Assembly: GCF_041296385.1 (NCBI RefSeq)
Contig: NC_091017.1
Coordinates: 13,138,001-13,202,000 of the forward strand
Length of the DNA: 64,000 nt
Source of the DNA: Aphelocoma coerulescens
Lineage: Eukaryota; Chordata; Aves; Passeriformes; Corvidae
Direction of reading: 5' to 3'
Shown here: piece by piece, positions 1 to 64,000 of the stretch
Layout: every line of letters starts with the position of its first letter
How positions within the stretch are numbered: the stretch's first letter is position 1
Notes under the pieces: model-generated
What the model was told of the DNA's origin: nothing
The model's input: only the letters and a program-made list of their open reading frames with translations
The model's database searches: none
Position numbers and translations under genes: made by a program

Positions 1-3000
1 TCTGGGTTCCTCTGACAACTTTATCTTACTGATGAGGATAAATGTTTTTTCAAAAACTACTGCCAGACTGCCCTCACTCCCAGACGTCACAGAATGTAGT
101 TGGCAGAATCTGTCAAATATAACTCACATGGTCTGAGGGATCTGAAAATCACAACTGATCATTTTGAAAACACACTTGATACACAGCAACTTTGCGTAGG
201 TCCACTCCACTACCAGTACACAATCCCTTCCTGCCTTTTTCTTTCTCCTGGTCCCCATGGGAATTATTAATTTGAAAAACAAATTAGAAAGTGGCAGTGA
301 TATGACTTCAGTATTTCTGTAAATGAGATTGCTTTTTCTCTTCAGATTCTGCCAGTACTCGTGTCTAGGAACTTTTTGAAGCATAAAGGAAACAAACTAA
401 AGGAAGTTAATTTAAACTTTAACTGAAATCCTGTAATGGTTTGGGGCTTCTATAGAGACTGCTTCTGATGACATCAAAATCTGATTATGGAATGTTCATG
501 ACCAGCCACCAAACCCTGCGTGTAGGCTCATGCACATACAATGCAGCATAGCTAAGCCTTGCTACCACACTTTGTCTTCATGAGTGAGAAGGTCAAGTGG
601 CTGTGGCACTTGAAAATTGTCCGGGGTATCCTTTCTAGCAAACACAAATATAATGCTCCTATCAAACCTGAGCTGTTGTGAATTGCACACTGACTGACAC
701 CAGTACATTAAGCTTGTGTGTTCTCATAAGACACTGCCTAAACAACTTCTTTTAAAAAGAATTAAGCAAAATGATTAAAAACGCTTTCTCTTAGTCTTGT
801 ACAATCAGTAGAAGTGTTCGTGTGCACCCTTGTGAGCTGGTGCTTGCAGTGTGCCTGCAGTTTTGGCATTACTGGGTGGCACTTTTGAACTGAAGATGAA
901 AACTTCCTACATTTAAAATTTACAGCCTTTGCTGAGGTTCATCTCAAATGGAGCAGCATGTCACCTGCAGTGATGTACACCCAGCCAGAATACATAGACT
1001 TCTCTCATTCCCAACAAACATAAACACCAAACCAATCAAAATTAGAAACTGAGAAGCAATTTCTCTTCTTGCATTGCCAGGAGTGCTTTTTAAGCATGTT
1101 TTAGATCAGGCCAGCATTCCTGAAACAGACAGGACCTGCTCAGGCTGGTCTATAGCTGCTCCAAGACTCAGGAGCACCACAGCAGCTGCTGCAGACACTG
1201 GGGTATTCCTGTGCTTCGTGGATCTTTGTATGTGGTCAAAACTGACAGTTCATGAAGCATCATCTGCATGTGTCATTTCCAGGTGGAACCAGCCTGGATC
1301 CAAGCTAGTTCTAGGTTCCGCTCCTCTGAAGTGTTGCCCAAGTCACAGGTCTGACTGGGTACTTCATCTACCTCACTGCAGTCGGTGTAGCTGAGAGAGC
1401 AGGGCACACATATATCCCTGTCTGCATTTCCCAAAGGATCTGTTAGTGAGAGATACTAAGCTGTCCTTGCAAACAAGCAATTACTGATACCTTGAGACTT
1501 TTGTCTGCAGAAGGTTAATTGACACAGCTGCAGCTTTAGAGGTATTTTTCAATAGGCCATTTGGGGATGCAGCCAGATCTTTAGAAGGTCCTGTAATTTC
1601 AATAATGAAATTAAAACCAGAATTTAGCACTTGTGGGACTGAAGGAAAAGAAATATGGGGCTAAGTAATGCCTGCTCACATTTTTTCTTTATGACATCTC
1701 TCAATCTGCTAAATAAAAATCACACAATTCTCATGATCAAGAATGCAAATCACAAACCCAGCTTCTTGATAAGGCAGCAAGCATAAAACTGGGAGTCTTA
1801 AAGGGATATGTATGGCTAAATAGAAAATACTACTTGTTCTAGAAAAATTACGTGAATGGACTGATTTCATCCATGAATCTAGTGTTTGCTATGCTTAGTG
1901 GATCTGGACTGGTGTATTTAAACCAGTTAGAATCCATCGAAATCTTTTTAACAAAAATAGTAAAAATTTAAAAGCTATTTAAATATTAGACAGAACATTT
2001 TGGTCCCAGACAGGACTAGGATTCTTTTGAGAAATCTGGGAATATACACTGGTTAGGACCTCATTTCCACTGAAAAGAAAAAAGGGAAAGAGGGAAGAAG
2101 GCCCTTCCTGCCTTATGTGATTTTGAAAAACCTTCCCTTGAATCACATATAAATTCAGTGGAGGCCAAATCTTAAGGCCAGCTTTTCATGCATGGGGTTT
2201 ATATGGAGTGCAGATACTATATATGCCAAAGGCCTGAAAAGCCAAGACTCATTGGAAATCAGAACACATCTGGCCCCAGCTCAGCTTTGCCATCAACCAT
2301 AATTCAAATGTGAATGCAAAAAGTCAAAGTTCTTCATTAAGAAGTCAAACTTCTTAATTCCTAAATTCCAACTAATATGAATTTTAACTACTGATTTATA
2401 ATCCCATGTGTCCCTTCAATGAACAGGAGTGAGGAATGAAAACCAAATCTGCAGCAAAACCTTGCAATAGAAAAAAAATCTGGAAATGGCTGCTGCACAG
2501 TCACAAATTATATTACTAACATGATCTGGCAGTTTTACTCGAGTCCCATAGCTGAGGCTTAATCACATCTTTGACACAGCTAAATTGCTAGGATACAATG
2601 GGACCTGTAGCTAATAGCATTGCTTCAAAAATAAACAAACTCCTGTATTCCTAAAGTGATTAAAAGGAACTCCCATATATTTTACATGACCTGCATCTGC
2701 TTAACCATCCTGTTCTGAGGTGACATCACAAGAAACCAGCCTGTTTTGTGTCTTTATGGTGGGAAGGGATCAGACAGTGTTTGCATTAGGCACTTTTTGC
2801 TGCTCTCAAATGCTCTCTTGGTTTACACTGATATTTAACACAGCAGTAACAGAGCAGGAAGATTTTGTTCTTATTTTTAACAAGAGAAAACAAGATAGTG
2901 TAGATAGCACAATCACAGCTAATAGTGAGGACATGGGGCAGATAAAAAGAAGTAGATTTAAACACTGTGCCTAGCTCCCAAACCAGTGTCACAGAAATGC

Positions 3001-3195
3001 TCAACCCCAAACTTCATCACTCAGTGCTGGAAAACTGCATCCCAGCATGGCCGGGCTCAGGGAGGTACTAGCTGGCATCTCTGCTGGCACCATCATATCC
3101 ACAATCCACCCCTTGTTTGTGAGCTCCCTAACGTTTTTCTGTTAAAACTACTCATCCTTAGGAAATACAGAACACTTAGTTAACTGAAGCCATTT
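1..3195. other. Non-coding DNA, no gene seen
   Basis: This stretch is AT-leaning. Its open frames are short (about 106 codons at most), lack recognisable domains and have no convincing splice-site context. I see no transposon ends, RNA genes or long simple repeats. It is best read as intergenic or intronic bird DNA. Confidence 0.6.
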
Positions 3196-3548
3196 TTGAC
3201 TGAAATGAGGGTTCTTGAGCTCAGGGACACACAGTCAGTAGCCCGGAGTTCCATCAGGACCTGGCAGCCCTTGGGAGCCAACCAGATGAGGGGCACTGCC
3301 AGGGGCATCCGAAGGAGATTTAAGTGTCTCCAGGGAGTGTGGCAAACAGGAACAGGCAAACAAGGCACAACAGGTCAGAAAGGCAGGGCTAAGAATTTAG
3401 AGAGTCAGTCATCACCTAGCAGTCTGGAAGAGGACTAACCATGGTTTCAATATGGTCAAAGCTACTATCAGAAGGAACGTGATGACCCAGATACCTCACA
3501 CATCAACATGCAGCTGTCCAGGTCTCTGGCTGCAGTGAATGCCTGAGC

Positions 3549-3875
3549 TTGTCACCGATGCCGGAGGGCAGCCGAGACAACGTCTGTTTGAGGTGTGAAC
3601 AGGGGAATGATCTGCTCAGCCTGGTAGCACAGCTGAAGGAAGCAGTGAAGAGGCCAAGGAGTATCAGGGAGTACAAGAGAGGTAGCTCACTGAACTGTAG
3701 CTGGTGTGCCCTGGTGAAGGACCTCCAGAAACAGGGTGTGAAGCTGCAGGAGACAGTCAAAAGACTGAGACATCGTGGAGGCTTAGAGGGAATTGGACAG
3801 CTGGTTCCAAGCCCCTCTGGTGGGAACCACAGCCTGCTGAGGACAAGCCAAAAATTCACATCCTGGCACACATAG
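3549..3875 (+). pseudogene. CR1 ORF1 remnant
   Basis: This is a 108-codon open piece of a CR1 ORF1. Visible features are a CLRC cysteine pair near residue 14 and two heptad-like stretches, LVAQLKEAVKR and LVKDLQKQGVKLQE, that would form a coiled coil. CR1 ORF1 proteins bind RNA and form the particle. This copy is a fragment: the frame ends at 3875, and the related text further on lies in other frames or behind stops. It belongs to the CR1 copy at 3196-5530 and is very probably dead. Confidence 0.55.
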
Positions 3876-4512
3876 AAGGGAGGGAGGGCATTAACACAGG
3901 AGCTTGGGAAGTAGTGGGGGAAAAAAATCTACAACATAAAAGGAGGAAAGGAACTAACAAAAGGAAGGGACTTCCTTCACAGCCAGACATTCCCACCCAA
4001 CTGGACATGCCCACTCCGTACCACTTCTAGCTTTCTAGGCTAACGAGGCAACATCCACACACTGAAAGAACAGCCAGAGCTAAGTGGAACAGCCCAACCT
4101 GCTCCACAAATACAGAAATTAACAACTAGTTCAACCAAGAAAAGGCAGTGGGTGATAGTAGTGGATGACCAAGAGGTACAGAGGCTCTAGTCTATCAGCC
4201 TGAGCTGTGCTCAAGGGAAGTGTGCTGCCTTCCAGGAGCCTGGATCAGGGACGTTATTGGTCCATCTGACAAAGAAGGAAAAAACCGTCTTGGGTCAGGA
4301 ACTTGCCAGACTGGTGAAGGGCTTTAAACTAGATTCATCAGGGCGTCTATCCATCCCAGTCCTGCCAGTCAGATGCCAAAACCTGTAATGGATGCCTGGA
4401 ACAGTGCAAAGGGATTCCAGATGCTCCAGTGTCCTGGGTTGCAGAAGAAGAGCGTTAATGTGGGGTGTAACCAAACTGTATATTCTACTCTCTTCTACTG
4501 CCATTTCTGACA

Positions 4513-4563
4513 AACTGTTAACGATGGGTAGCTTGAAGTAACTGTTAATGATGGGTAGCTACC
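4513..4563. repeat. Imperfect 28-bp tandem duplication
   Basis: The unit containing ACTGTTAA(C/T)GATGGGTAGCT occurs twice in a row, about 28 bp apart. It lies between the last clear CR1 text and the LTR at 4646. It is probably a local replication slip. Confidence 0.6.
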
Positions 4564-4645
4564 CGACACCTCAGGCTACAAGCTGGGTGTTAAAGGAAAT
4601 AAAGAAGAGGCAAACCCTGTGAGGCAGGGTAGTGTTTCTTCATTT

Positions 4646-5201
4646 TGTCTTCACAAATTACTCGACCATGATAACTCATTCTGGGGAAGCACCAGCACAG
4701 TTACACCTATCCTGAGGGTGTCATGTCTGCTAATGGGCCATAATGGCTACAGGGCTCCAGCATAAGGGGCAGCTGTAAAGACTGAGACCACCAATGACTC
4801 CAAAAAATATCCTATGACTCACAGAATGAAATCACACCACTGTGAAACTCCCCACCCTAGGGAAGGTACTGAGCATTCCCACCTGACCTTTTGTAACTGG
4901 GGACTTGGGACACCATCACCACCACCAGTTGATGGATCGAGAGGGGGACCAGAACTTCCACAGGACAAGACTGCAACCATCACTACAACAGGACTGCAAC
5001 CACTGCTTAATCAGATTGTGAACACCACCCTGAACAACAGGGTACCAAGCTGTATTCTAACTTGTGGGTTTAAGCCAGTTTTCTGTGTGTTATTATATTT
5101 ATTGTAATATTTTTATTAAATTGTAACTCTGACCTGAAATCTCTTGCAAGGTAATTGTGTGGAGTTCATTCATCCTGCTGGTTTACTTTCAAACCAGTAC
5201 A
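4646..5201 (+). repeat. LTR (ERVL-like family) inside CR1
   Basis: The segment starts TGTCTTC and ends TTTCAAACCAGTACA. It matches in layout, and patchily in sequence, the LTR at 32896-33430: shared CTG(C/T)TAATGG(G/C)CC near base 85-90, a run of accaccctgaacaacag near the 3' part, and ATTAAATTGT(A/T)A(C/T)TCTGAC just before the end. ATTAAA (about 5114) may be its poly(A) signal. Both sides are CR1-derived or unassigned sequence. I see no matching target duplication (left CATTT, right TCCAC), so the left edge is uncertain. Confidence 0.55.
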
Positions 5202-5418
5202 TCCACCCACCAAGTTGGCTTTACCCAGGAGCTGGCTCAGATGCCTGTACACAAACCCATGTGGTATGGGGAACATACAAGAGGAACTAGAGATGTGCAC
5301 ACTCCTGCATGGGTATGATATCATTGGCATCACAGAGATATGGTGGGATGGCTCCTATGACTGGAGCACTGGAATGGAAGGTCTTAGGCTTTCTAGGAAA
5401 GACAGGCTAGGGAAATGA
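5155..5418 (+). pseudogene. CR1 ORF2 endonuclease N-terminus, fragment
   Basis: From about 5266 the frame reads MGNIQEELEM, then DIIGITEIWWDGSYDWS. This is the N-terminal region of the apurinic-type endonuclease of CR1 ORF2. The E of the ITE(I/T)WW motif belongs to the endonuclease catalytic set. The first part of the frame (5155-5201) comes from the inserted LTR and is not LINE protein. The frame stops at 5418 and the matching text peters out near 5530, so no RT follows. Confidence 0.6.
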
Positions 5419-5530
5419 GGAGAGGGAGGAGAGGATGTAGCCCCCATGTCAGTGATCAGCTGGAGAGTATGGAGGGAGTATGGAACTCTGCCTGGGGAAG
5501 GATGAGGAACCAGCCAAGTCCTCGTGGGTC

Positions 5531-7174
5531 ACAACTTCTTTACTCTTATGACAACCTTGCCTCTGCCACTAAGCCTGTGCAACGCACCTGAAGATGCAAG
5601 CACTATTTGAACCGTTTTCTAGATGGGTACAGGGAAGTCTCACTTCACCTTTTCCACTTCTGGGCAGCACTCATTAGGTGGCACACACCCCTTTTACCAC
5701 CCACCCTGCAGAATCATGCTAGACACTGAGGATGAGCTCCTGGCACTAAGGACATCAAATGAGCCCCACAACTAACTTAGGTGGGAGCAGGGTTTTCCCA
5801 CAAGTTGGATCAGTTTCTTTCTTTCTTAAATTAAGGCTTGTACTAAAAGACCTATGTCTAACTAGTATTTTGGTTGCATTCATTAGAGTGACAGTTCTAA
5901 ATTTGAGATTATACCTCTTTTCTATTTCTGAATTTTTAATTAAAAATACTTTTTCTTTACTAAAGAGAGTGTATCTGATCCAATCAATGTCAGTGTAAGC
6001 CCGGAACCTTCTCCCCATTTTTAATCAGACAGACATCAGACTTCACATGTATGTCAAAAAGAGTTCATTTCAATGCATTTCAGACAACACAGGCACTTCA
6101 CAATGGGTTTATGGTTGTGTTCTTTTCTTTATTAACCATAGCACTTAAAGTAAATGCACAAAGGCAGCTCTCAAAATGAAAATTCATGGAATGCTTTTGG
6201 GGAAAAAAAATCTTAACTGCTGTTCTCTAATGTGTTACTAAAGACACCATCATCCCTCATCCCTCCAGAAGTGCCCTTAATTAAATAAGAATCTATTAAA
6301 AACAGTGTTCCTCAGTGTAAACTCCCACCCACACCCTTCTCTTTCAATTTTAAAAGTGATCTCTTTTGCCTTCTCCCTGCCTAGAAGCTCATTAGAAACA
6401 GCCCCTTCTGCACACATGCATCACCTAACAGAGATTTGGAGGGAGACTGAAAGAAGAAAGGGAGAGAAAGAAATTAGAAAGTGAATTAAAAGAGTAACCT
6501 GCAAGACAAGAAAGCCACTGCAGACAAAGAACACCTGGTACTCACAAGGGAATAGTGAAGACTGAGACATGAATGCTGGCACCATGGGATTGAAATAGAA
6601 GCTGTTGCTTAACTTCGCAACACAGATGCAGTGCTGCTCTAAGTTCAATTATCAACAACAAGGCAAATCAGACAGGTCTGTCACTTCTCTTTCTCTGGGT
6701 GGCAGGAGGTCCCCATTAAACATGCCTTAAACTTCAGATGGAGGCACCAAGCATGGGCACCGCTGTCACACACACAGTCACTACCTGCCCAGTGCTAGGT
6801 AAAGCCCATGGGATCATTCCCTGCCGCTCTTCTTCCTCAGTCCCCACTTCCAAACACCACCCACCTCATCCATTGTCTGAAAAGTCCAAGCTGGTCAAAC
6901 CACAAAGAACAATAACCTCTTCCCTCTCTGAGAGCTAAAAAGGTAACAAAATCAGCAATGCAAGGGCAGCCAATTTTTCTGTCCATTTTCTGTTACAGAG
7001 CTTTACCTGAGGAATTAACTCCAAACACTTCACCTCAAAATGACTTTTCCATCTTGCAAGAACTTTTCCCACCTTATGTTAGATATCCCCAGGAGCAACA
7101 TGGTATGTTGATGGCAAACTACTCCAATACAAAGTTCCCTTTGAGCTTCAGTCCATGGCAGCATAAATTATAAA
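5531..7174. other. Non-coding DNA, no gene seen
   Basis: This is AT-rich sequence. A purine-rich strip lies at about 6430-6480. I see no domain-bearing frame and no repeat ends that I can support. Confidence 0.55.
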
Positions 7175-7522
7175 GTACTGAGTAGAAGAGAGCTGGAGAG
7201 GGACTTTTTACAAGGGCATGGAGTGACAGGACAAGTAGGAATGGTTTCACACCAACAGAAGTTAGTTAGACCTGAAATCAGGTTTACATTAGATATTAGA
7301 AAGAAATTCTTTGCTGTGAGGGTGGTGAGGCACTGGAACAGGTTTCCCAGAGCAGCTGGGGATGCCACATCCACCCCTGGAAGTATTCAAGTTCAGGTTG
7401 GATGGGGCTTTGAGCAACATGTTGCAATGGAAGGTGTCCCTCCCTGCCCTTGACAGGGGGGTTAGAACAAGGTGATCTTCATGATCCCTTCCAACCCAAC
7501 CCACTCTGATTCTGTAATATTT
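7175..7522 (+). mobile_element. CR1 LINE 3' fragment
   Basis: The stretch has the typical CR1 tail in sense orientation: reverse-transcriptase C-terminal text, then GTGAGGCACTGGAACAGG, GGAAGTATTCAAGTTCAGG and TTGGATGGGGCTTTGAGCAA. It ends near 7522 with CTGATTCTGTAATATT, a decayed form of the octamer-like CR1 terminus. It is 5'-truncated, as most CR1 copies are. Confidence 0.85.
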
Positions 7523-10017
7523 CCTCAACATCTCTGATACCAGAAGGAATGAGAAGGAGGGAAGAGGCATCCTATGAGCCCTGGGATGGAGACAAATTGA
7601 AAGTCCAGTGAAACTTTACCTTCTCGGATGGACACAAATTCAAAATGCAGTAAATCAGTCTGCCTTAATGAGAGGAGGGGCTGAGAATTCACATCTAACC
7701 TTCATCCACTGCTTAAACTATCTGCAAAAAACAATTTGAATTCCAGGCTTAACCAGGGCCTTTTATACAACTCTCCAGATACACCTGCCTAAAAGGTGGC
7801 TTTACTCTCCAGATAGATTCCACTTGTCCTGCACTGATCTCTGAACATAAACCTGCACCTCCTGATACCTGTAAAATTGTACAAGCCACATGCTTTTTTT
7901 GCCTTTTTTTTTTTTTTTTTTAAAATATACAGTTGTTTCTGCAATGGATTTTTAAGCAACTTCATACAGCTGCCTGGCCCAGCCCTAGCAGTCCCTTCAG
8001 TACTGTGGTGGGAACATCCTCTTGTCTGTCTCTTGGAAGGCTGTGCTAGAAGGTGTAGGAGAACAAGAATGGGCTGCAGGCAGCCTCGACCTTGAAGAGT
8101 TACAGCTGTGCTGAACCAGGTGTTTCTACTAAAGACCAGAGACCAGCTAACCTTCTGGCAGGTAACTCATAAGAGAGAGGAGAGGACCCCAGATGAGGAC
8201 TACTAAGAAAGCAAGCAGGACTGACGCAGCTTTAGGTGATAGCAGTCTCCTTTGTAGCTCTGGACTGAGAGTTGTTTTTTTTTGTTTACCATCAAGAAGG
8301 GACTAAGAGAGGGAATCCAAAATGAAGCCCATACCTAAGAGTAACTGCAGTGTTATTTATTTTGGAATGTTTTACTAGATTTACTCCTTCAAACATGAGG
8401 GATCTATCCTTTACCTAAATGAAGATGAAATTTGCTCCAACACAAATTTGCACTATCAGACATCCCTGTCCAAGACCAGTGCCTTCAGATGATGCAGTGT
8501 TTCATTTAGGGAAACTCCTAGGAATTTCTTTGCCTATGTACGAGGCCTGACAAAATGTCTTACTGACCTGAAAAAAAGAGTATCCAGAAAAGATTTTTTC
8601 TTCTTCCCCAAAAACAAATTAAGAACGGTTCACTTTGTCCTGTTTTCAGTAGTTAAAGAGTCACTTCCTTGCTGAATTTTGCCTTTCTTGTGAGAGTTTT
8701 GTTCTTTATGATTGCAAGACTCACATTTGTGAGAGAGGACAGACAGCAAAAGCTCAAAACCAGATGGAAGAACTTGCAGTCACACCAAGGAGCAACCTTG
8801 TTTAGATTTTTAATAATGCCAACATATTGAGCAGAACTGTGACAAGAAGAACAGACTTGAAGCAGCCAAGGAGGTAGCTAGAGTTTTAATAAATCCTTTG
8901 CCTATCTGGGAAGTGGGAGTGTGAGAGACCGCTGATTCCATCATGTAAAACTGAGGCAGGGGCTTGGAAATCAGACCTGTTACATTACTGGACTACTGCT
9001 GGGAAACCACATGGAAAGACATAGCTTCATATTTTAAAATTCAACTAGTCAACTCTTGGTTTCTAAGGTTTTTTCCTGGAAAGCATTTAAAAAATTGCAG
9101 TAAATAAAAAAATTACAATCTCAGGTAATTGTAGGCAGCAACCCCAAGCTCTGCATTCTAAGGCTTCAGAATACTTCACGTTTTGCCACACACAGTTGTT
9201 TCAAATGGAAGGTTATACACCAGAAGCTCACTTTCAGCCTTTTAGCCTCAGACACGCTGGGCCTAAACCACAGCACTGCTGGCAGGTTTGTGTTCACAAA
9301 GCACCTTGGCAGGTTCTGTGCCCAAGTGCCTGGCTCAGCTGGGTGTCTGAGGGAAGGGACTGCCCTGTTCCTGCTGCAGTAGCACTCTGGATGCTCTCCC
9401 TATCACCTGTCCCTGACCCCATCTCTTCCCCATGGGAACTCCCTGGCACTTGGCTGTACCATCAAAAAATATCTCGCCTTGGCCTCTGACAATGCTTTCA
9501 TCTGGATCTGGGAAATGGCACAATTTCTGATTTCTCCACTTCTTGATCTTGACCCATACTGACTGCTTTCTGTTCTATGCTCAAACGGAACTATGGGAAG
9601 CAAACTTATTTGTGATTGACTAATGCAGCCCTATGCCTAACAGCTACAAAGCAAGTCTCCTTGCAAAAGAAATACTGCAGGATCAGAAAGCTCTGCCAGT
9701 AAAGCAAAATATTTTGTTTAGTCCTTAGTAATGAGGAAGAACAAAGAAAAGGAAAGAAAAAGTGTCCGAAAGTATAAAGTCGTTAAAAGCAACTAATATG
9801 TACAATTTTATCAATGCCCACTTTCAGGTCACAAGAAAAATACTATTTTATTTCATCAGCAGCTTAAAATAAAGGAGACACTGTTTCCAATGAAGATTTT
9901 TTACCACTACCTTCAACAGGAAAGAAATAAAAAGAAAAGAAGAAAGGAAAACAAAAAAGCCTTTAAAGACAAGTTTTGCCCTTTGACATGCATACCTGTT
10001 ACTGCACTGATGGAATT
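7523..10017. other. Non-coding DNA with simple runs
   Basis: I see no gene. The stretch contains T19 at 7903-7921, T10 near 8274 and an A/G-rich strip at 9918-9960. The frames present (for example 9196-9489) have no recognisable domain. Confidence 0.55.
7903..7921. repeat. Poly(T) run, 19 bases
   Basis: This is an uninterrupted run of 19 T. It could be the tail of a processed sequence on the minus strand, but I see no element attached to it. Confidence 0.8.
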
Positions 10018-10716
10018 TCTATCACAGAATCATGGAATAGGCTGAGTTGGAAGGGATCCATCAGGGTCATTGAGTCCAAGTCCTGGCCCTGCACAGGACA
10101 CCCCAAGAATCCCACCCTGTGCCTGAGAGCACTGTACAAACACTTCTTGAACTCTGTCAGGCTTGGTGCTGTGACACTTCCCTGGGGAGCCTGTTCAACC
10201 TGGTCAACCATGCTTTGGGTGAAGAATCTTGGCCTGATATCCAACCTAAACCTCCCCTGACAGAACTTCATGCAATTCCCTTGGGTCCTGTCACTGGTCA
10301 GGAGAGTGAAGAGATCAGTGCCTGCCCCTCCACTTTCCCTCCTGATGAAGTTATAACTGCAATGTGGTCTCCCCTCCGTCTCCTCCAGGCTGAACAGACC
10401 AAGTGACCTCAGCCACTCCTCACACACCTTTCCCTCAAGCCCCTTCACCATCCTTGTGGCCCTCCTTTGGACCCTCTCCAATGGCTTAATGTCTTCTTTA
10501 TATTGTGGCACCCAAAACTGCCCCCGGGACAATCCCCTCCCTTGCCCAGCTGTCGATGCTGTGCCTGATGCCCCCAGCACACAGCTGGCCCTCTTGGCTG
10601 CCAGGGCACCGCTGACTCACATTCAACTTTCCATCAGTCAGGACCCCCAGGTCCCTTTGCACAGTGCTGCTCTCCAGCCTCTCATTCCCCAGTCTGTCTG
10701 TACATCCAGGGTAGAG
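10018..10716 (-). mobile_element. CR1 LINE 3' fragment with long 3' region
   Basis: Read on the minus strand, this is the end of CR1 ORF2 followed by its 3' UTR. The frame 9999-10580 shows DIKPLERVQRRATRM and CEEWLRSLGLFSLEE, typical of the last part of CR1 reverse transcriptase. On the plus strand the left end carries ATCACAGAATCATGGAATAG, the conserved CR1 terminus. The right end carries GCTGCTCTCCAGCCTCTCA and CCCCAGTCTGTCTGTACATCC, from deeper in the element. It is truncated at about 10716. The frame has no start and no catalytic RT core, so it is inactive. Confidence 0.85.
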
Positions 10717-11537
10717 TAATTACAATCCAGTTACTGCCCCAGGACAGACCTGCTCCTTTGCAAGAATACACCTGTAAGTTTGCATATATTCAGACTGAAG
10801 ATAGCAGAAATCATCTTGTCCAGATACAGAACAATCCTGCTTCTAACCTAACTGGTTTGTCAATGAACATGAGCAGTGACATCGTCCCAAGATATCCAAG
10901 GGTACATGTAGATACTGCTTGGAGGTGCAGGGAAAATACAGTGACAGCACAGGGGCTACATGTACCCAGCCTTCCACTCAAGGCCAAGGAAGAACACTTA
11001 AGCATTGTCTGGGTGTGCACTAAGTTGAATATTAATGTGCAAAATAGTCACTGGAACCTTTACTATTTAAATTACTTGTTTCTGTATTATAGTGAAGGCC
11101 AAGTGACAGAAATAAAACATTATTTCTTTTGGTACTCTCTACTTAAATAGCAGCAATAAATATTTTTAAGAGTAGTGTTGTGAAATCTCAAGTACAGGTT
11201 CATCCCTCCAGATTGTACATCATCCTAACTTGTTATCTTCCATTTCATTATGAGCTTTCCTAAATAAACTGGGAGCTACCTCTCTCCTGGGCTGGCTCTT
11301 TCCAGAATTTGTTTCCATAAGAATTCCTGCTCCTCTAGTCTTCCCACACAAGAAACTGCCTTATTTCTGCTGAAAGCAAACTAGCTCCATGTACCCGCCC
11401 TAGGATCTGTTACGTAGCTATAAGGATTCAACTTTCTTGCATTTCACAACTTTAAACAAAATGTAAAGAATGTTTCTCACATACTCAGAGAACATGAATC
11501 TCTTGCAACCCACCTTTCAAATAAACTCCCTTCCTTT
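10717..11537. other. Non-coding DNA left of the ERVL provirus
   Basis: No gene or repeat is seen. A 130-codon frame (10758-11150) has no recognisable domain, and frames of this length are expected by chance in a window of this size. Confidence 0.5.
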
Positions 11538-11542
11538 TTCTG
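11538..11542. repeat. Target-site duplication TTCTG, left copy
   Basis: TTCTG lies directly before the provirus at 11538-11542 and again directly after it at 18646-18650. A 5-bp duplication fits an ERVL-type integrase. It shows that the two flanking LTRs belong to one insertion. Confidence 0.9.
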
Positions 11543-12167
11543 TGTTCCGGTTTGGCCAAATTTAGAAATATATCCTCTGAGAGAAGGCACAACCACCCCT
11601 TCCCCCCCCAGGTTCAGGAAAAAATAAATTTTCCTCGAAGGAAAGTGAAGGAGATAAAACTATTTATTTACCAAACACACGGGAAAAGGAAAATAATGCT
11701 AAATAATAAAATCTTTTGCTGTGGAGGAAAAACCTGGGAAAATGTTAGAGTCCTCCCTTTGGTCTCCTCAGAGCTGGGGCTTGGGCCAGGGCCAGGGAAA
11801 GTCCTCCTGATGTGCTCTGAGGTTGAAAGCAGTTAGAAAAGGGAGAAAATCCAGAATTCCAGGGAAGGAAAAACAAAGTCCAACTCTCAGTCTCTCTCTG
11901 GAGAACAAGAAACTGAAACAACTGGCCAAAAGCTGACTGGAAAGCAGCAAGCTGGGTGCTTCCTCGCTCCCCTGCCACAGCTGGGGAAAAAAAACCCCTG
12001 CTATCTCTGTGTGACCTTGAACAAGATGCAAACTGCTTTGAAAAAGTTTTGCTCAGTTTTTTCCTTCCTCCTCTCAGGCTCAGTTTAGAGGCTTAGAAAA
12101 GCACAAAAATTAATTTCTGGGCATAGGCAGCGATACTGGATACACATCATAAGGTCACCCCAAGACA
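11543..12167 (-). repeat. ERVL 3' LTR (625 bp)
   Basis: The plus strand starts TGTTCCGGTTTGG and ends CCCCAAGACA, so on the sense strand the LTR runs TGTCTTGGGG...CCGGAACA. It matches the LTR at 18019-18645 over its full length with 6 substitutions and one 2-base difference in an A run. Long frames inside it occur in both LTRs and are not genes. Confidence 0.92.
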
Positions 12168-12182
12168 TTCCACCCCTTATCC
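12168..12182 (-). other. Polypurine tract of the ERVL
   Basis: On the sense strand, GGATAAGGGGTGGAA lies directly upstream of the 3' LTR. A purine-rich tract at this position primes plus-strand DNA synthesis. It has one T inside and one near the start. Confidence 0.65.
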
Positions 12183-12236
12183 CATATTGTTGGCTCAATG
12201 CCCAAACTAAGATATTCTAATTCTACACACACATTA

Positions 12237-12244
<8 letters not shown>

Positions 12245-12278
<34 letters not shown>
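12245..12278. repeat. (AT)17 microsatellite inside the provirus
   Basis: Seventeen AT units are flanked by short AC runs, between the end of pol and the polypurine tract. This is where env or dUTPase would sit in other elements. Confidence 0.95.
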
Positions 12279-12285
<7 letters not shown>

Positions 12286-12356
12286 GCTATATACGAACAG
12301 TGACAGTGACAATCAGCAAGCAAGGGTATAAAAGCATTTCACACTACAGGTGGCTC

Positions 12357-13177
12357 TCATACAACAATCAGATCTCCTTGCGGTACACAACGTGTTGTTC
12401 CATCTTTCTGCGTTACCGACCATGTGCAACCAGATCCCTGAGCAAAGACAACCCCACAGATGGGTTTGTCTGTACTCGAGGCAGAATTTATCCACACAGT
12501 CTTTCCTAACAGACCTCTGACATGCACCACTGGAACCTTATCTCCATCTGTTGTTTGTAGGGATTCAGATTGGGCTGGACCAGCTCTATTGGTGGAACCT
12601 TGGGTGTTAACTAACCAGGTGGCCTTTGCTAGATGCTATTCCCAATTTTTGAAAGTTCCCCCACCTAGTGGCTTCAAAGTGGTTTTCAACGATCCATTGC
12701 ACTGTTCCACTTTGCCTGCAGCTGGTGCATGGTAAGGGATGTGGTACACCCACTCAATGCCATGTTCTCTAGCCCAGGTACTAATAAGGCTATTCTTAAA
12801 ATGAATCCCATTGTCAGATTCAATTCTCTCAGGGGTACCATGCCTCCAAAGGCCCAGGAAGGTGTTTTGGGCTGTAGCGTGAGGCACAGGGTAGGTCTCC
12901 AGCCATCCTGTGATGGCTTCTACCATTGTGAGCACATAGCGCTTGCCTTGGCGGGCTTGAGGCACTGTGATGTAATCAATCTGCCAGGCCTCCCCATACT
13001 TGTATTTGGACCATCGCCCACCATACCACAGGGGCTTCACCCGCTTGGCCTGCTTGATTGCAGCGCATGTCTCACAATCATGGATAACCTGGGAGATACT
13101 GTCCATGGTTAGATCCACCCCTCGATCTCGTGCCCACTTATAGGTGGTATCTCTGCCTTGATGACCTAGGCATCATG
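12357..13177 (-). pseudogene. ERVL integrase, broken by an amber
   Basis: Integrase joins the viral DNA to the host chromosome. Reading leftward from about 13177, a zinc-finger tail with HDCETC (the CxxC pair) is followed by the catalytic core: first Asp in QIDYITVP, second in SDNGIHF, Glu in GKVEQCNG, with exactly 35 residues between the last two (D-D-35-E). The catalytic residues are therefore intact. At 12636-12638 the frame has TAG, just after the core. The same frame then stays open, with plausible C-terminal-domain text, to a TGA at 12357-12359. A frame change separates this piece from the RNase H end at 13184-13383. The first codon of the open run is not AUG, as expected inside pol. 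Confidence 0.85.
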
Positions 13178-13183
13178 GGCCCA

Positions 13184-13383
13184 TCAAGCTAGGAACAACT
13201 CTCCCTTCTGTTTCCAGTCCAAGTCTACCTGTGACACTTCTATCTTTGCAGCCTGATCTACCTGCTTGTTGTTTTGGTGTTCTTCATTAGCCCTACTCTT
13301 GGGGACATGGGCATCTACATGGCGGACTTTCACAACCAGCTTTCTTACTCGGGCAGCGATGTTTTTCCACTCTTCAGCAGTGC
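13184..13383 (-). pseudogene. ERVL RNase H C-terminal piece (downstream of nested LTR)
   Basis: This is the last part of RNase H after the inserted LTR. The minus-strand reading has KVRHVDAHVPKSRANEEH and NNKQVDQAAK, the His and Asp region that ends retroviral RNase H domains. It is in the frame that follows from the upstream RNase H half once one LTR plus one 6-bp duplication (457 bp) is discounted, so the two halves were continuous before the LTR arrived. It ends in a stop at 13184-13186, and the integrase continues in another frame. Confidence 0.8.
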
Positions 13384-13831
13384 TGACTTTTGCGGGGGAA
13401 GACATGCAGACAATCAATGTGATTGATAATGCAAGCTTCGTTTATTAGCAATACAGAGGCACTTATATAGTATCAGTATATATGCTTGTCAGTTCTTGAT
13501 TGGTTTAAGCTTACAAAAGTGCATTCTTACTTCTACATAATTGGGTTAGATAAAAGACTACATTTGGCAAGCTTCTATTATTTATGTTTTGTCTTGAGAG
13601 ATCAAAGATCTTCCTCCCTTCTCATGGTCAGCACATCTTTATCAGAACAGCACTGTACCTCCTAAAAACTCCCTTTTGGTTCTCAGGCCTGTTTTTCACG
13701 CAGGCATTTTCTCATGGAGGCTTTTTCTCATGCAGGCCTTTGCTTGCAGGCCTTTGCCTGTACAGTTCTGTTATTAATTTGTATCCTTTATCAATAATCC
13801 ATGTCCCTGATCCTCTAACCATTCTCCAACA
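13381..13831 (-). mobile_element. Solo LTR (451 bp) nested in the ERVL RNase H
   Basis: Plus-strand ends are TGCTGACTTT and CTCCAACA. The perfect 6-bp duplication CAGCAG lies at 13375-13380 and 13832-13837. Sense is minus, because only that strand gives CCAAT, TATA and AATAAA in order. A second copy with its own duplication is at 31909-32343. No internal retroviral sequence remains, so this is a solo LTR left by recombination between two LTRs. The 6-bp duplication fits a class II (alpha/beta-like) avian retrovirus and not the 5-bp ERVL host element. It must be younger than the ERVL insertion. Confidence 0.92.
13441..13503 (-). promoter_or_regulatory. LTR promoter: CCAAT box, TATA box and poly(A) signal
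   Basis: On the minus strand a CCAAT box (13499-13503, AACCAATCAAG context) precedes a TATA box (CTATATAAGTG, about 13460-13470) by about 30 bases. AATAAA (13441-13446) follows, as in compact alpharetrovirus-type LTRs where TATA and poly(A) signal are close. The second copy has the same elements at 32028-32032, about 31990-31999 and 31970-31975. The CCAAT context is also a Y-box core (TGATTGG on the plus strand). Confidence 0.7.
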
Positions 13832-14522
13832 CAGCAGCCCAGATTGGTTTTCCCCTATGCTGCCAATTAGCTTTTTCCCACTTTTCTAGCCATTCCCACA
13901 GAGCATTGGCTACCATCCATGAATCAGTGTAGAGGTAGAGCTTTGGCCACTTTTCTCTTTCAGCTATATCCAGAGCTAGTTGAACAGCTTTGAGTTCAGA
14001 GAGTTGGCTTGATCCACCTTCTCCTTCAGTAGCTTCTGCAACCCATCATGTGGGACTCCATACGGCTGCTTTCCACTTTCGTTTCATCCCTACGATGCTA
14101 CATGAACCGTTGGTGAAAAGAGCGTAGCGTTTGTCTTCTGATGGCAGTTGGTTGTGCGGTGGAGCTTCTTCAGCGCGTGTCACTTGTTCTTCTTCATCAG
14201 CGAGACCAAAGTTTTCACCTTCAGGCCAGTTTGTGATTATTTCCAAAATCCCAGGGTGATTCAGTTTTCCAATACAGGCGCGCCGTGTGATGAGAGCAAT
14301 CCATTTGCTCCATGTGGCATTGGTGGCATGGTGGGTAGAGGGAACCTCTGCTTTGAACATCCACCCCAGCACTGGTAGTCCGGGTGCCAGGAGGAGTTGT
14401 GCCTCAGTGCCAATTACCTCTGAGGCGGCTTGGATTCCTTCATAGGCTGCCAAGATTTCCTTCTCTGTTGGGCTGTAATTGGCTTCGGACCCTCTGTAGC
14501 TTTGGCTCCAAAATCCCAGTGG
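13832..14522 (-). pseudogene. ERVL RT connection and RNase H N-terminal part, inactivated
   Basis: This continues the RT frame after the TGA at 14523-14525. It holds the RT-RNase H connection and the first RNase H motifs. The expected TDGS signature reads TNGS (Asn codon at 14109-14111), so the first catalytic Asp of RNase H is lost. A TGA at 14046-14048 follows, after which LYLYTDSW (about 13915-13945) preserves the later catalytic Asp. The domain is then cut at 13837 by the nested solo LTR. RNase H would remove the RNA template during reverse transcription. This copy is dead by substitution, two stops and an insertion. Confidence 0.85.
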
Positions 14523-15400
14523 TCAACCTTGAATCTCACCAGACACCTTCTGCCAGAGGCTCCAGGACAGACCATGGCTCCTGGCTGCAGAGTAGAGCAC
14601 ATTCTTCACTTCTGGTCCTTTCCTGACTGGGCCAAGGGCTACAGCATGAGCGATTTCCTGCTTGATCTGGGCGAAGGCTTGTTGCTGTTCAGGGCCCCAG
14701 TGGAAATCATTCTTCTTGCGGGTAACCAGGTAGAGAGGGCTCACGACCTGGCTGTACTCAGGAATGTGCATCCTCCAAAAGCCTATGGCACCTAGGAAAG
14801 CTTGTGTTTCCTTCTTGTTGGTTGGTGGAGACATTGCTGTGATCTTATTGATGACCTCAGTGGGAATCTGACGCCGTCCATCTTGCCATTTCACTCCCAG
14901 GAACTGGATCTCTTGAGCAGGTCCCTTGACTTTGCTCTTCTTGATGGCAAAATCAGCTTCCAGGAGAATCCGGATAACTTTCTCTCCTCTCTCAAACACT
15001 TCTGTTGCAGTGTTCCCCCACACAATGATGTCATCAATGTACTGCAAATGTTCTGGAGCCTCACTCTTTTCTAGAGCAGTTTGGATCAGCCGATGGCAGA
15101 TGATGGGACTGTGCTTCCACGCCTGGGGCAGTCGGTTCCAGGTGTATTGCACACCCCTCCAGGTGAAGGCAAACTGAGGCCTGCACTCTGCTGCCAGAGG
15201 AATGGAGAAAAATGCATTGGCAATGTCAATAGTGGCGTACCACTTTTCTGCTTTGGACTCCAGCTCGTACTGGAGCTTCAACCTGTCCGGTACAGCAGCG
15301 CTCAATGGTGGAGTCACTTCATTCAAGGCAGGATAGTCCACAGTCAATCTCCATTCTCCTTCAGATTTGCGCACAGGCCAAATGGGGCTGTTGAAGGGTG
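14523..15400 (-). pseudogene. ERVL reverse transcriptase
   Basis: This RNA-directed DNA polymerase core copies the viral RNA to DNA. The frame starts without AUG, as expected within pol. Visible in order: LTVDYPALNEV, motif A TIDIANAFFS (Asp near residue 50 counted from 15374), a template-grip region with FTWRGVQYTWNRLPQ, and the catalytic QYIDDIIVWG (YIDD at 15030-15041). Thumb text follows with FLGVKW and FLGAIGFWR. The core is 283 codons long and intact to the TGA at 14523-14525. It lies one frame away from the protease (minus 1 relative to it). The join falls near 15400-15410, where I see no classical slippery heptamer, so a one-base indel is more likely than programmed frameshifting. Confidence 0.9.
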
Positions 15401-15970
15401 AGTGGGTCTTTTGCTGACCACCCCTTGGCTCTCCAGCTCACGGATCATCTTGTGAATGGGAATCACAGCATCTCGAGTTGTCCGGTACTGTCGGCGATGC
15501 ACTGTTGAGGTAGCAATTGGTACTCTTTGTTCTTCCACCTTCAGAAGGCCTACTGCAGATGGGTTCTCTGATAGCCCAGTGTTCAATTGCTTAATGCCCT
15601 CTGTCTCCACAGCAGCTATTCCAAAAGCCCACTTGAATCCCTTTGGGTCTCTAAAATACCCCTTCTGTAGGAAATCTATGCCCAAAATGCACGGGGCCTC
15701 TGGGCCAGTCACAATGAGATGTTTCTTCCACTCATTTCCAGTCAGGCTCACCTCAGCTTCCACCAAAGTCAAATTTTGTGATCCACCTGTTACACCAGAA
15801 ATAGAAACAGATTCTACCCCCACATGCTGTGATGGAATTATTGTACACTGCGCACCAGTGTCAACCAAGGCATCATATTTTTGTGGTTCTGATGTACCAG
15901 GCCAACGAATCCACACAGTCCAAAAAACACAGTTTTCCCTGACCTCTACCTGGCTAGAGGCAGGGCCCCT
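15344..15970 (-). pseudogene. ERVL protease
   Basis: This is a retroviral aspartic protease, which cuts Gag and Pol. The active site is LVDTGAQCTIIP (about 15848-15862), and ILGIDFL about 55 residues later matches the conserved Gly-containing C-terminal helix region. The frame is open from a TAG at 15971-15973 to a stop at 15344. It is in the same frame as gag but separated from it by TGA (16145) and TAG (15971). It overlaps the RT frame by about 30-60 bases. Seen alone, the protease is intact. In context it is cut off from gag by two stops. Confidence 0.85.
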
Positions 15971-15973
15971 CTA

Positions 15974-16144
15974 TGCCTGGTTATCCTTCTTTCCCTGGTC
16001 CTGCATCTTAGAGGTTCCTTCATGGGAATCGGACATGCCATCGTCTTTCCCATCATTTCCAGCAGTTTGGCTACAGGCAACTGGAGCTACTTCCTTTTTG
16101 GTGGAGCTTCCTTTCTGAAACTTGCGCTCCTTCAATTCACGCAC
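15974..16144 (-). pseudogene. ERVL gag-protease linker
   Basis: This open piece lies between the TGA at 16145-16147 and the TAG at 15971-15973, in the same frame as gag and protease. It is hydrophilic, rich in Ser, Lys, Gly and Asp, with no domain I recognise. I see no CCHC zinc knuckle here or in the preceding gag piece, so a classical nucleocapsid is not evident. Confidence 0.5.
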
Positions 16145-16801
16145 TCATGCTACCAGAGCAGAAGTGGGTTGTCCACCCCACCTCTTCGTGTCTTCCCCAC
16201 TGTCACAGAGGAATTTCCACAGCTCACTCCGTGGGATGTTCCTTCTCTCTGGGGAACGTCTGCAGAGGAGGCACTCTTTAATCTCCTGGTGATTCTTCTC
16301 CATCCTATCTTCCATTTTCTGCATACGTGTTTCCACAGCTGCGATTCTTGCATGTGTTGGACCATGCACAGAGTCTGCATATGCTTGGAGCTTCACTGCC
16401 ATATCCCGCACAGTCTCATTTGCACCGTAGTCCGGTTTCATTATTGCTAAAGCAGAAGCGTATTCTTGTGGCCCAAGTTGTGTAAGTTTTCGCCACATAT
16501 ATGGAATAACTCTGGCCCGGTCTGGACTCCTGAATCCTGGGTCATTTGTGAAGACAACTTCTACCACCCCTAGTTCTCTCAGGCGTTGGATCCCTTGTTC
16601 TATGGTCTTCCACAGGGTTTGCTGCATGTAGAGATCATCTCCGCACATATATCTTTCAATTACACCTGTCAAGACCCGTCTCCAGAGACTGGCAGAGTCA
16701 GCCCCCCTTATCATCGCTTGGTCGATAACTGGATCACGTGACAGGGATCCCAAATGCCTCGCTTCAGCACTGTCCAGCATCACATCATCACCTGCCGCAT
16801 C
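16145..16801 (-). pseudogene. ERVL gag, capsid-like C-terminal piece
   Basis: This is a 212-codon frame directly after the amber at 16802-16804, in the same frame as the N-terminal gag piece. It contains helical capsid-like text (IEQGIQRLRELGVVEVVF, then MWRKLTQLGPQEYASALAIM) and a charged heptad stretch, AVETRMQKMEDRMEK, that could form a coiled coil. It has no CCHC knuckle. It ends with TGA at 16145-16147. Its role would be capsid assembly. The assignment follows from its position between the gag N-terminus and protease and not from a strong motif. Confidence 0.7.
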
Positions 16802-17911
16802 CTAAATACGGACCATCCTACTTATTATGGATTCATCAGTCCGTCGGGTGTAATCCTTTCTTAGACTGTGAAGGTCCTTTATGGACATGGACTCAGTAAT
16901 GATTTCTGTGCCTGAGTCAGTTGGTGGTTTTGAGGTTCCTTCCCCTGCATCTTTTGAGGTTCCTTCCCCTGCATGATCCTCATCTTTCACTGGGCGATCA
17001 GTTTTGAGTGTGTGTTTTTTCCTCGTGACAGGAGCCACTGTCAATGGCTTAGACTCTCCATCTGGTTTGAGCTTGCTGTCTGGTTTATCTGCAGCCTGAG
17101 TGATTGGGGTGTCTGCAGGCTTTGCTGATTTATCTTCCCGCCTTTCTACCTTTACCTGCTGCAGTGTGCGATAGGCATATGCCAAAGCCCAACATATTGC
17201 AAGGAGCTTGTTCTCATTGGAATTGTCATTGTATTTCTCTTTCAGATAGTTTGCCACCTCAGCTGGTTTCTGAACTTGTTCAGGGGGAAAATTGCAAACC
17301 ATTGGGTCAGAGAACTTCTTCAAGATTTGGCCCATATCCTCCCATTCCCCACACCACTCAGGATGTTCCACCTCTGGGTCAGGTGTCTCGGCAGTCGCCC
17401 GGGAAATCTGAGCTCTCATTCTAGACCAGCTGCGAACCACATAGAGGAAGCTTACCGGATAAAATACCAGAAATACCAGGAAGGTGCTCTCTTTAACATC
17501 CAGGGGAAACTGAACACTCTCAAAAGATAACCTATCAAATTTAAAGAGAAGGGAAACACCGTCTCCTCCTCCTCTAACAATCTGGGTGCAATTACTAATA
17601 AATTCCCAAAACAGGCTACCGAAGCTAGGACTGGGGTTAGGACGGAGAAACCACTTATCATACACACCTCGAACAGCTGCCTGTACCTCTGTCAAATTCT
17701 TATAAATCATTATTACTGAGCACAGCAAAATAGAAATCAGAATTTGTCTCCCTGCTCTGTAAAATTTACATATCAGGGACAAGATTGGAGCAAGTTGTGG
17801 ATAGGCAAACAACCCCAGGGACCAAAAAAACACTAGTACCTCAATGAAGCCTAAGGACCAGAAAGACATGAGTACATCGAGCCAGAGAGACATTATGAAC
17901 TCAACCAGCAT
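16802..17911 (-). pseudogene. ERVL gag N-terminal piece with membrane-like start
   Basis: The first AUG in a strong context (GTCACCATGC) is at 17909-17911, which gives 369 codons to the TAG at 16802-16804. The open frame begins 13 codons earlier without AUG. The N-terminal 160 residues are unusually hydrophobic. Segments near 2-47, 56-70 (QILISILLCSVIMIY) and 143-159 (STFLVFLVFYPVSFLYVV) could be membrane helices. The remainder is hydrophilic, with a repeated EGTSK-type unit near residues 315-330 (tandem DNA repeat around 16935-16975). It sits where matrix and early capsid are expected. The amber may be a mutation or a readthrough stop. Confidence 0.75.
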
Positions 17912-17993
17912 GGTGACTACTTTACCCCAACACAGAATAAGTAAATTCAAACCAAAATGTAATTAGCACAGGTTTTTTTCACTTTCCTTTGAG

Positions 17994-18011
17994 CCATGCA
18001 GTTGGGCACCA
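17994..18011 (-). other. ERVL primer-binding site
   Basis: The sense strand reads TGGTGCCCAACTGCATGG, starting 7 bases inside the 5' LTR. It begins with TGG, as needed to pair with a tRNA CCA end. The first 11 bases resemble the lysine-tRNA type sites (TGGCGCCCAAC) with one change. The tRNA identity is tentative. Confidence 0.55.
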
Positions 18012-18018
18012 CTAAATT

Positions 18019-18645
18019 TGTTCCGGTTTGGCCAAATTTAGAAATATATCCTCTGAGAGAAGGCACAACCACCCCTTCCCCCCCCAGGTTCAGGAAAAAA
18101 TAAATTTTCCTCGAAGGAAAGTGAAGGAGATAAAACTATTTATTTACCAAACACACGGGAAAAGGAAAATAATGCTAAATAATAAAATCTTTTGCTGTGG
18201 AGGAAAAACCTGGGAAAATGTTAGAGTCCTCCCTTTGGTCTCCTCAGAGCTGGGGCTTGGGCCAGGGCCAGGGAAAGTCCTCCTGATGTGCTCTGAGGTT
18301 GAAAGCAGTTAGAAAAGGGAGAAAATCCAGAATTCCAGGGAAGGAAAAACAAAGTCCAACTCTCAGTCTCTCTCTGGAGAACAAGAAACTGAAACAACTG
18401 GCCAAAAGCTGACTGGAAAGCAGCAAGCCGGGTGCTTCCTCGCTCCCCTGCCACAGCTGGGGAAAAAAAAAACCCCTGCTATCTCTGTGTGACCTTGAAC
18501 AAGATGCAAACTGCTTTGAAAAAGTTTTGCTCAGTTTTTTCCTTCCCCCTCTCAGGCTCAGTTTAGAGGCATAGAAAAGCACAAAAATTAATTTCTGGGC
18601 ATAGGCAGCGATATGGGATACACATCATAAGATCACCCCAAGACA
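18019..18645 (-). repeat. ERVL 5' LTR (627 bp)
   Basis: This is the partner of the LTR at 11543-12167, with the same termini (TGTTCCGG...AAGACA on plus). The six substitutions are all in the right-hand third, and the A run is 2 bases longer. Being upstream on the sense strand, it would drive the provirus. TTCTG follows at 18646-18650. Confidence 0.92.
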
Positions 18646-18650
18646 TTCTG

Positions 18651-21600
18651 AAAGCAAAGTAATGATAGATTGAAAATACAAATTAATAATTTCCTAATCA
18701 AAAGAGAATGAAATCAAACTGATTTTCAACCAAGGCTGAGAAAGGACTCAAGCAATAACTGAAAAACATGCTTTCACTGATGTGCAAAGGCTGTGCTTAC
18801 CTAACATGATTTCCCTTTCAAAACTCTCCATTGCTGTGAGTAAAAAATGTTTTTGATAGTAGTTTGCTGACAATCTCCCATATGCTGGTTGTCTCAAAAA
18901 CACACACAGCTTGTCCAGCAAAGTGTTAAACCTCAGCATTTTGCAATCCCGCAGTTTATCTAGCAATTATACTTGTTAAAAAAAGAAAAAAGCTGCTGTT
19001 TGCTCAAAAATATTTATAATCATTTCAGCTGTTTCTGAGAGTGAATACAAGAACAGAATGCCCTGGCAGACAGTAGCTAAAAGCGAGGGGCAGCTCTGTT
19101 TCATGGTTGTTACATGTATTGCTGACAAACAAGATGCTGTTTGGTAACTAAATATATAAAAGATTGATATGGGCCTTTATTTCTGTTTCCTGATTTAACT
19201 TTTCTTTCAGAACATCACTGCTTTGGCTTGCACACTTTGTCTTCCAGTAAATCACAGCACACACTTGCAAACACAGAGGGAGTCACCAGCTTTTCCCAGG
19301 CACTCAAATGGTGATTAGAAAATCATCCTGTATCATAAACTGCAGGTCTGAACCTGAGGAGGCTGGAGAAAGAAGGCAGTTAAGGGTGAGAAAGGGAACT
19401 GTTTCATGTAGCACAGAGAGATTTATTGTCTATTTAATTACTTTTTTGTGGTTTGTGCTGGCAGAAGAAACTTTAACTGAAACTATTACAGGTTTGGAGC
19501 ATGCAGGAGTCCATAAACATGCACTTGTCCAGGCAGTGACACAAACTCAAATCACATCTCAGGGACCAACTGCTTTGTGAAGTTTTCCATGAGATGCTGC
19601 CTGCTCATGGTGCAAGGGTACAAAGCAGCACAGATGTGAAGCTGGCAGCGCTGCAGAACAGCTCAGCTCTGGATACCTCTGCTTCAGCAACAGAAGACAA
19701 AAATAGATGCAAGTTTTACAACTTGCAAACCCAGCTCCTCATTCTTTTCCTCCAAACCTCTTCCTACACCTTTAGATCTTTCTAAGATGTTTACTCATCT
19801 TCCCCACCCCCAAGACCTTGCCTGCAGCATCGCAGTATATGAATTTGCCTGGCAACCTGACATAAATATCCAACCAACCAGCAAACAAAGCCTGGCATGC
19901 TCTTAGCTGCAATGTTTCTGTGCGCAGCCTTACAACAAATCAGAGCTGGCCACCAGGCAAGGAATCAACTAATTTTCTTTAGCTCAGTTTATAATCCAAA
20001 GTTTGTGAGGAGAGGTGAGCATTTACCTTCTTTTATTTTACTTCTATGCAATGTTCAGAACTCAGCTCTAGACATCTCTCTCCGTCTTTTCCCAGAAAAT
20101 ACAAAGCACTGTATCTTCCCTACACCTAAACTGGTTAGATAAGTAACTCTACTGGGTGAGGTGAAATAAAGCACAAGGAAAGGAGAGGTTGAGTGAGGGG
20201 AGATGCACTGGAAAACACACAGAAATGGCTATTTGACTCAGCCTGGGATCCTGTGGGTGACAAGCACCCAGCTCTCTTCACTGAAACCCCCTGCAAGACC
20301 TGAGCTGTGCCTGATGCTGAGGGCATCCCCCGAAGGAATAGCACTGGATGGGATCATTTCAGAATCAGCACATCACAAAAGGGATTGGGTGTGAGGCAGG
20401 AATCTGTGCAAAACATCACAGGCAACCTTCTTAAAGATTTTGGCTAATGACAGTCTTCATGGAGCGGTGAGTTGGCCCGGAGGGGAAGAGAGGACTACGT
20501 GCCCTGAGTGGCTCCTTGTGTCCCAGCTAGGAGCTGGTGGCTTTTCACAGCAGTTCCAGCAGATAATGGGAGCTACATCCTGTGCAGAGAGCAGTGCTGC
20601 ACCCAAGCACTGCATCTTTGCCCTCCCTTCTCTGGGGACATGCAATACACAATGAGTGTTTCAGAGATCAGTGGGTCCTCTGGACCTCAAACCAGCAAAT
20701 TTCAATGTAAGTACATAACAAGAAATCCCCATCTCATTTCTTTAAACCTACCAATGTGGAACAAATAAATGAGACCCATACCCTCTATCACCTACAGCAG
20801 AGTTGACAAGAAGTTAAGATGGTGTGGTATTAATAGTTTCATCATAGCTGAACTGTTACATTCCATCCTGCCCCACAAAACAGATTACTTGAGACTGGAA
20901 CACAAAACACAGCACCAAGTCAAGTAAGAAACAAAGTTTCACTCCAACCGTATTTGCCCCGCAAATGCACCAGCCTGCACAAAGGTTTGAGCCACTGGTA
21001 AGCACATGGAAGTCCTTCCCACTGCTTCTGTCCTTTATACGTATTATGAAGAGCCCAAATAAGAGATCCTGTAACAGAAGTAGATGAGGAAGATGACATC
21101 TGTGTCATGCTTTGACACATCATAAATGTATTTTTTACCCTTTGTTTAAGAGAAAGTGTTGCAGTGCAGAAATACCAGAACCTGGTTCGTGGGATGGAGG
21201 TAAACATAAATGGCAAAAGGCCTTGTAAAAAAGGCCAGTAGGCTGTTCCACATGTACTGTTCTGCAGAGTAGCATGGCTGGACTGAGGATGAATGGAAAG
21301 CCTTAACCTCCACTATGCTGTTGTTTCCCCAATCCCCTTGCTAACTAAATGGTTAGCAAGAGTGCACATCAAGAGAGGAAGGTCAAGAGAGACCCAGACA
21401 AGTTAAAGGTAAAAATATTACTTGCAACTGCTACTGCAGACTTGGAAATTCAGAGCGCAAAGACAGCTTTGCTCTTCCCGCACTACTCAGCTCTGACTTG
21501 CAGGGTCGGGTCCTTCCTTTTGTGGCTGGTACCACCTAACACTGGTCTGGCTGGCTGCTCCTGATCATTGCAACAGCACATACTGCAGGAGGTTTAACAC

Positions 21601-24600
21601 ACACAAACCTGATTACTTCTTAAACCACCTGACAATGCACCTCTTGGGCAAGGCTCTCAGATAGTTAGCTTTGTTTACCTGAGAAAAAGGAGAGTAAGCT
21701 TGTTGGCTACATCAAATGCCTTCATGTTTTGTCTTTCCCCACAGGAAACAGTGGGAGCAGTGTCAGGCTTCAAAAGAGTTGGCAAAGCTTCAGCAAAGCC
21801 GAGGTAGGCAAAAGCAGAGGCTCATCCAGCACCACCATTTCTAGAGACAGATGAATGCAAATGGACAGCAACTTTCGCAGTAAATCATCTTCCTCTGCCC
21901 TCAAGAGCTTCATTTTACACAGGATGGTGTTTTATACAATATGACTTCTGCTACTTGGGAAGGCTCACACTGAATATTTGGAAGAATCAGTCAGTGTACC
22001 AACTGATAGTTGGATTCTTATTTTCATAACCCAAGGAATATAAACATCCTTTCCTGTTTTTATTTTACTTTCTAAAACAAAAGCTTGCATTGAGAGAGAA
22101 CCTGGAACACTTGGGAAAGAGGCTGGTAACACAGAATCACCCTGAGGTACAAAAAGGGGGTAGATTTATTTATTCTTTTAAGAAAAAGAGAGGAAAAGCT
22201 AATCCAAACAAACCATATGCATTCTGTCTTGTTGGTCAGGTATGGAGAAATCACATCAAACACCCAAATTACACCATGTCTTTGGAAACATGAAACACAA
22301 GCTAGTCTGTCTAATTATGCTCATTTTACAGCTTCACTGCATAAGCTAAAGAAATTAATGCTTCAGGCAGTTACCCAACAATAATTATTGGCAAAACCCC
22401 CATCATTAAAATCATGTTGTGAAACTGGATAAAAGTAAGGCCTGTTTTGATCAGACCCCACATCAATGTACTGCACACAATCAGCCTGTACAGTCATGCA
22501 CTGTGCCCAAAATCAGGCTTTCTTTTATCACTACCCTGAGCTGACGTGATTGCACTATCCTGAGCATGGGCACTATGATGTAAACAAGACATAACATCTC
22601 ATCTGAGAGTCTAAATGACAACACACAACAGACAAAAAATGACTGAAACCAACAAGTTTGATCTCTATACAGCTATTTCAAAATGTGCTTTAAAATATTC
22701 AAGTAAAACTAAAATTCATGAACACCATGACAAAGAGAAGCACATGTATTTCATTCTGCTAATTGCAGTAACCCTGTCACTACAGTCAAAGTTTCTTACT
22801 CCAGATACGTCAGAAACAGATTGCTGTTCAAGCTATTGGACAAGTTCATATTATGGCAGGTACTACTTAGTACTATCTCAGTTACTACCGCAAAGATATA
22901 TATCTATATTTTTAGTGCATATGCTTGATCTTTTCCCCCAGAGAAAAACAGAAGTGGCACATTTAAAGCAGATGCATGAAACATAACATTTTTGAAGTGG
23001 CATCAGTGACAGTAGCAGTAAGTGCTGGCAGCATGTTAGCATTTGGCTAATTGAGCCATTCAGGTTAATGAGCTTCACAGTTATGAGGATCAACTGGAAA
23101 AAAATAATTTAAGACCATAAGCACTGAGAGCTTGCTCATCCAAGTTTCCAGAAGAATCCTATTTGTATCAAGGAGGAATGAAGACACAAATCAGTGGGTG
23201 AAAAGAGCCCCTTCCACAGCCCCACATACCCCCCAAGAAAACAGGACTCTCCCAGACACCCCCTATTTGAGATGCCAAACTGAAATGCCAAAACAAGCCC
23301 CTTAGTGACAGCAAACTGTGCAGACTCTCCAACTCCTTCCTTCCAGCAGAATAATTAACAATGCTGGCAAGTACATTATCATAGACTTTAGCGTTAACAC
23401 CCCCACTGCAAAGAACAAAGGCGGTTCACATCCCTCCCAAGCTCCTGCTGCAGACTGGGTGCTGATTCTGACAAGTTGCTCTGTGCCAATTTAGATTCCT
23501 TTCACATTTGGAAGATTATGTGCATAGCCACAAGCTAAAGAATACTTTTTCAGTTATGCTGGAAAGCACGGAAAACAGTGTTCTGAAAACCTGCAAGCCA
23601 GCCTGGATCACCTCCTGGTCTCTCTGTTGATTTAGCTGTCTTTGTGAAGAACTCAAACAAATCGTTTGTAACAATCACATATAGTATCCTTTATCTCAAA
23701 GGGTCCTAAAGTTCTGCTAGACTGAGACTGGATCTTGCATGCTCATTACCAGTCACCCTTTCCCCTGGATAGGCCTAAAGGTTGGAAGAAGCCAGATATC
23801 TGTAAAAGTAGGTGCTAAACACTTCCAGCAAGAGGCTTTTTCCCACTTCAGATACACAATAAGCAGCTGACAACAGGCAGCAATATTTCAGCAATGGGCA
23901 AAACTTCAGCCCTGGCCAATGTACAGGCGCTCATAGCCACTCTACACTGGAGGGAGGCTACTGGGAGAACGTTGTGGTGACACCTGTGTTAGCTGCCCAG
24001 GTGGAGCCTGCTCATCTTGTTATCATCACTTGTTAGTAGAGTCCAACTCGAAAATCTAGTAAGGTGCCAAGTTGTTTTGGAGGCTTATTTTGATACAAAG
24101 GCAACAAGAGTGGTTTGCTACTTATGTCTGGTGGCTGCACAGACGTCATTTGGATACAACTTCATGGATACAATCCACCCCCAGGGCATTTTGAGATTAA
24201 TACAATACACTCAGCAAGATGTTTCCTGCACTACTGCAGGTGCTGTGAGGTGTTACAGATCAAAAAGGATATGCAAGTGGATTCTCTGGTATTTCTGATC
24301 CATGGTGCCAAGAGCAGACCTCAGGTTACTGCATTTTGGTTTTAGTTATCCACCCCAACTGGTCTGAGTGCCACCCTAACCCAAGCATTGTCCTTCTGCA
24401 TACATCAAACTTTTACTCCATGAAGATGGAGGTTTACAACAGAGGAATAATTTCTATAAAACGGCCTTGGGGATGGGACTCTGTTAAACCTTTTTCTCTT
24501 TCTGTCTGCCCCATAGCCAGGACAATCTCTCTACTTGTGACACTGGCATGTGGTTTCTTTTAGAGGTTTCTTTTAGAGTTAGGAAAGGAAGGGGGAACAG

Positions 24601-24644
24601 CTACTTTGTATTTTTAACAGATTCTACTGAGTAAGACTGGATTT
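18651..24644. other. Non-coding DNA, no gene seen
   Basis: This is about 6 kb without a transposon end, RNA gene or domain-bearing frame that I can support. The longest frame (22615-22986, 123 codons) has no recognisable features. A pyrimidine tract with CAG at about 21736-21744 resembles a splice acceptor but leads into no convincing exon. Confidence 0.55.
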
Positions 24645-25100
24645 CTAACAGAAAACCAACAGCGCTAGAGAGGTATGTCTTTCAATGTGCTCAAACAAGT
24701 AATTAAAAAAACCCTCAATCCCAGGTGCTTCACTACAGATACTTAATGTGGCTGTGAATTTATTCAGCAAAATTCTTTTTGAAACAGCTGTCACAAACTC
24801 TCCAAGTGTGACAACAAAAGCTGACATTTCTAGGAGGCAAGTGATGGCAAAGTACAGCAACCTTATCCATGAGGTAACAAACCAAAGAAGATTATCATGC
24901 ACTGGGAAAATGAATGACCCATAAAGAAACAACAGCACTGTAACAATAAACCAAACAATATTCCAGTCAAACCAAGCCAGGCCATCCCTTACCTCTTCTG
25001 TCCCTTCCAAGTACCTCCGGTTGCTAGCATCCGGGATGCACTGTGGCACAGGGGGTTCCCACTTTGTCCAATATTTATATACAGCCTCTCTACAGCGCAA
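24645..25100 (-). other. Unrecognised open frame with membrane-like segments
   Basis: This is a 151-codon frame open from an upstream in-frame TGA, with no AUG before its middle (first in LLEMSAF). I do not recognise it. It has three or more hydrophobic stretches (NIVWFIVTVLLFLYGSFIF, LLWFVTSWIRLLYFAITCLL, MSAFVVTLGEFV), then a hydrophilic tail. The spacing of hydrophobic blocks and a motif like L-x-E-x-x-x-AV near the end of them recall the N-terminus of the ERVL gag at 16802-17911. It could be a relic of a related gag. About one frame this long is expected by chance in 64 kb of this composition, so it may mean nothing. Confidence 0.25.
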
Positions 25101-28100
25101 CCCTCAAGAGCTGGGAAACATAGTTTCTGCACCTTTTACAGAAAAAAAAGTCCCTCTCACAGAGAGAAAACCTGTTTTTCACCTGACCTTTGTCAGCTGA
25201 GGATGCTGCACTACCTTTGGATGTAAGTAGTAACAATGGATATGAGCTGCCTTGTTTACTCAATGTTAAGTATTAATAAGGCCTGTGCTATCTCAGCCAT
25301 GGCCACACCGCACTAGGCAAGATTTCCCAGCATAAGCAGCTTTACACAAACACCAGCCCAACCTCTGTGAAGGACAGTGCATCCCAGGAATAAAAGGAGT
25401 TAAAGGTATTTCCATGTCGCTCAGAAGAACCATGTGGTAAAATAAAGGGTGGGGAAAACTATAAATCCATGTTTGCAGAAAACTCAGCTGTTTATCAGTC
25501 ACAGAATGCTTATTTTCATCTTCAAGAAATACAGATTTCACCTTTGGAGATGACTTCTGGGTTTCCTCACAAATAAATAACTACTGCTCAGCAGACAAAG
25601 AAACAATTGTCCCCAGTCTGGGGGGATTAATCTTTTCAGTTTCTTAGACACAGTGGAAATTTTGTTATCTGCTGCCATGGAGAGGGAAAGCTAGCAAAAG
25701 TTTTATTGCAGCACATTCTCAGGATTCTAAACATACCATGTCACATACACACTGTAATGAGTTTTATTTTAACTGCTTTTGGAGATTGCTTTAGTAGACA
25801 TTGAAATTAAATAACCAGCTCTGCTCACTGAATGAAAGGAAAACTGTAACAGGATACATAAAAGGTCTCATTATTCTACAGAGGGCCTTGCACATAACCC
25901 AGACAGGAGGGATGTGGTAACTATCCCATAGAAGTATTCTTCTTCTTGTGTGCTTAAAAACAACAAAAAAGGCAAAAAATTCCAAAAAACCCTAAATTCC
26001 ACATTATCATGGACCCATCATTTGCATGTATCCATCCTTCATCAGGGTGACACACAGGTGTCATGGCTACAAGCTGGTTAGTCATGCACCAGCACTAAGG
26101 GAGCTTCCCACCCTGCAACATTACCATGTCCTTATGGGCAGGCATCTGCCTCTCAAGCTTACATTTTCAGTTTCCTCCTATTTTAAATGCTCTATTCTAC
26201 CCTCCTTTCCCACCTATAGCCTCTCTTTGACAACTCCAGTCTGGGGAATTGATGCATTGGGAAAACTATTCGGCTCGCTCTGAAGCAAGGAGAAGGGGAT
26301 GTTCTTCACATCTTGAGGAAACAAAGTACTATTTTCCACATTTACTGTACTAAGATAAGTGCAGCTGTACTTGGATCTCAAATGCTGACCTGTGTCCCAA
26401 CTTTATTTGTTCTACCCCACATAAATGAGCTATCTACCCATTAAAAAAACAACCTCTCTTCCCCAACCTCCTTTTTGCCCCTGCCTTCTAAAGGCAATTT
26501 GGCTTCAATCAGATTTTCAATGGAAATTTTCATTTCCATTTTCTTCTGTGAGAGCAAAAAGAGGTTGCACCAGATGCCTGATCCTGGTGTGTCCACACAC
26601 AGAGTTACTAAGCAATAAGCCTGTAGGTGAAAACCAATCCAACAAAAGGCATGACAGAAAACAACTCGAATCCAATTGACTCTAAGTTTTTCTTTGCAAT
26701 TTTGCAATTAAGAAGAAAATATATTTTAGAACAACTTTTTTCATATATCATAGGATCTACTACACATGAAACACTGCTTTTACTGACTACCCTGAGCCTG
26801 CCTCATTCTCTGTGTTGGGTCATGTTCAATATTTCACTAAGAGACCTCTAAGCTAGTGCTTGATTTTGGCAGCTCCGAGAGGTTACTAGTTTTGCAGTTC
26901 AAAGCAAAGGACTTAAGACACTGCCAATATTTGGAAACATTCCCCACCAATGACAAGGAAGAGCAAAAATCACACTGACAAATGATTTCAACATCAAAAA
27001 TGGAAATGCATTGGTGTTATGCTGCATGTACTTTGTCCCTACTTCTGAAGATAATCTTTCGTCCTCCTTGCAGACATAATGCAGGAAGCCATTGCCACAG
27101 GAAGATTGAACCTCAAACCACTTCACTACAAACAAAGACAAATGTTCCTTTCCAGCCATTATGAGCTTGTTCAGCTTCATTCTGTACTTCAGTTTAATGT
27201 TTGGATGCTGTTTACATTTGTTCAGATAAAATAAAAAGCACATAACAACAATTCACACCTACCCTGCCTATGCACAAGAACACAAATGAAAGATGCAAGT
27301 GGGGAGAAGATTTTGTAAGATAAAAGACCACTAAGTGGCAACACTCCATCAGAATTCACTGAGAGCAAAGAAACTTGGTTTTGGGCAGAAGTCCCCAGAA
27401 TTTTTTTAAGAACATTTTGCAGTATCAATACTAGAGGTTATGGATACCTGGCTAGTAGTCATTGCCTCACAAATGTTAGAAGAGCTTCCTTGGTAGATCA
27501 TAAAGCATGTGAAAAGAGACATCAGTTACCCTTAAACCACCAGGAAAACACTAACAAAATCTTCAGATATTAGAGGTCCAGACAGTCCTTTAGGTAATGC
27601 TGGGGACAGCCCCCAAAGCAGTCTTTTCTAGCAGTTCCCCAGCCTGTATCATGCCTTCTTCCTTCAGCTGGTCTCACACTCCTTCAGTATTCATTTATCC
27701 TTACTTTACAAGTGCAAAGAACTTGGAGTTTTCCTAAAATCTGGGGAGAGCTGAGTGGCAGAATTTGCACATGGGAAGTCATCTGTCTGAAGAGGATCTT
27801 TTGCCCGGGAGTACCCATATGTACTGTACCCATATGTACTGTACTCCTAGTTTCTCATTCCTCGCTCATCCTCCTTCCCTGGACTTCATTAGCACTTAAA
27901 GAGTACACGATGTGATTACCCCTTAATTTCTCATCTCTTGTGCCATTTATCACCACTGCCTTCTATCTCTCACTATTGAGATTTGCTACACTAAATTTCC
28001 TAATCCATGACACACTGCATTGCCTCCCCCAGCCCTTTCTCTCTCTCCCCCCAGTCTTCATTCCCTCCTGCTGGTTCACTACCAGTGAGGAGCCCCTCAA

Positions 28101-29269
28101 CCAGCTGCATTTCCACCCACCCGCCTTCCCCAGCCTGTTACAACTCAGTGTTGTTTGTGTACACCTGCCCAGGACTCACAGCAACAGGGACAGGGACAGG
28201 GACATGGCTCCCAGGGCACGAGACCATAAAAGTGTGTCAAAGCACACCCCTGGGAATGCTCTCGGTCAGCAGCAGGGAAGGGAAATGAGCCATTTAAAAA
28301 AAAAAAGTTTCAGAAGCAAAAACATGTAGGAAAGGAAAAAAACTAGAGAGAATGAGAGAACTGCTCATTATTACATTAGGAAACCTAAACTATTTATAAG
28401 CACTACATCTATCACTTCAATTATACGTTTCTAAATGAGGCTGAAGCAAGATATCCATAATTATTACTGAAATGCCATTTTTACATTAGCCTGACAGTTG
28501 TGCACATTCCTCACAAAATGCAATAAGCAAACTGCCAATTTATTTTTTTCTGTAAATTATAGATAAATTAATCTAAATATCTCTTTTGCAATAGACTTGA
28601 TTTTTAACCCAGAATTTCTATTTCCTTTAAACAGCATAAAGTTGCACAAAGCATCCTTTTCCCCTCCATCTCCTCTTTTAGGGAGCTTTTTCCTGCCCTA
28701 TTCTGTTTAGTCTATGGATGCTCAGAGGAAGAAGTGACATTAAAAAGGCTTGTTTAGCTTGCTTGATAAGACTGTGTTATTCCTTACTCCTCTTCCCCGC
28801 TTCTCTTCCATTTGTCCTTTTGTGAAACTCTTTCTTACAGCTTCTAACACTATCTGCTCCACTCTCCTCTTTTCTGTCACTTTGCCTCTTGCTTCCTTAG
28901 CTGTGAGGAACACTGGAGGTGATGTCTGCAGCCCAGGGATAGGTGTCCTTCATTTGGAGAGAGCAGGAGCAGCCCAGCCCCTGCCCTCACAGCCCCAAAG
29001 CTGGTCATGCTGCACATTTGGGGGCTCACCCCAAGTGACCGTATGGTCTAGAGACCACTATACTGTGCTCTTTTACCCCTTCATTCTCCCATCTGTGCAT
29101 CCCTTGTGCTCAGGGATTTGTTATCCTGGTAATTCTTTCTCTCCCTTGCTAGCACAACCAGCTTTATTTCCAGTCTTCCTTTTCTCGCTCATCACTGCTG
29201 GAAACACTACTCCATTCCTATAAAAGGAGGGAGCTTTACAAACCACAAACTTTGTCTTTAGACAAAGGA
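25101..29269. other. Non-coding DNA, small tandem repeats only
   Basis: No gene is seen. The stretch contains a 15-bp perfect duplication (27811-27840) and three ACAGGG units (about 28184-28204). A 157-codon frame at 28750-29223 is pyrimidine-rich, has no domain and looks incidental. Confidence 0.5.
27811..27840. repeat. 15-bp tandem duplication
   Basis: GTACCCATATGTACT occurs twice in perfect tandem, followed by a further GTACT. Each unit contains the palindrome-like CATATG core. Confidence 0.9.
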
Positions 29270-30438
29270 AGTAGAGGCATAAGGTTGGTGAAGGAAAGGC
29301 TGTGGATGTTGCTTACATGGACTTCAGTAAAGCCTTTGACACTGTTTCCCACAGCATTCTCCTGGAGAAATGGGCTGCTCATGGCTAGGACAGTGTACTC
29401 TTCGTTGGGTTAAAAACAGCTGGGTGCCAAACCCAAAGAGTGGTGGTGAATGGAGTTAAATCCAGCTGGAGGCCAGTTACTACTGGAGGTTCCCCAGGGC
29501 TCAGTATTTGGGCCTCTTGAATATCTTTATAAATGATTTAGGCAAAGGGATCAAGTCCACCCTTAGTCATTTTGCAGGCAACACCAACCTAGGTGAGAAC
29601 ATTGATCTGATGAAGGGTAGGAGGACTCTGCAGAGGGATCTGGACAGGCTGGATCAATGGGTCAAGGCCAGTTGTGTGAGGCTCAACACGGCCAAGTGCC
29701 AGGTCCTGCTCTTGGGCTGCAACAACCCCAGGCAGCAACACAGGCTGGGGCAGAGTGGCTGGAAAACTGCCCAGTAGAAAAGGACCAGGGGGTGCTGGTC
29801 AACAGCAGCTGAGCATGAGCCAGCTGTGCCCAGGTGGCCAAGAAGGCCGATGGCATCCTGACCTGGATCAGCTGGACCAGCCAGCAGGACCAGGGCCATG
29901 ATTGTCCCCCTGTACTCAGCACTAGTGAAGCTGCACCCCAAATCCTGTGTTCGGTTCCTGCCCCTCCATTCAGGAAGGACACTGAGGTGTTAGAGCTTGT
30001 CCAGATAAGGACAATGGAGCTGGGGAAGAGTCTGGAGCACAAGTCCAGTGAGGAGCGGCTGAGGATGTTTAGTCTGGAGAAAAGGAGGATTAGGGGAGAC
30101 CTTATCACTCTCTACAACTCCCTTAAAGGAGGTTGTGGCCACATGGGGGTTGGTCTCTTCTCCCAATTAAAAAGCAAACAGGACAAGAGGAAACAGCCTC
30201 AAGTCATGCCAGGGGAGATTTAGACTGGATATTAGGGAACATTTCTTACTGAAAGGGGGGTCAGGCACTAGAATGGGCTGCTCAGGGAACTGGTGGAGTC
30301 ACCATTCCTGGATGTATGTAAAAGATGTGTAGATGCGGCACTTGAAACATGGTTTAGTGGTGGGCTTGGCAGTGGCTGGGTTAATGTTGGACTCAATGAC
30401 CTTAGAGGTCTTTTCCTACCTTAACAATTCTGTGATTC
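29270..30438 (+). mobile_element. CR1 LINE, RT C-terminal half and 3' UTR
   Basis: In sense orientation the sequence shows the CR1 RT text DFSKAFDTVSHSIL (about 29319-29362), SWRPVTTGGSPGLSIW in broken form, and then the palm motif. There the usual FADD reads FAGNTN (about 29571-29588), so the catalytic Asp pair is lost. Later CR1 text includes EERLRMFSLEKRRIRGDLI (about 30052-30108). The end is TTAACAATTCTGTGATTCTT, the typical CR1 terminus. It is 5'-truncated with several frame breaks and is inactive. Confidence 0.9.
29508..30223 (+). pseudogene. CR1 ORF2 reverse-transcriptase remnants
   Basis: Two overlapping open pieces (29508-29777 and 29834-30223) carry CR1 RT C-terminal text. The first starts with MGLLNIFINDLGKGIKSTLS and includes DLDRLDQWVKASC. 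The second includes the LGKSLEHKSSEERLRMFSLE region. They lie in different frames, with stops between them. Neither starts at a natural start codon of the LINE. Confidence 0.75.
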
Positions 30439-31271
30439 TTGAAGAGGTGAGATACATTTTCCAAGATCAAGCAGCCCTTACTGAGCAGGCCTGAGCAGAG
30501 AGCCTTTAGAGGTGCTGATTTACTACTGTATATTTTAGTTTGCAAGAGAGGTAATGGTAGTCTAAATATTCGCTCTCACCATATATAACTTCTTTGCCAG
30601 TGCAGAGAAAGATTTAAGCCACATGCAAAGTAAAACCTTTTCTAGGACAGACTTTTACTTTTTTTCAAAATAAATTGTTATAGCAACAGGAGTTGTTTGG
30701 AGTGGTTGGGCAGAAGCCCCAATAGATACTCCCTACTGTCACTTATTTTTTATCACTCTCCATATAGGGAACAGTAATAAATCCTTTCATCAGATGACCG
30801 ATGACTTTTTACCAAAAAAAGTGTATTAAAACTAATTATAATACTTGATGGTTGCAGCATAAGCCCTGTCTTCCTTTCTGCCTTCATCCCTTGGCATTCT
30901 ACTTTGAAGATCTACCTGTGCTTTTTGTCCTATTGCCAAGATCATGCTCAAATCTTGACTCTGACCTGGCTTTCAGGACCTTGTCTGGTTTCTAAGATTT
31001 GATCCACTGTAACCACAAACACTTTTAATACCCCCTTTGTATCCACTTTGAGCTGTAAATGCTGCTTTGACTCTGTTGAGCTACCAGGCTGTATTGTTAG
31101 AGGAGTGCCTGTCTTACAACTCTGTCCTCATTTTCTATTTACCTACTGCCATTTCTGCCTGGTCAGTTGTTGGAGGTTAGGACTTTTTTTTCTTTTTTTC
31201 TTTTCTGTCAGCGAATTTTCTCCCATTTGTTGCCTAAGAGATGATAATGACAATAATTAAGAGACAAAAGG
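30439..31271. other. Non-coding DNA, no gene seen
   Basis: This AT-rich spacer lies between the CR1 tail and the LTR stack. It has a T-rich strip at about 31183-31205 and nothing else recognisable. Confidence 0.5.
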
Positions 31272-32815
31272 TGTGGCTGGGAGGAGGAGGAGGGGGAAGG
31301 GTGCAGTATACTACCATCTCTTAGCTGGGGCACTTTCTCTTGGGAAGTGCAGAGATACCTTGAGATTTTGGCTGGGGGTGAGGGGCTGGGCTCGGCCCTC
31401 GATCCCTCTCTTGCTCTCGTGACCAGAGGGGGGACAGTCATGGTCTTGGTGCTGAGCTGCTACTGCAGGGAGAATTCGCTGCCGTGGCAGAGTTCTGTCC
31501 TTCACTGCTTCTCCTACCTTGGGTGAGCCTTTGCTCATAAGAGTGGCCATTGTACTGGGACCTTTTCAACACCTGACCTCACTGGGAAGGACCCTCACCA
31601 TCTGCTTGGCCTCAGGGGAAAATCCAGGACCCTGACCCCCTGCAGAGGGAGTGTCTCCTGGTTGCTTGCAGGAGCCTGGCTGCAGCTGCCCAGCCCTGCT
31701 GTTTCTGCTGCTGCTTCGGGCTTTTTGCTACACTTTAACCTGACATCCCATGTCCCCCTGACCCCCGTGGCTCCTGACATGGCTTTGGTGTTTTTCCTAC
31801 ATTGTGTCTGCCACCCTGGCTGTTCTTGCCTCTGCCATTCCAGCCTGCTGCTCCGAAGTTCCTGCTCTAGTCCATTTCATGACCCAGAGGGGCACTGAGA
31901 CTGGCTGCTGCTGACTTTCGGTGGGGGAAGACATGCAGACAATCAATGTGATTGGTAATGCAAGCTTCGTTTATTAGCAATACAGAGGCACTTATATAGT
32001 ATCAGTATATATGCTTGTCAGTTCTTGATTGGTTTAAGCTTACAAAAGTGCATTCTTACTTCTACATAATTGGGTTAGATAAAAGACTACATTTGGCAAG
32101 CTTCTATTATTTATGTTTTGTCTTGAGAGATCAAAAATCCTCCTCCCTTCTCATGGTCAGCACATCTTTATCAGAACAGCACTGTACCTCTTAAAAACTC
32201 CCTTTTTGTTCTCAGGCTTGTTTCTCAAGCAGGCGTTTTCTCATGGAGGCTTTTTCTCATGCAGGCCTTTGCTTGCAGGCTTTTTTTATTGATCTGGTTT
32301 TATCAATAATCCATGTCCCTGATCCTCTAACCATTCTCCAACAGGCTGCTTCCTGTGGGTTTGCAAAGGAAAGCCCCTTCTCTCTCTCTCTGTCTCTCCC
32401 CTCCCAGTGGCGGAGCTGCCATTGCCATGTGGAGAGAGACGGCTGAAACTCGCGCCACAGCGCCCCCTGCAGGAGTGGGGGAATCATCGCAACCGCCCTG
32501 CCCGGCCGGGAGCCACCAGCACCCCTGCCGGCTGTGAGCGGAACTGCACCGAGGGGAAAGGGCCCGCGGCCGAGAGAGGCTGGCACTGGCTTCTGGTTCT
32601 GCTTGCTGCTGCTGCTGTTGTTTTTGTTTGTTTGTCTTGTTTTATATATGTCTATGTATATTCTAGTAAAGAACTGTTATTCCTTTTCCCATATCTTTGC
32701 CTGAAAGCCCTGTAATTTCAAAGTTAAAATAATCTGGAGGGTAGGGGGTCATATTTTCCATTCCAAGGGACGTTCCTGCCCTCCTTGGCAGGCTCCTGTC
32801 TTTCAAACCAAGACA
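31272..32815 (+). repeat. GC-rich LTR, interrupted by a solo LTR
   Basis: The right end reads GTCTTTCAAACCAAGACA at 32798-32815. The 3' 250 bp (TATATATGTCTATG, GTAAAGAACTGTTATTCC, TCTTTGCCTGAAAGCCC) match the LTR at 54421-55363 in opposite orientation. Sense is plus. The left part is GC-rich, and its beginning near 31272 (TGTGGCTGGG) is a guess from the TGTGG start of the other copy. No matching target duplication was found (TCAATA on the right). It was later split at 31909-32343 by a solo LTR of another family. Confidence 0.6.
31909..32343 (-). mobile_element. Solo LTR, second copy (435 bp)
   Basis: It has the same termini as the copy at 13381-13831 (TGCTGACTTT...CTCCAACA on plus), with an independent perfect 6-bp duplication GGCTGC at 31903-31908 and 32344-32349. 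CCAAT (32028-32032), TATA and AATAAA (31970-31975) are conserved. It is shorter mainly through a deletion near 32280. Like the first copy it sits inside another LTR element and has no internal sequence. Confidence 0.92.
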
Positions 32816-32895
32816 TCAATAAAACATCCTTCTTTCAACTTATAACAGCACATTTCACTTGGTGTCTTATGACTGGAAAAATCTTTGCAAGTTAC

Positions 32896-33430
32896 TGTCC
32901 AGTGTATTCTATTACCATCCTCATGAGCTGTGGAAATCAGGTGGGGCAGTGTTTCCTTGCCTCCTGCCCCCAGGCTGTTTTTCTGTTAATGGCCCATCAT
33001 TGTCCTGCCACATGACTCAGAGGTAACTCCCTCTGGACTATCTTCTGTTAATGAGCCTAATCAACACTTGGCCTCATGACTCATTACCCCATTGTGAGAT
33101 GCTCCACCCAGAGGGAGGAACCAAGGATCCCATCATGGATATAATCTGGGACTCTGAACACCAGAGACAACCCTTCCACTGGATTTCCAGAGGACAGGAG
33201 CCACACAGCCACTACTGGACCTTCTGAGGAAGAGCAGACCCTTTTCTACAGGATCACCGCTTCAGAGGACTGCAGCCACCAGACTCCTACCACCACCCTG
33301 ACTAACAGGGACTCAGGTTGTATCTTGACTCCGTCAGTTTAACCCAGTGTTTTCTGCCTTTATTTTGTTTTCCTATTAAATTGTTATTCTGACTTGGTGT
33401 CTCCCACTAGTTTGTTTTCAAACTAGTACA
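32896..33430 (+). repeat. Solo LTR (535 bp), 5-bp duplication GTTAC
   Basis: It starts TGTCCAGTG and ends TTTCAAACTAGTACA, flanked by GTTAC at 32891-32895 and 33431-33435. ATTAAA at about 33375 may be the poly(A) signal, which makes sense plus. It is related to the LTR at 4646-5201. A 5-bp duplication suggests an ERVL-like origin, but the sequence is unlike the LTRs of the 11543-18645 provirus. Confidence 0.8.
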
Positions 33431-33533
33431 GTTACATAGTTACCCTGTCCCTGCATTTGAAGCCTTGCTAATACTCTGCTTTTTTGATTATAGTCTTCTG
33501 CAGCTATGCATTCTCTTGCCTACAAAGAAACAC

Positions 33534-33655
33534 ATAGAATCACAGAACTGTTTGGGTCAGAAGGGATCATCTCATTTCAATCCCCCTGCCAGGGGCAGGG
33601 ATACCTTCCACTAGAGCAGGTTGCTGAAAGCCCCATCCAATCTGGCCTTGCCTAT
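33534..33655 (-). mobile_element. CR1 LINE 3' end fragment
   Basis: The plus strand shows the inverted CR1 terminus ATAGAATCACAGAACTG, then GGGATCATCTCATTTCAATC, CCTGCCAGGGGCAGGGATAC and AGCAGGTTGCTGAAAGCCC. It is only about 120 bp long. Confidence 0.85.
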
Positions 33656-35701
33656 AACTCAAAACATGATACTGAAATTATGAAGAAAGCAAAATAAGAA
33701 TGCCCTGTGTTTACACAGGTTTTATTTACATATTTTCATGGCCTTTGACTATATCCCATCACCCACACTTTTTGTAATTCAGATGGCCAGCTTTCTGAGG
33801 AAGGCAACTTGTCAGCAGGGGGTTATTTTGGGACTGTGATGCCAATCCTTAATTAAGTTTCCCAAAACAGAGCCAAGGACCCAGATATGGCTTTCTTTTC
33901 ACAGTATTCAGGTGCCAGCATACAACCATTTTAACACATCACAACACCATGTAGGTACAAGTAGGGCAGGGGTCTGAATTCATTTTCTGCTAGATGAGCC
34001 CTACAAGTCTGTTCATTTTGTGACTGTATGATATTTGCTGCTGACATGAGAAGGCAGCAGGAACAAGTGTCCAAAAGTGGGACCTCCCCTACTGACAGTT
34101 GTGCAGATTCATCTTAGATGAAAGAGCAACTGAAACCAAAAGCCCAAGGAACTTGTCTTGTAATAAAGAACACAGTTGTGAATTTGTGCTGGAGAAGAGG
34201 ACAGCAAAAATCTGACTGCAAATATGAAGGGTGGGTAATCTAATTATTTCATAAATATTCTGAAAGAGGTAATTATTAGAAGTAATTTTCAGTGCTAGTA
34301 TGTCTAGCTCTCTGCATGCCCACTTCTGTTGTGTCTTTTTTCACCTGACTTGACTAAATAATCAAGGAGTATATTTTCTCATTCTAATATTACTGAATGT
34401 GAGCTGTGCAACCCAAGGATGGGCATTTTCACATTGTTCCAGGAACATTCAGTATATGGCACAGGTGCCAAGAGCATGGAACCACATTGTATGGCACTGG
34501 CAGATCCTACAGACATTCAGTTTACGTGACTATAAAAAATCAATTCATCAACATGCTTACTTTAAAACGAAAACTACATCCAGTGCAATCTAGACATGGT
34601 GAAATAAATGGCAGAGTTCATAAGACTGAATCAGAGACCAAATGTCTCAAAGAAGACATCATTACCTGTTCTACTAATTACAATTTTTTAATTAACACTG
34701 ACAGAAAATACACATAACTAACAATTACAAGACACACACAAAGTGAAAAATATTATATTCACACTAGGGCAAGCAGAGATTGTGCAGTGAAAAGTAACTC
34801 AACCTCAGCTGCTTTATCTGAAGGGAGCAACATCATCCTGATGTTTGGGCAGTTGTCACTTTGAGATCTCCCAGAAGACTTAAGTCAAGAAATCTTGAAT
34901 AATTCCTGACATGCAGCATAATTCTATCTATCTATGATCAAGGGCTGCATATGCTAGAATCCAGGTAGGGTGGACAGAGACAATCAAATTTTTAAAATAC
35001 AATTCTATTTTTTATGGAAAAAATAGATGGTTCTGGGATGGTTCACCCAGAACAATGAGAAGCAGATGTTCATGCCAAATAAAACCCCACTTCAGCTGGT
35101 TATGGCCATTATGTGGAAAATCACACATTATTAGCAGGTGAAAGAAGCAAATGTATGCTTCTTTGCTGACTGTAATTTTAGCCTTGGCCCAAACTGCCCT
35201 TTTCTTTACCCAGGAGTGCACTTATTGCATCTTGGGTTGCATCTCTCAATAAAATATAGTTTTTAAGAGACAGCTCATTTCTTTATCTTTAGGGAATGCC
35301 TGGAAAGTCTTTTCATTAAAATGCTAATATAACCATAAAGTTTAACACCGAATTTCACCCACTTGAGCTTGACAGCAAATGCTTTGGTCTAATTCTGATC
35401 AGAATAGTGTCTATTTTATCATTAAAGTTTTATTCTGATGTATTTATTATTGAGCAGCCTATAAGGAGCTACATTATATTCAAGAATGAACTGAAATGAA
35501 CTTTGAACCATGAAACAAAGCCTGTCTATGCAAGGGAGTGAACTGCTCAAGGAATTAAGAGATGACGCTTGCTGTGTTTTTAAGTGGTTTGTCACCACAA
35601 TATACCCGTACTTTGTTGTTCTTGCAGCTACTAACTGCACTTACCCCTTTGGTCCACGTTATTTGAAGCATTCATGAAACAACAAAGCATCAACACTTAG
35701 C
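33656..35701. other. Non-coding DNA, no gene seen
   Basis: This AT-rich spacer left of the cold-shock element has no supported features. Confidence 0.5.
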
Positions 35702-35707
35702 ATGCAC
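35702..35707. repeat. Target-site duplication ATGCAC, left copy
   Basis: ATGCAC lies directly before the element at 35702-35707 and directly after it at 37935-37940. The perfect 6-bp match shows that the two LTRs and everything between them arrived as one insertion. Confidence 0.93.
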
Positions 35708-36000
35708 TGTTACAGTGGGGACACTGTAACACGCCTATATCAAACCAGGAGTCCCGTGGAAAAGAAATATATATGGACGGATTCTTGATAGATGTTTCAG
35801 AGAGATGTTTATTTCTCCAGCCGCATGGCCGGGGCTCTGCCGAGGAACTGTCACAGTCACGGGACCTGAGGGTCCTTTGCCCACGCAGGAAACCACAAAC
35901 CAACCAAAGGGGAACGAGACTGACCAGGGGCAGGGAAACCCCGTGCCTCCCCTCAGGGCCCCTCTCCCAGGGCTACATGGCAGGGGGAGGGACCCCAACA
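35708..36000 (-). repeat. 3' LTR of the cold-shock element (293 bp)
   Basis: On plus it runs TGTTACAGTGGGG...GACCCCAACA, so sense is TGTTGGGGTC...CTGTAACA. AATAAA on the sense strand lies at 35808-35813. I see no clear TATA box upstream of it, so the promoter may be TATA-less. It differs from the 5' LTR at 5 positions, for example CACGCAGG here against CATGCAGG. Confidence 0.93.
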
Positions 36001-36026
36001 TCTCACCCGTTATATTTTAATAAAAG
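36001..36026 (-). other. Polypurine-like tract and AT-rich lead-in
   Basis: On the sense strand CGGGTGAGA abuts the 3' LTR after an AT-rich run. A short purine tract here would prime plus-strand synthesis. It is shorter and less pure than usual. Confidence 0.45.
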
Positions 36027-36218
36027 GAGAATGAAGACAGCTGGGTAAACATAACAAGAACAGTTTCAAAACAAAGCAAGCCACCCTCCTGAGTCTTTAA
36101 ATGTCCAAACAGATTCTGTGGAACATTTTAGGGCTGACAGAAGTGAGACAGGACTCTCTGAGCATGCTTTGTGGGGAAACTGAGGCAGGAGAGGGTTTAA
36201 TTTCTTCCCTCTCCCTTT

Positions 36219-36845
36219 TCATCCCCCACTCGGCATTGGAAAGGGATTTTTGGGGAAACAATTGGCAAAGGCATGGTTTTGTGAGGGAAACCATGGATGA
36301 AAAGGCAGATTGGGAATACACTGGGGGTAATAAGACATAGGATAAAAGGGAAAGGTGGGATTAGGAAAGGGAGACTGTAGGGGGGGCTTACAATGGAGAT
36401 ATTGTCTAACATGACTACGATTTTTAGCATATATACTGCCTTTTACAGGAACACCATCAGGCCCAGTGACCTGCGATGCTTGTAACCCTTTTCTACCTTG
36501 TATAATTTTGAATTCCACCACCTCTCCATCTCCCGAGCTTGGGATGTATTTTTCAGGGTTATTCTTTTTAATAGCAGTTCTATGCACGAATATGTCTTGC
36601 TGGCTATCATATCTTGTTATAAAACCATAATTTTGCTTAACATTATACCATTTTACTATCCCTAAGATCTTAGCTACTATGATATTTTCCTTTTTCTGAG
36701 TGGCTGCTGTTTTCTGTCTCGCTGTGTCTTTGCTCTCTCTTTCGGTCACTCCCGTGTTGGAATTGTCAGAGCTGCTGGTGCCTGTGTGCTCTTCCCAGGG
36801 TCGCGTTTGGGGCCGCGCGGGCCGGGCCGGGCCAGGCCGCACCGC
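36219..36845 (-). CDS. Y-box / cold-shock domain protein, captured by the LTR element
   Basis: Cold-shock domains of the Y-box family bind single-stranded RNA and DNA, package mRNA and act at promoters. This frame is open for 209 codons from an in-frame TGA (36846-36848) to TGA at 36219-36221. The domain occupies about 36432-36686 and is complete and intronless. It has KWYNVKQNYGFI (RNP1), DIFVHRTAI (RNP2), KKNNPEKY, GDGEVVEF and VTGPDGVPVKGS, all diagnostic of vertebrate Y-box proteins and not of bacterial Csp. Upstream lie about 52 Ser/Thr/Lys-rich residues. Downstream is a 57-residue Pro/Phe/Tyr-rich tail (PFPNPTFPFYPMSYYP) in place of the basic/acidic repeats of YBX proteins. No AUG lies in frame before the domain, so expression needs splicing, a minus-1 shift from the 37234 frame, or a non-AUG start. 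The open domain argues for recent or retained coding. Confidence 0.82.
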   Translation of the reverse strand, partial: AVRPGPARPARPQTRPWEEHTGTSSSDNSNTGVTERESKDTARQKTAATQKKENIIVAKILGIVKWYNVKQNYGFITRYDSQQDIFVHRTAIKKNNPEKYIPSSGDGEVVEFKIIQGRKGLQASQVTGPDGVPVKGSIYAKNRSHVRQYLHCKPPLQSPFPNPTFPFYPMSYYPQCIPNLPFHPWFPSQNHAFANCFPKNPFPMPSGG

Positions 36846-37234
36846 TCAGTTCTCCGTGCGTCACCTCTTCTGGTTGCAGCTTCAGGCGCTGCATCTCGGC
36901 CAGGCCCCTGAGCGATGACCCCCTCGTGCCCTGCTCCAGCGCGCGTTTCGGCTGGGCACGGCTCTGCTCCACTGCTGCCAGCCGCCGCCCGTGCGCCGCC
37001 CCTCTCGGTCGGGCGTTCACGGGGCTCACTCCAGCATGCACTGCACGGGGCCGGGTGGGCACTGCCGGGTCCCGCCGCTCCTGCTACACCTCTCTTTCTG
37101 CCGACACTGTGGCTTGAGTGGCTCCGCCTGCGCGCGGGAACTGCTTCGCTGCTGCTCACAGAGCACTCGGTGCACGTGGCCTGGGTCGCACAGTCCCTGA
37201 GCCAGGCTTCCCTTATCCAGGACACAGCTGGCAT
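36746..37234 (-). other. GC-rich block with overlapping open frame (162 codons)
   Basis: About 36780-37200 is strikingly GC-rich compared with the AT-rich sequence on both sides. One frame starts at an AUG (37232-37234), runs 162 codons rich in Ala, Arg, Gly and Pro, and ends at 36746 inside the cold-shock frame, which lies at minus 1. Another frame contains AEMQRLKLQPEEV (about 36855-36897). Y-box genes have GC-rich first exons, so this may be the captured 5' end of the host mRNA. Whether either frame is translated is unknown, as GC-rich DNA often stays open by chance. Confidence 0.4.
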
Positions 37235-37521
37235 TGCTCAACAGTCTCGGTAATTAAATAATATTCACGAAAATATTCTTCCATCGGCATATATTTTGAC
37301 TCAAATATTAACTGTGTCCAAACGGTCTTCCAAAAGCCCTTGGTAAGAATTAAATCCCAAGAAACATAGAAAAAGTTCTTAAACAACCATGCCAGGAAGT
37401 GTTTCAGTTCTTTCTGAGCTTGAATCAAGCAAAAATTTACAAATTGTTGTTCAAGAATCATTTTAAGATAAATGTCCATATGCTGCTCCGAGAACCAAGA
37501 CTCTTCCCACGGTTCCTCCAT
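37213..37521 (-). CDS. Unrecognised 102-codon frame, first AUG frame of the element
   Basis: This frame starts at the AUG at 37519-37521 (context CTAAACTATGG, with G at +4), about 120 bases inside the 5' LTR, where gag would start. The product begins MEEPWEESWFSEQHM and is rich in Trp, Phe, Leu and acidic residues. It looks helical and amphipathic (FCLIQAQKELKHFLAWLFKN, WKTVWTQLIF) and ends EQCQLCPG. I see no matrix signature, myristoylation glycine, zinc knuckle or signal peptide. Its position suggests a gag N-terminal remnant, perhaps kept for packaging, or a leader to the captured gene. The function is unknown. Confidence 0.45.
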   Translation of the reverse strand: MEEPWEESWFSEQHMDIYLKMILEQQFVNFCLIQAQKELKHFLAWLFKNFFYVSWDLILTKGFWKTVWTQLIFESKYMPMEEYFREYYLITETVEQCQLCPG

Positions 37522-37581
37522 AGTTTAGATATGGAATAGCAAAACAAAACCAAGAAGAGGAATCCAAAGTTTCTAGGGTTT

Positions 37582-37587
37582 ACTCAC
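37582..37587 (-). promoter_or_regulatory. Possible splice donor
   Basis: The sense strand reads TGT|GTGAGTAAA about 55 bases after the 5' LTR, a strong match to a 5' splice site. Retroviruses commonly splice from the leader to express downstream genes. An acceptor before the cold-shock frame is not obvious. Confidence 0.4.
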
Positions 37588-37621
37588 ACAAATCAGTCGC
37601 TTAGGGATTGGGGATCGTTCT

Positions 37622-37639
37622 GCTCACAATTCTCCACCA
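37622..37639 (-). other. Candidate primer-binding site
   Basis: TGGTGGAGAATTGTGAGC starts two bases inside the 5' LTR and begins with TGG, as a tRNA primer site should. I cannot match it to a common retroviral primer tRNA. Confidence 0.4.
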
Positions 37640-37641
37640 TT

Positions 37642-37934
37642 TGTTGCAGTGGGGATACTGTAACACGCCTGTATCAAACCAGGAGTCCCGTGGAAAAGAA
37701 ATATATATGGACGGATTCTTGATAGATGTTTCAGAGAGATGTTTATTTCTCCAGCCGCATGGCCGGGGCTCTGCCGAGGAACTGTCACAGTCACGGGACC
37801 TGAGGGTCCTTTGCCCATGCAGGAAACCACAAACCAACCAAAGGGGAACGAGGCTGACCAGGGGCAGGGAAACCCCGTGCCTCCCCTCAGGGCCCCTCTC
37901 CCAGGGCTACATGGCAGGGGGAGGGACCCCAACA
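37642..37934 (-). repeat. 5' LTR of the cold-shock element (293 bp)
   Basis: This is the partner of 35708-36000, identical in length with 5 transitions. AATAAA on the sense strand is at 37742-37747. It is followed by ATGCAC at 37935-37940, the right target duplication. Confidence 0.93.
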
Positions 37935-37940
37935 ATGCAC

Positions 37941-40900
37941 ATTCATGATGTTTCCTAGACTGGCTCTTGATTAATCTACATGCTAATGCAAGAGGACACA
38001 TTCAGTAATACAAACAAGCCCTAGTGTCATGTTGAGTTACATGTTCCCTGGCTTTTCCCAGGGAGGAGGGTGCAGACTCTCTACAAAGCTACTGTTATCC
38101 AAAAAACAGGGCAAGAACGCTTCCAGCTTCCATCATCCTTGTCAGTCAATAAGAAGCAAGGATGAAAGAAATGCTTAACTTAAAACTTGTCTTTTTCAAA
38201 ACAGCTGTAGATCAGCAGTGCCCAGTGCTTCTCTTATTTCACTACTGCAGCGGTCCAAAGATATAATCTGTGGGCCCGCCATGCAGAGCTAAAGTACATG
38301 ATGAGATTTAAAGACAATTCAAAGCTCCAATGCATTTTCCCTCAGCTCCACTCAGCCCTCTTGGAGTGCTCTTTCAGAGCATTGGCTTCTACCCTCTCAA
38401 TAACAAAACACTTGGAGAGGCTGCAATCCATGCACTTGCATGCACACAGTCACGTGAGTTTCTCATGGAAAGCCTCTCCTTTTCCTCTGCCCTTTTCCCC
38501 ACTGTCCTTCTCCCTTCATCCATTTGAATTACAGCCTCCCAGGAACAGAGTCCAAACTCTCAATCTGACCACCTGTGCAGTCCCCTCTACTAAGGAGGCA
38601 GAATATACAGTAAAGAATAAAAAAAACCCACAAGCACACACACTTTTCATTTTGTATGTGAAAAGGAATCTACATTCTCCCGTGTCACCTGCCCTTACTT
38701 GAGAAATTTCTTTTCTTCTGGTTCTCATTATGGTTTTAATGAAGCAAGGAAAGCTTATTTAAAATGATTCTGCTACAAATGATCTGACTTAAAAGAAAAA
38801 AAAAAAAAAAAAGAATGCATTACTAAAAGTGAGATTCCTAGCCAACTCTGTTAAGAGCATGTTTTTCCAGAATCCATGGTGAGGACAGTGTCAGGGAGGC
38901 AGATCTCTGCTTCCAGGAGACACCTGAACACTAAAGAGGGGCTGAGAGGGGCACCTTGCTTCTGCTGTGCTGGAGGAAGATGAAGGCAGCTCTGCATGGG
39001 GACACCCCAGGGACTGAGGAGCTGGGGGAATAGTGCTGGGGCTAGAGAGGATGGGATAAGGGGAATACAGTAACTAATCCCACATGGCTTCAACTCCCAG
39101 CCCCACAAAGGGGCACTGGCCTTCCTGCCATCTTCTGTCCTGGTCATTGATTCTTATCAGTTCTCATGTTCTCAGCCTTCTTCATCGAAATTCGATTGCA
39201 TGGCATATCTCTCCTTTCCTTTACCAGTCCAGCCACTAACAGAAGGATTCACAAAGAGCAGCAGCACCACAGGCTCTGGGTGGCCACAGGGCAGATAGGC
39301 TATGCTCCAGAGCCCATGCTAGCTTCCCAGGCTGAGAGAGAAGGAAATTTAGCTTTGCCACCGATGCTGGGAAAACAGAGAATGTTCCCAAAACACTGAA
39401 AGCTAGGCCTGCAAGAGAATGGTACAAGATGTTCTCCCTTACTCCAGAAAATTATCTTTTGCATTTCAAGCAAAGATCTCAAATATTAAAGCATTAACTA
39501 CAAAGAAAAAAATGAAACAACTTTCCATCTCAATTACTGCACAAACATTCTTTCAAATATGTTAGAGCTACATGAAAGGAAAATAATCACAAAAAGAATT
39601 TGAATAATGCCTACGTCTAAGGGTTACTATGTAAATAGCACATACTCCACACCTCTGAATCACAAGGCTCATTCAGGTATAAACTCTCTAGGATACTGTC
39701 TGTTAACTCCTCAGGATGCCTCCACTTGTTTTTAGTCCTCCACACCCACCTAAGGTCACTTAATGTCAAAGCACTAACACAACAACCCAAAATCAGCATA
39801 GGGGCTGCCTGGTTTACAGAAGGTTCAAGGTATTCTGAATTGTGCATTTACCAAAGAACCCAAACCCAAACCCATTTAATAGTTTAACAAAATCTCAGCT
39901 GGCACTGACTAGACATAATCTTACAAGGGTCTTTTTTCTCTGCCTGAAATTTTCGGGTATACAGCACTCTTTACTGTGATAATTGGTTTGGCTGTCCATT
40001 CCACTCATCAGGTGATAGAAAATATCCATCAGACTAAATGCAATGTGAGAGAATTCTCTTTAGCCAATTAGTTGGTAATGAGAACATTAGCCACAGTATC
40101 TTCTGCAGAGGGCACCTTAGCAATTCCAGCGAAGCCCACAAAGATGACAGTTCTATCTGTATGATTAATAGCGAGTGTATGACACTATATGAATTCTACA
40201 CAGTTGTGTAAAATCAGGGAGGAATGATCCACTTTATGCTGTTAAATATTTTAAGAGCCACAGATGATTTTATATTACATTCTAATACATACACTTATTT
40301 TGTGTCTTGAAATTAACTCTCCTACACCAAGGATAGTTTTTAAAGCATTTGGAGCTCTCCAGACAAGATGAATTATATAAATTCAAGCAATCAGGAGCAG
40401 CAGTTACAGAATGGTAAGATTCTCCCTTGTACAGTGTGGTTTTGAACATCAGGAAGACAAAACTAAGTCAGCCTGTTTCTCCACTTTCACCTCAAGTATA
40501 TTCTTCTGACTCTATAGTAAGTGGCTTAACTTCCAACCTGGCAGCTCAGAAACAACCACCTGTGTAATGTGCAAAGCAAGGGAAAGTCAATATTTGTTTT
40601 TCCCCATAAGATTTTTGGTACAGAACATGCTTTCTGTGTGAACAGATGTGCACACGTGCAAAGGTGCACCCAGACCTCAATGGGATCAAACCCCAAAGTC
40701 CTTCATATTGCAACATAAAGCAAGGGGGTAACTGTGTACCCACAGCTGGGCTGTGCACCAGCAAGGGGCAGATTTGAGGATCACCACGCCCAGAACTGTG
40801 CTGCCAGCCACAGGCACTCATGAGCTGTCCCTAAAACACTGTGAGGGCACTCCCACCTGCCAGCAACCTGAGCTGACCAACCAAACCATTTGATGGGGAG

Positions 40901-43900
40901 GTTCAAAACCCACATCTCTACTACTGGACTGTGCAGCACAAAGAGAAAAAACTATACTGGCACATGCATAGATTCAGTTACACCAGTGAAAAATCTTTAT
41001 ATGGGCACACTGCAAGGCTGTAGTCCAGATTAGCCTAATTGGATTTAATTGCCAAACAAAATAAACAATTTGAGTTTCCCGTTTTGCCAGAAAGGTGCTT
41101 GTAAGAGAAGCCTACAATCGTGCAGCTACTAATACATCAATTTATTTACACTGCAAGCTTGCCTAACACAGACAAAGCCCGAGTGAGCTGTGTGGGGGCA
41201 GAAAAAGAGGAGAAAGGCAGAGGAAATTAGTGAATTAGTGCAGTTATGGGAAGTGACAGAGCAATCAATAAACTCCAGGTTCAGAGGATAAATTAAACTG
41301 ACGAAAGTCAGCCTTAGTTTGTATACCAAAATTTCATTTGTATAAATCTTCTGAGGAGAAGGAAGGAATAACATGACAACTAGGATAATTTGAAGCTATT
41401 TTTCTTCTTTAACTACTCTTCCAAAGTGTCATTTCTTCCTCAGTCCAGGCCTTCCTCTCACTGGAGCTTTGTTAAACTTGAAACACATGGCAAATTTCAG
41501 ATGGAACATACTAAAAAGTGCTTAGATACCATGGCAGTAAGCACACCGAGAACACAACTCAACACAACAGTCGAGACAGACAAATGGATTTGTATGCAGT
41601 GAATTTTGTACAAGAGAATTTTTAAAATCTGAAGAAGGTGACAGGTACCAGTGCCCACCCTGCACCAGCTCATGCAGCACCATCCAGGCAGGGGCAGCAA
41701 GGAAGAGTAAGGAGCAGCCAGAGGAAGAACAGGGCTGCAAACAGACTAGGAGAGCTCAGCTGCCAAGCTGCATGAAGGAAAGTGACCCCTTAAGGAACAG
41801 GACTCCCCCAACCTTGACTACAGGCCCAGATACCTGTTACACCCTTCACAATCTGCTGAGACTTTGCATGAAGGGCAAAAGATAATTCTGAGAGCAGAGA
41901 CACAAATGAGACTTCACCCTGAGTTGTTTTGTTTTCTTGAAACCTATGGATCAGAAAAACTTTTTCATCAAGCACAATTCCATGGTTTTATGCCTTTTTT
42001 TTTTTTTTAATGTAAGGACAGTTAATCTGGTAATAATGCAAAGGGAGTTCAAAACTGAAAATTAAATTCAATTGATTGCAGATTGACAATGTGTCATCTG
42101 TTAATTAAAGGTGACAACTGTAACATTATATTCATTGTACAATGCAAAATTATCGACTGTGGCAAGCTCTTCCAAGTTTTATCCCTCTTTTACAGTCGTC
42201 AGCTGGGCTAAGGAGGCAAGCACAGTATTAGCTCTACAAAGCACTAAACAAGTTTGCCACATACAGCTGGGCTCTGTTGGCTTGAAAGGACTGGTATTAT
42301 GTCTGTGCTCAGTGGCACAATGGCAGCTGTGACATGTCAAGGCAAATGACATGAGTGACTTACATGGTACCTGACTCTAAAAGCAGAGCAACCTTTTGTT
42401 TCAAGGAATGTCCAGTGAAGCACTGATGACCCCATGTTAAACTATTCCATCACTCAGATTCAGTCCAATTTCAGGCTGCTCTTCCCTAGCAGACAGAACA
42501 GTCTTTGCCCCCAAATCCTTGCCTGGACATTGACATCCTCCCCGAACACCACCCTGCCCTCAGTTCTCCACTGCAGGAGGAGATGCTAGCACCACAGGGA
42601 AAGCTCAGCTCTCCTTCGGTCCAACCTATGTGATTTATTACATCCCCTACAACCTGTGGGTTACATTGTACAACCTAATATACTGTGGACTTCACTGCTC
42701 ATCATCTTCTGGTGGCAACTGGAGAAGACAGAGGTCTGTCCTGATGCTTTTAGATTATCACAGGAAATCCTTCACTGCTACTGCTCAGGGCCATCAATAA
42801 GCTGTTAACAATCATGATGTGGCTTAAGTGGATCAATTGTCATTTATGAGTAAAATCTTTGTAAAAAATCTAATTTATTTAATGGAGTATTTGAGTTTCA
42901 CTAATTTACCCTGCTCATCAGGTCCAACCACCAGATCTGAGGGGCATTTCATCCCACCAACCACTGTCCCTCTGTAGATACCTTTTATCTACCCACCATT
43001 TGCCTTGAGATTTGCAGTTAGGAAATCTTGGTGGTTGTGACATGCAAACAATAATACTGCACATGCTGATCTCATTTATACTTAGCAAGAAGGTTATGTT
43101 ATATCTGGTTCCTTCCAGATCCAGAACTAACTGCCAATCATCCACACTGCTGCTTAGAGGCAAGGTGAGTGCTATATTCCTTACATAACACCAGCAGACT
43201 CAATCCAGCCATAGAGCAAACACAAGTACTTTCTGTCACTGGCACTGATGATTTACAGATAAAATTCACTCATTTCTTTGCCTAAAAAACTGTGCTGAAG
43301 ATGCAAACATCTTTTATCAGGAAAATCTTCATATACAAAACAACCTACACTAGGTTCCCACAGAACATTAAGCTACCAAACACATGCTTTATCTTACTAC
43401 TTGAATCACAAAAATCCTGTGCTGCATTTGTGAGAGGGGAGTCATAACAAATTTCTTTTTAACAAAATATGATATAAAATGGCCAATTCCAATAGCTACT
43501 GACCATGTGGCTGTGTGCTTACCGGGGCTACAGCCATCACACAAGTGTCTGCAGCGTGCTGAGCAACTCCCTCTTCCCAAATACTCCTAAAGGAGAGCAG
43601 GGAAACAATAGCTGTAAGGTGATAAATGTGTCATGACTAGTGACAGGAAGGCTGAACCAATGCTCAGTATTTGGTCAAGGGAAAGATGTGCCTCACAGTA
43701 TATTTCAGTGACAGTGATTAGTAGATTAACAGCTGCGAGGAGCACAGCAAAATAACTTCATAGTGTTAACTCATTTCCTAATCACAGCTTGGAGCTCACA
43801 GCACAAGGAAAAACGTGTTTGCCTCTGTGTATGTATAAATACAAAGGAGCATAATATTCTATTTCTTTCCCCAGATATTACTTCATGTATCACCAGAACA

Positions 43901-46842
43901 GGAGTGGCTGTTATGAATTATCTCCACCATCCTGTATACTCCCTCTGCCCTCCTCACATCCCTGTGAAAGGGGGGTGAGAAGAGAGCAAAGAAAAGATGG
44001 CACCATTAGATTCCCTTTCTTCAGCTTTTAGCAGCCTTTGGAGGTCAGGATGCTATTGGCTCTGCTCTGTGTGTGAGCTGGAGCTGTTCACTTAGCAACA
44101 GAAAGCAGAAGCAGCAGACAGCAAAACTGTGACGTGTGTGTGCACACCCGTGAGAGAGAGGAGGAGAGAGTGATAGGAAGGATGGCTTAGAGGATGATCT
44201 CTGCCCCTGCTTGCAGAGGGTCCACTCTGCACTACTGCTGGCGCCTCCAGGGATGGCAGCAACAGGTGCTGGAAAGCAGCTTGAGAGTTCAGCATATCGC
44301 ATTTTTAATACAGGAACTTCATTAGAGCCTACAAACAGCAACAACAACAGAAATCTCAATAAAGCCTGTATTTAACGGAAGTCATAAAGAACAGGTTCTG
44401 TGCATGAAACAATATGGATGCAAAATGTGATGTGTTAGAAGGAAAAAGATGGGAAAGGAAGGAAGCCAGAGATAAGGTTATGCAGAAAGGACAAATGAGT
44501 TTACCTTCATCTACTTTTTCTCTTGCTGTTTATTAGTAAAAAACCCAATACTTAACCAACTGCAGTAAGACATTGTCTGTACCATTATTCAACCTCCAGA
44601 AATATGAGCTTGTATCTCAGCTGCTTCTGAATAACAGTTTCTTACAGAGCAGGGAAAGAAATAGCAGAGGAAGGTGTTAAGACAGGAGAAATACATATTT
44701 TGCAGATCTTAGCTCCTTTATGAAACACGGGAGGCTTGTGCTGAGAGATTACTGATTACTTCAAGCTCAGAGCAACATAAGAGATTTCATGTAGACCATT
44801 CGACGGAACATACAGCCTGCAACCCTCCCATGCAACTGGCATCAGATATTTTCCTTCCTGCCACTGTTACAGAAGACCTCTGAGCAACCGCCAGGGAAAG
44901 CATCATTTCCTCATATGTAAGGCATGTTTCCCTCCTCTCCACCCATCCCCAAATAAAGTAATTGTAGAGCCAATGCCACTGACCCTATTCTTTCTCCCAA
45001 TCGCTTTACATTTCTGTAGATTTAAAATTTTAATTTTAAAACTAAATGTAAGTCCGTCTACATGTGGAGTGTATCACTGATGGTCTTTCCAACTTTGAAC
45101 TCCTAATCTTGCAAATCAAGCCCACTGAAATGCAGCAGCTGAACAGCTCTAAACAGATCAGCTCAAAAAAACCCAACCCAACCAGGACCCTATTTCTATT
45201 CAGAATGAGGAGCTTAAAAGCAACCAAGGGTGTTGTTTTATCCTTTTCACCTCTTTTGTGTGACAATTCTATTACATTTTCCTTATATTCAACAACACAA
45301 TGGATATGTAATAAAAGAAAGGAAATGGTACTTCCCTAGATTCAATATATCCAAAACGTATATGTAATTCTTAAAGAGGAACCTATATTTTTCAAGGAAC
45401 AGAACTACAGCATGGATTGCAGGCCTAGTTCTCCTATTATTTCCTCCATAGAAGGACTCCACCTTGCCAACAAAAATCTACAGATTCCAGGAACTGAGCA
45501 GAGGTGGAAAAATTTGACTATTGAGAGTAGGCCACTGGTACTATTAGAAACAGCCTGGTGTAAAGAAAAAAAAGTTAAAAAAAAAAAAAAAAGAAGGGGG
45601 AAAAACAAACATAAGAGGTTTATCTGGCTGAGCAGGGCCAAAGAGACTGAAAATGGCCTAAGAGAAGTGAGGCCCTGGCGTGGTCACCTTTCCTGTGCTT
45701 CAGGAAAACTCTTACCAAAGCCAGTGGGAATATGAATGCTCTCTTACTGAAAATTCTTCCAATTTTATAATTTAAAGAAGTACTGATCATTTTCACCAGT
45801 AGTATGAAAGGCATGACATAGAAGCCAGTCACATTGATGGTCTATGACAGTGTATGCATCTAAAATTTGTGTTCTGTTGGTGAATGTGGTGACCTGCATT
45901 CAAGGGACACCACAAGAGCCTTATTCCATTTCCTCAGACTCTGCCAGGGCCTCAGTTTTACATTACCTAAAACCTGGGTTGCAGTCTGCCATTGTCTCCC
46001 CAGCCACCATTGCACCTGGTGAGTTCCCCAGGGCTTTGCCTGGCTTCCCCTCTGCAGAACTGCTCTGGCAATGCCTGAATGTGTGGCACTAAGGACACAG
46101 CTACCCAGCTCCAGGGAAAGAAGCAGCGATTTGAGGACTGCAGAAAGCCTACCTGAGAGTTAGTGGACTTTTTAGAAGGTGCCTTTCGACACTTTTGGCA
46201 GGGAGGTTATTTGAGGCATTTGAATTTGCAGTCATCTTCTGCAAGTGCTTAAACTTACTGAAAACGTAAACTTGGGTATTGGATAGCTTTGAGGATTCCA
46301 ACTGGGATATATTCATAATTTTAAATGAAGTTCATGGTCATTGTTATTATCTCATGAATGTGAAATCTGTTTGCAATATCAATACAGTACACTGAAATGA
46401 AAGGCCAGACCCAATAATATATTTAGGCTTCTGACATCCCATTGTCATGTGTCTGCACATCACATTTTAAGTGGAGAATAAAATAAAAACACCTGTGATA
46501 CCAGGGCTCTGAACTCAGTAGCACTGGCATGCTCCACCTGTGAGTAAACTCTGAGGCCTTTTTTCCTCTTCTCTCATTCTTTGCAGCATGAAGGAGATTA
46601 AAGTAACATTTTTGTCACAGACCCAGTGCCAACTCATGCGGAGCACTGACCAAAGTCCTGGGCACTGTCAGCCAACAGCAACAGCCCTGCAGAGAGGAGG
46701 GACTTAGTTCTGCTCTGAAGGTGTCATCTGTTTATTGCTGAACTCTGAGCTTAGGAAGAGTTGGAAGCCAAGAGAGACCAGCATCTCTCAAGGTAGCCTG
46801 TTCTGTGCTTGCAGGAAATATGATACTGAATATAATGAATCA
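37941..46842. other. Non-coding DNA with simple repeats
   Basis: This is about 8.9 kb without a supported gene or transposon. It contains A17 at 38796-38812, T14 at 41995-42008 and A16 at about 45577-45592. The open frames are short (at most about 134 codons) and featureless. Confidence 0.5.
38796..38812. repeat. Poly(A) run, 17 bases
   Basis: This is a simple A run after AAAAG. No element can be tied to it. Confidence 0.85.
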
Positions 46843-47438
46843 TGGAATAGTTGGGTTGGAAGGAACCTTAAAGATCATCTTGTTCCTGTTGCCTAGGATT
46901 GAAAGAAACTTTCCAAACAATATTACAGGTGATAACAAAGAGCAGTTCTTTAATGAAAGCTTTCAGGTGCACAAAATATAGATATGCACACCCACGGTAT
47001 CAGATTAGCAAAATTTTTATAAGTTTAATTAATTAGTATATCTAGCAAGTACATCCAATAGGAGAATGGTTGTCCTGGTGACCCATCCTTGGGCCTGCCC
47101 CTTCGAGTCTGTTCAGGAGGTTCTTTGCCCTATTTCTTGTTATGTCTCCCAAGTGCTGGTGCAAAACAAGATGTCCCTGTTAGAAATTCTTTTCTTGAAA
47201 ATAAGACTAAATAGAATTTCAAGAGTGTGACATAATGTGTGAGAAAGGGTTAGCCACTGTTCTAAAGTGTGAGAAAGGGTAAGAAAGTGCTAGAAACTAT
47301 ACAATTATATATTATAAAACTACAAAGCTACCAATATATGAAAAAGCTAAAAATCTTTAGGCGTCACTCCAACTACCTGCCATGAGTAGGGACACCTTCC
47401 ACTTTTCACAGGTTGCTCAAAGTCCCACAATCTCCACA
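46843..47438 (-). mobile_element. CR1 LINE 3' fragment split by an LTR
   Basis: On plus, AATCATGGAATAGTTGGG and AGGAACCTTAAAGATCATC (46843-46886) are the inverted CR1 end. The same element resumes at about 47371 with AACTACCTGCCATGAGTAGG, then GACACCTTCCACTTTTCACA and GGTTGCTCAAAGTCCCACAA. The 480 bp between are an LTR. It is an inactive fragment. Confidence 0.8.
46887..47366 (-). repeat. Solo LTR inside CR1 (480 bp)
   Basis: On plus it starts TGTTGCCTAGG and ends AGGCGTCA, splitting a CR1 tail. The flanks TTCC (left) and CTCC (right) could be a decayed 4-bp duplication. On the sense (minus) strand ATTAAAG at about 46950 may be the poly(A) signal. An imperfect duplication of GTGTGAGAAAGGGT lies near 47237-47280. 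The family is not recognised. Confidence 0.6.
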
Positions 47439-50400
47439 TTACATATACAGAGTTTAAAAGCTCTCACTTGAGGCACTGAGTTGCATGCCCACCTCTGAAT
47501 TGGCATGATCTGAAGAAGAACAATGTCTCTTAACAGCCCATCTTTTGGTGGTACAAATCTGTACCTTAAGTTACCAGAATAAGCAGGGAGAAAGGGAATA
47601 ATTAAGCAATTTTTTTTAAACACCACAAACATCACATTTCCTAAATGCTTCAGCAATTTCAGTGTAGGAGACAAATCAATACTCTGCTCTGTGGAGTTAA
47701 AGATTCTTGCTTGGTAAGGGAAAATAGGGAATTTACCTTAAGGAAAACAATATATAATTCTTTAGAAGAAAAAAAAGCACCAAACTTTCTTTTTGTCTAG
47801 TTTCTGTTTTGTTAATAAAAACTAAGCATACTTAGAGGGAAGAGTTTTTCTGTATAGACAAGACTTTAATAAACAAACTTGCTCCTTCCAACACATTGAA
47901 GGAAAAGCAGAAAAAAATACCGAAAACAAGAAAAACCTAAAGGAGAAAAACATTTTGGAAATGGTCTGGATCTCTCTCTCAATACCCAGCTATCTTCTGT
48001 CCTTCCTGAGCAGCCATGGAGGAATACTTCAGGACAAGAGAATAAAGCAATAACCAAAGCACACGTCCTCACTCTATGCATGTGATTCAGTACCTGCTGT
48101 GTTTTGGGAGGGTTTGTTTTGGGGGTGGTGGTGGGGGTATCACTCTTCACCCAATCCCTCATCCCATTCATGCCTCTACCATGTTGCAAATACAATTGTT
48201 GTGACAAACACAAACAAACTCTAAGCCCCCACATTACCATGCCATTCATTTTAGCAAAACTGGTTTTGTAGCCTAAATGGAAAAGTTGACATATATAGGT
48301 TTTCTTAATGTACACAATCTGGAATTCCTAGCAGCCAAAGGAGTTCACCACTGCTTCTAAAATGGTGGTTAATTATATTTTCTATAGATCCTCTTTAAGC
48401 AACAGCTTGTTATTAAAATGTCCTTGCTGGTCGGGAGAACAGAAATTAAGGCAGTAACAGAACAAAGGTGTTTTGCTGACAGACGAACAGCTGGAAAGCA
48501 AAACACCATGATGTGATCTTGTTAACTGGCACACCCTGTACACTGTCTCTGAGGACTCCTCACTAAACATGACCTGGCACTAAACCATTGCCTCTTTGCT
48601 TTTATAATGGATTCTCTTCTTCATGTGGGAGGCCCTTCCTCTGCCTCATTTTATCAGAGCAACTTGAGACATTTCAGTGGGGTCATACCTTTCTTTCCCA
48701 GAGGAGTCATCAGACCCTACTCAGCCCAAAACATTTTACTGTTTGACCAATTCTCATAGCACATTTACAGCATGTAAAGGGCAGAGGATGTAGGATACAT
48801 ACTCCCTTTCCTCCTACAGATGAGAACTGCGGCAGCTGACATAACTGCTCAATCACACAACAGTATAAAAATAGCAGCATGACAATAAAAGCTCAAGTAG
48901 TCAACTCCTGGCCTTAATTTTTTTCTGACTGCATCATTAATTGTCTCTTTAAAAACATCTTACAAAATTACAATAAAAACCCATTTCTAAACAATCATGA
49001 CCCATTTGGTAAAGCTGCTGCTATATGTTGCTTGCATCACTGGTAACAGAATGCCAGCTGAGAATCTTGCTGTTGGTGTCAAGTAGTTCCACCAAAAACC
49101 AGGCTTCTTTTACAAAGTTTCAGTGCAATGATAGTTCTTATCATGGAAAGAGAATTTCAGATGGCAGAAGAATAATGGTGAAATGCTCTGTGAGTGGCAG
49201 AATGAAATCCAGTCCCCCAGACAGTCAGGAAGGCAGCACCAGTGGGCGGTTATCAAGACAGTTTCATCAGACAGTCGAAGGCCATGCAAAGCTTTATAAA
49301 TCAGCATGAAGAGTTTACAACTGACACACCACTGAACACAGAACACTAAAGACTTCTGTTCTGAAAAGCTGATTTTTGGCAGCAGCCTTCCTGCAGCTTT
49401 TAGATTTTGCTTACAAGAGTTAAAGGGTGGAGGCAGATAGAATCAAATAACCCAGTCTCAAACTCAAGAAAGCATGAATTGAAATCTGTCTCCATGACTG
49501 AGAGAAATTATCTGTCACTGATAATATTCCTCAGATAATAAAAGTCAGGATGTGAAACAGCCCAAGTACTTCAGGGGAACCAAAACAATAAATCAGGGTG
49601 CTAGACAAGTGTGACATCCTCCGCTACCTGACAGACAATTCTGCCCACCTGAGGTTGGACTACCCTGACAGGGTCCTACACCCTGGTGAGAAACCAAGGA
49701 GGGAGATCTGGCCACAGATGCAGGTACCCCAGGCGGCCCTGGGGTTCTGACACCCACAGCAGTAGCATGGAAGATGAAAGGAGTGCCCCTCAAATGGACT
49801 TCACATGAAGCAAAACGACACCCGCAAATGACAGTCAGAAGATTTAAATCTTAGAAGGAGATGTGCATGGTGTCTTCCTGCAAGCCCAAAATGTGACTCT
49901 AGTGACAACTGCAACAATTCAATTGTCAACCTTTTAAGTTTGGAAAGGAAAGAATTGACTAGGGCACCCAAACAGCATTTACAATTACATATTTCACTAG
50001 TCTAAAATTACTGAGTAGTAATTGAAACTGGAAAAATCTAAAGCAACTGATCCATGGGAAAGCATGCAGGAACAGCCATATTCTACACTACAAAAAATGA
50101 ACTGAATGTTAATCACCCCACCACTGAACAATATCATAGTAACTGAAGAGGAACACTTCCTCTCTGCCATATACTATCAAGTGATAGAGAGGTAACACAA
50201 AGGCACAAACAAGAAATCCACACAGACTAGGGATACAGGAACTAGAGATGGAACTAAACACCTTGTGTATACATCACTAGCTAAAAACTATCCCAAGTAT
50301 CAAGGGGGCTGGACTCCACTTTCCAACAGAAATACAATGAAGGAAGAGGAACGACTATCCACATAACACCCATATATCCATTTTAGTGATACAGGCAAAA

Positions 50401-53400
50401 TCTTCCACTAATAAATCCCCAAGGAAAAATTCACAAACTATTTTTTCACCTAAAATTCAAAAACTATTCCTCTTCAAACAATAAAGCAGGTTTTGCACAT
50501 CCTCTGAAATATTTTCCTGGGGGGGGAAGAGAGAGAGATATTGAAGAGAGAGATGAGAGAGACAGTTAGTTCTCATTGTAATAAACTGATTCTTGGAAAG
50601 TCTGACCCACCAGAGAAGATAATTAGCAGCCAGGCCAGTAATTCTCTTTAGCCATGCAAGTACAGGTGTTAACCTTTTCTGTAAAACAGGGATAACACAC
50701 TGAGATAGAGGATAACTGCAGTGTGGATCTTGTAAATGAAGTTTCAACAGCTCAATATTTTCTTCTCAAGTTTGACACATCCTTCTGCAATAATGTAAAA
50801 TTTAAGATGTCATCTACATGCAAGGAAATCCAAATGAAGAACACAATAATTATGGGGGAAAGTCCGTAAGGTAGAAGATGTGCAAAATGTTTGAAAGCAC
50901 GAATATAAAAAGTTCCCCTGTATAGCAAATCCTTAGTACAGTTTGGAAGTGAAACATGACAGACATTCACCTTAATGTGCTAATCACATGACACCAAGGA
51001 ACAGAGACATCACAGTAGCAAATCTAGGATAAAACCATGAGAAATCCAAAAGAAAATCTGAAATGGGACTGAGAGGGCAATATATGGCCAAAATTAAGAG
51101 AATTATTGTGAACTGAGCACCAAATGGAGCACTTTAAAGAACAGAGAACAGGAGCATCATACCTAAGCAGCAGAGATTGATGAGCAAACATCAGTGGGGG
51201 TATGTTTTGGGTCTTATAAACCACGTCTTCACCATTTAAAAAGCATTTCACAATGACCTCAAACATTCTCAGGGCCAGAGTGAGCTATGCTGATTAACAT
51301 CTCTGATGATAACAGTGTACAATGCTGATGAAGCCAGAGCAGTTTCTGCCAGCAAAGGCCATGCTCCAGTGACTTTGGAGGAGCTCTTTTAAGTCTAGGC
51401 CACTGTAGGGGCTTCCTCCCCTCTTCATTCTCCCCACTTTTGGACCCTGGGACTTCCCTGGACACTACACAGCTCATTGTCCAACAAGAGGCCATACAGA
51501 CACAACCACTGGAAGAAGAAAGTCATCATTCCTTTCACACTCAAACTCATCTCCACCCACCCTGCCTGGGCGGGGCCACATCAGGGTCCAAATTTTGTCC
51601 AGTAAAATTAACACAGTCTTTTGGCAAGAAAAATAATTACCATTAGACTTGAAAGAAACAACTTGTAAAACACACCAACAAAAGCAGTAGTAACACAATG
51701 ACATTAATGACTGGATGATGGAACCATTTATTTAGTGGCTACCTTAGACCTTGGCACATAATTAAACTTCAGTGACAATAATCTAAATATATTCCACACA
51801 GTGATTTTGTGGTTCATTAGCAAACCTTTTTATTTGAATTCCTTTCTAGTGCTGTTTTGCTAGCTAAGAGCATCTTGTCTGAATTGCTGGATCAAATCTA
51901 GAAAAAATGCATAACAACCCAAAGCAATCACCATCTGGTGACTGTTCAACATCCTGTATGGATGCTAGCCTGTGTCCAGCACTGGGTGAACAGGTGTCCA
52001 CATAATAGCAGCCATCACAGTTGTCACTGGTTTGTAATCCCATTTCCAGGCTTGACACTCAGGCAGAATACTGAAAGCCTGTCACCCTTCAGCTGATCCC
52101 TCCCGGCATGCTTGGGAGGAACCCTCTCTCCCCTGCTCCTCTGCCTCACACTGTTGAGTGGCTGGTGGTGAATTCTGTGCTGGGTTTCATTTGCTAATAC
52201 CTCCATTCTTGATCATTTGAAAAGAACAAGCAAACAGCATTAACAAAAAGAAACGGCCTTGGAAATCCAGTGTTGTGCAAATACACAGGGACCATTCTCT
52301 TTGCCATTCAGGCTCCAGAAACACCAGTACTCCCCACAAAATGTGACTCCTTCACTTAACCAGTAGTGAAACCAGCTATTATTCATGCCCAGTAGAAGAA
52401 GTGTTTTTTACCTCCAACTTTAGGGAAAACAAAAATAAGATTCCTCCCCTGGGCTCAGTGAGTATCTAAGAAAAATAATAATTTTCATTGAAAATGGCTG
52501 ACCCAGCCATAAAATCTCACTAACATAAAAACCATATACATTTGATTAGCAACAGATGTCAAATCAGTCAAAATAAAAATAAAAATAATTAAAAAAAGAA
52601 GAAGATACATGGAATAAGGCAGGCTTTGGATTTCACTAGCGTCTGTGAGTTCACAAAGTAGCCAAGTTTACAAGCACAACAAATTAGCAGGACTCGGATG
52701 AGCCACAGTAAGTAATTGTGTTTTGCTAGATCATAGCAAGTATGAGGTAAAGGCTCATTAATTTACAACTTTCCCACGGAGCTACAAACACTTCATACCT
52801 GGTATTTCCTAAGGGCTCACACACAGTCATTTAACTCTTTGGCTGAGGCCAGGAAGCTTTCAAAGCCATGGATTTCCCTCAGGCACAGGACTCCTAAGCT
52901 GAGTGCTAATAACTAACCTTATGTTCACAGTCAAAAGCATCCTCCATGTGGAAAATCCATTCTCAGTAGCCACCACTCTGCAGTGTGGCAGGGGAGCAAA
53001 GGCTGCCCACACAACTCCATGCCAGCCAACTTCATTACAGTCATTTGAATCCCTCCGTTCGACCTGACAGAGCCCTCTGAACCTTTGACAGCCAGGCTGG
53101 TTGAAGCAGTTTTGAACAAAGACTGGGTGGGGGCATATGTCCTCCAACAATTTCGCAGGGGTGACTGCCCAATTTCTAGCTGGTTTAGTTTGCTTCTTTA
53201 ATAGCCTGCAGAGAACAAGAGCAATGAAGAAACTACACTCCCAAAACCTCTGTGCTGAGATCTTGGTAGCCAACAAAACGAACTACAGGTACTATGGTCT
53301 TACACCATTAACCTGCTTCTCAGTTAGGAAATTAGGCACATCCCTGGTAGGTTGCCAAAAAGCCTTCTCTAAACAAAGGATGAGCATCCCAAACTCATGC

Positions 53401-54414
53401 TCTTTTTGGCAAGTGATCCTTACTATCTAAGCATTTCCCAGCTACCGTGCCAATAACTTTCCCTGTTCTATAAACTTGACCAGCATTTCCATGCCCCCAA
53501 AAAGCACAGCCATTCTAAGCAATGATCAAAACAAAGCTTTCTACTTAATAAAAAAACACCGTGAAGCTTGCTGGGACGATAAAATATGGTTACTTTCCAG
53601 ACACCAAGAGGAAACCAGAATCAGAAATCCTTTGACAAGGTCTAGAAAATGAGAGTCTTAAAGTGAACCTGAAATGACCAAACTTAGCAATTACACGTTT
53701 TGCCACATAACACACTTATTTAAATTCTAGTCTGTGCGTGCCATCAGACAGGGTTTTGCCTATTTGGCCTGTTGCCTTATAACAGAATTACTCCCTTTGC
53801 ATCATGAAAGCTAATTACACTAACTACAGAAATAAAGTAGAGAATCTGGACAGGTTTTTTGTCCTATGCATGTCTACAGATGTTAATATCTGTCTGTATG
53901 CACACATACCCATGAACACGCATGCTACACTGAGATAAAATGTGAACAGAACAATGAGGCTTTTGTCACCTTTAATACAGTTCTGTTATATATAACCTTT
54001 CAGCTTAAATATAAGCTTAAACCCGAATCTCTCACATACATACAGTTATATACTTATTTATAGCTTCAGCAATAGGGAGGTTGCTTAGAAAAGTAGAACA
54101 TCTTTGGAAAAAGTGGGTGGTGATAATGCAAAACAGAATCTGCTTTTCAACTTTACTGGCATCTCTGGTCTATGAAAACTGAACTTGAATCCCCTTTTTC
54201 TGCCCAGTGGAATTCTTTGAATCTTGGGTCATAATCCTGTCTGTAGGAATTTTTATCTGCCTTATCACCTCAATCATCCTTCAGGAGTTTGGCTGCATTC
54301 TGGCCATTAGAAAATTGCAGAAGAAGGAATGGAAATGAGATCCTTCACACTTTGCATTCTCATATTAGCAAAAGACCAACAAAAAGCAGGCAGTCCTGGG
54401 CATGAAGATAAGTT
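47439..54414. other. Non-coding DNA, no gene seen
   Basis: This contains a G8 plus GA-rich strip at 50519-50561 and an AAAAT-type repeat at 52569-52587. Frames of 149 (47866-48315) and 138 codons (52860-53276) show no domains. Confidence 0.5.
50519..50561. repeat. G8 run and GA-rich low-complexity strip
   Basis: Eight G are followed by short GA runs. This is simple sequence. Confidence 0.8.
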
Positions 54415-54420
54415 CTGAGT

Positions 54421-55363
54421 CACTGTCTTGGTTTGAAAGACAGGTGTCACACATGTCTTGGTTTGAAAGACAGGTGTCTCCTAAGGAAGGCAGGAGCCCC
54501 CCTTGGAATGGCAGATGCGACCCCCCTTCCCTCCAAGTCATTATAATTTTGAAATCAAGGGGCTTTTAGGCAAAGATGTGGGAAATAGGAATAACAGTTC
54601 TTTACTATTATATATCTATATGTGTATAACCAGTCAAACAAACAACAATAACTATGGCAGTAACAGCAAACAATCACAAACCCAGTCCCAGCTTTCTCAG
54701 CTGTCAGGCCCTTTCCCCTTGGGTGCATCTCTGCTCGCAGCTGGCAGGGCACTGGCGGCTCCTGGTGAGCAGGGCAGGTGCGATGGTTCCTCCGTGGCTG
54801 CAGGGGGTGCTCCAGAGCGAGCTCGGGGAGCACGTGGCACTGGTGGCCTGGGATCCTGGGAAGGGATGGAACAAAAAAGCTTCACAAACGGCTGGGCAGC
54901 TGATCCTGGTGTCCGGCCAGAACCTCGGGAACAGCAGGCTGGAACGGCAGGGACAAGCACAAATCCCAGGTGGCAGACGAGATGTATCCAAATGGGGAAC
55001 CCCCCGGAGGTCTGGGCAGGCAGGTCGAGCACGGCTACAACGTAGCAAAGGCTTGAAGCAACGGCAGGACACGGCGGACACAGCCCAGCTCCCAGCGGGG
55101 TGGGGAAGGCGGGCTTTGGGATCCTGGGGCTTCTCCAGCAGAAGGAAAAGCAGCCGAAGAAAGCAGCCTCCCTCTCTGTCTGAACGCCAGAGACCGACTG
55201 CCCGCACACCCAGGTGAAACAAAAGAGTAGCCAGCTCTTTTGTTTTTTTGAAGTACCCAGCGATTTGTCCCCCTAGCAACATGTATGGGCAAAATTCCTT
55301 TAACAGAAAAAAAAAACCAAAACAGGAGAGCTCCTAAAACCCCAGCAGTCACCTTGCCCCACA
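54421..55363 (-). repeat. LTR (about 940 bp) with duplicated end
   Basis: On plus the left end has TGTCTTGGTTTGAAAGACAGG at 54424 and again at 54454, a 30-bp duplication. The right end is CCTTGCCCCACA. CTGAGT occurs at 54415-54420 and 55364-55369, a likely 6-bp target duplication, although three bases (CAC) precede the canonical TG. The sense strand (minus) shares its last 250 bp with the LTR ending at 32815. The right two thirds are GC-rich, and the long overlapping frames there look like shadows of base composition and not genes. Confidence 0.7.
54424..54483. repeat. 30-bp tandem duplication at an LTR end
   Basis: The unit starting TGTCTTGGTTTGAAAGACAG occurs at 54424 and 54454 and is identical for its first 26 bases or more. 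It duplicates the terminal bases of the LTR, including the expected integrase recognition end. Confidence 0.85.
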
Positions 55364-55369
55364 CTGAGT

Positions 55370-57159
55370 GAAGATCTCTGAACTCTCTGACTGCTGGAAA
55401 TAGTGGGACATCATCTCAGAGCAGAGGGTGCCTTACTAAACACAGAGCCACCCAGCCTCCCATACCTTTCAATATTTGTAGATTAAATTTTTCTTCTGTT
55501 TCATAATCCAGGGGAAGGGAACAAGTTCACTATTGGGAAAGTCCGCCACTTGAGAAATTAGTCACTCAAATTCATTAATCAATAAAGGGAAAGCAAATGC
55601 TTGAGAACAGGTCATATGATGCTGGGCTGATCCCAGGAATACCGTGTCGTGTGGACAAGCATGGCCGTGTCAGACAAAGAATAGGACATAGTCTGTTTGC
55701 AGTACAGGTACACTTGACTAGAAGTGTGTAAAGCTTGATGGCAAACACACTGTAGCTTGGGGCTTATTCAGCTACATCTTCATGACTGTCTTCCTCTAGC
55801 CTTCCATCTGTAAGGGTCTTTGGACAGAATTTGTGTGTTCTGTATTATAAGCTTTAGCAAAGAGTAATTTGAGGTGTTTATTGTACACATTTATACAGTT
55901 TCTAATAGCTAGTAACACATCACAAGTTGTGATTTTAATGTGCAAATCATGCCATGGATATTTTGCATATTATATTCCTATATGTAACTGCACAGACTAT
56001 TTAGAGGCTATTTTCATGTACCCTCATCCCTCTCTTGTTCCTCTCAGCTCACAGTAACTGCAAGACAAATAAAGCTGCATCTGTCTCTTCACAAGGAAGG
56101 TGACAGGAAATGGGAAACAATAACAAGCTTAGGCCTGACTCTCAACTTGCTAGCCACTGCAAACTGCAAAACTGTCTTTCACTGCAGTCAGCACAAGGCC
56201 TGCCACATCCTTCAGCAGTACCAGAACTTCACCTTTGCACAGGATTTTTTTATCGAGCCATTTACAGCATACCAGCCATGGTAGTTTTTTAACAACAACT
56301 TTAAAATACTGCAGGCTAATTTCAATATTTAACACTACATAAGAAAAGTTCAGCAAACATTATGAACATGGAACATGCCTCCTGTGCCTGCCTTGTTTAG
56401 GCAGAGACTTCATAAAGGCAGCTTATACTTGGCCAGGCTGTGCAAACTGTTTGGCTGCTAAAAAATTTTGCTGACCTCCTCTTTAAGTTAGCTGCAGACT
56501 TACAAGGGAGATTATACAACATCTCTGCCTCTAATATGCTCGGTTTATAATCAAGTAACTCATTCATGGCACAGCCAGGTTAGTCAGGCTTGAAATGCTT
56601 TTTGTAGATAAGGCAGACAAAACTGCTGTATTCACTCCCGTTCCTCGACCTTAGTGGGGCTGTTGGGATTTTGCACGTTAAGACAGGCAGAAAGAGCACT
56701 TGAAGAATGGGGTCAAAACAAAGTCAGCCTTTCTGTTCTCTCTCAGTGATTTTGGATCGATTCCAACCTGCTATTGTCAGCTTAGCACTGAACAGATCCA
56801 CTGCGAAGTTTGCTTTTCTCTGCCTCTTGCATTACAGCCACTACCAAGGACTTAGCAGTGCTAGAACCACCTGACTTGTTGCATTCAGGCAAAAGAGACC
56901 CAGCAGTGCTGCTCCACTAACATAGCAATGCTAATAGGAGTAAAGCCTTGGTTATGTCATTGAAATGAATAATTACAACTTTCTGGATGTGCAACGGAAA
57001 GATCTCCTGAAACAGAGGAACTCGACTGTGGTTTCACCTTGGGAGCAAATGCACTGCAGTCTGGGAACCTGCATGTTGTACTGATGCTCATCTGTGAGGT
57101 GCTGATGTGCTCATCTGTGAGGCCTCGCACACACACAGAAGGAAGAGATCCTTCAACAT
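55370..57159. other. Non-coding DNA, no gene seen
   Basis: No supported features. Confidence 0.5.
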
Positions 57160-57395
57160 AGAGATGGCAGAACAAAAGCTGGGTTTCAACAGAGCTGTGA
57201 GGGTCTTGAGGCACTGGAAGAAGTTGCCCACAGAAGCTGCAGATGACCCATCCCTGGAAGTGTTCAAGGCCAGGTTGGATGGGGCTTTCAGCAACCTGGT
57301 CTAGTGAGAGGTATTCCTGCTCATGGCAGGGAAATTGGAACTCAATGAACTTCAAAGGTTCCTGTCAACCCAAACCATTCCATGATCCTCTAGAA
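57160..57395 (+). mobile_element. CR1 LINE 3' fragment
   Basis: The sense CR1 tail includes GTCTTGAGGCACTGGAAG, TCCCTGGAAGTGTTCAAGG, CCAGGTTGGATGGGGCTTTC and a terminus CCATTCCATGATCCTC. It is strongly truncated. Confidence 0.85.
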
Positions 57396-60300
57396 AAAGT
57401 GGGAGGCTACACAGAAGCATGCTCTGGCACAACACACAGACCACCAACTGAAATGTTTCATCTACAGTGGCAGAGTGGCAGCATGACATATGTTATCATG
57501 ACTGTGGTGATAAAAATGTACCTGGGGGATATGCAAGTTATGTCATGCTGTCTGAAATCTCTGCAGGCCCAGTAACTAAACAACCTCTAAACCTTTGCAT
57601 TCCTCATTACGGTAGTGCAAACCCATTAACTTTGCTTGGACCAGTAAGGGTCAGAATTTAACCCATTATTTCTGAGCTGGCTTTTTTTTTCCCAGTACAG
57701 ACAGAAGCCACACATGATTATCCCCCAAAGGGTATCAACAGCCAAGTAAACACCTAGAAGAACCCTGTATTAATGACCCAGCTCTTCATTTCTCCCAACC
57801 ATATGGGAACTAAAATAATTACATCTTTGTTTTGTATGTCAAAAAAAAAAGAAGTTGATTTTCATTCATACCTCTGCCACTCCCCTGTAGAACAACCCTG
57901 GGTATATCACCTACATCACTCTTTTGCTTCCTCTCCCTGCCCTATGCCACTGGGCTATGTCTGCATGCTTCCTTCCAATTCACTAAACAAAAATGGAATC
58001 AAAACAAAGCAAAACTGAAATGGAAGCAGCAAAATGCTTTCCCCAGGTGTTTCACTAATATAATACACACCTTGCCTTCAGTTTTTCTATTTCAGCCCCA
58101 TTCAACTAAGCATCCTTATTAGGATACAATCCAAAGAAGTGCTTAAATGACTGTTTAAATACAGATGGTTTAAATACTTTTCTGAACGAAACCCTTTAAC
58201 TGTCAGCTCTTCAGAACAGAAAGAATGCTTTAATTTTGGCTTACATAGAATTGAAAAATCAGATAGAAGAATGTTCTTCATGGCTGCATTGGTGTCTTAC
58301 TGACAGCACACACAAACCAGAAATATCTTCTCACTTCCTCTTAACATTGTGCTTTGGATTTTAAAGAAGAAGCAGACAACAGAAAACACTTACAAATCTC
58401 ATCAGACAGACCATTAAGCATATGCTCAGAGAAAATACATGGAGCTGCCATTTCTGGGAAAGAATTGCAATCATTCAGCGTCAGAGTTTTCACTTGTACA
58501 ACAGGAAAAGTGCTGCTCAATCCATCCTAAGAGACATTAATATGATTTGTTGCTTAGCCAGTGCTTTGAGATAGAGAGTCTTCTTTACTCCAATATTAAA
58601 ATTACCAGGACCTCTTTTTTCCCCCCAAGTCTCCAAGTGTCATTCCTGGTCTCTTACTGTGGGTGGACCACCTCATCCTGACAACAGCTGAATGCAGCTT
58701 CCACCAGTGTCTGTGAGCAGCACTCCTACAGAAGAAAAAGGGGCCACCACAAAACAACTACACATGATCCAGAAGGGCTTCATGGACCCTGCAGTGCTCC
58801 CAAGCCTCCCTGCTCCTAAGAGGCAGTGTGCCCAGCTCAGCATTTTTTGAGCTAGGAGTTGCATTTTCCCTCCCTTTCCTTTCAATCATTTAATTAAATC
58901 TTTGGTGAAACAATAACAAACAACAACACCTCTCCCACGCTCCCATGTTCCATTTCCATGGCAGAAAGCAGGGCATGTTTTGCTCAGGCAGCCTCCTCTC
59001 TCCCAGTTGTGCACCAAGCGAACTGAAATCCATGGATGTGGCAAGGCCACAAGGAATATGTGCATACCGTACAGTCTTGAACACACACAGGACTCTGATT
59101 GTGGCAGCATGTTTTGTGTCATTTTAATGACGCACAGCCCTGCTAGCTTCCCCCTCCCCACCAAAGCTTTATGTAGGAGGCACAGTTATATAATAAAATT
59201 CCTGTTTCTACAGCATTTGCCCCACACCAACACAGAAATGTAGGCTTTATTATTCTTCCCAACTGGCAGACACTGAATTACAAGTGTTTTAACCCTCTTT
59301 GCACTAAACCCTCAGACTGATTTCTAACTCACAGCAGGAGAAACAGCCACCAATCATTTCTGCTTTCTCCACTTGTGAGGCTGATTCTTGGCCTTTGAGA
59401 TCATTTTTATCAGCTCATAAAACACCTGCTTATTAAGGATCCAATTTATTTCCTGGGGAAACTTTTACTCACTGTGCTTGAGTTGCATCCAGGACTAATG
59501 TGCCTCAGCCTCAGGACAGAACTACTTGACCTGGTTTTACATTGTGGCTGCATTGAGAAGGATGGAGCTCATGCTGCAAAAGGGCAAAGGTACAACTGAG
59601 GGGTGCATTGGGCTGCTCTGCCAGCCACAGGGTCTCTGTAAAGCCAAGACTGCAGGTATGTGATGGATACTGAAAGGGTAACCAAGGGTAACCACCTCTG
59701 ACATCTTGACCACATGCTGGCAGGACACATCTCCCCTTGCAGCAAGGAGCTGGGTTTCTAGTCACTGTTTCTGAATACCAGGGCACCAATTTGCTTTTCA
59801 GCACCCTGCTTTCTGTTACTCAGGGGTGAAAGCATTTTGGAAAAGCTGTTAAGCCAAATGTGGTCTGAAATCTCACCGAGACAAGTGAATGGCCAACACA
59901 ACTTATTGGTGTCTCTTCCACCAAACCAAGGAGGGACCTGTCTGTTGTGGAAGGGTCATCCACACCCAGACAGCATAATGATGATCACCCAGAAAGAGAA
60001 GGCCTCTTACATTCCTAGATTTACTCTCTTCCAGCCAAAGCATTAAAGACACTAAGAGGAAGGTTTCTGAAGCAGGTGCTGTTAAGCTTATGTGGGAGTG
60101 TTCTGAACAGGAAAGCATTTACAGTTAATTAACAAATAACCCCTCTTGGGGTACCAGAGCTCCCACAGATGATTTGGAAACGGATCAGGTACTTGGGAAT
60201 ATGCACACTACTGGCACAGTCCCAAGCAAGATCATGTCTTGAAATGTCCCTCTAGAGCCTGGCACCAGTGACCAAAGCACAGCCTAGGACAGCTGGGCAA

Positions 60301-63300
60301 GGAAGCACATGGATGCTCAACACAGCTTCCCTCCCTAAGGCTACTTGACACACCTTCCCTCCCCATGCCACAGAGCAGAGCCTTTTGCAGCCTCCGTAGC
60401 AATGTCCTAGAGCCCCAATTCTTCCACGCCTACGAGAGTAAACGGCCAGCTGAGCTACATCACATCTGATCCTCATACTTCCAACTCTGCTCCTACAAGG
60501 TGGAGACTCCCAGAGTCTCCCTTCCCTCCACCTTTCCTCATAGTGGCAATTCTACCAGGTCAGTGACCAAGGGAAACAGGGTTTGGTCCCTCAGTGAGGT
60601 ACTTCTGCAGAGAAAGTGAGCCACCAGCAGGAGCATGCCCAGGAGCAGAACCTGAATTCTGCAGGCTTCAGAGCAGCATTAAGCCCTGGCACTGAGCATC
60701 TGTGTATCATTTCCACAATTACAATTCTCAGAGGCTTTCTTACCAGCGAACACAGCTGTCACCACTTTAACTGTATTCGTTCATCAACACTGACTGACCT
60801 TCATACACAATCTCCCTGAGCAAGTATTTCCAGCTACCTGTCTATGGTTGCCTTGAAACACCCATCTGGGATACAGATACCTCTCAAGCCATTTATTCAC
60901 ATGGAGCTGTGAACATGATACATAATCTTTCCAATAATCTGCACTGAGTAAGGCCTGCTGAGTCACTATCTTTATTTTTCTGTAGGCATAAATTTTCACA
61001 GCCCACCATGAGTGCAGTGTAAGCAGTTCCACAGCAGTGCAGACCAAAAGAATAATCTTAACATGAAGGAACAAGGGGTGCTTTATCATCATGACCTGAC
61101 TGCCTGAAAACAAGGAGGAATTGAGGATAAAACCATCTTCCCCCAGCCCTGACTGATCTGGTCAGAGTTGCTGCCTCCACCAGCTGTCCTCCAGGAGGGC
61201 TACGAGGGAGCATGATCCCTTGTTGGTTAGTCATGTCCCTGGCCATTTGTGCTGCTAGTTAATGAAGCTGTCATCTGCTTATCCTGGATTGTGTGCTATA
61301 AATAACAGTTTTGCTTTTGTCAGCAACCTAAGCTAACAAAGTTCACAGCACAGAACTCAAAAGAAATTCTGCATTCTTAAATAAAGTTATAGATGGAGTT
61401 GTAAAATCTTCTGCTCACCTCTTATCTTGATGATTTGGTTTGGTTATCTAAAAATGTTTATTTAGGGAAAGGAAACATTTTTAAAAATTAGGAAGATTAA
61501 TTCTGCTCTTTCTCATTCCACCGTGTCCCTTATAAACACACATTTAAATAAAAGGTGTTGGGTTCTCCCCCCCCCCCCCCCCGAGTCATGCCACAAGAGA
61601 CAGTGTGAAACTAGGGAACAAGTAGAAGAAGAAATTATGATCTGACCTTTGCCTCCAAAACAGCTTGGGAGGCATGGGGGGAGCTCAAGAAGGTTTTTCC
61701 TTCTGTGAAACTTCAGGCAGCTGCAGGAATGTATCTCTAGGAACAGGCTGGCTACATAAACTGGATAGAACAAGTTCAGAGCAGTGCTGCAGCTTGCTCC
61801 GACACCACATCAAGATGGGAGAGGGAGAGGAAGGGAGTGTTTCAGGTACAGAGGCAAGCAGGCGCTGTGGGGCTGCTGCATTGCACCCTCCACATCAGCA
61901 AGACAGTGATGGGACTTGCAGAGGAAGGGGCACAGATGCAGAAAGCAGAGTGTCACAATTTGTTTTGGTAACTGCTGCATCTCAAATCTGTGTGCTGGAG
62001 TGGTGTTTTTTTTGCTGCCAAGGCTTGGCTGTGGTCATAAAGGAGGTTGGGTAGGGCTGGGATCAGGCTGAGACATGAAGCTGTGTCCCTCAGCAAGCAG
62101 GGCTGGGATAGCAACATTTCCACTTTCTAATGATAAGTCTTATGAACTCTGGGTAACAGCAAGATCACTGTGTGGGTGGATTTATGTTGAAATTAACGTT
62201 TAATCACATACAGCACATAGTTGGTTTTCTGTCTGCTTTAACAGGGTCTGTTTCCTCCAAGGAAAGTACTTGCCTGGACTTGAACACTAATTCAGATTAA
62301 GGTAGGATGTGAAACTAAAGCACAACTGTGGATCCTGAAGAACTGCAGCTGTGGATAACCCCCTGCGGAGCAAGAACATCTTGATCGTGTTTGGTTTAGC
62401 TTAGCTAAAAGGATGACAGCGTAAGTCACACTTCTGAGTGGGTCCTGAAACCATCAATTAGCTAAATTCTTATTAACAGATGTAATTTCTGTCATGTACT
62501 GTTAATGAAGTCAGATCTTTTTTCCCTTTTGAAGCAGTATTTTAAAAAGATTTTGGTACTCTAACATTTTACTATAGCAGTTCAGATTTACTTTGCTGGG
62601 TTTGGGTTTTTTATGTGTGTGGGGGTTTTTTTTGGCTGAAGAACTTGTGAGTGCAGTTTAACCTGCTAAGAGGATGCAGTTGCTGCTCAGTTTGGCCAGG
62701 CTAAACTGAACATATGCACTGCCAATAAGCAGTGTTTCATGGCATAGAGCTCATTCTAGAACTCTAGTTTTGTACTGTCATAACTTCCACAGAGATAACA
62801 CAGTTAGAAAATAGAGCAAGGTGAATCAAATCCAGCAGTTCTTAGATGGAGCCCAGTGGAATGGTTTTTCTTCTCAGTCATGCTAGAGAGACTCTAGAGC
62901 ACCCCTATACAACAAGGATGCTCCAGATATGGACTTACACTGGTACTAGGGATTTTCAACTTGACTCAGATGTTTAAAACACCCTCCAGGAAGATACATT
63001 TATATTCATTCAACAGATCCCACTGATGATACAACCTCATGCACCAAGAATCTAAATAACATGTCCAAACCTATAAAAGCCAGGAGGGAGAAGGAAAGGA
63101 ATACTGAGTTTCTTACAGAAGACAGGAGACATTATCTGAACTTTCTATACTGTTGGTTTTTTTAATATGGGATATGCATAGAAGAGACAAACACAGTATA
63201 TTTTTATTATCTTAGCTCTTCCTAAGCTGAAAGCAAATCTAGTAGTTCAAATATTTTTTCTTTCAATTTACAAATGTTTAAGATCTGATAAAATAGTAGT

Positions 63301-64000
63301 TGTAAGCAATACATAGATTTTTCTTTAAAAAGGATGACAAAGTTTTCTATTGTAAATATATTTGTGTGCAAATACATTTCTCCTTCCATGGTTAAGCTAC
63401 AGGAAAGAAGAAGAGAACATATGTAATTAGCACAACTTTAACAGCATAAAATAATGGGAAGCCAAATAAAAGTGCTTTAGAAATGCTGTTGGTAACCGTG
63501 TGCTCTTTCAGATTTTTTCCATGCTTTCCTTGCAGGTTAATTGCTCTCTCAGTATATTCAGAAAGCCTGGGCCAAACTCTTCCTCAATTCCACTTGGATT
63601 GATCAGGACGAATTTACCCTAGTGCTTCAAAATCACAGTTTGTTTCTTTCTCAGATAAAGCAGAATATTTATTATGAAACTGAAGAATAAGACAGAGCAG
63701 AACTAAGCACCTTGAAAAACAAAGCATCTCATTTTTCTGACTTAAATCAGGCAAAACTCCAACACAGTTGTACCTCAAGGTAGTGAGATATTTTCATGGG
63801 TTTTAAGACCCATGTTGTGTGCTTCTTTTTTTTCTGTTTCACACTTGCTATTCTTACAATTAACATCTATAAGCTCCATAAGGGAAACACGTTAGAGAAG
63901 AAAAATTTATGGCTTTTTGACCCAGTGAAGTTGTTGATTCACAGCTTCTGTAATTGCAGACACTGCACAGAGACATCCAGCTACCATGTAGGGACACTTG
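57396..64000. other. Non-coding DNA, no gene seen
   Basis: This is about 6.6 kb of AT-leaning sequence. The only clear simple repeat is C16 at 61567-61582. Frames (at most 129 codons) have no recognisable domain. Confidence 0.5.
61567..61582. repeat. Poly(C) run, 16 bases
   Basis: This is a run of sixteen C followed by GAGTCATG. Homopolymer C runs of this length are uncommon and may be length-variable or a sequencing artefact. Confidence 0.8.

What the first reader, a model, noticed from the sequence alone, without database searches (positions are those of the whole stretch)
35708..37934. LTR retroelement that carries a complete Y-box cold-shock domain gene and no retroviral enzymes
Seen: two 293-bp LTRs, perfect 6-bp duplication ATGCAC, no pol text, and an intronless cold-shock domain (KWYNVKQNYGFI, DIFVHRTAI) on the sense strand between them. 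Known: YBX proteins are cellular RNA-binding factors whose genes have introns, and retroviruses can take up spliced host RNAs. Inferred: this is a transduced host gene in a non-autonomous retroelement. It could alter packaging, stability or translation of retroviral or host RNA. I do not recognise a described avian element of this kind.
Basis: partly seen in the sequence, partly recalled or inferred. Interest (0 to 1): 0.93.

Follow-up and report, generated by a model that had tools for sequence, protein, structure and literature searches.

The report
Bird jumping element carrying cold-shock gene
A short virus-like jumping element in a bird genome, present in many copies, carries no copying enzymes but carries an RNA-binding cold-shock domain derived from the host's Y-box genes, fused to a protein part of unknown kind and kept in working order by selection.

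Summary
The window holds a 2,227-bp LTR element on the minus strand: LTRs 288/293 identical, 6-bp target duplication, no enzyme match, an intronless Y-box cold-shock domain (54/90 identical to zebrafish YB-1). The same genome holds a family: a cold-shock pattern gives 868 matches, a 3' pattern 810 (reversed controls 0). The 9 two-LTR copies first read lie in nine different, perfect 6-bp duplications. The domain is not a separate gene: in intact copies it is the 3' part of one frame of about 435-460 codons (N-terminal domain of unknown fold, linker, cold-shock domain, Pro/Phe tail). The window copy is broken in the linker. A second subfamily has the same layout, LTR pairs differing at 0-3 sites, and about 63% identity in the domain. 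Domain and N-terminal part show selection on protein (dN/dS 0.28-0.38; slid frames 0.63-1.45); the linker does not. Changes shared by four or more copies are more often synonymous than single-copy ones. Best mechanism (inferred): a non-autonomous element whose protein binds its own RNA, nucleocapsid-like, and rides a helper's enzymes. No helper was found. The listed searches showed no description in print.

The parts
37935..37940 (.). target-site duplication ATGCAC, 5' side of the element
37642..37934 (-). 5' LTR, 293 bp, TGTTGGGG...ACA
37622..37639 (-). primer-binding site position (TGGTGGAGAATTGTGAGC). Partial match to the 3' end of tRNA-Ala (tRNA letters recalled); one subfamily B copy matches over 18 bases
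   Evidence: sequence; B copies
37579..37587 (-). splice-donor-like GTGAGTAAA in the leader (low score in a rough matrix); a like GTGAGTAAA stands in the B leader
37213..37521 (-). orfA, 102 codons: N-terminal domain of the fusion protein, no significant Pfam or PDB match
36687..37212 (-). GC-rich (70%) linker, Ala/Pro/Arg-rich; its frame is broken in this copy; no protein-level constraint seen in the 49 codons tested
36417..36686 (-). Y-box-type cold-shock domain, 90 codons aligned to YB-1
36219..36416 (-). Pro/Phe/Tyr-rich tail of the fusion protein with stop
36001..36218 (-). 3' non-coding stretch, 203 of 218 bases identical to a subfamily B copy; ends in a short purine run before the 3' LTR
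35708..36000 (-). 3' LTR, 293 bp
35702..35707 (.). target-site duplication ATGCAC, 3' side of the element

Best explanation
SHOWN: it is one copy of a large, recently moving, non-autonomous LTR retroelement family of a bird. Its only evident protein is a fusion of a ~100-residue N-terminal domain, an Ala/Pro/Arg linker, a Y-box cold-shock domain derived from a spliced host-type Y-box sequence, and a Pro/Phe/Tyr tail; the N-terminal domain and the cold-shock domain are kept by selection. INFERRED: the LTR makes an RNA primed by tRNA-Ala. The fusion protein binds that same RNA through the cold-shock domain, as a stand-in for a nucleocapsid or YB-1: it protects the RNA, keeps it from translation and hands it, through the N-terminal domain, to particles of a helper retrovirus that supplies reverse transcriptase and integrase. 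Selection holds the protein because each RNA profits mainly from the protein made from itself. In the window copy the frame is broken, so this copy can no longer make the fusion protein in the ordinary way.
For: Family and mobility: 9 of 9 copies with own perfect 6-bp duplications; 17 of 17 lone LTRs (13 distinct sites) are solo LTRs with 6-bp duplications, 15 at the exact edge and 2 after moving an edge by one base; LTR pairs differ at 0-3 sites in the 5 of 9 B copies whose pairs could be counted, K2P 0.010-0.076 in 9 A copies; 868 and 810 pattern matches, control 0. One frame: 61 of the 150 best A-type hits have at least 430 codons open without a stop, 8 of 150 have a stop in the matched stretch; 113 of 150 hits to YB-1, of B type, have at least 449. 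Selection: dN/dS of the domain 0.38 among 13 copies taken by LTR (slid frames 0.81, 0.71), 0.30 among 25 (1.08, 0.63), 0.28 between subfamilies (0.93, 1.45); orfA 0.34, 0.31, 0.32. Changes shared by 4 or more copies are more synonymous than single-copy ones in the domain (11:5 against 15:45, p 0.002) and in orfA (9:3 against 17:47, p 0.002). Positions W65, F74, F85, H87 are kept in 20 of 20 A copies used (of 25) and 9 of 9 B copies. [quoted passage not shown]
Against: The 49 linker codons tested show no constraint in the coding frame (dN/dS 1.19; slid frames 0.59, 0.37; 9 copies). 89 of 150 A-type hits lack an unbroken frame of 430 codons. No helper with this LTR was found: in the capped lists (40 and 41 hits) LTR pairs are 1.7-2.0 kb apart, one interrupted copy apart, and 8 of 8 further 3'-stretch places checked carry the cold-shock domain. 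orfA matches no matrix or Gag family, so a Gag link is a guess. The CAUC motif bound by YB-1 is not enriched in the element RNA (6 seen, 6.2 expected). With changes shared by only 2 or more copies the contrast is p 0.026 in the domain and 0.18 in orfA, and the tail shows none. No expression, binding or particle data exist here.
Confidence: 0.5

Rival explanations
1. The protein works on the host, not on its own RNA: it competes with or poisons YB-1 granules or germline silencing (piRNA) complexes and so lets element RNA escape.
For: RNA-contact residues as in YB-1; high copy number. The Y-box tail is missing, which would suit a decoy.
Against: A trans benefit would be shared with broken copies and other elements, so selection on each copy's own frame is harder to explain; yet dN/dS is about 0.3.
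Confidence: 0.2
2. The N-terminal domain is the active part: a capsid-assembly adaptor that mixes into helper particles, with the cold-shock domain a general RNA tether.
For: orfA is as constrained as the domain (dN/dS 0.31-0.34) and is kept in subfamily B (44% identical over 61 residues).
Against: No Gag-like match by profile; the single-sequence fold is poor (pLDDT 57), and a Foldseek search with it against viral models gave 0 matches.
Confidence: 0.2
3. Passenger: the domain was captured once and is carried along without use.
For: The window copy and several others are broken; the linker shows no constraint.
Against: dN/dS about 0.3 in the coding frame only; A-B pS 0.54 against pN 0.23; 174 of 300 scored hits have long open frames. 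Neutral drift to the same identity left the 158 codons stop-free in about 3% of simulations.
Confidence: 0.04
4. Ordinary processed Y-box pseudogene that fell into an unrelated LTR pair.
For: Intronless, Y-box-like.
Against: Present in the 9 independent two-LTR copies first read, in subfamily B and in 8 of 8 further places; no own tail or duplication seen.
Confidence: 0.01

Closest known systems
Non-autonomous LTR elements with a captured host gene (e.g. maize Bs1; recalled)
   Same: LTR pair, target duplication, no own enzymes, spliced host-type sequence inside
   Different: Here many copies, recent movement, two diverged subfamilies and a protein frame with parts under selection
Acute transforming retroviruses (v-onc capture; recalled)
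   Same: Spliced host sequence inside a retroviral unit, perhaps joined to a viral N-terminus
   Different: Not an oncogene; endogenous and long-lived; the insert is an RNA-binding domain; N-terminus not shown to be Gag
Y-box proteins YBX1 and YBX3
   Same: Cold-shock domain alignable without gaps, RNA-contact residues kept
   Different: No Y-box basic/acidic tail; foreign N-terminal domain; 30-40% of domain residues changed
Endogenous retroviruses with 6-bp target duplications (ERVK/beta type; recalled rule)
   Same: TG...CA LTRs, 6-bp duplication, leader with a splice-donor-like site, primer-binding site position
   Different: No gag-pro-pol-env recognised; class cannot be set without reverse transcriptase; probable tRNA-Ala primer

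Membership tests
LTR retroelement (non-autonomous) | Paired LTRs with TG...CA ends | tested here: met
   (two of nine copies, L021 and L027, depart by one base near one end)
LTR retroelement (non-autonomous) | Target-site duplication of fixed length at independent sites | tested here: met
   6 bp in 9 of 9 A copies; 6 of 7 B copies examined of 9 read, the seventh 5 bp; 17 of 17 solo LTRs at 13 sites
LTR retroelement (non-autonomous) | Primer-binding site next to the 5' LTR | tested here: inconclusive
   18-base tRNA-Ala fit in one B copy, but the tRNA letters are recalled; degenerate in the window copy
LTR retroelement (non-autonomous) | Lacks reverse transcriptase and integrase | tested here: met
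   internal length 1,641 bp
ERVK/beta-type endogenous retrovirus | Reverse transcriptase groups with betaretroviruses | not testable with these tools
   no pol in the element and no helper found
Retroviral capture of a host gene | Insert lacks introns that the host gene has | tested here: met
   two host genes (L076 YBX1-like, L075 YBX3-like; names by similarity) are split inside the domain, AG|exon|GT; the element is not
Retroviral capture of a host gene | Insert descends from one capture | tested here: inconclusive
   11 majority residues shared by A and B but absent from YBX1 and YBX2 fit one capture; no tree with bird Y-box genes was built
Y-box protein family | Cold-shock domain of Y-box type | tested here: met
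Y-box protein family | Long C-terminal tail of alternating basic and acidic clusters (recalled) | tested here: not met
   tail is Pro/Phe/Tyr-rich, about 60 residues
Retroviral Gag | Recognisable matrix, capsid or zinc-knuckle domain | tested here: not met
   no Gag match for orfA or for a B linker
Processed pseudogene | Own poly(A) tail and flanking duplication | tested here: not met
   none seen in the sequence; same insert in the 9 two-LTR copies first read

The most novel reading that the evidence does not exclude
A retroelement lineage has replaced the retroviral nucleocapsid by a captured Y-box cold-shock domain: its single fusion protein packages and chaperones its own RNA in cis, so a parasite without enzymes evolves as a coding element in its own right.
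Probability: 0.35. Interest if true: 0.93.

Novelty: new variant of a known kind. Interest (0 to 1): 0.86.

Why it matters
Non-autonomous LTR elements are usually taken to be non-coding riders (recalled). Here one keeps, over a synonymous distance near one substitution per site and through very recent insertions, a captured host RNA-binding domain fused to an unknown domain. That makes an old question testable: what a parasite without enzymes gains by making a protein. It also links to the known use of YB-1 by retroviruses and gives natural variants of a Y-box domain shaped by retroelement life. Y-box gene counts in bird annotations may be inflated by such copies (not tested).

Tried and rejected
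Nested processed pseudogene: rejected. Ribosomal frameshift from orfA to the domain in the window copy: I read the overlaps by eye and saw no slippery site in the right frame; the intact frames of other copies made it needless. Splicing to supply a start codon in the window copy: only weak acceptors upstream of the domain. YB-1 motif enrichment in element RNA: none. Y-box DNA motif: no enrichment (CCAAT 4 against 3.0 expected, ATTGG 0 against 2.8). Rfam: nothing at gathering scores in the window; two chance-level pestivirus hits at E 0.09 and 0.41. Structure predictions from single sequences were poor and are not used, apart from one empty Foldseek search. Relatives in IMG/VR and in prokaryote contigs: none. 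Helper search through LTR pairs: none at 5-9 kb spacing among the LTR hits listed. orfA protein against the genome never got an answer. Pol or gag families were not searched for in the genome.

Bias and dropped rows: the 12 copies added were chosen for open frames, so the 25- and 27-copy values lean low; the 13-copy (domain) and 15-copy (orfA) sets came through LTR hits only. Codons with gaps, N or stops were dropped in all dN/dS counts. In one search, 20 of 25 A copies entered the domain test and 21 of 27 the orfA test; no slid-frame control was run for orfA there. The 150-hit lists are the best-scoring hits, not a census. Copies on duplicated stretches were not removed from the pattern counts. 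The Fisher tests treat changes as independent. orfA synonymous divergence between A and B is near saturation (pS 0.66). The smallest domain set (9 copies) gave 0.32.
Full report
Observation. The window holds, on the minus strand, an element of 2,227 bp from 35708 to 37934. Its LTRs are 293 bp, 288 identical, the five differences all transitions, and ATGCAC stands on both sides. Between the LTRs are 1,641 bp with no enzyme match in the three sense ORFs scanned. A frame of 208 codons (36845-36219) holds a cold-shock domain: Pfam PF00313, E 6e-19; best solved relatives are Y-box proteins, zebrafish YB-1 at E 7.5e-35; 54 of 90 residues identical without gaps. None of 1000 shuffles of the stretch gave so long a frame.

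A family, not a single event. The window's own genome is 1.33 Gb in 660 contigs; the window is C5:13138001-13202000. Forty LTR hits were scored of 3,843 candidates. I fetched 32 stretches around them. Nine copies with both LTRs, the window's included, have the same order of parts; one of them (L027) has an internal deletion. Each of the nine lies in its own perfect 6-bp duplication, all nine different. Five further copies are complete or cut (L042, L044, L045, L048, L050; L048 lacks much of the domain), and one is interrupted by other DNA (L037 with L052). The 17 lone LTRs, at 13 distinct sites, are all solo LTRs with 6-bp duplications, 15 at the exact edge and 2 after moving an edge by one base. 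LTR pairs differ by K2P 0.010-0.076, about 1.6-20 million years at the assumed rates of 3.3e-9 and 1.9e-9 per site and year. Whole-genome patterns with up to 2 mismatches give 868 matches in the domain and 810 in the 3' stretch, 0 for the reversed controls; these are matches, not copies checked one by one. Eight of eight 3'-stretch places outside the earlier lists, chosen from the 100 listed, also carry the domain.

One fusion protein. In 4 of the nine copies orfA and the domain are in the same frame; one of them is open from orfA through the domain, with its tail out of frame. Of the 150 best genome hits to the domain (3,896 candidates), 61 have at least 430 open codons without a stop, 51 of them outside a tandem array; 89 do not; 8 have a stop in the matched stretch. 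The family protein is thus about 434-439 residues: orfA, a linker from 70% GC DNA, the domain, and a Pro/Phe tail. In the window copy the linker frame is broken, which explains the missing start.

A second subfamily. A search with zebrafish YB-1 gave a different set of 150 hits (of 1,648 candidates), 68-71% identical to YB-1, none with stops, 113 with at least 449 open codons. Nine copies were read. LTRs are about 87% like the window's (255 of 293 identical), the orfA homologue is 44% identical over 61 residues, the domain 63-64% identical. Of seven copies whose edges were examined, six have a perfect 6-bp duplication, the seventh 5 bp. LTR pairs differ at 0-3 sites in the five copies countable without gaps. 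A separate LTR search (40 scored of 3,232 candidates) shows pairs about 2 kb apart, one pair 100% identical. The site after the 5' LTR in L072 reads TGGTGGAGAATGCGGGCA, which fits the tRNA-Ala 3' end as I recall it; most other B copies have one base more in it.

Capture. Two host genes were found by a 31-residue piece at 100% over 30 residues; by their next exon they look like YBX1 (L076) and YBX3 (L075) (names by similarity and recall). Both have an intron inside the domain, with AG|exon|GT borders. The elements have none there. Eleven majority residues are shared by both subfamilies but not by YBX1 or YBX2, not all of them fixed; this fits one capture from a spliced Y-box RNA, but no tree was built. 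In the 30-codon exon a B copy differs from host YBX1 at 5, 2 and 18 first, second and third positions; the window copy at 9, 5 and 17.

Selection. Among 13 copies reached through LTR hits, dN/dS of the domain is 0.38, and 0.81 and 0.71 when the frame is slid; orfA (15 copies) 0.34 against 0.94 and 0.97; the tail 0.46 against 1.81 and 0.78. With 12 more copies chosen for open frames it is 0.30 for the domain (slid 1.08, 0.63) and 0.31 for orfA (0.65, 1.24). Between subfamilies it is 0.28 for the domain (slid 0.93, 1.45) and 0.32 for orfA, with synonymous sites near saturation in orfA. Against this, 49 linker codons in nine copies gave 1.19 in the coding frame and 0.59 and 0.37 in slid frames, so the linker shows no constraint as protein. 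Changes found in one copy only fall evenly on the three codon positions (19, 23, 18 in the domain); changes shared by four or more copies fall mostly on the third (1, 4, 11). Synonymous to non-synonymous: 11:5 against 15:45 in the domain and 9:3 against 17:47 in orfA, p 0.002 each. With changes shared by two or more copies the contrast is p 0.026 and 0.18 in the larger set and 0.012 and 0.14 in the smaller. For the tail it is not significant. The likely reading is that selection worked in the lineages that moved and stopped after insertion. W65, F74, F85 and H87 are kept in 20 of 20 A copies used and 9 of 9 B copies; E121 became Q. That four conserved aromatic side chains bind the CAUC core is from a review (PMC7825780, passages); the residue numbers are recalled.

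Mechanism. A non-autonomous element keeps a protein only if the protein favours the RNA that encoded it, or that RNA's near kin. The domain is of a kind known to bind single-stranded RNA. [quoted passage not shown] the primary paper is not held). YB-1 is also reported as a cofactor of HIV-1 (PMC6040738, search listing only). I therefore think it most likely that the fusion protein coats and delivers its own RNA to a helper's particles. Shown: family, fusion frame, intronless host-type domain, selection on domain and orfA, recent movement. Inferred: RNA binding, cis preference, helper, particle entry.

Against it. No helper was found in the capped LTR lists, and pol or gag families were not searched for in the genome. 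orfA matches no Gag family. The YB-1 motif is not enriched. The linker is not constrained. Nothing is known here about expression.

An oddity. The 218-base 3' stretch is 203/218 identical between a copy of A and one of B and the LTR 255/293, while synonymous sites differ at more than half. Either this stretch is a strongly constrained RNA signal, or A and B exchange their ends by recombination.

Novelty. Ten searches of the open-access library showed no description of such an element in the titles and abstract starts listed. One search found 8 papers holding 'cold-shock domain' and 'endogenous retrovir', none on such an element by title. One paper on chicken endogenous retroviruses was read in its first part (PMC2329609) and one was searched for terms (PMC5006616), without a hit for cold shock in the latter. 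Repbase, Dfam, most subscription journals and other bird genomes were not searchable, so an existing repeat name cannot be excluded.

Noticed in passing
window 11543-18648, minus strand: Another provirus with LTR-like repeats of about 630 bp (98.7% identical) and pieces matching retroviral protease, reverse transcriptase and integrase core; the element in question gave no blastn match to it.
   Followed up: partly
G000:C4:114686278-114703938: Ten domain hits spaced about 1,910 bp apart with frames of 453 codons (one 465): a tandem array of LTR-plus-internal units, probably from unequal crossing-over between LTRs.
   Followed up: no
window 36001-36218 and its like in L065: 3' non-coding stretch far more conserved between subfamilies than synonymous sites; candidate RNA export or packaging signal, or a trace of recombination.
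   Followed up: partly
G000 contigs C34, C35, C37, C38: About 1-2 of the 150 best A-type hits per Mb against 0.01-0.16 on the large contigs of known length; these may be W-chromosome pieces. The 150 hits are not a census.
   Followed up: no
G000:C35 near 0.39, 2.13 and 3.93 Mb (L028, L031, L030) and 0.26, 2.00 and 3.80 Mb (L034, L033, L032): Solo LTRs recur in stretches of about 5.9 kb that are over 99.9% identical in the three pairs compared, as if a block of C35 were present three times.
   Followed up: partly
G000:C3 near 26.5-29.7 Mb and 33.5-36.8 Mb: Several copies recur at a constant offset of 7,055,340 bases (e.g. 27978010 and 35033350), a large duplication or an assembly duplicate; the genome counts are slightly inflated by it.
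   Followed up: no
L066 (G000:C8:3472198): A B-like copy with about 320 bp of other DNA between linker and domain.
   Followed up: no
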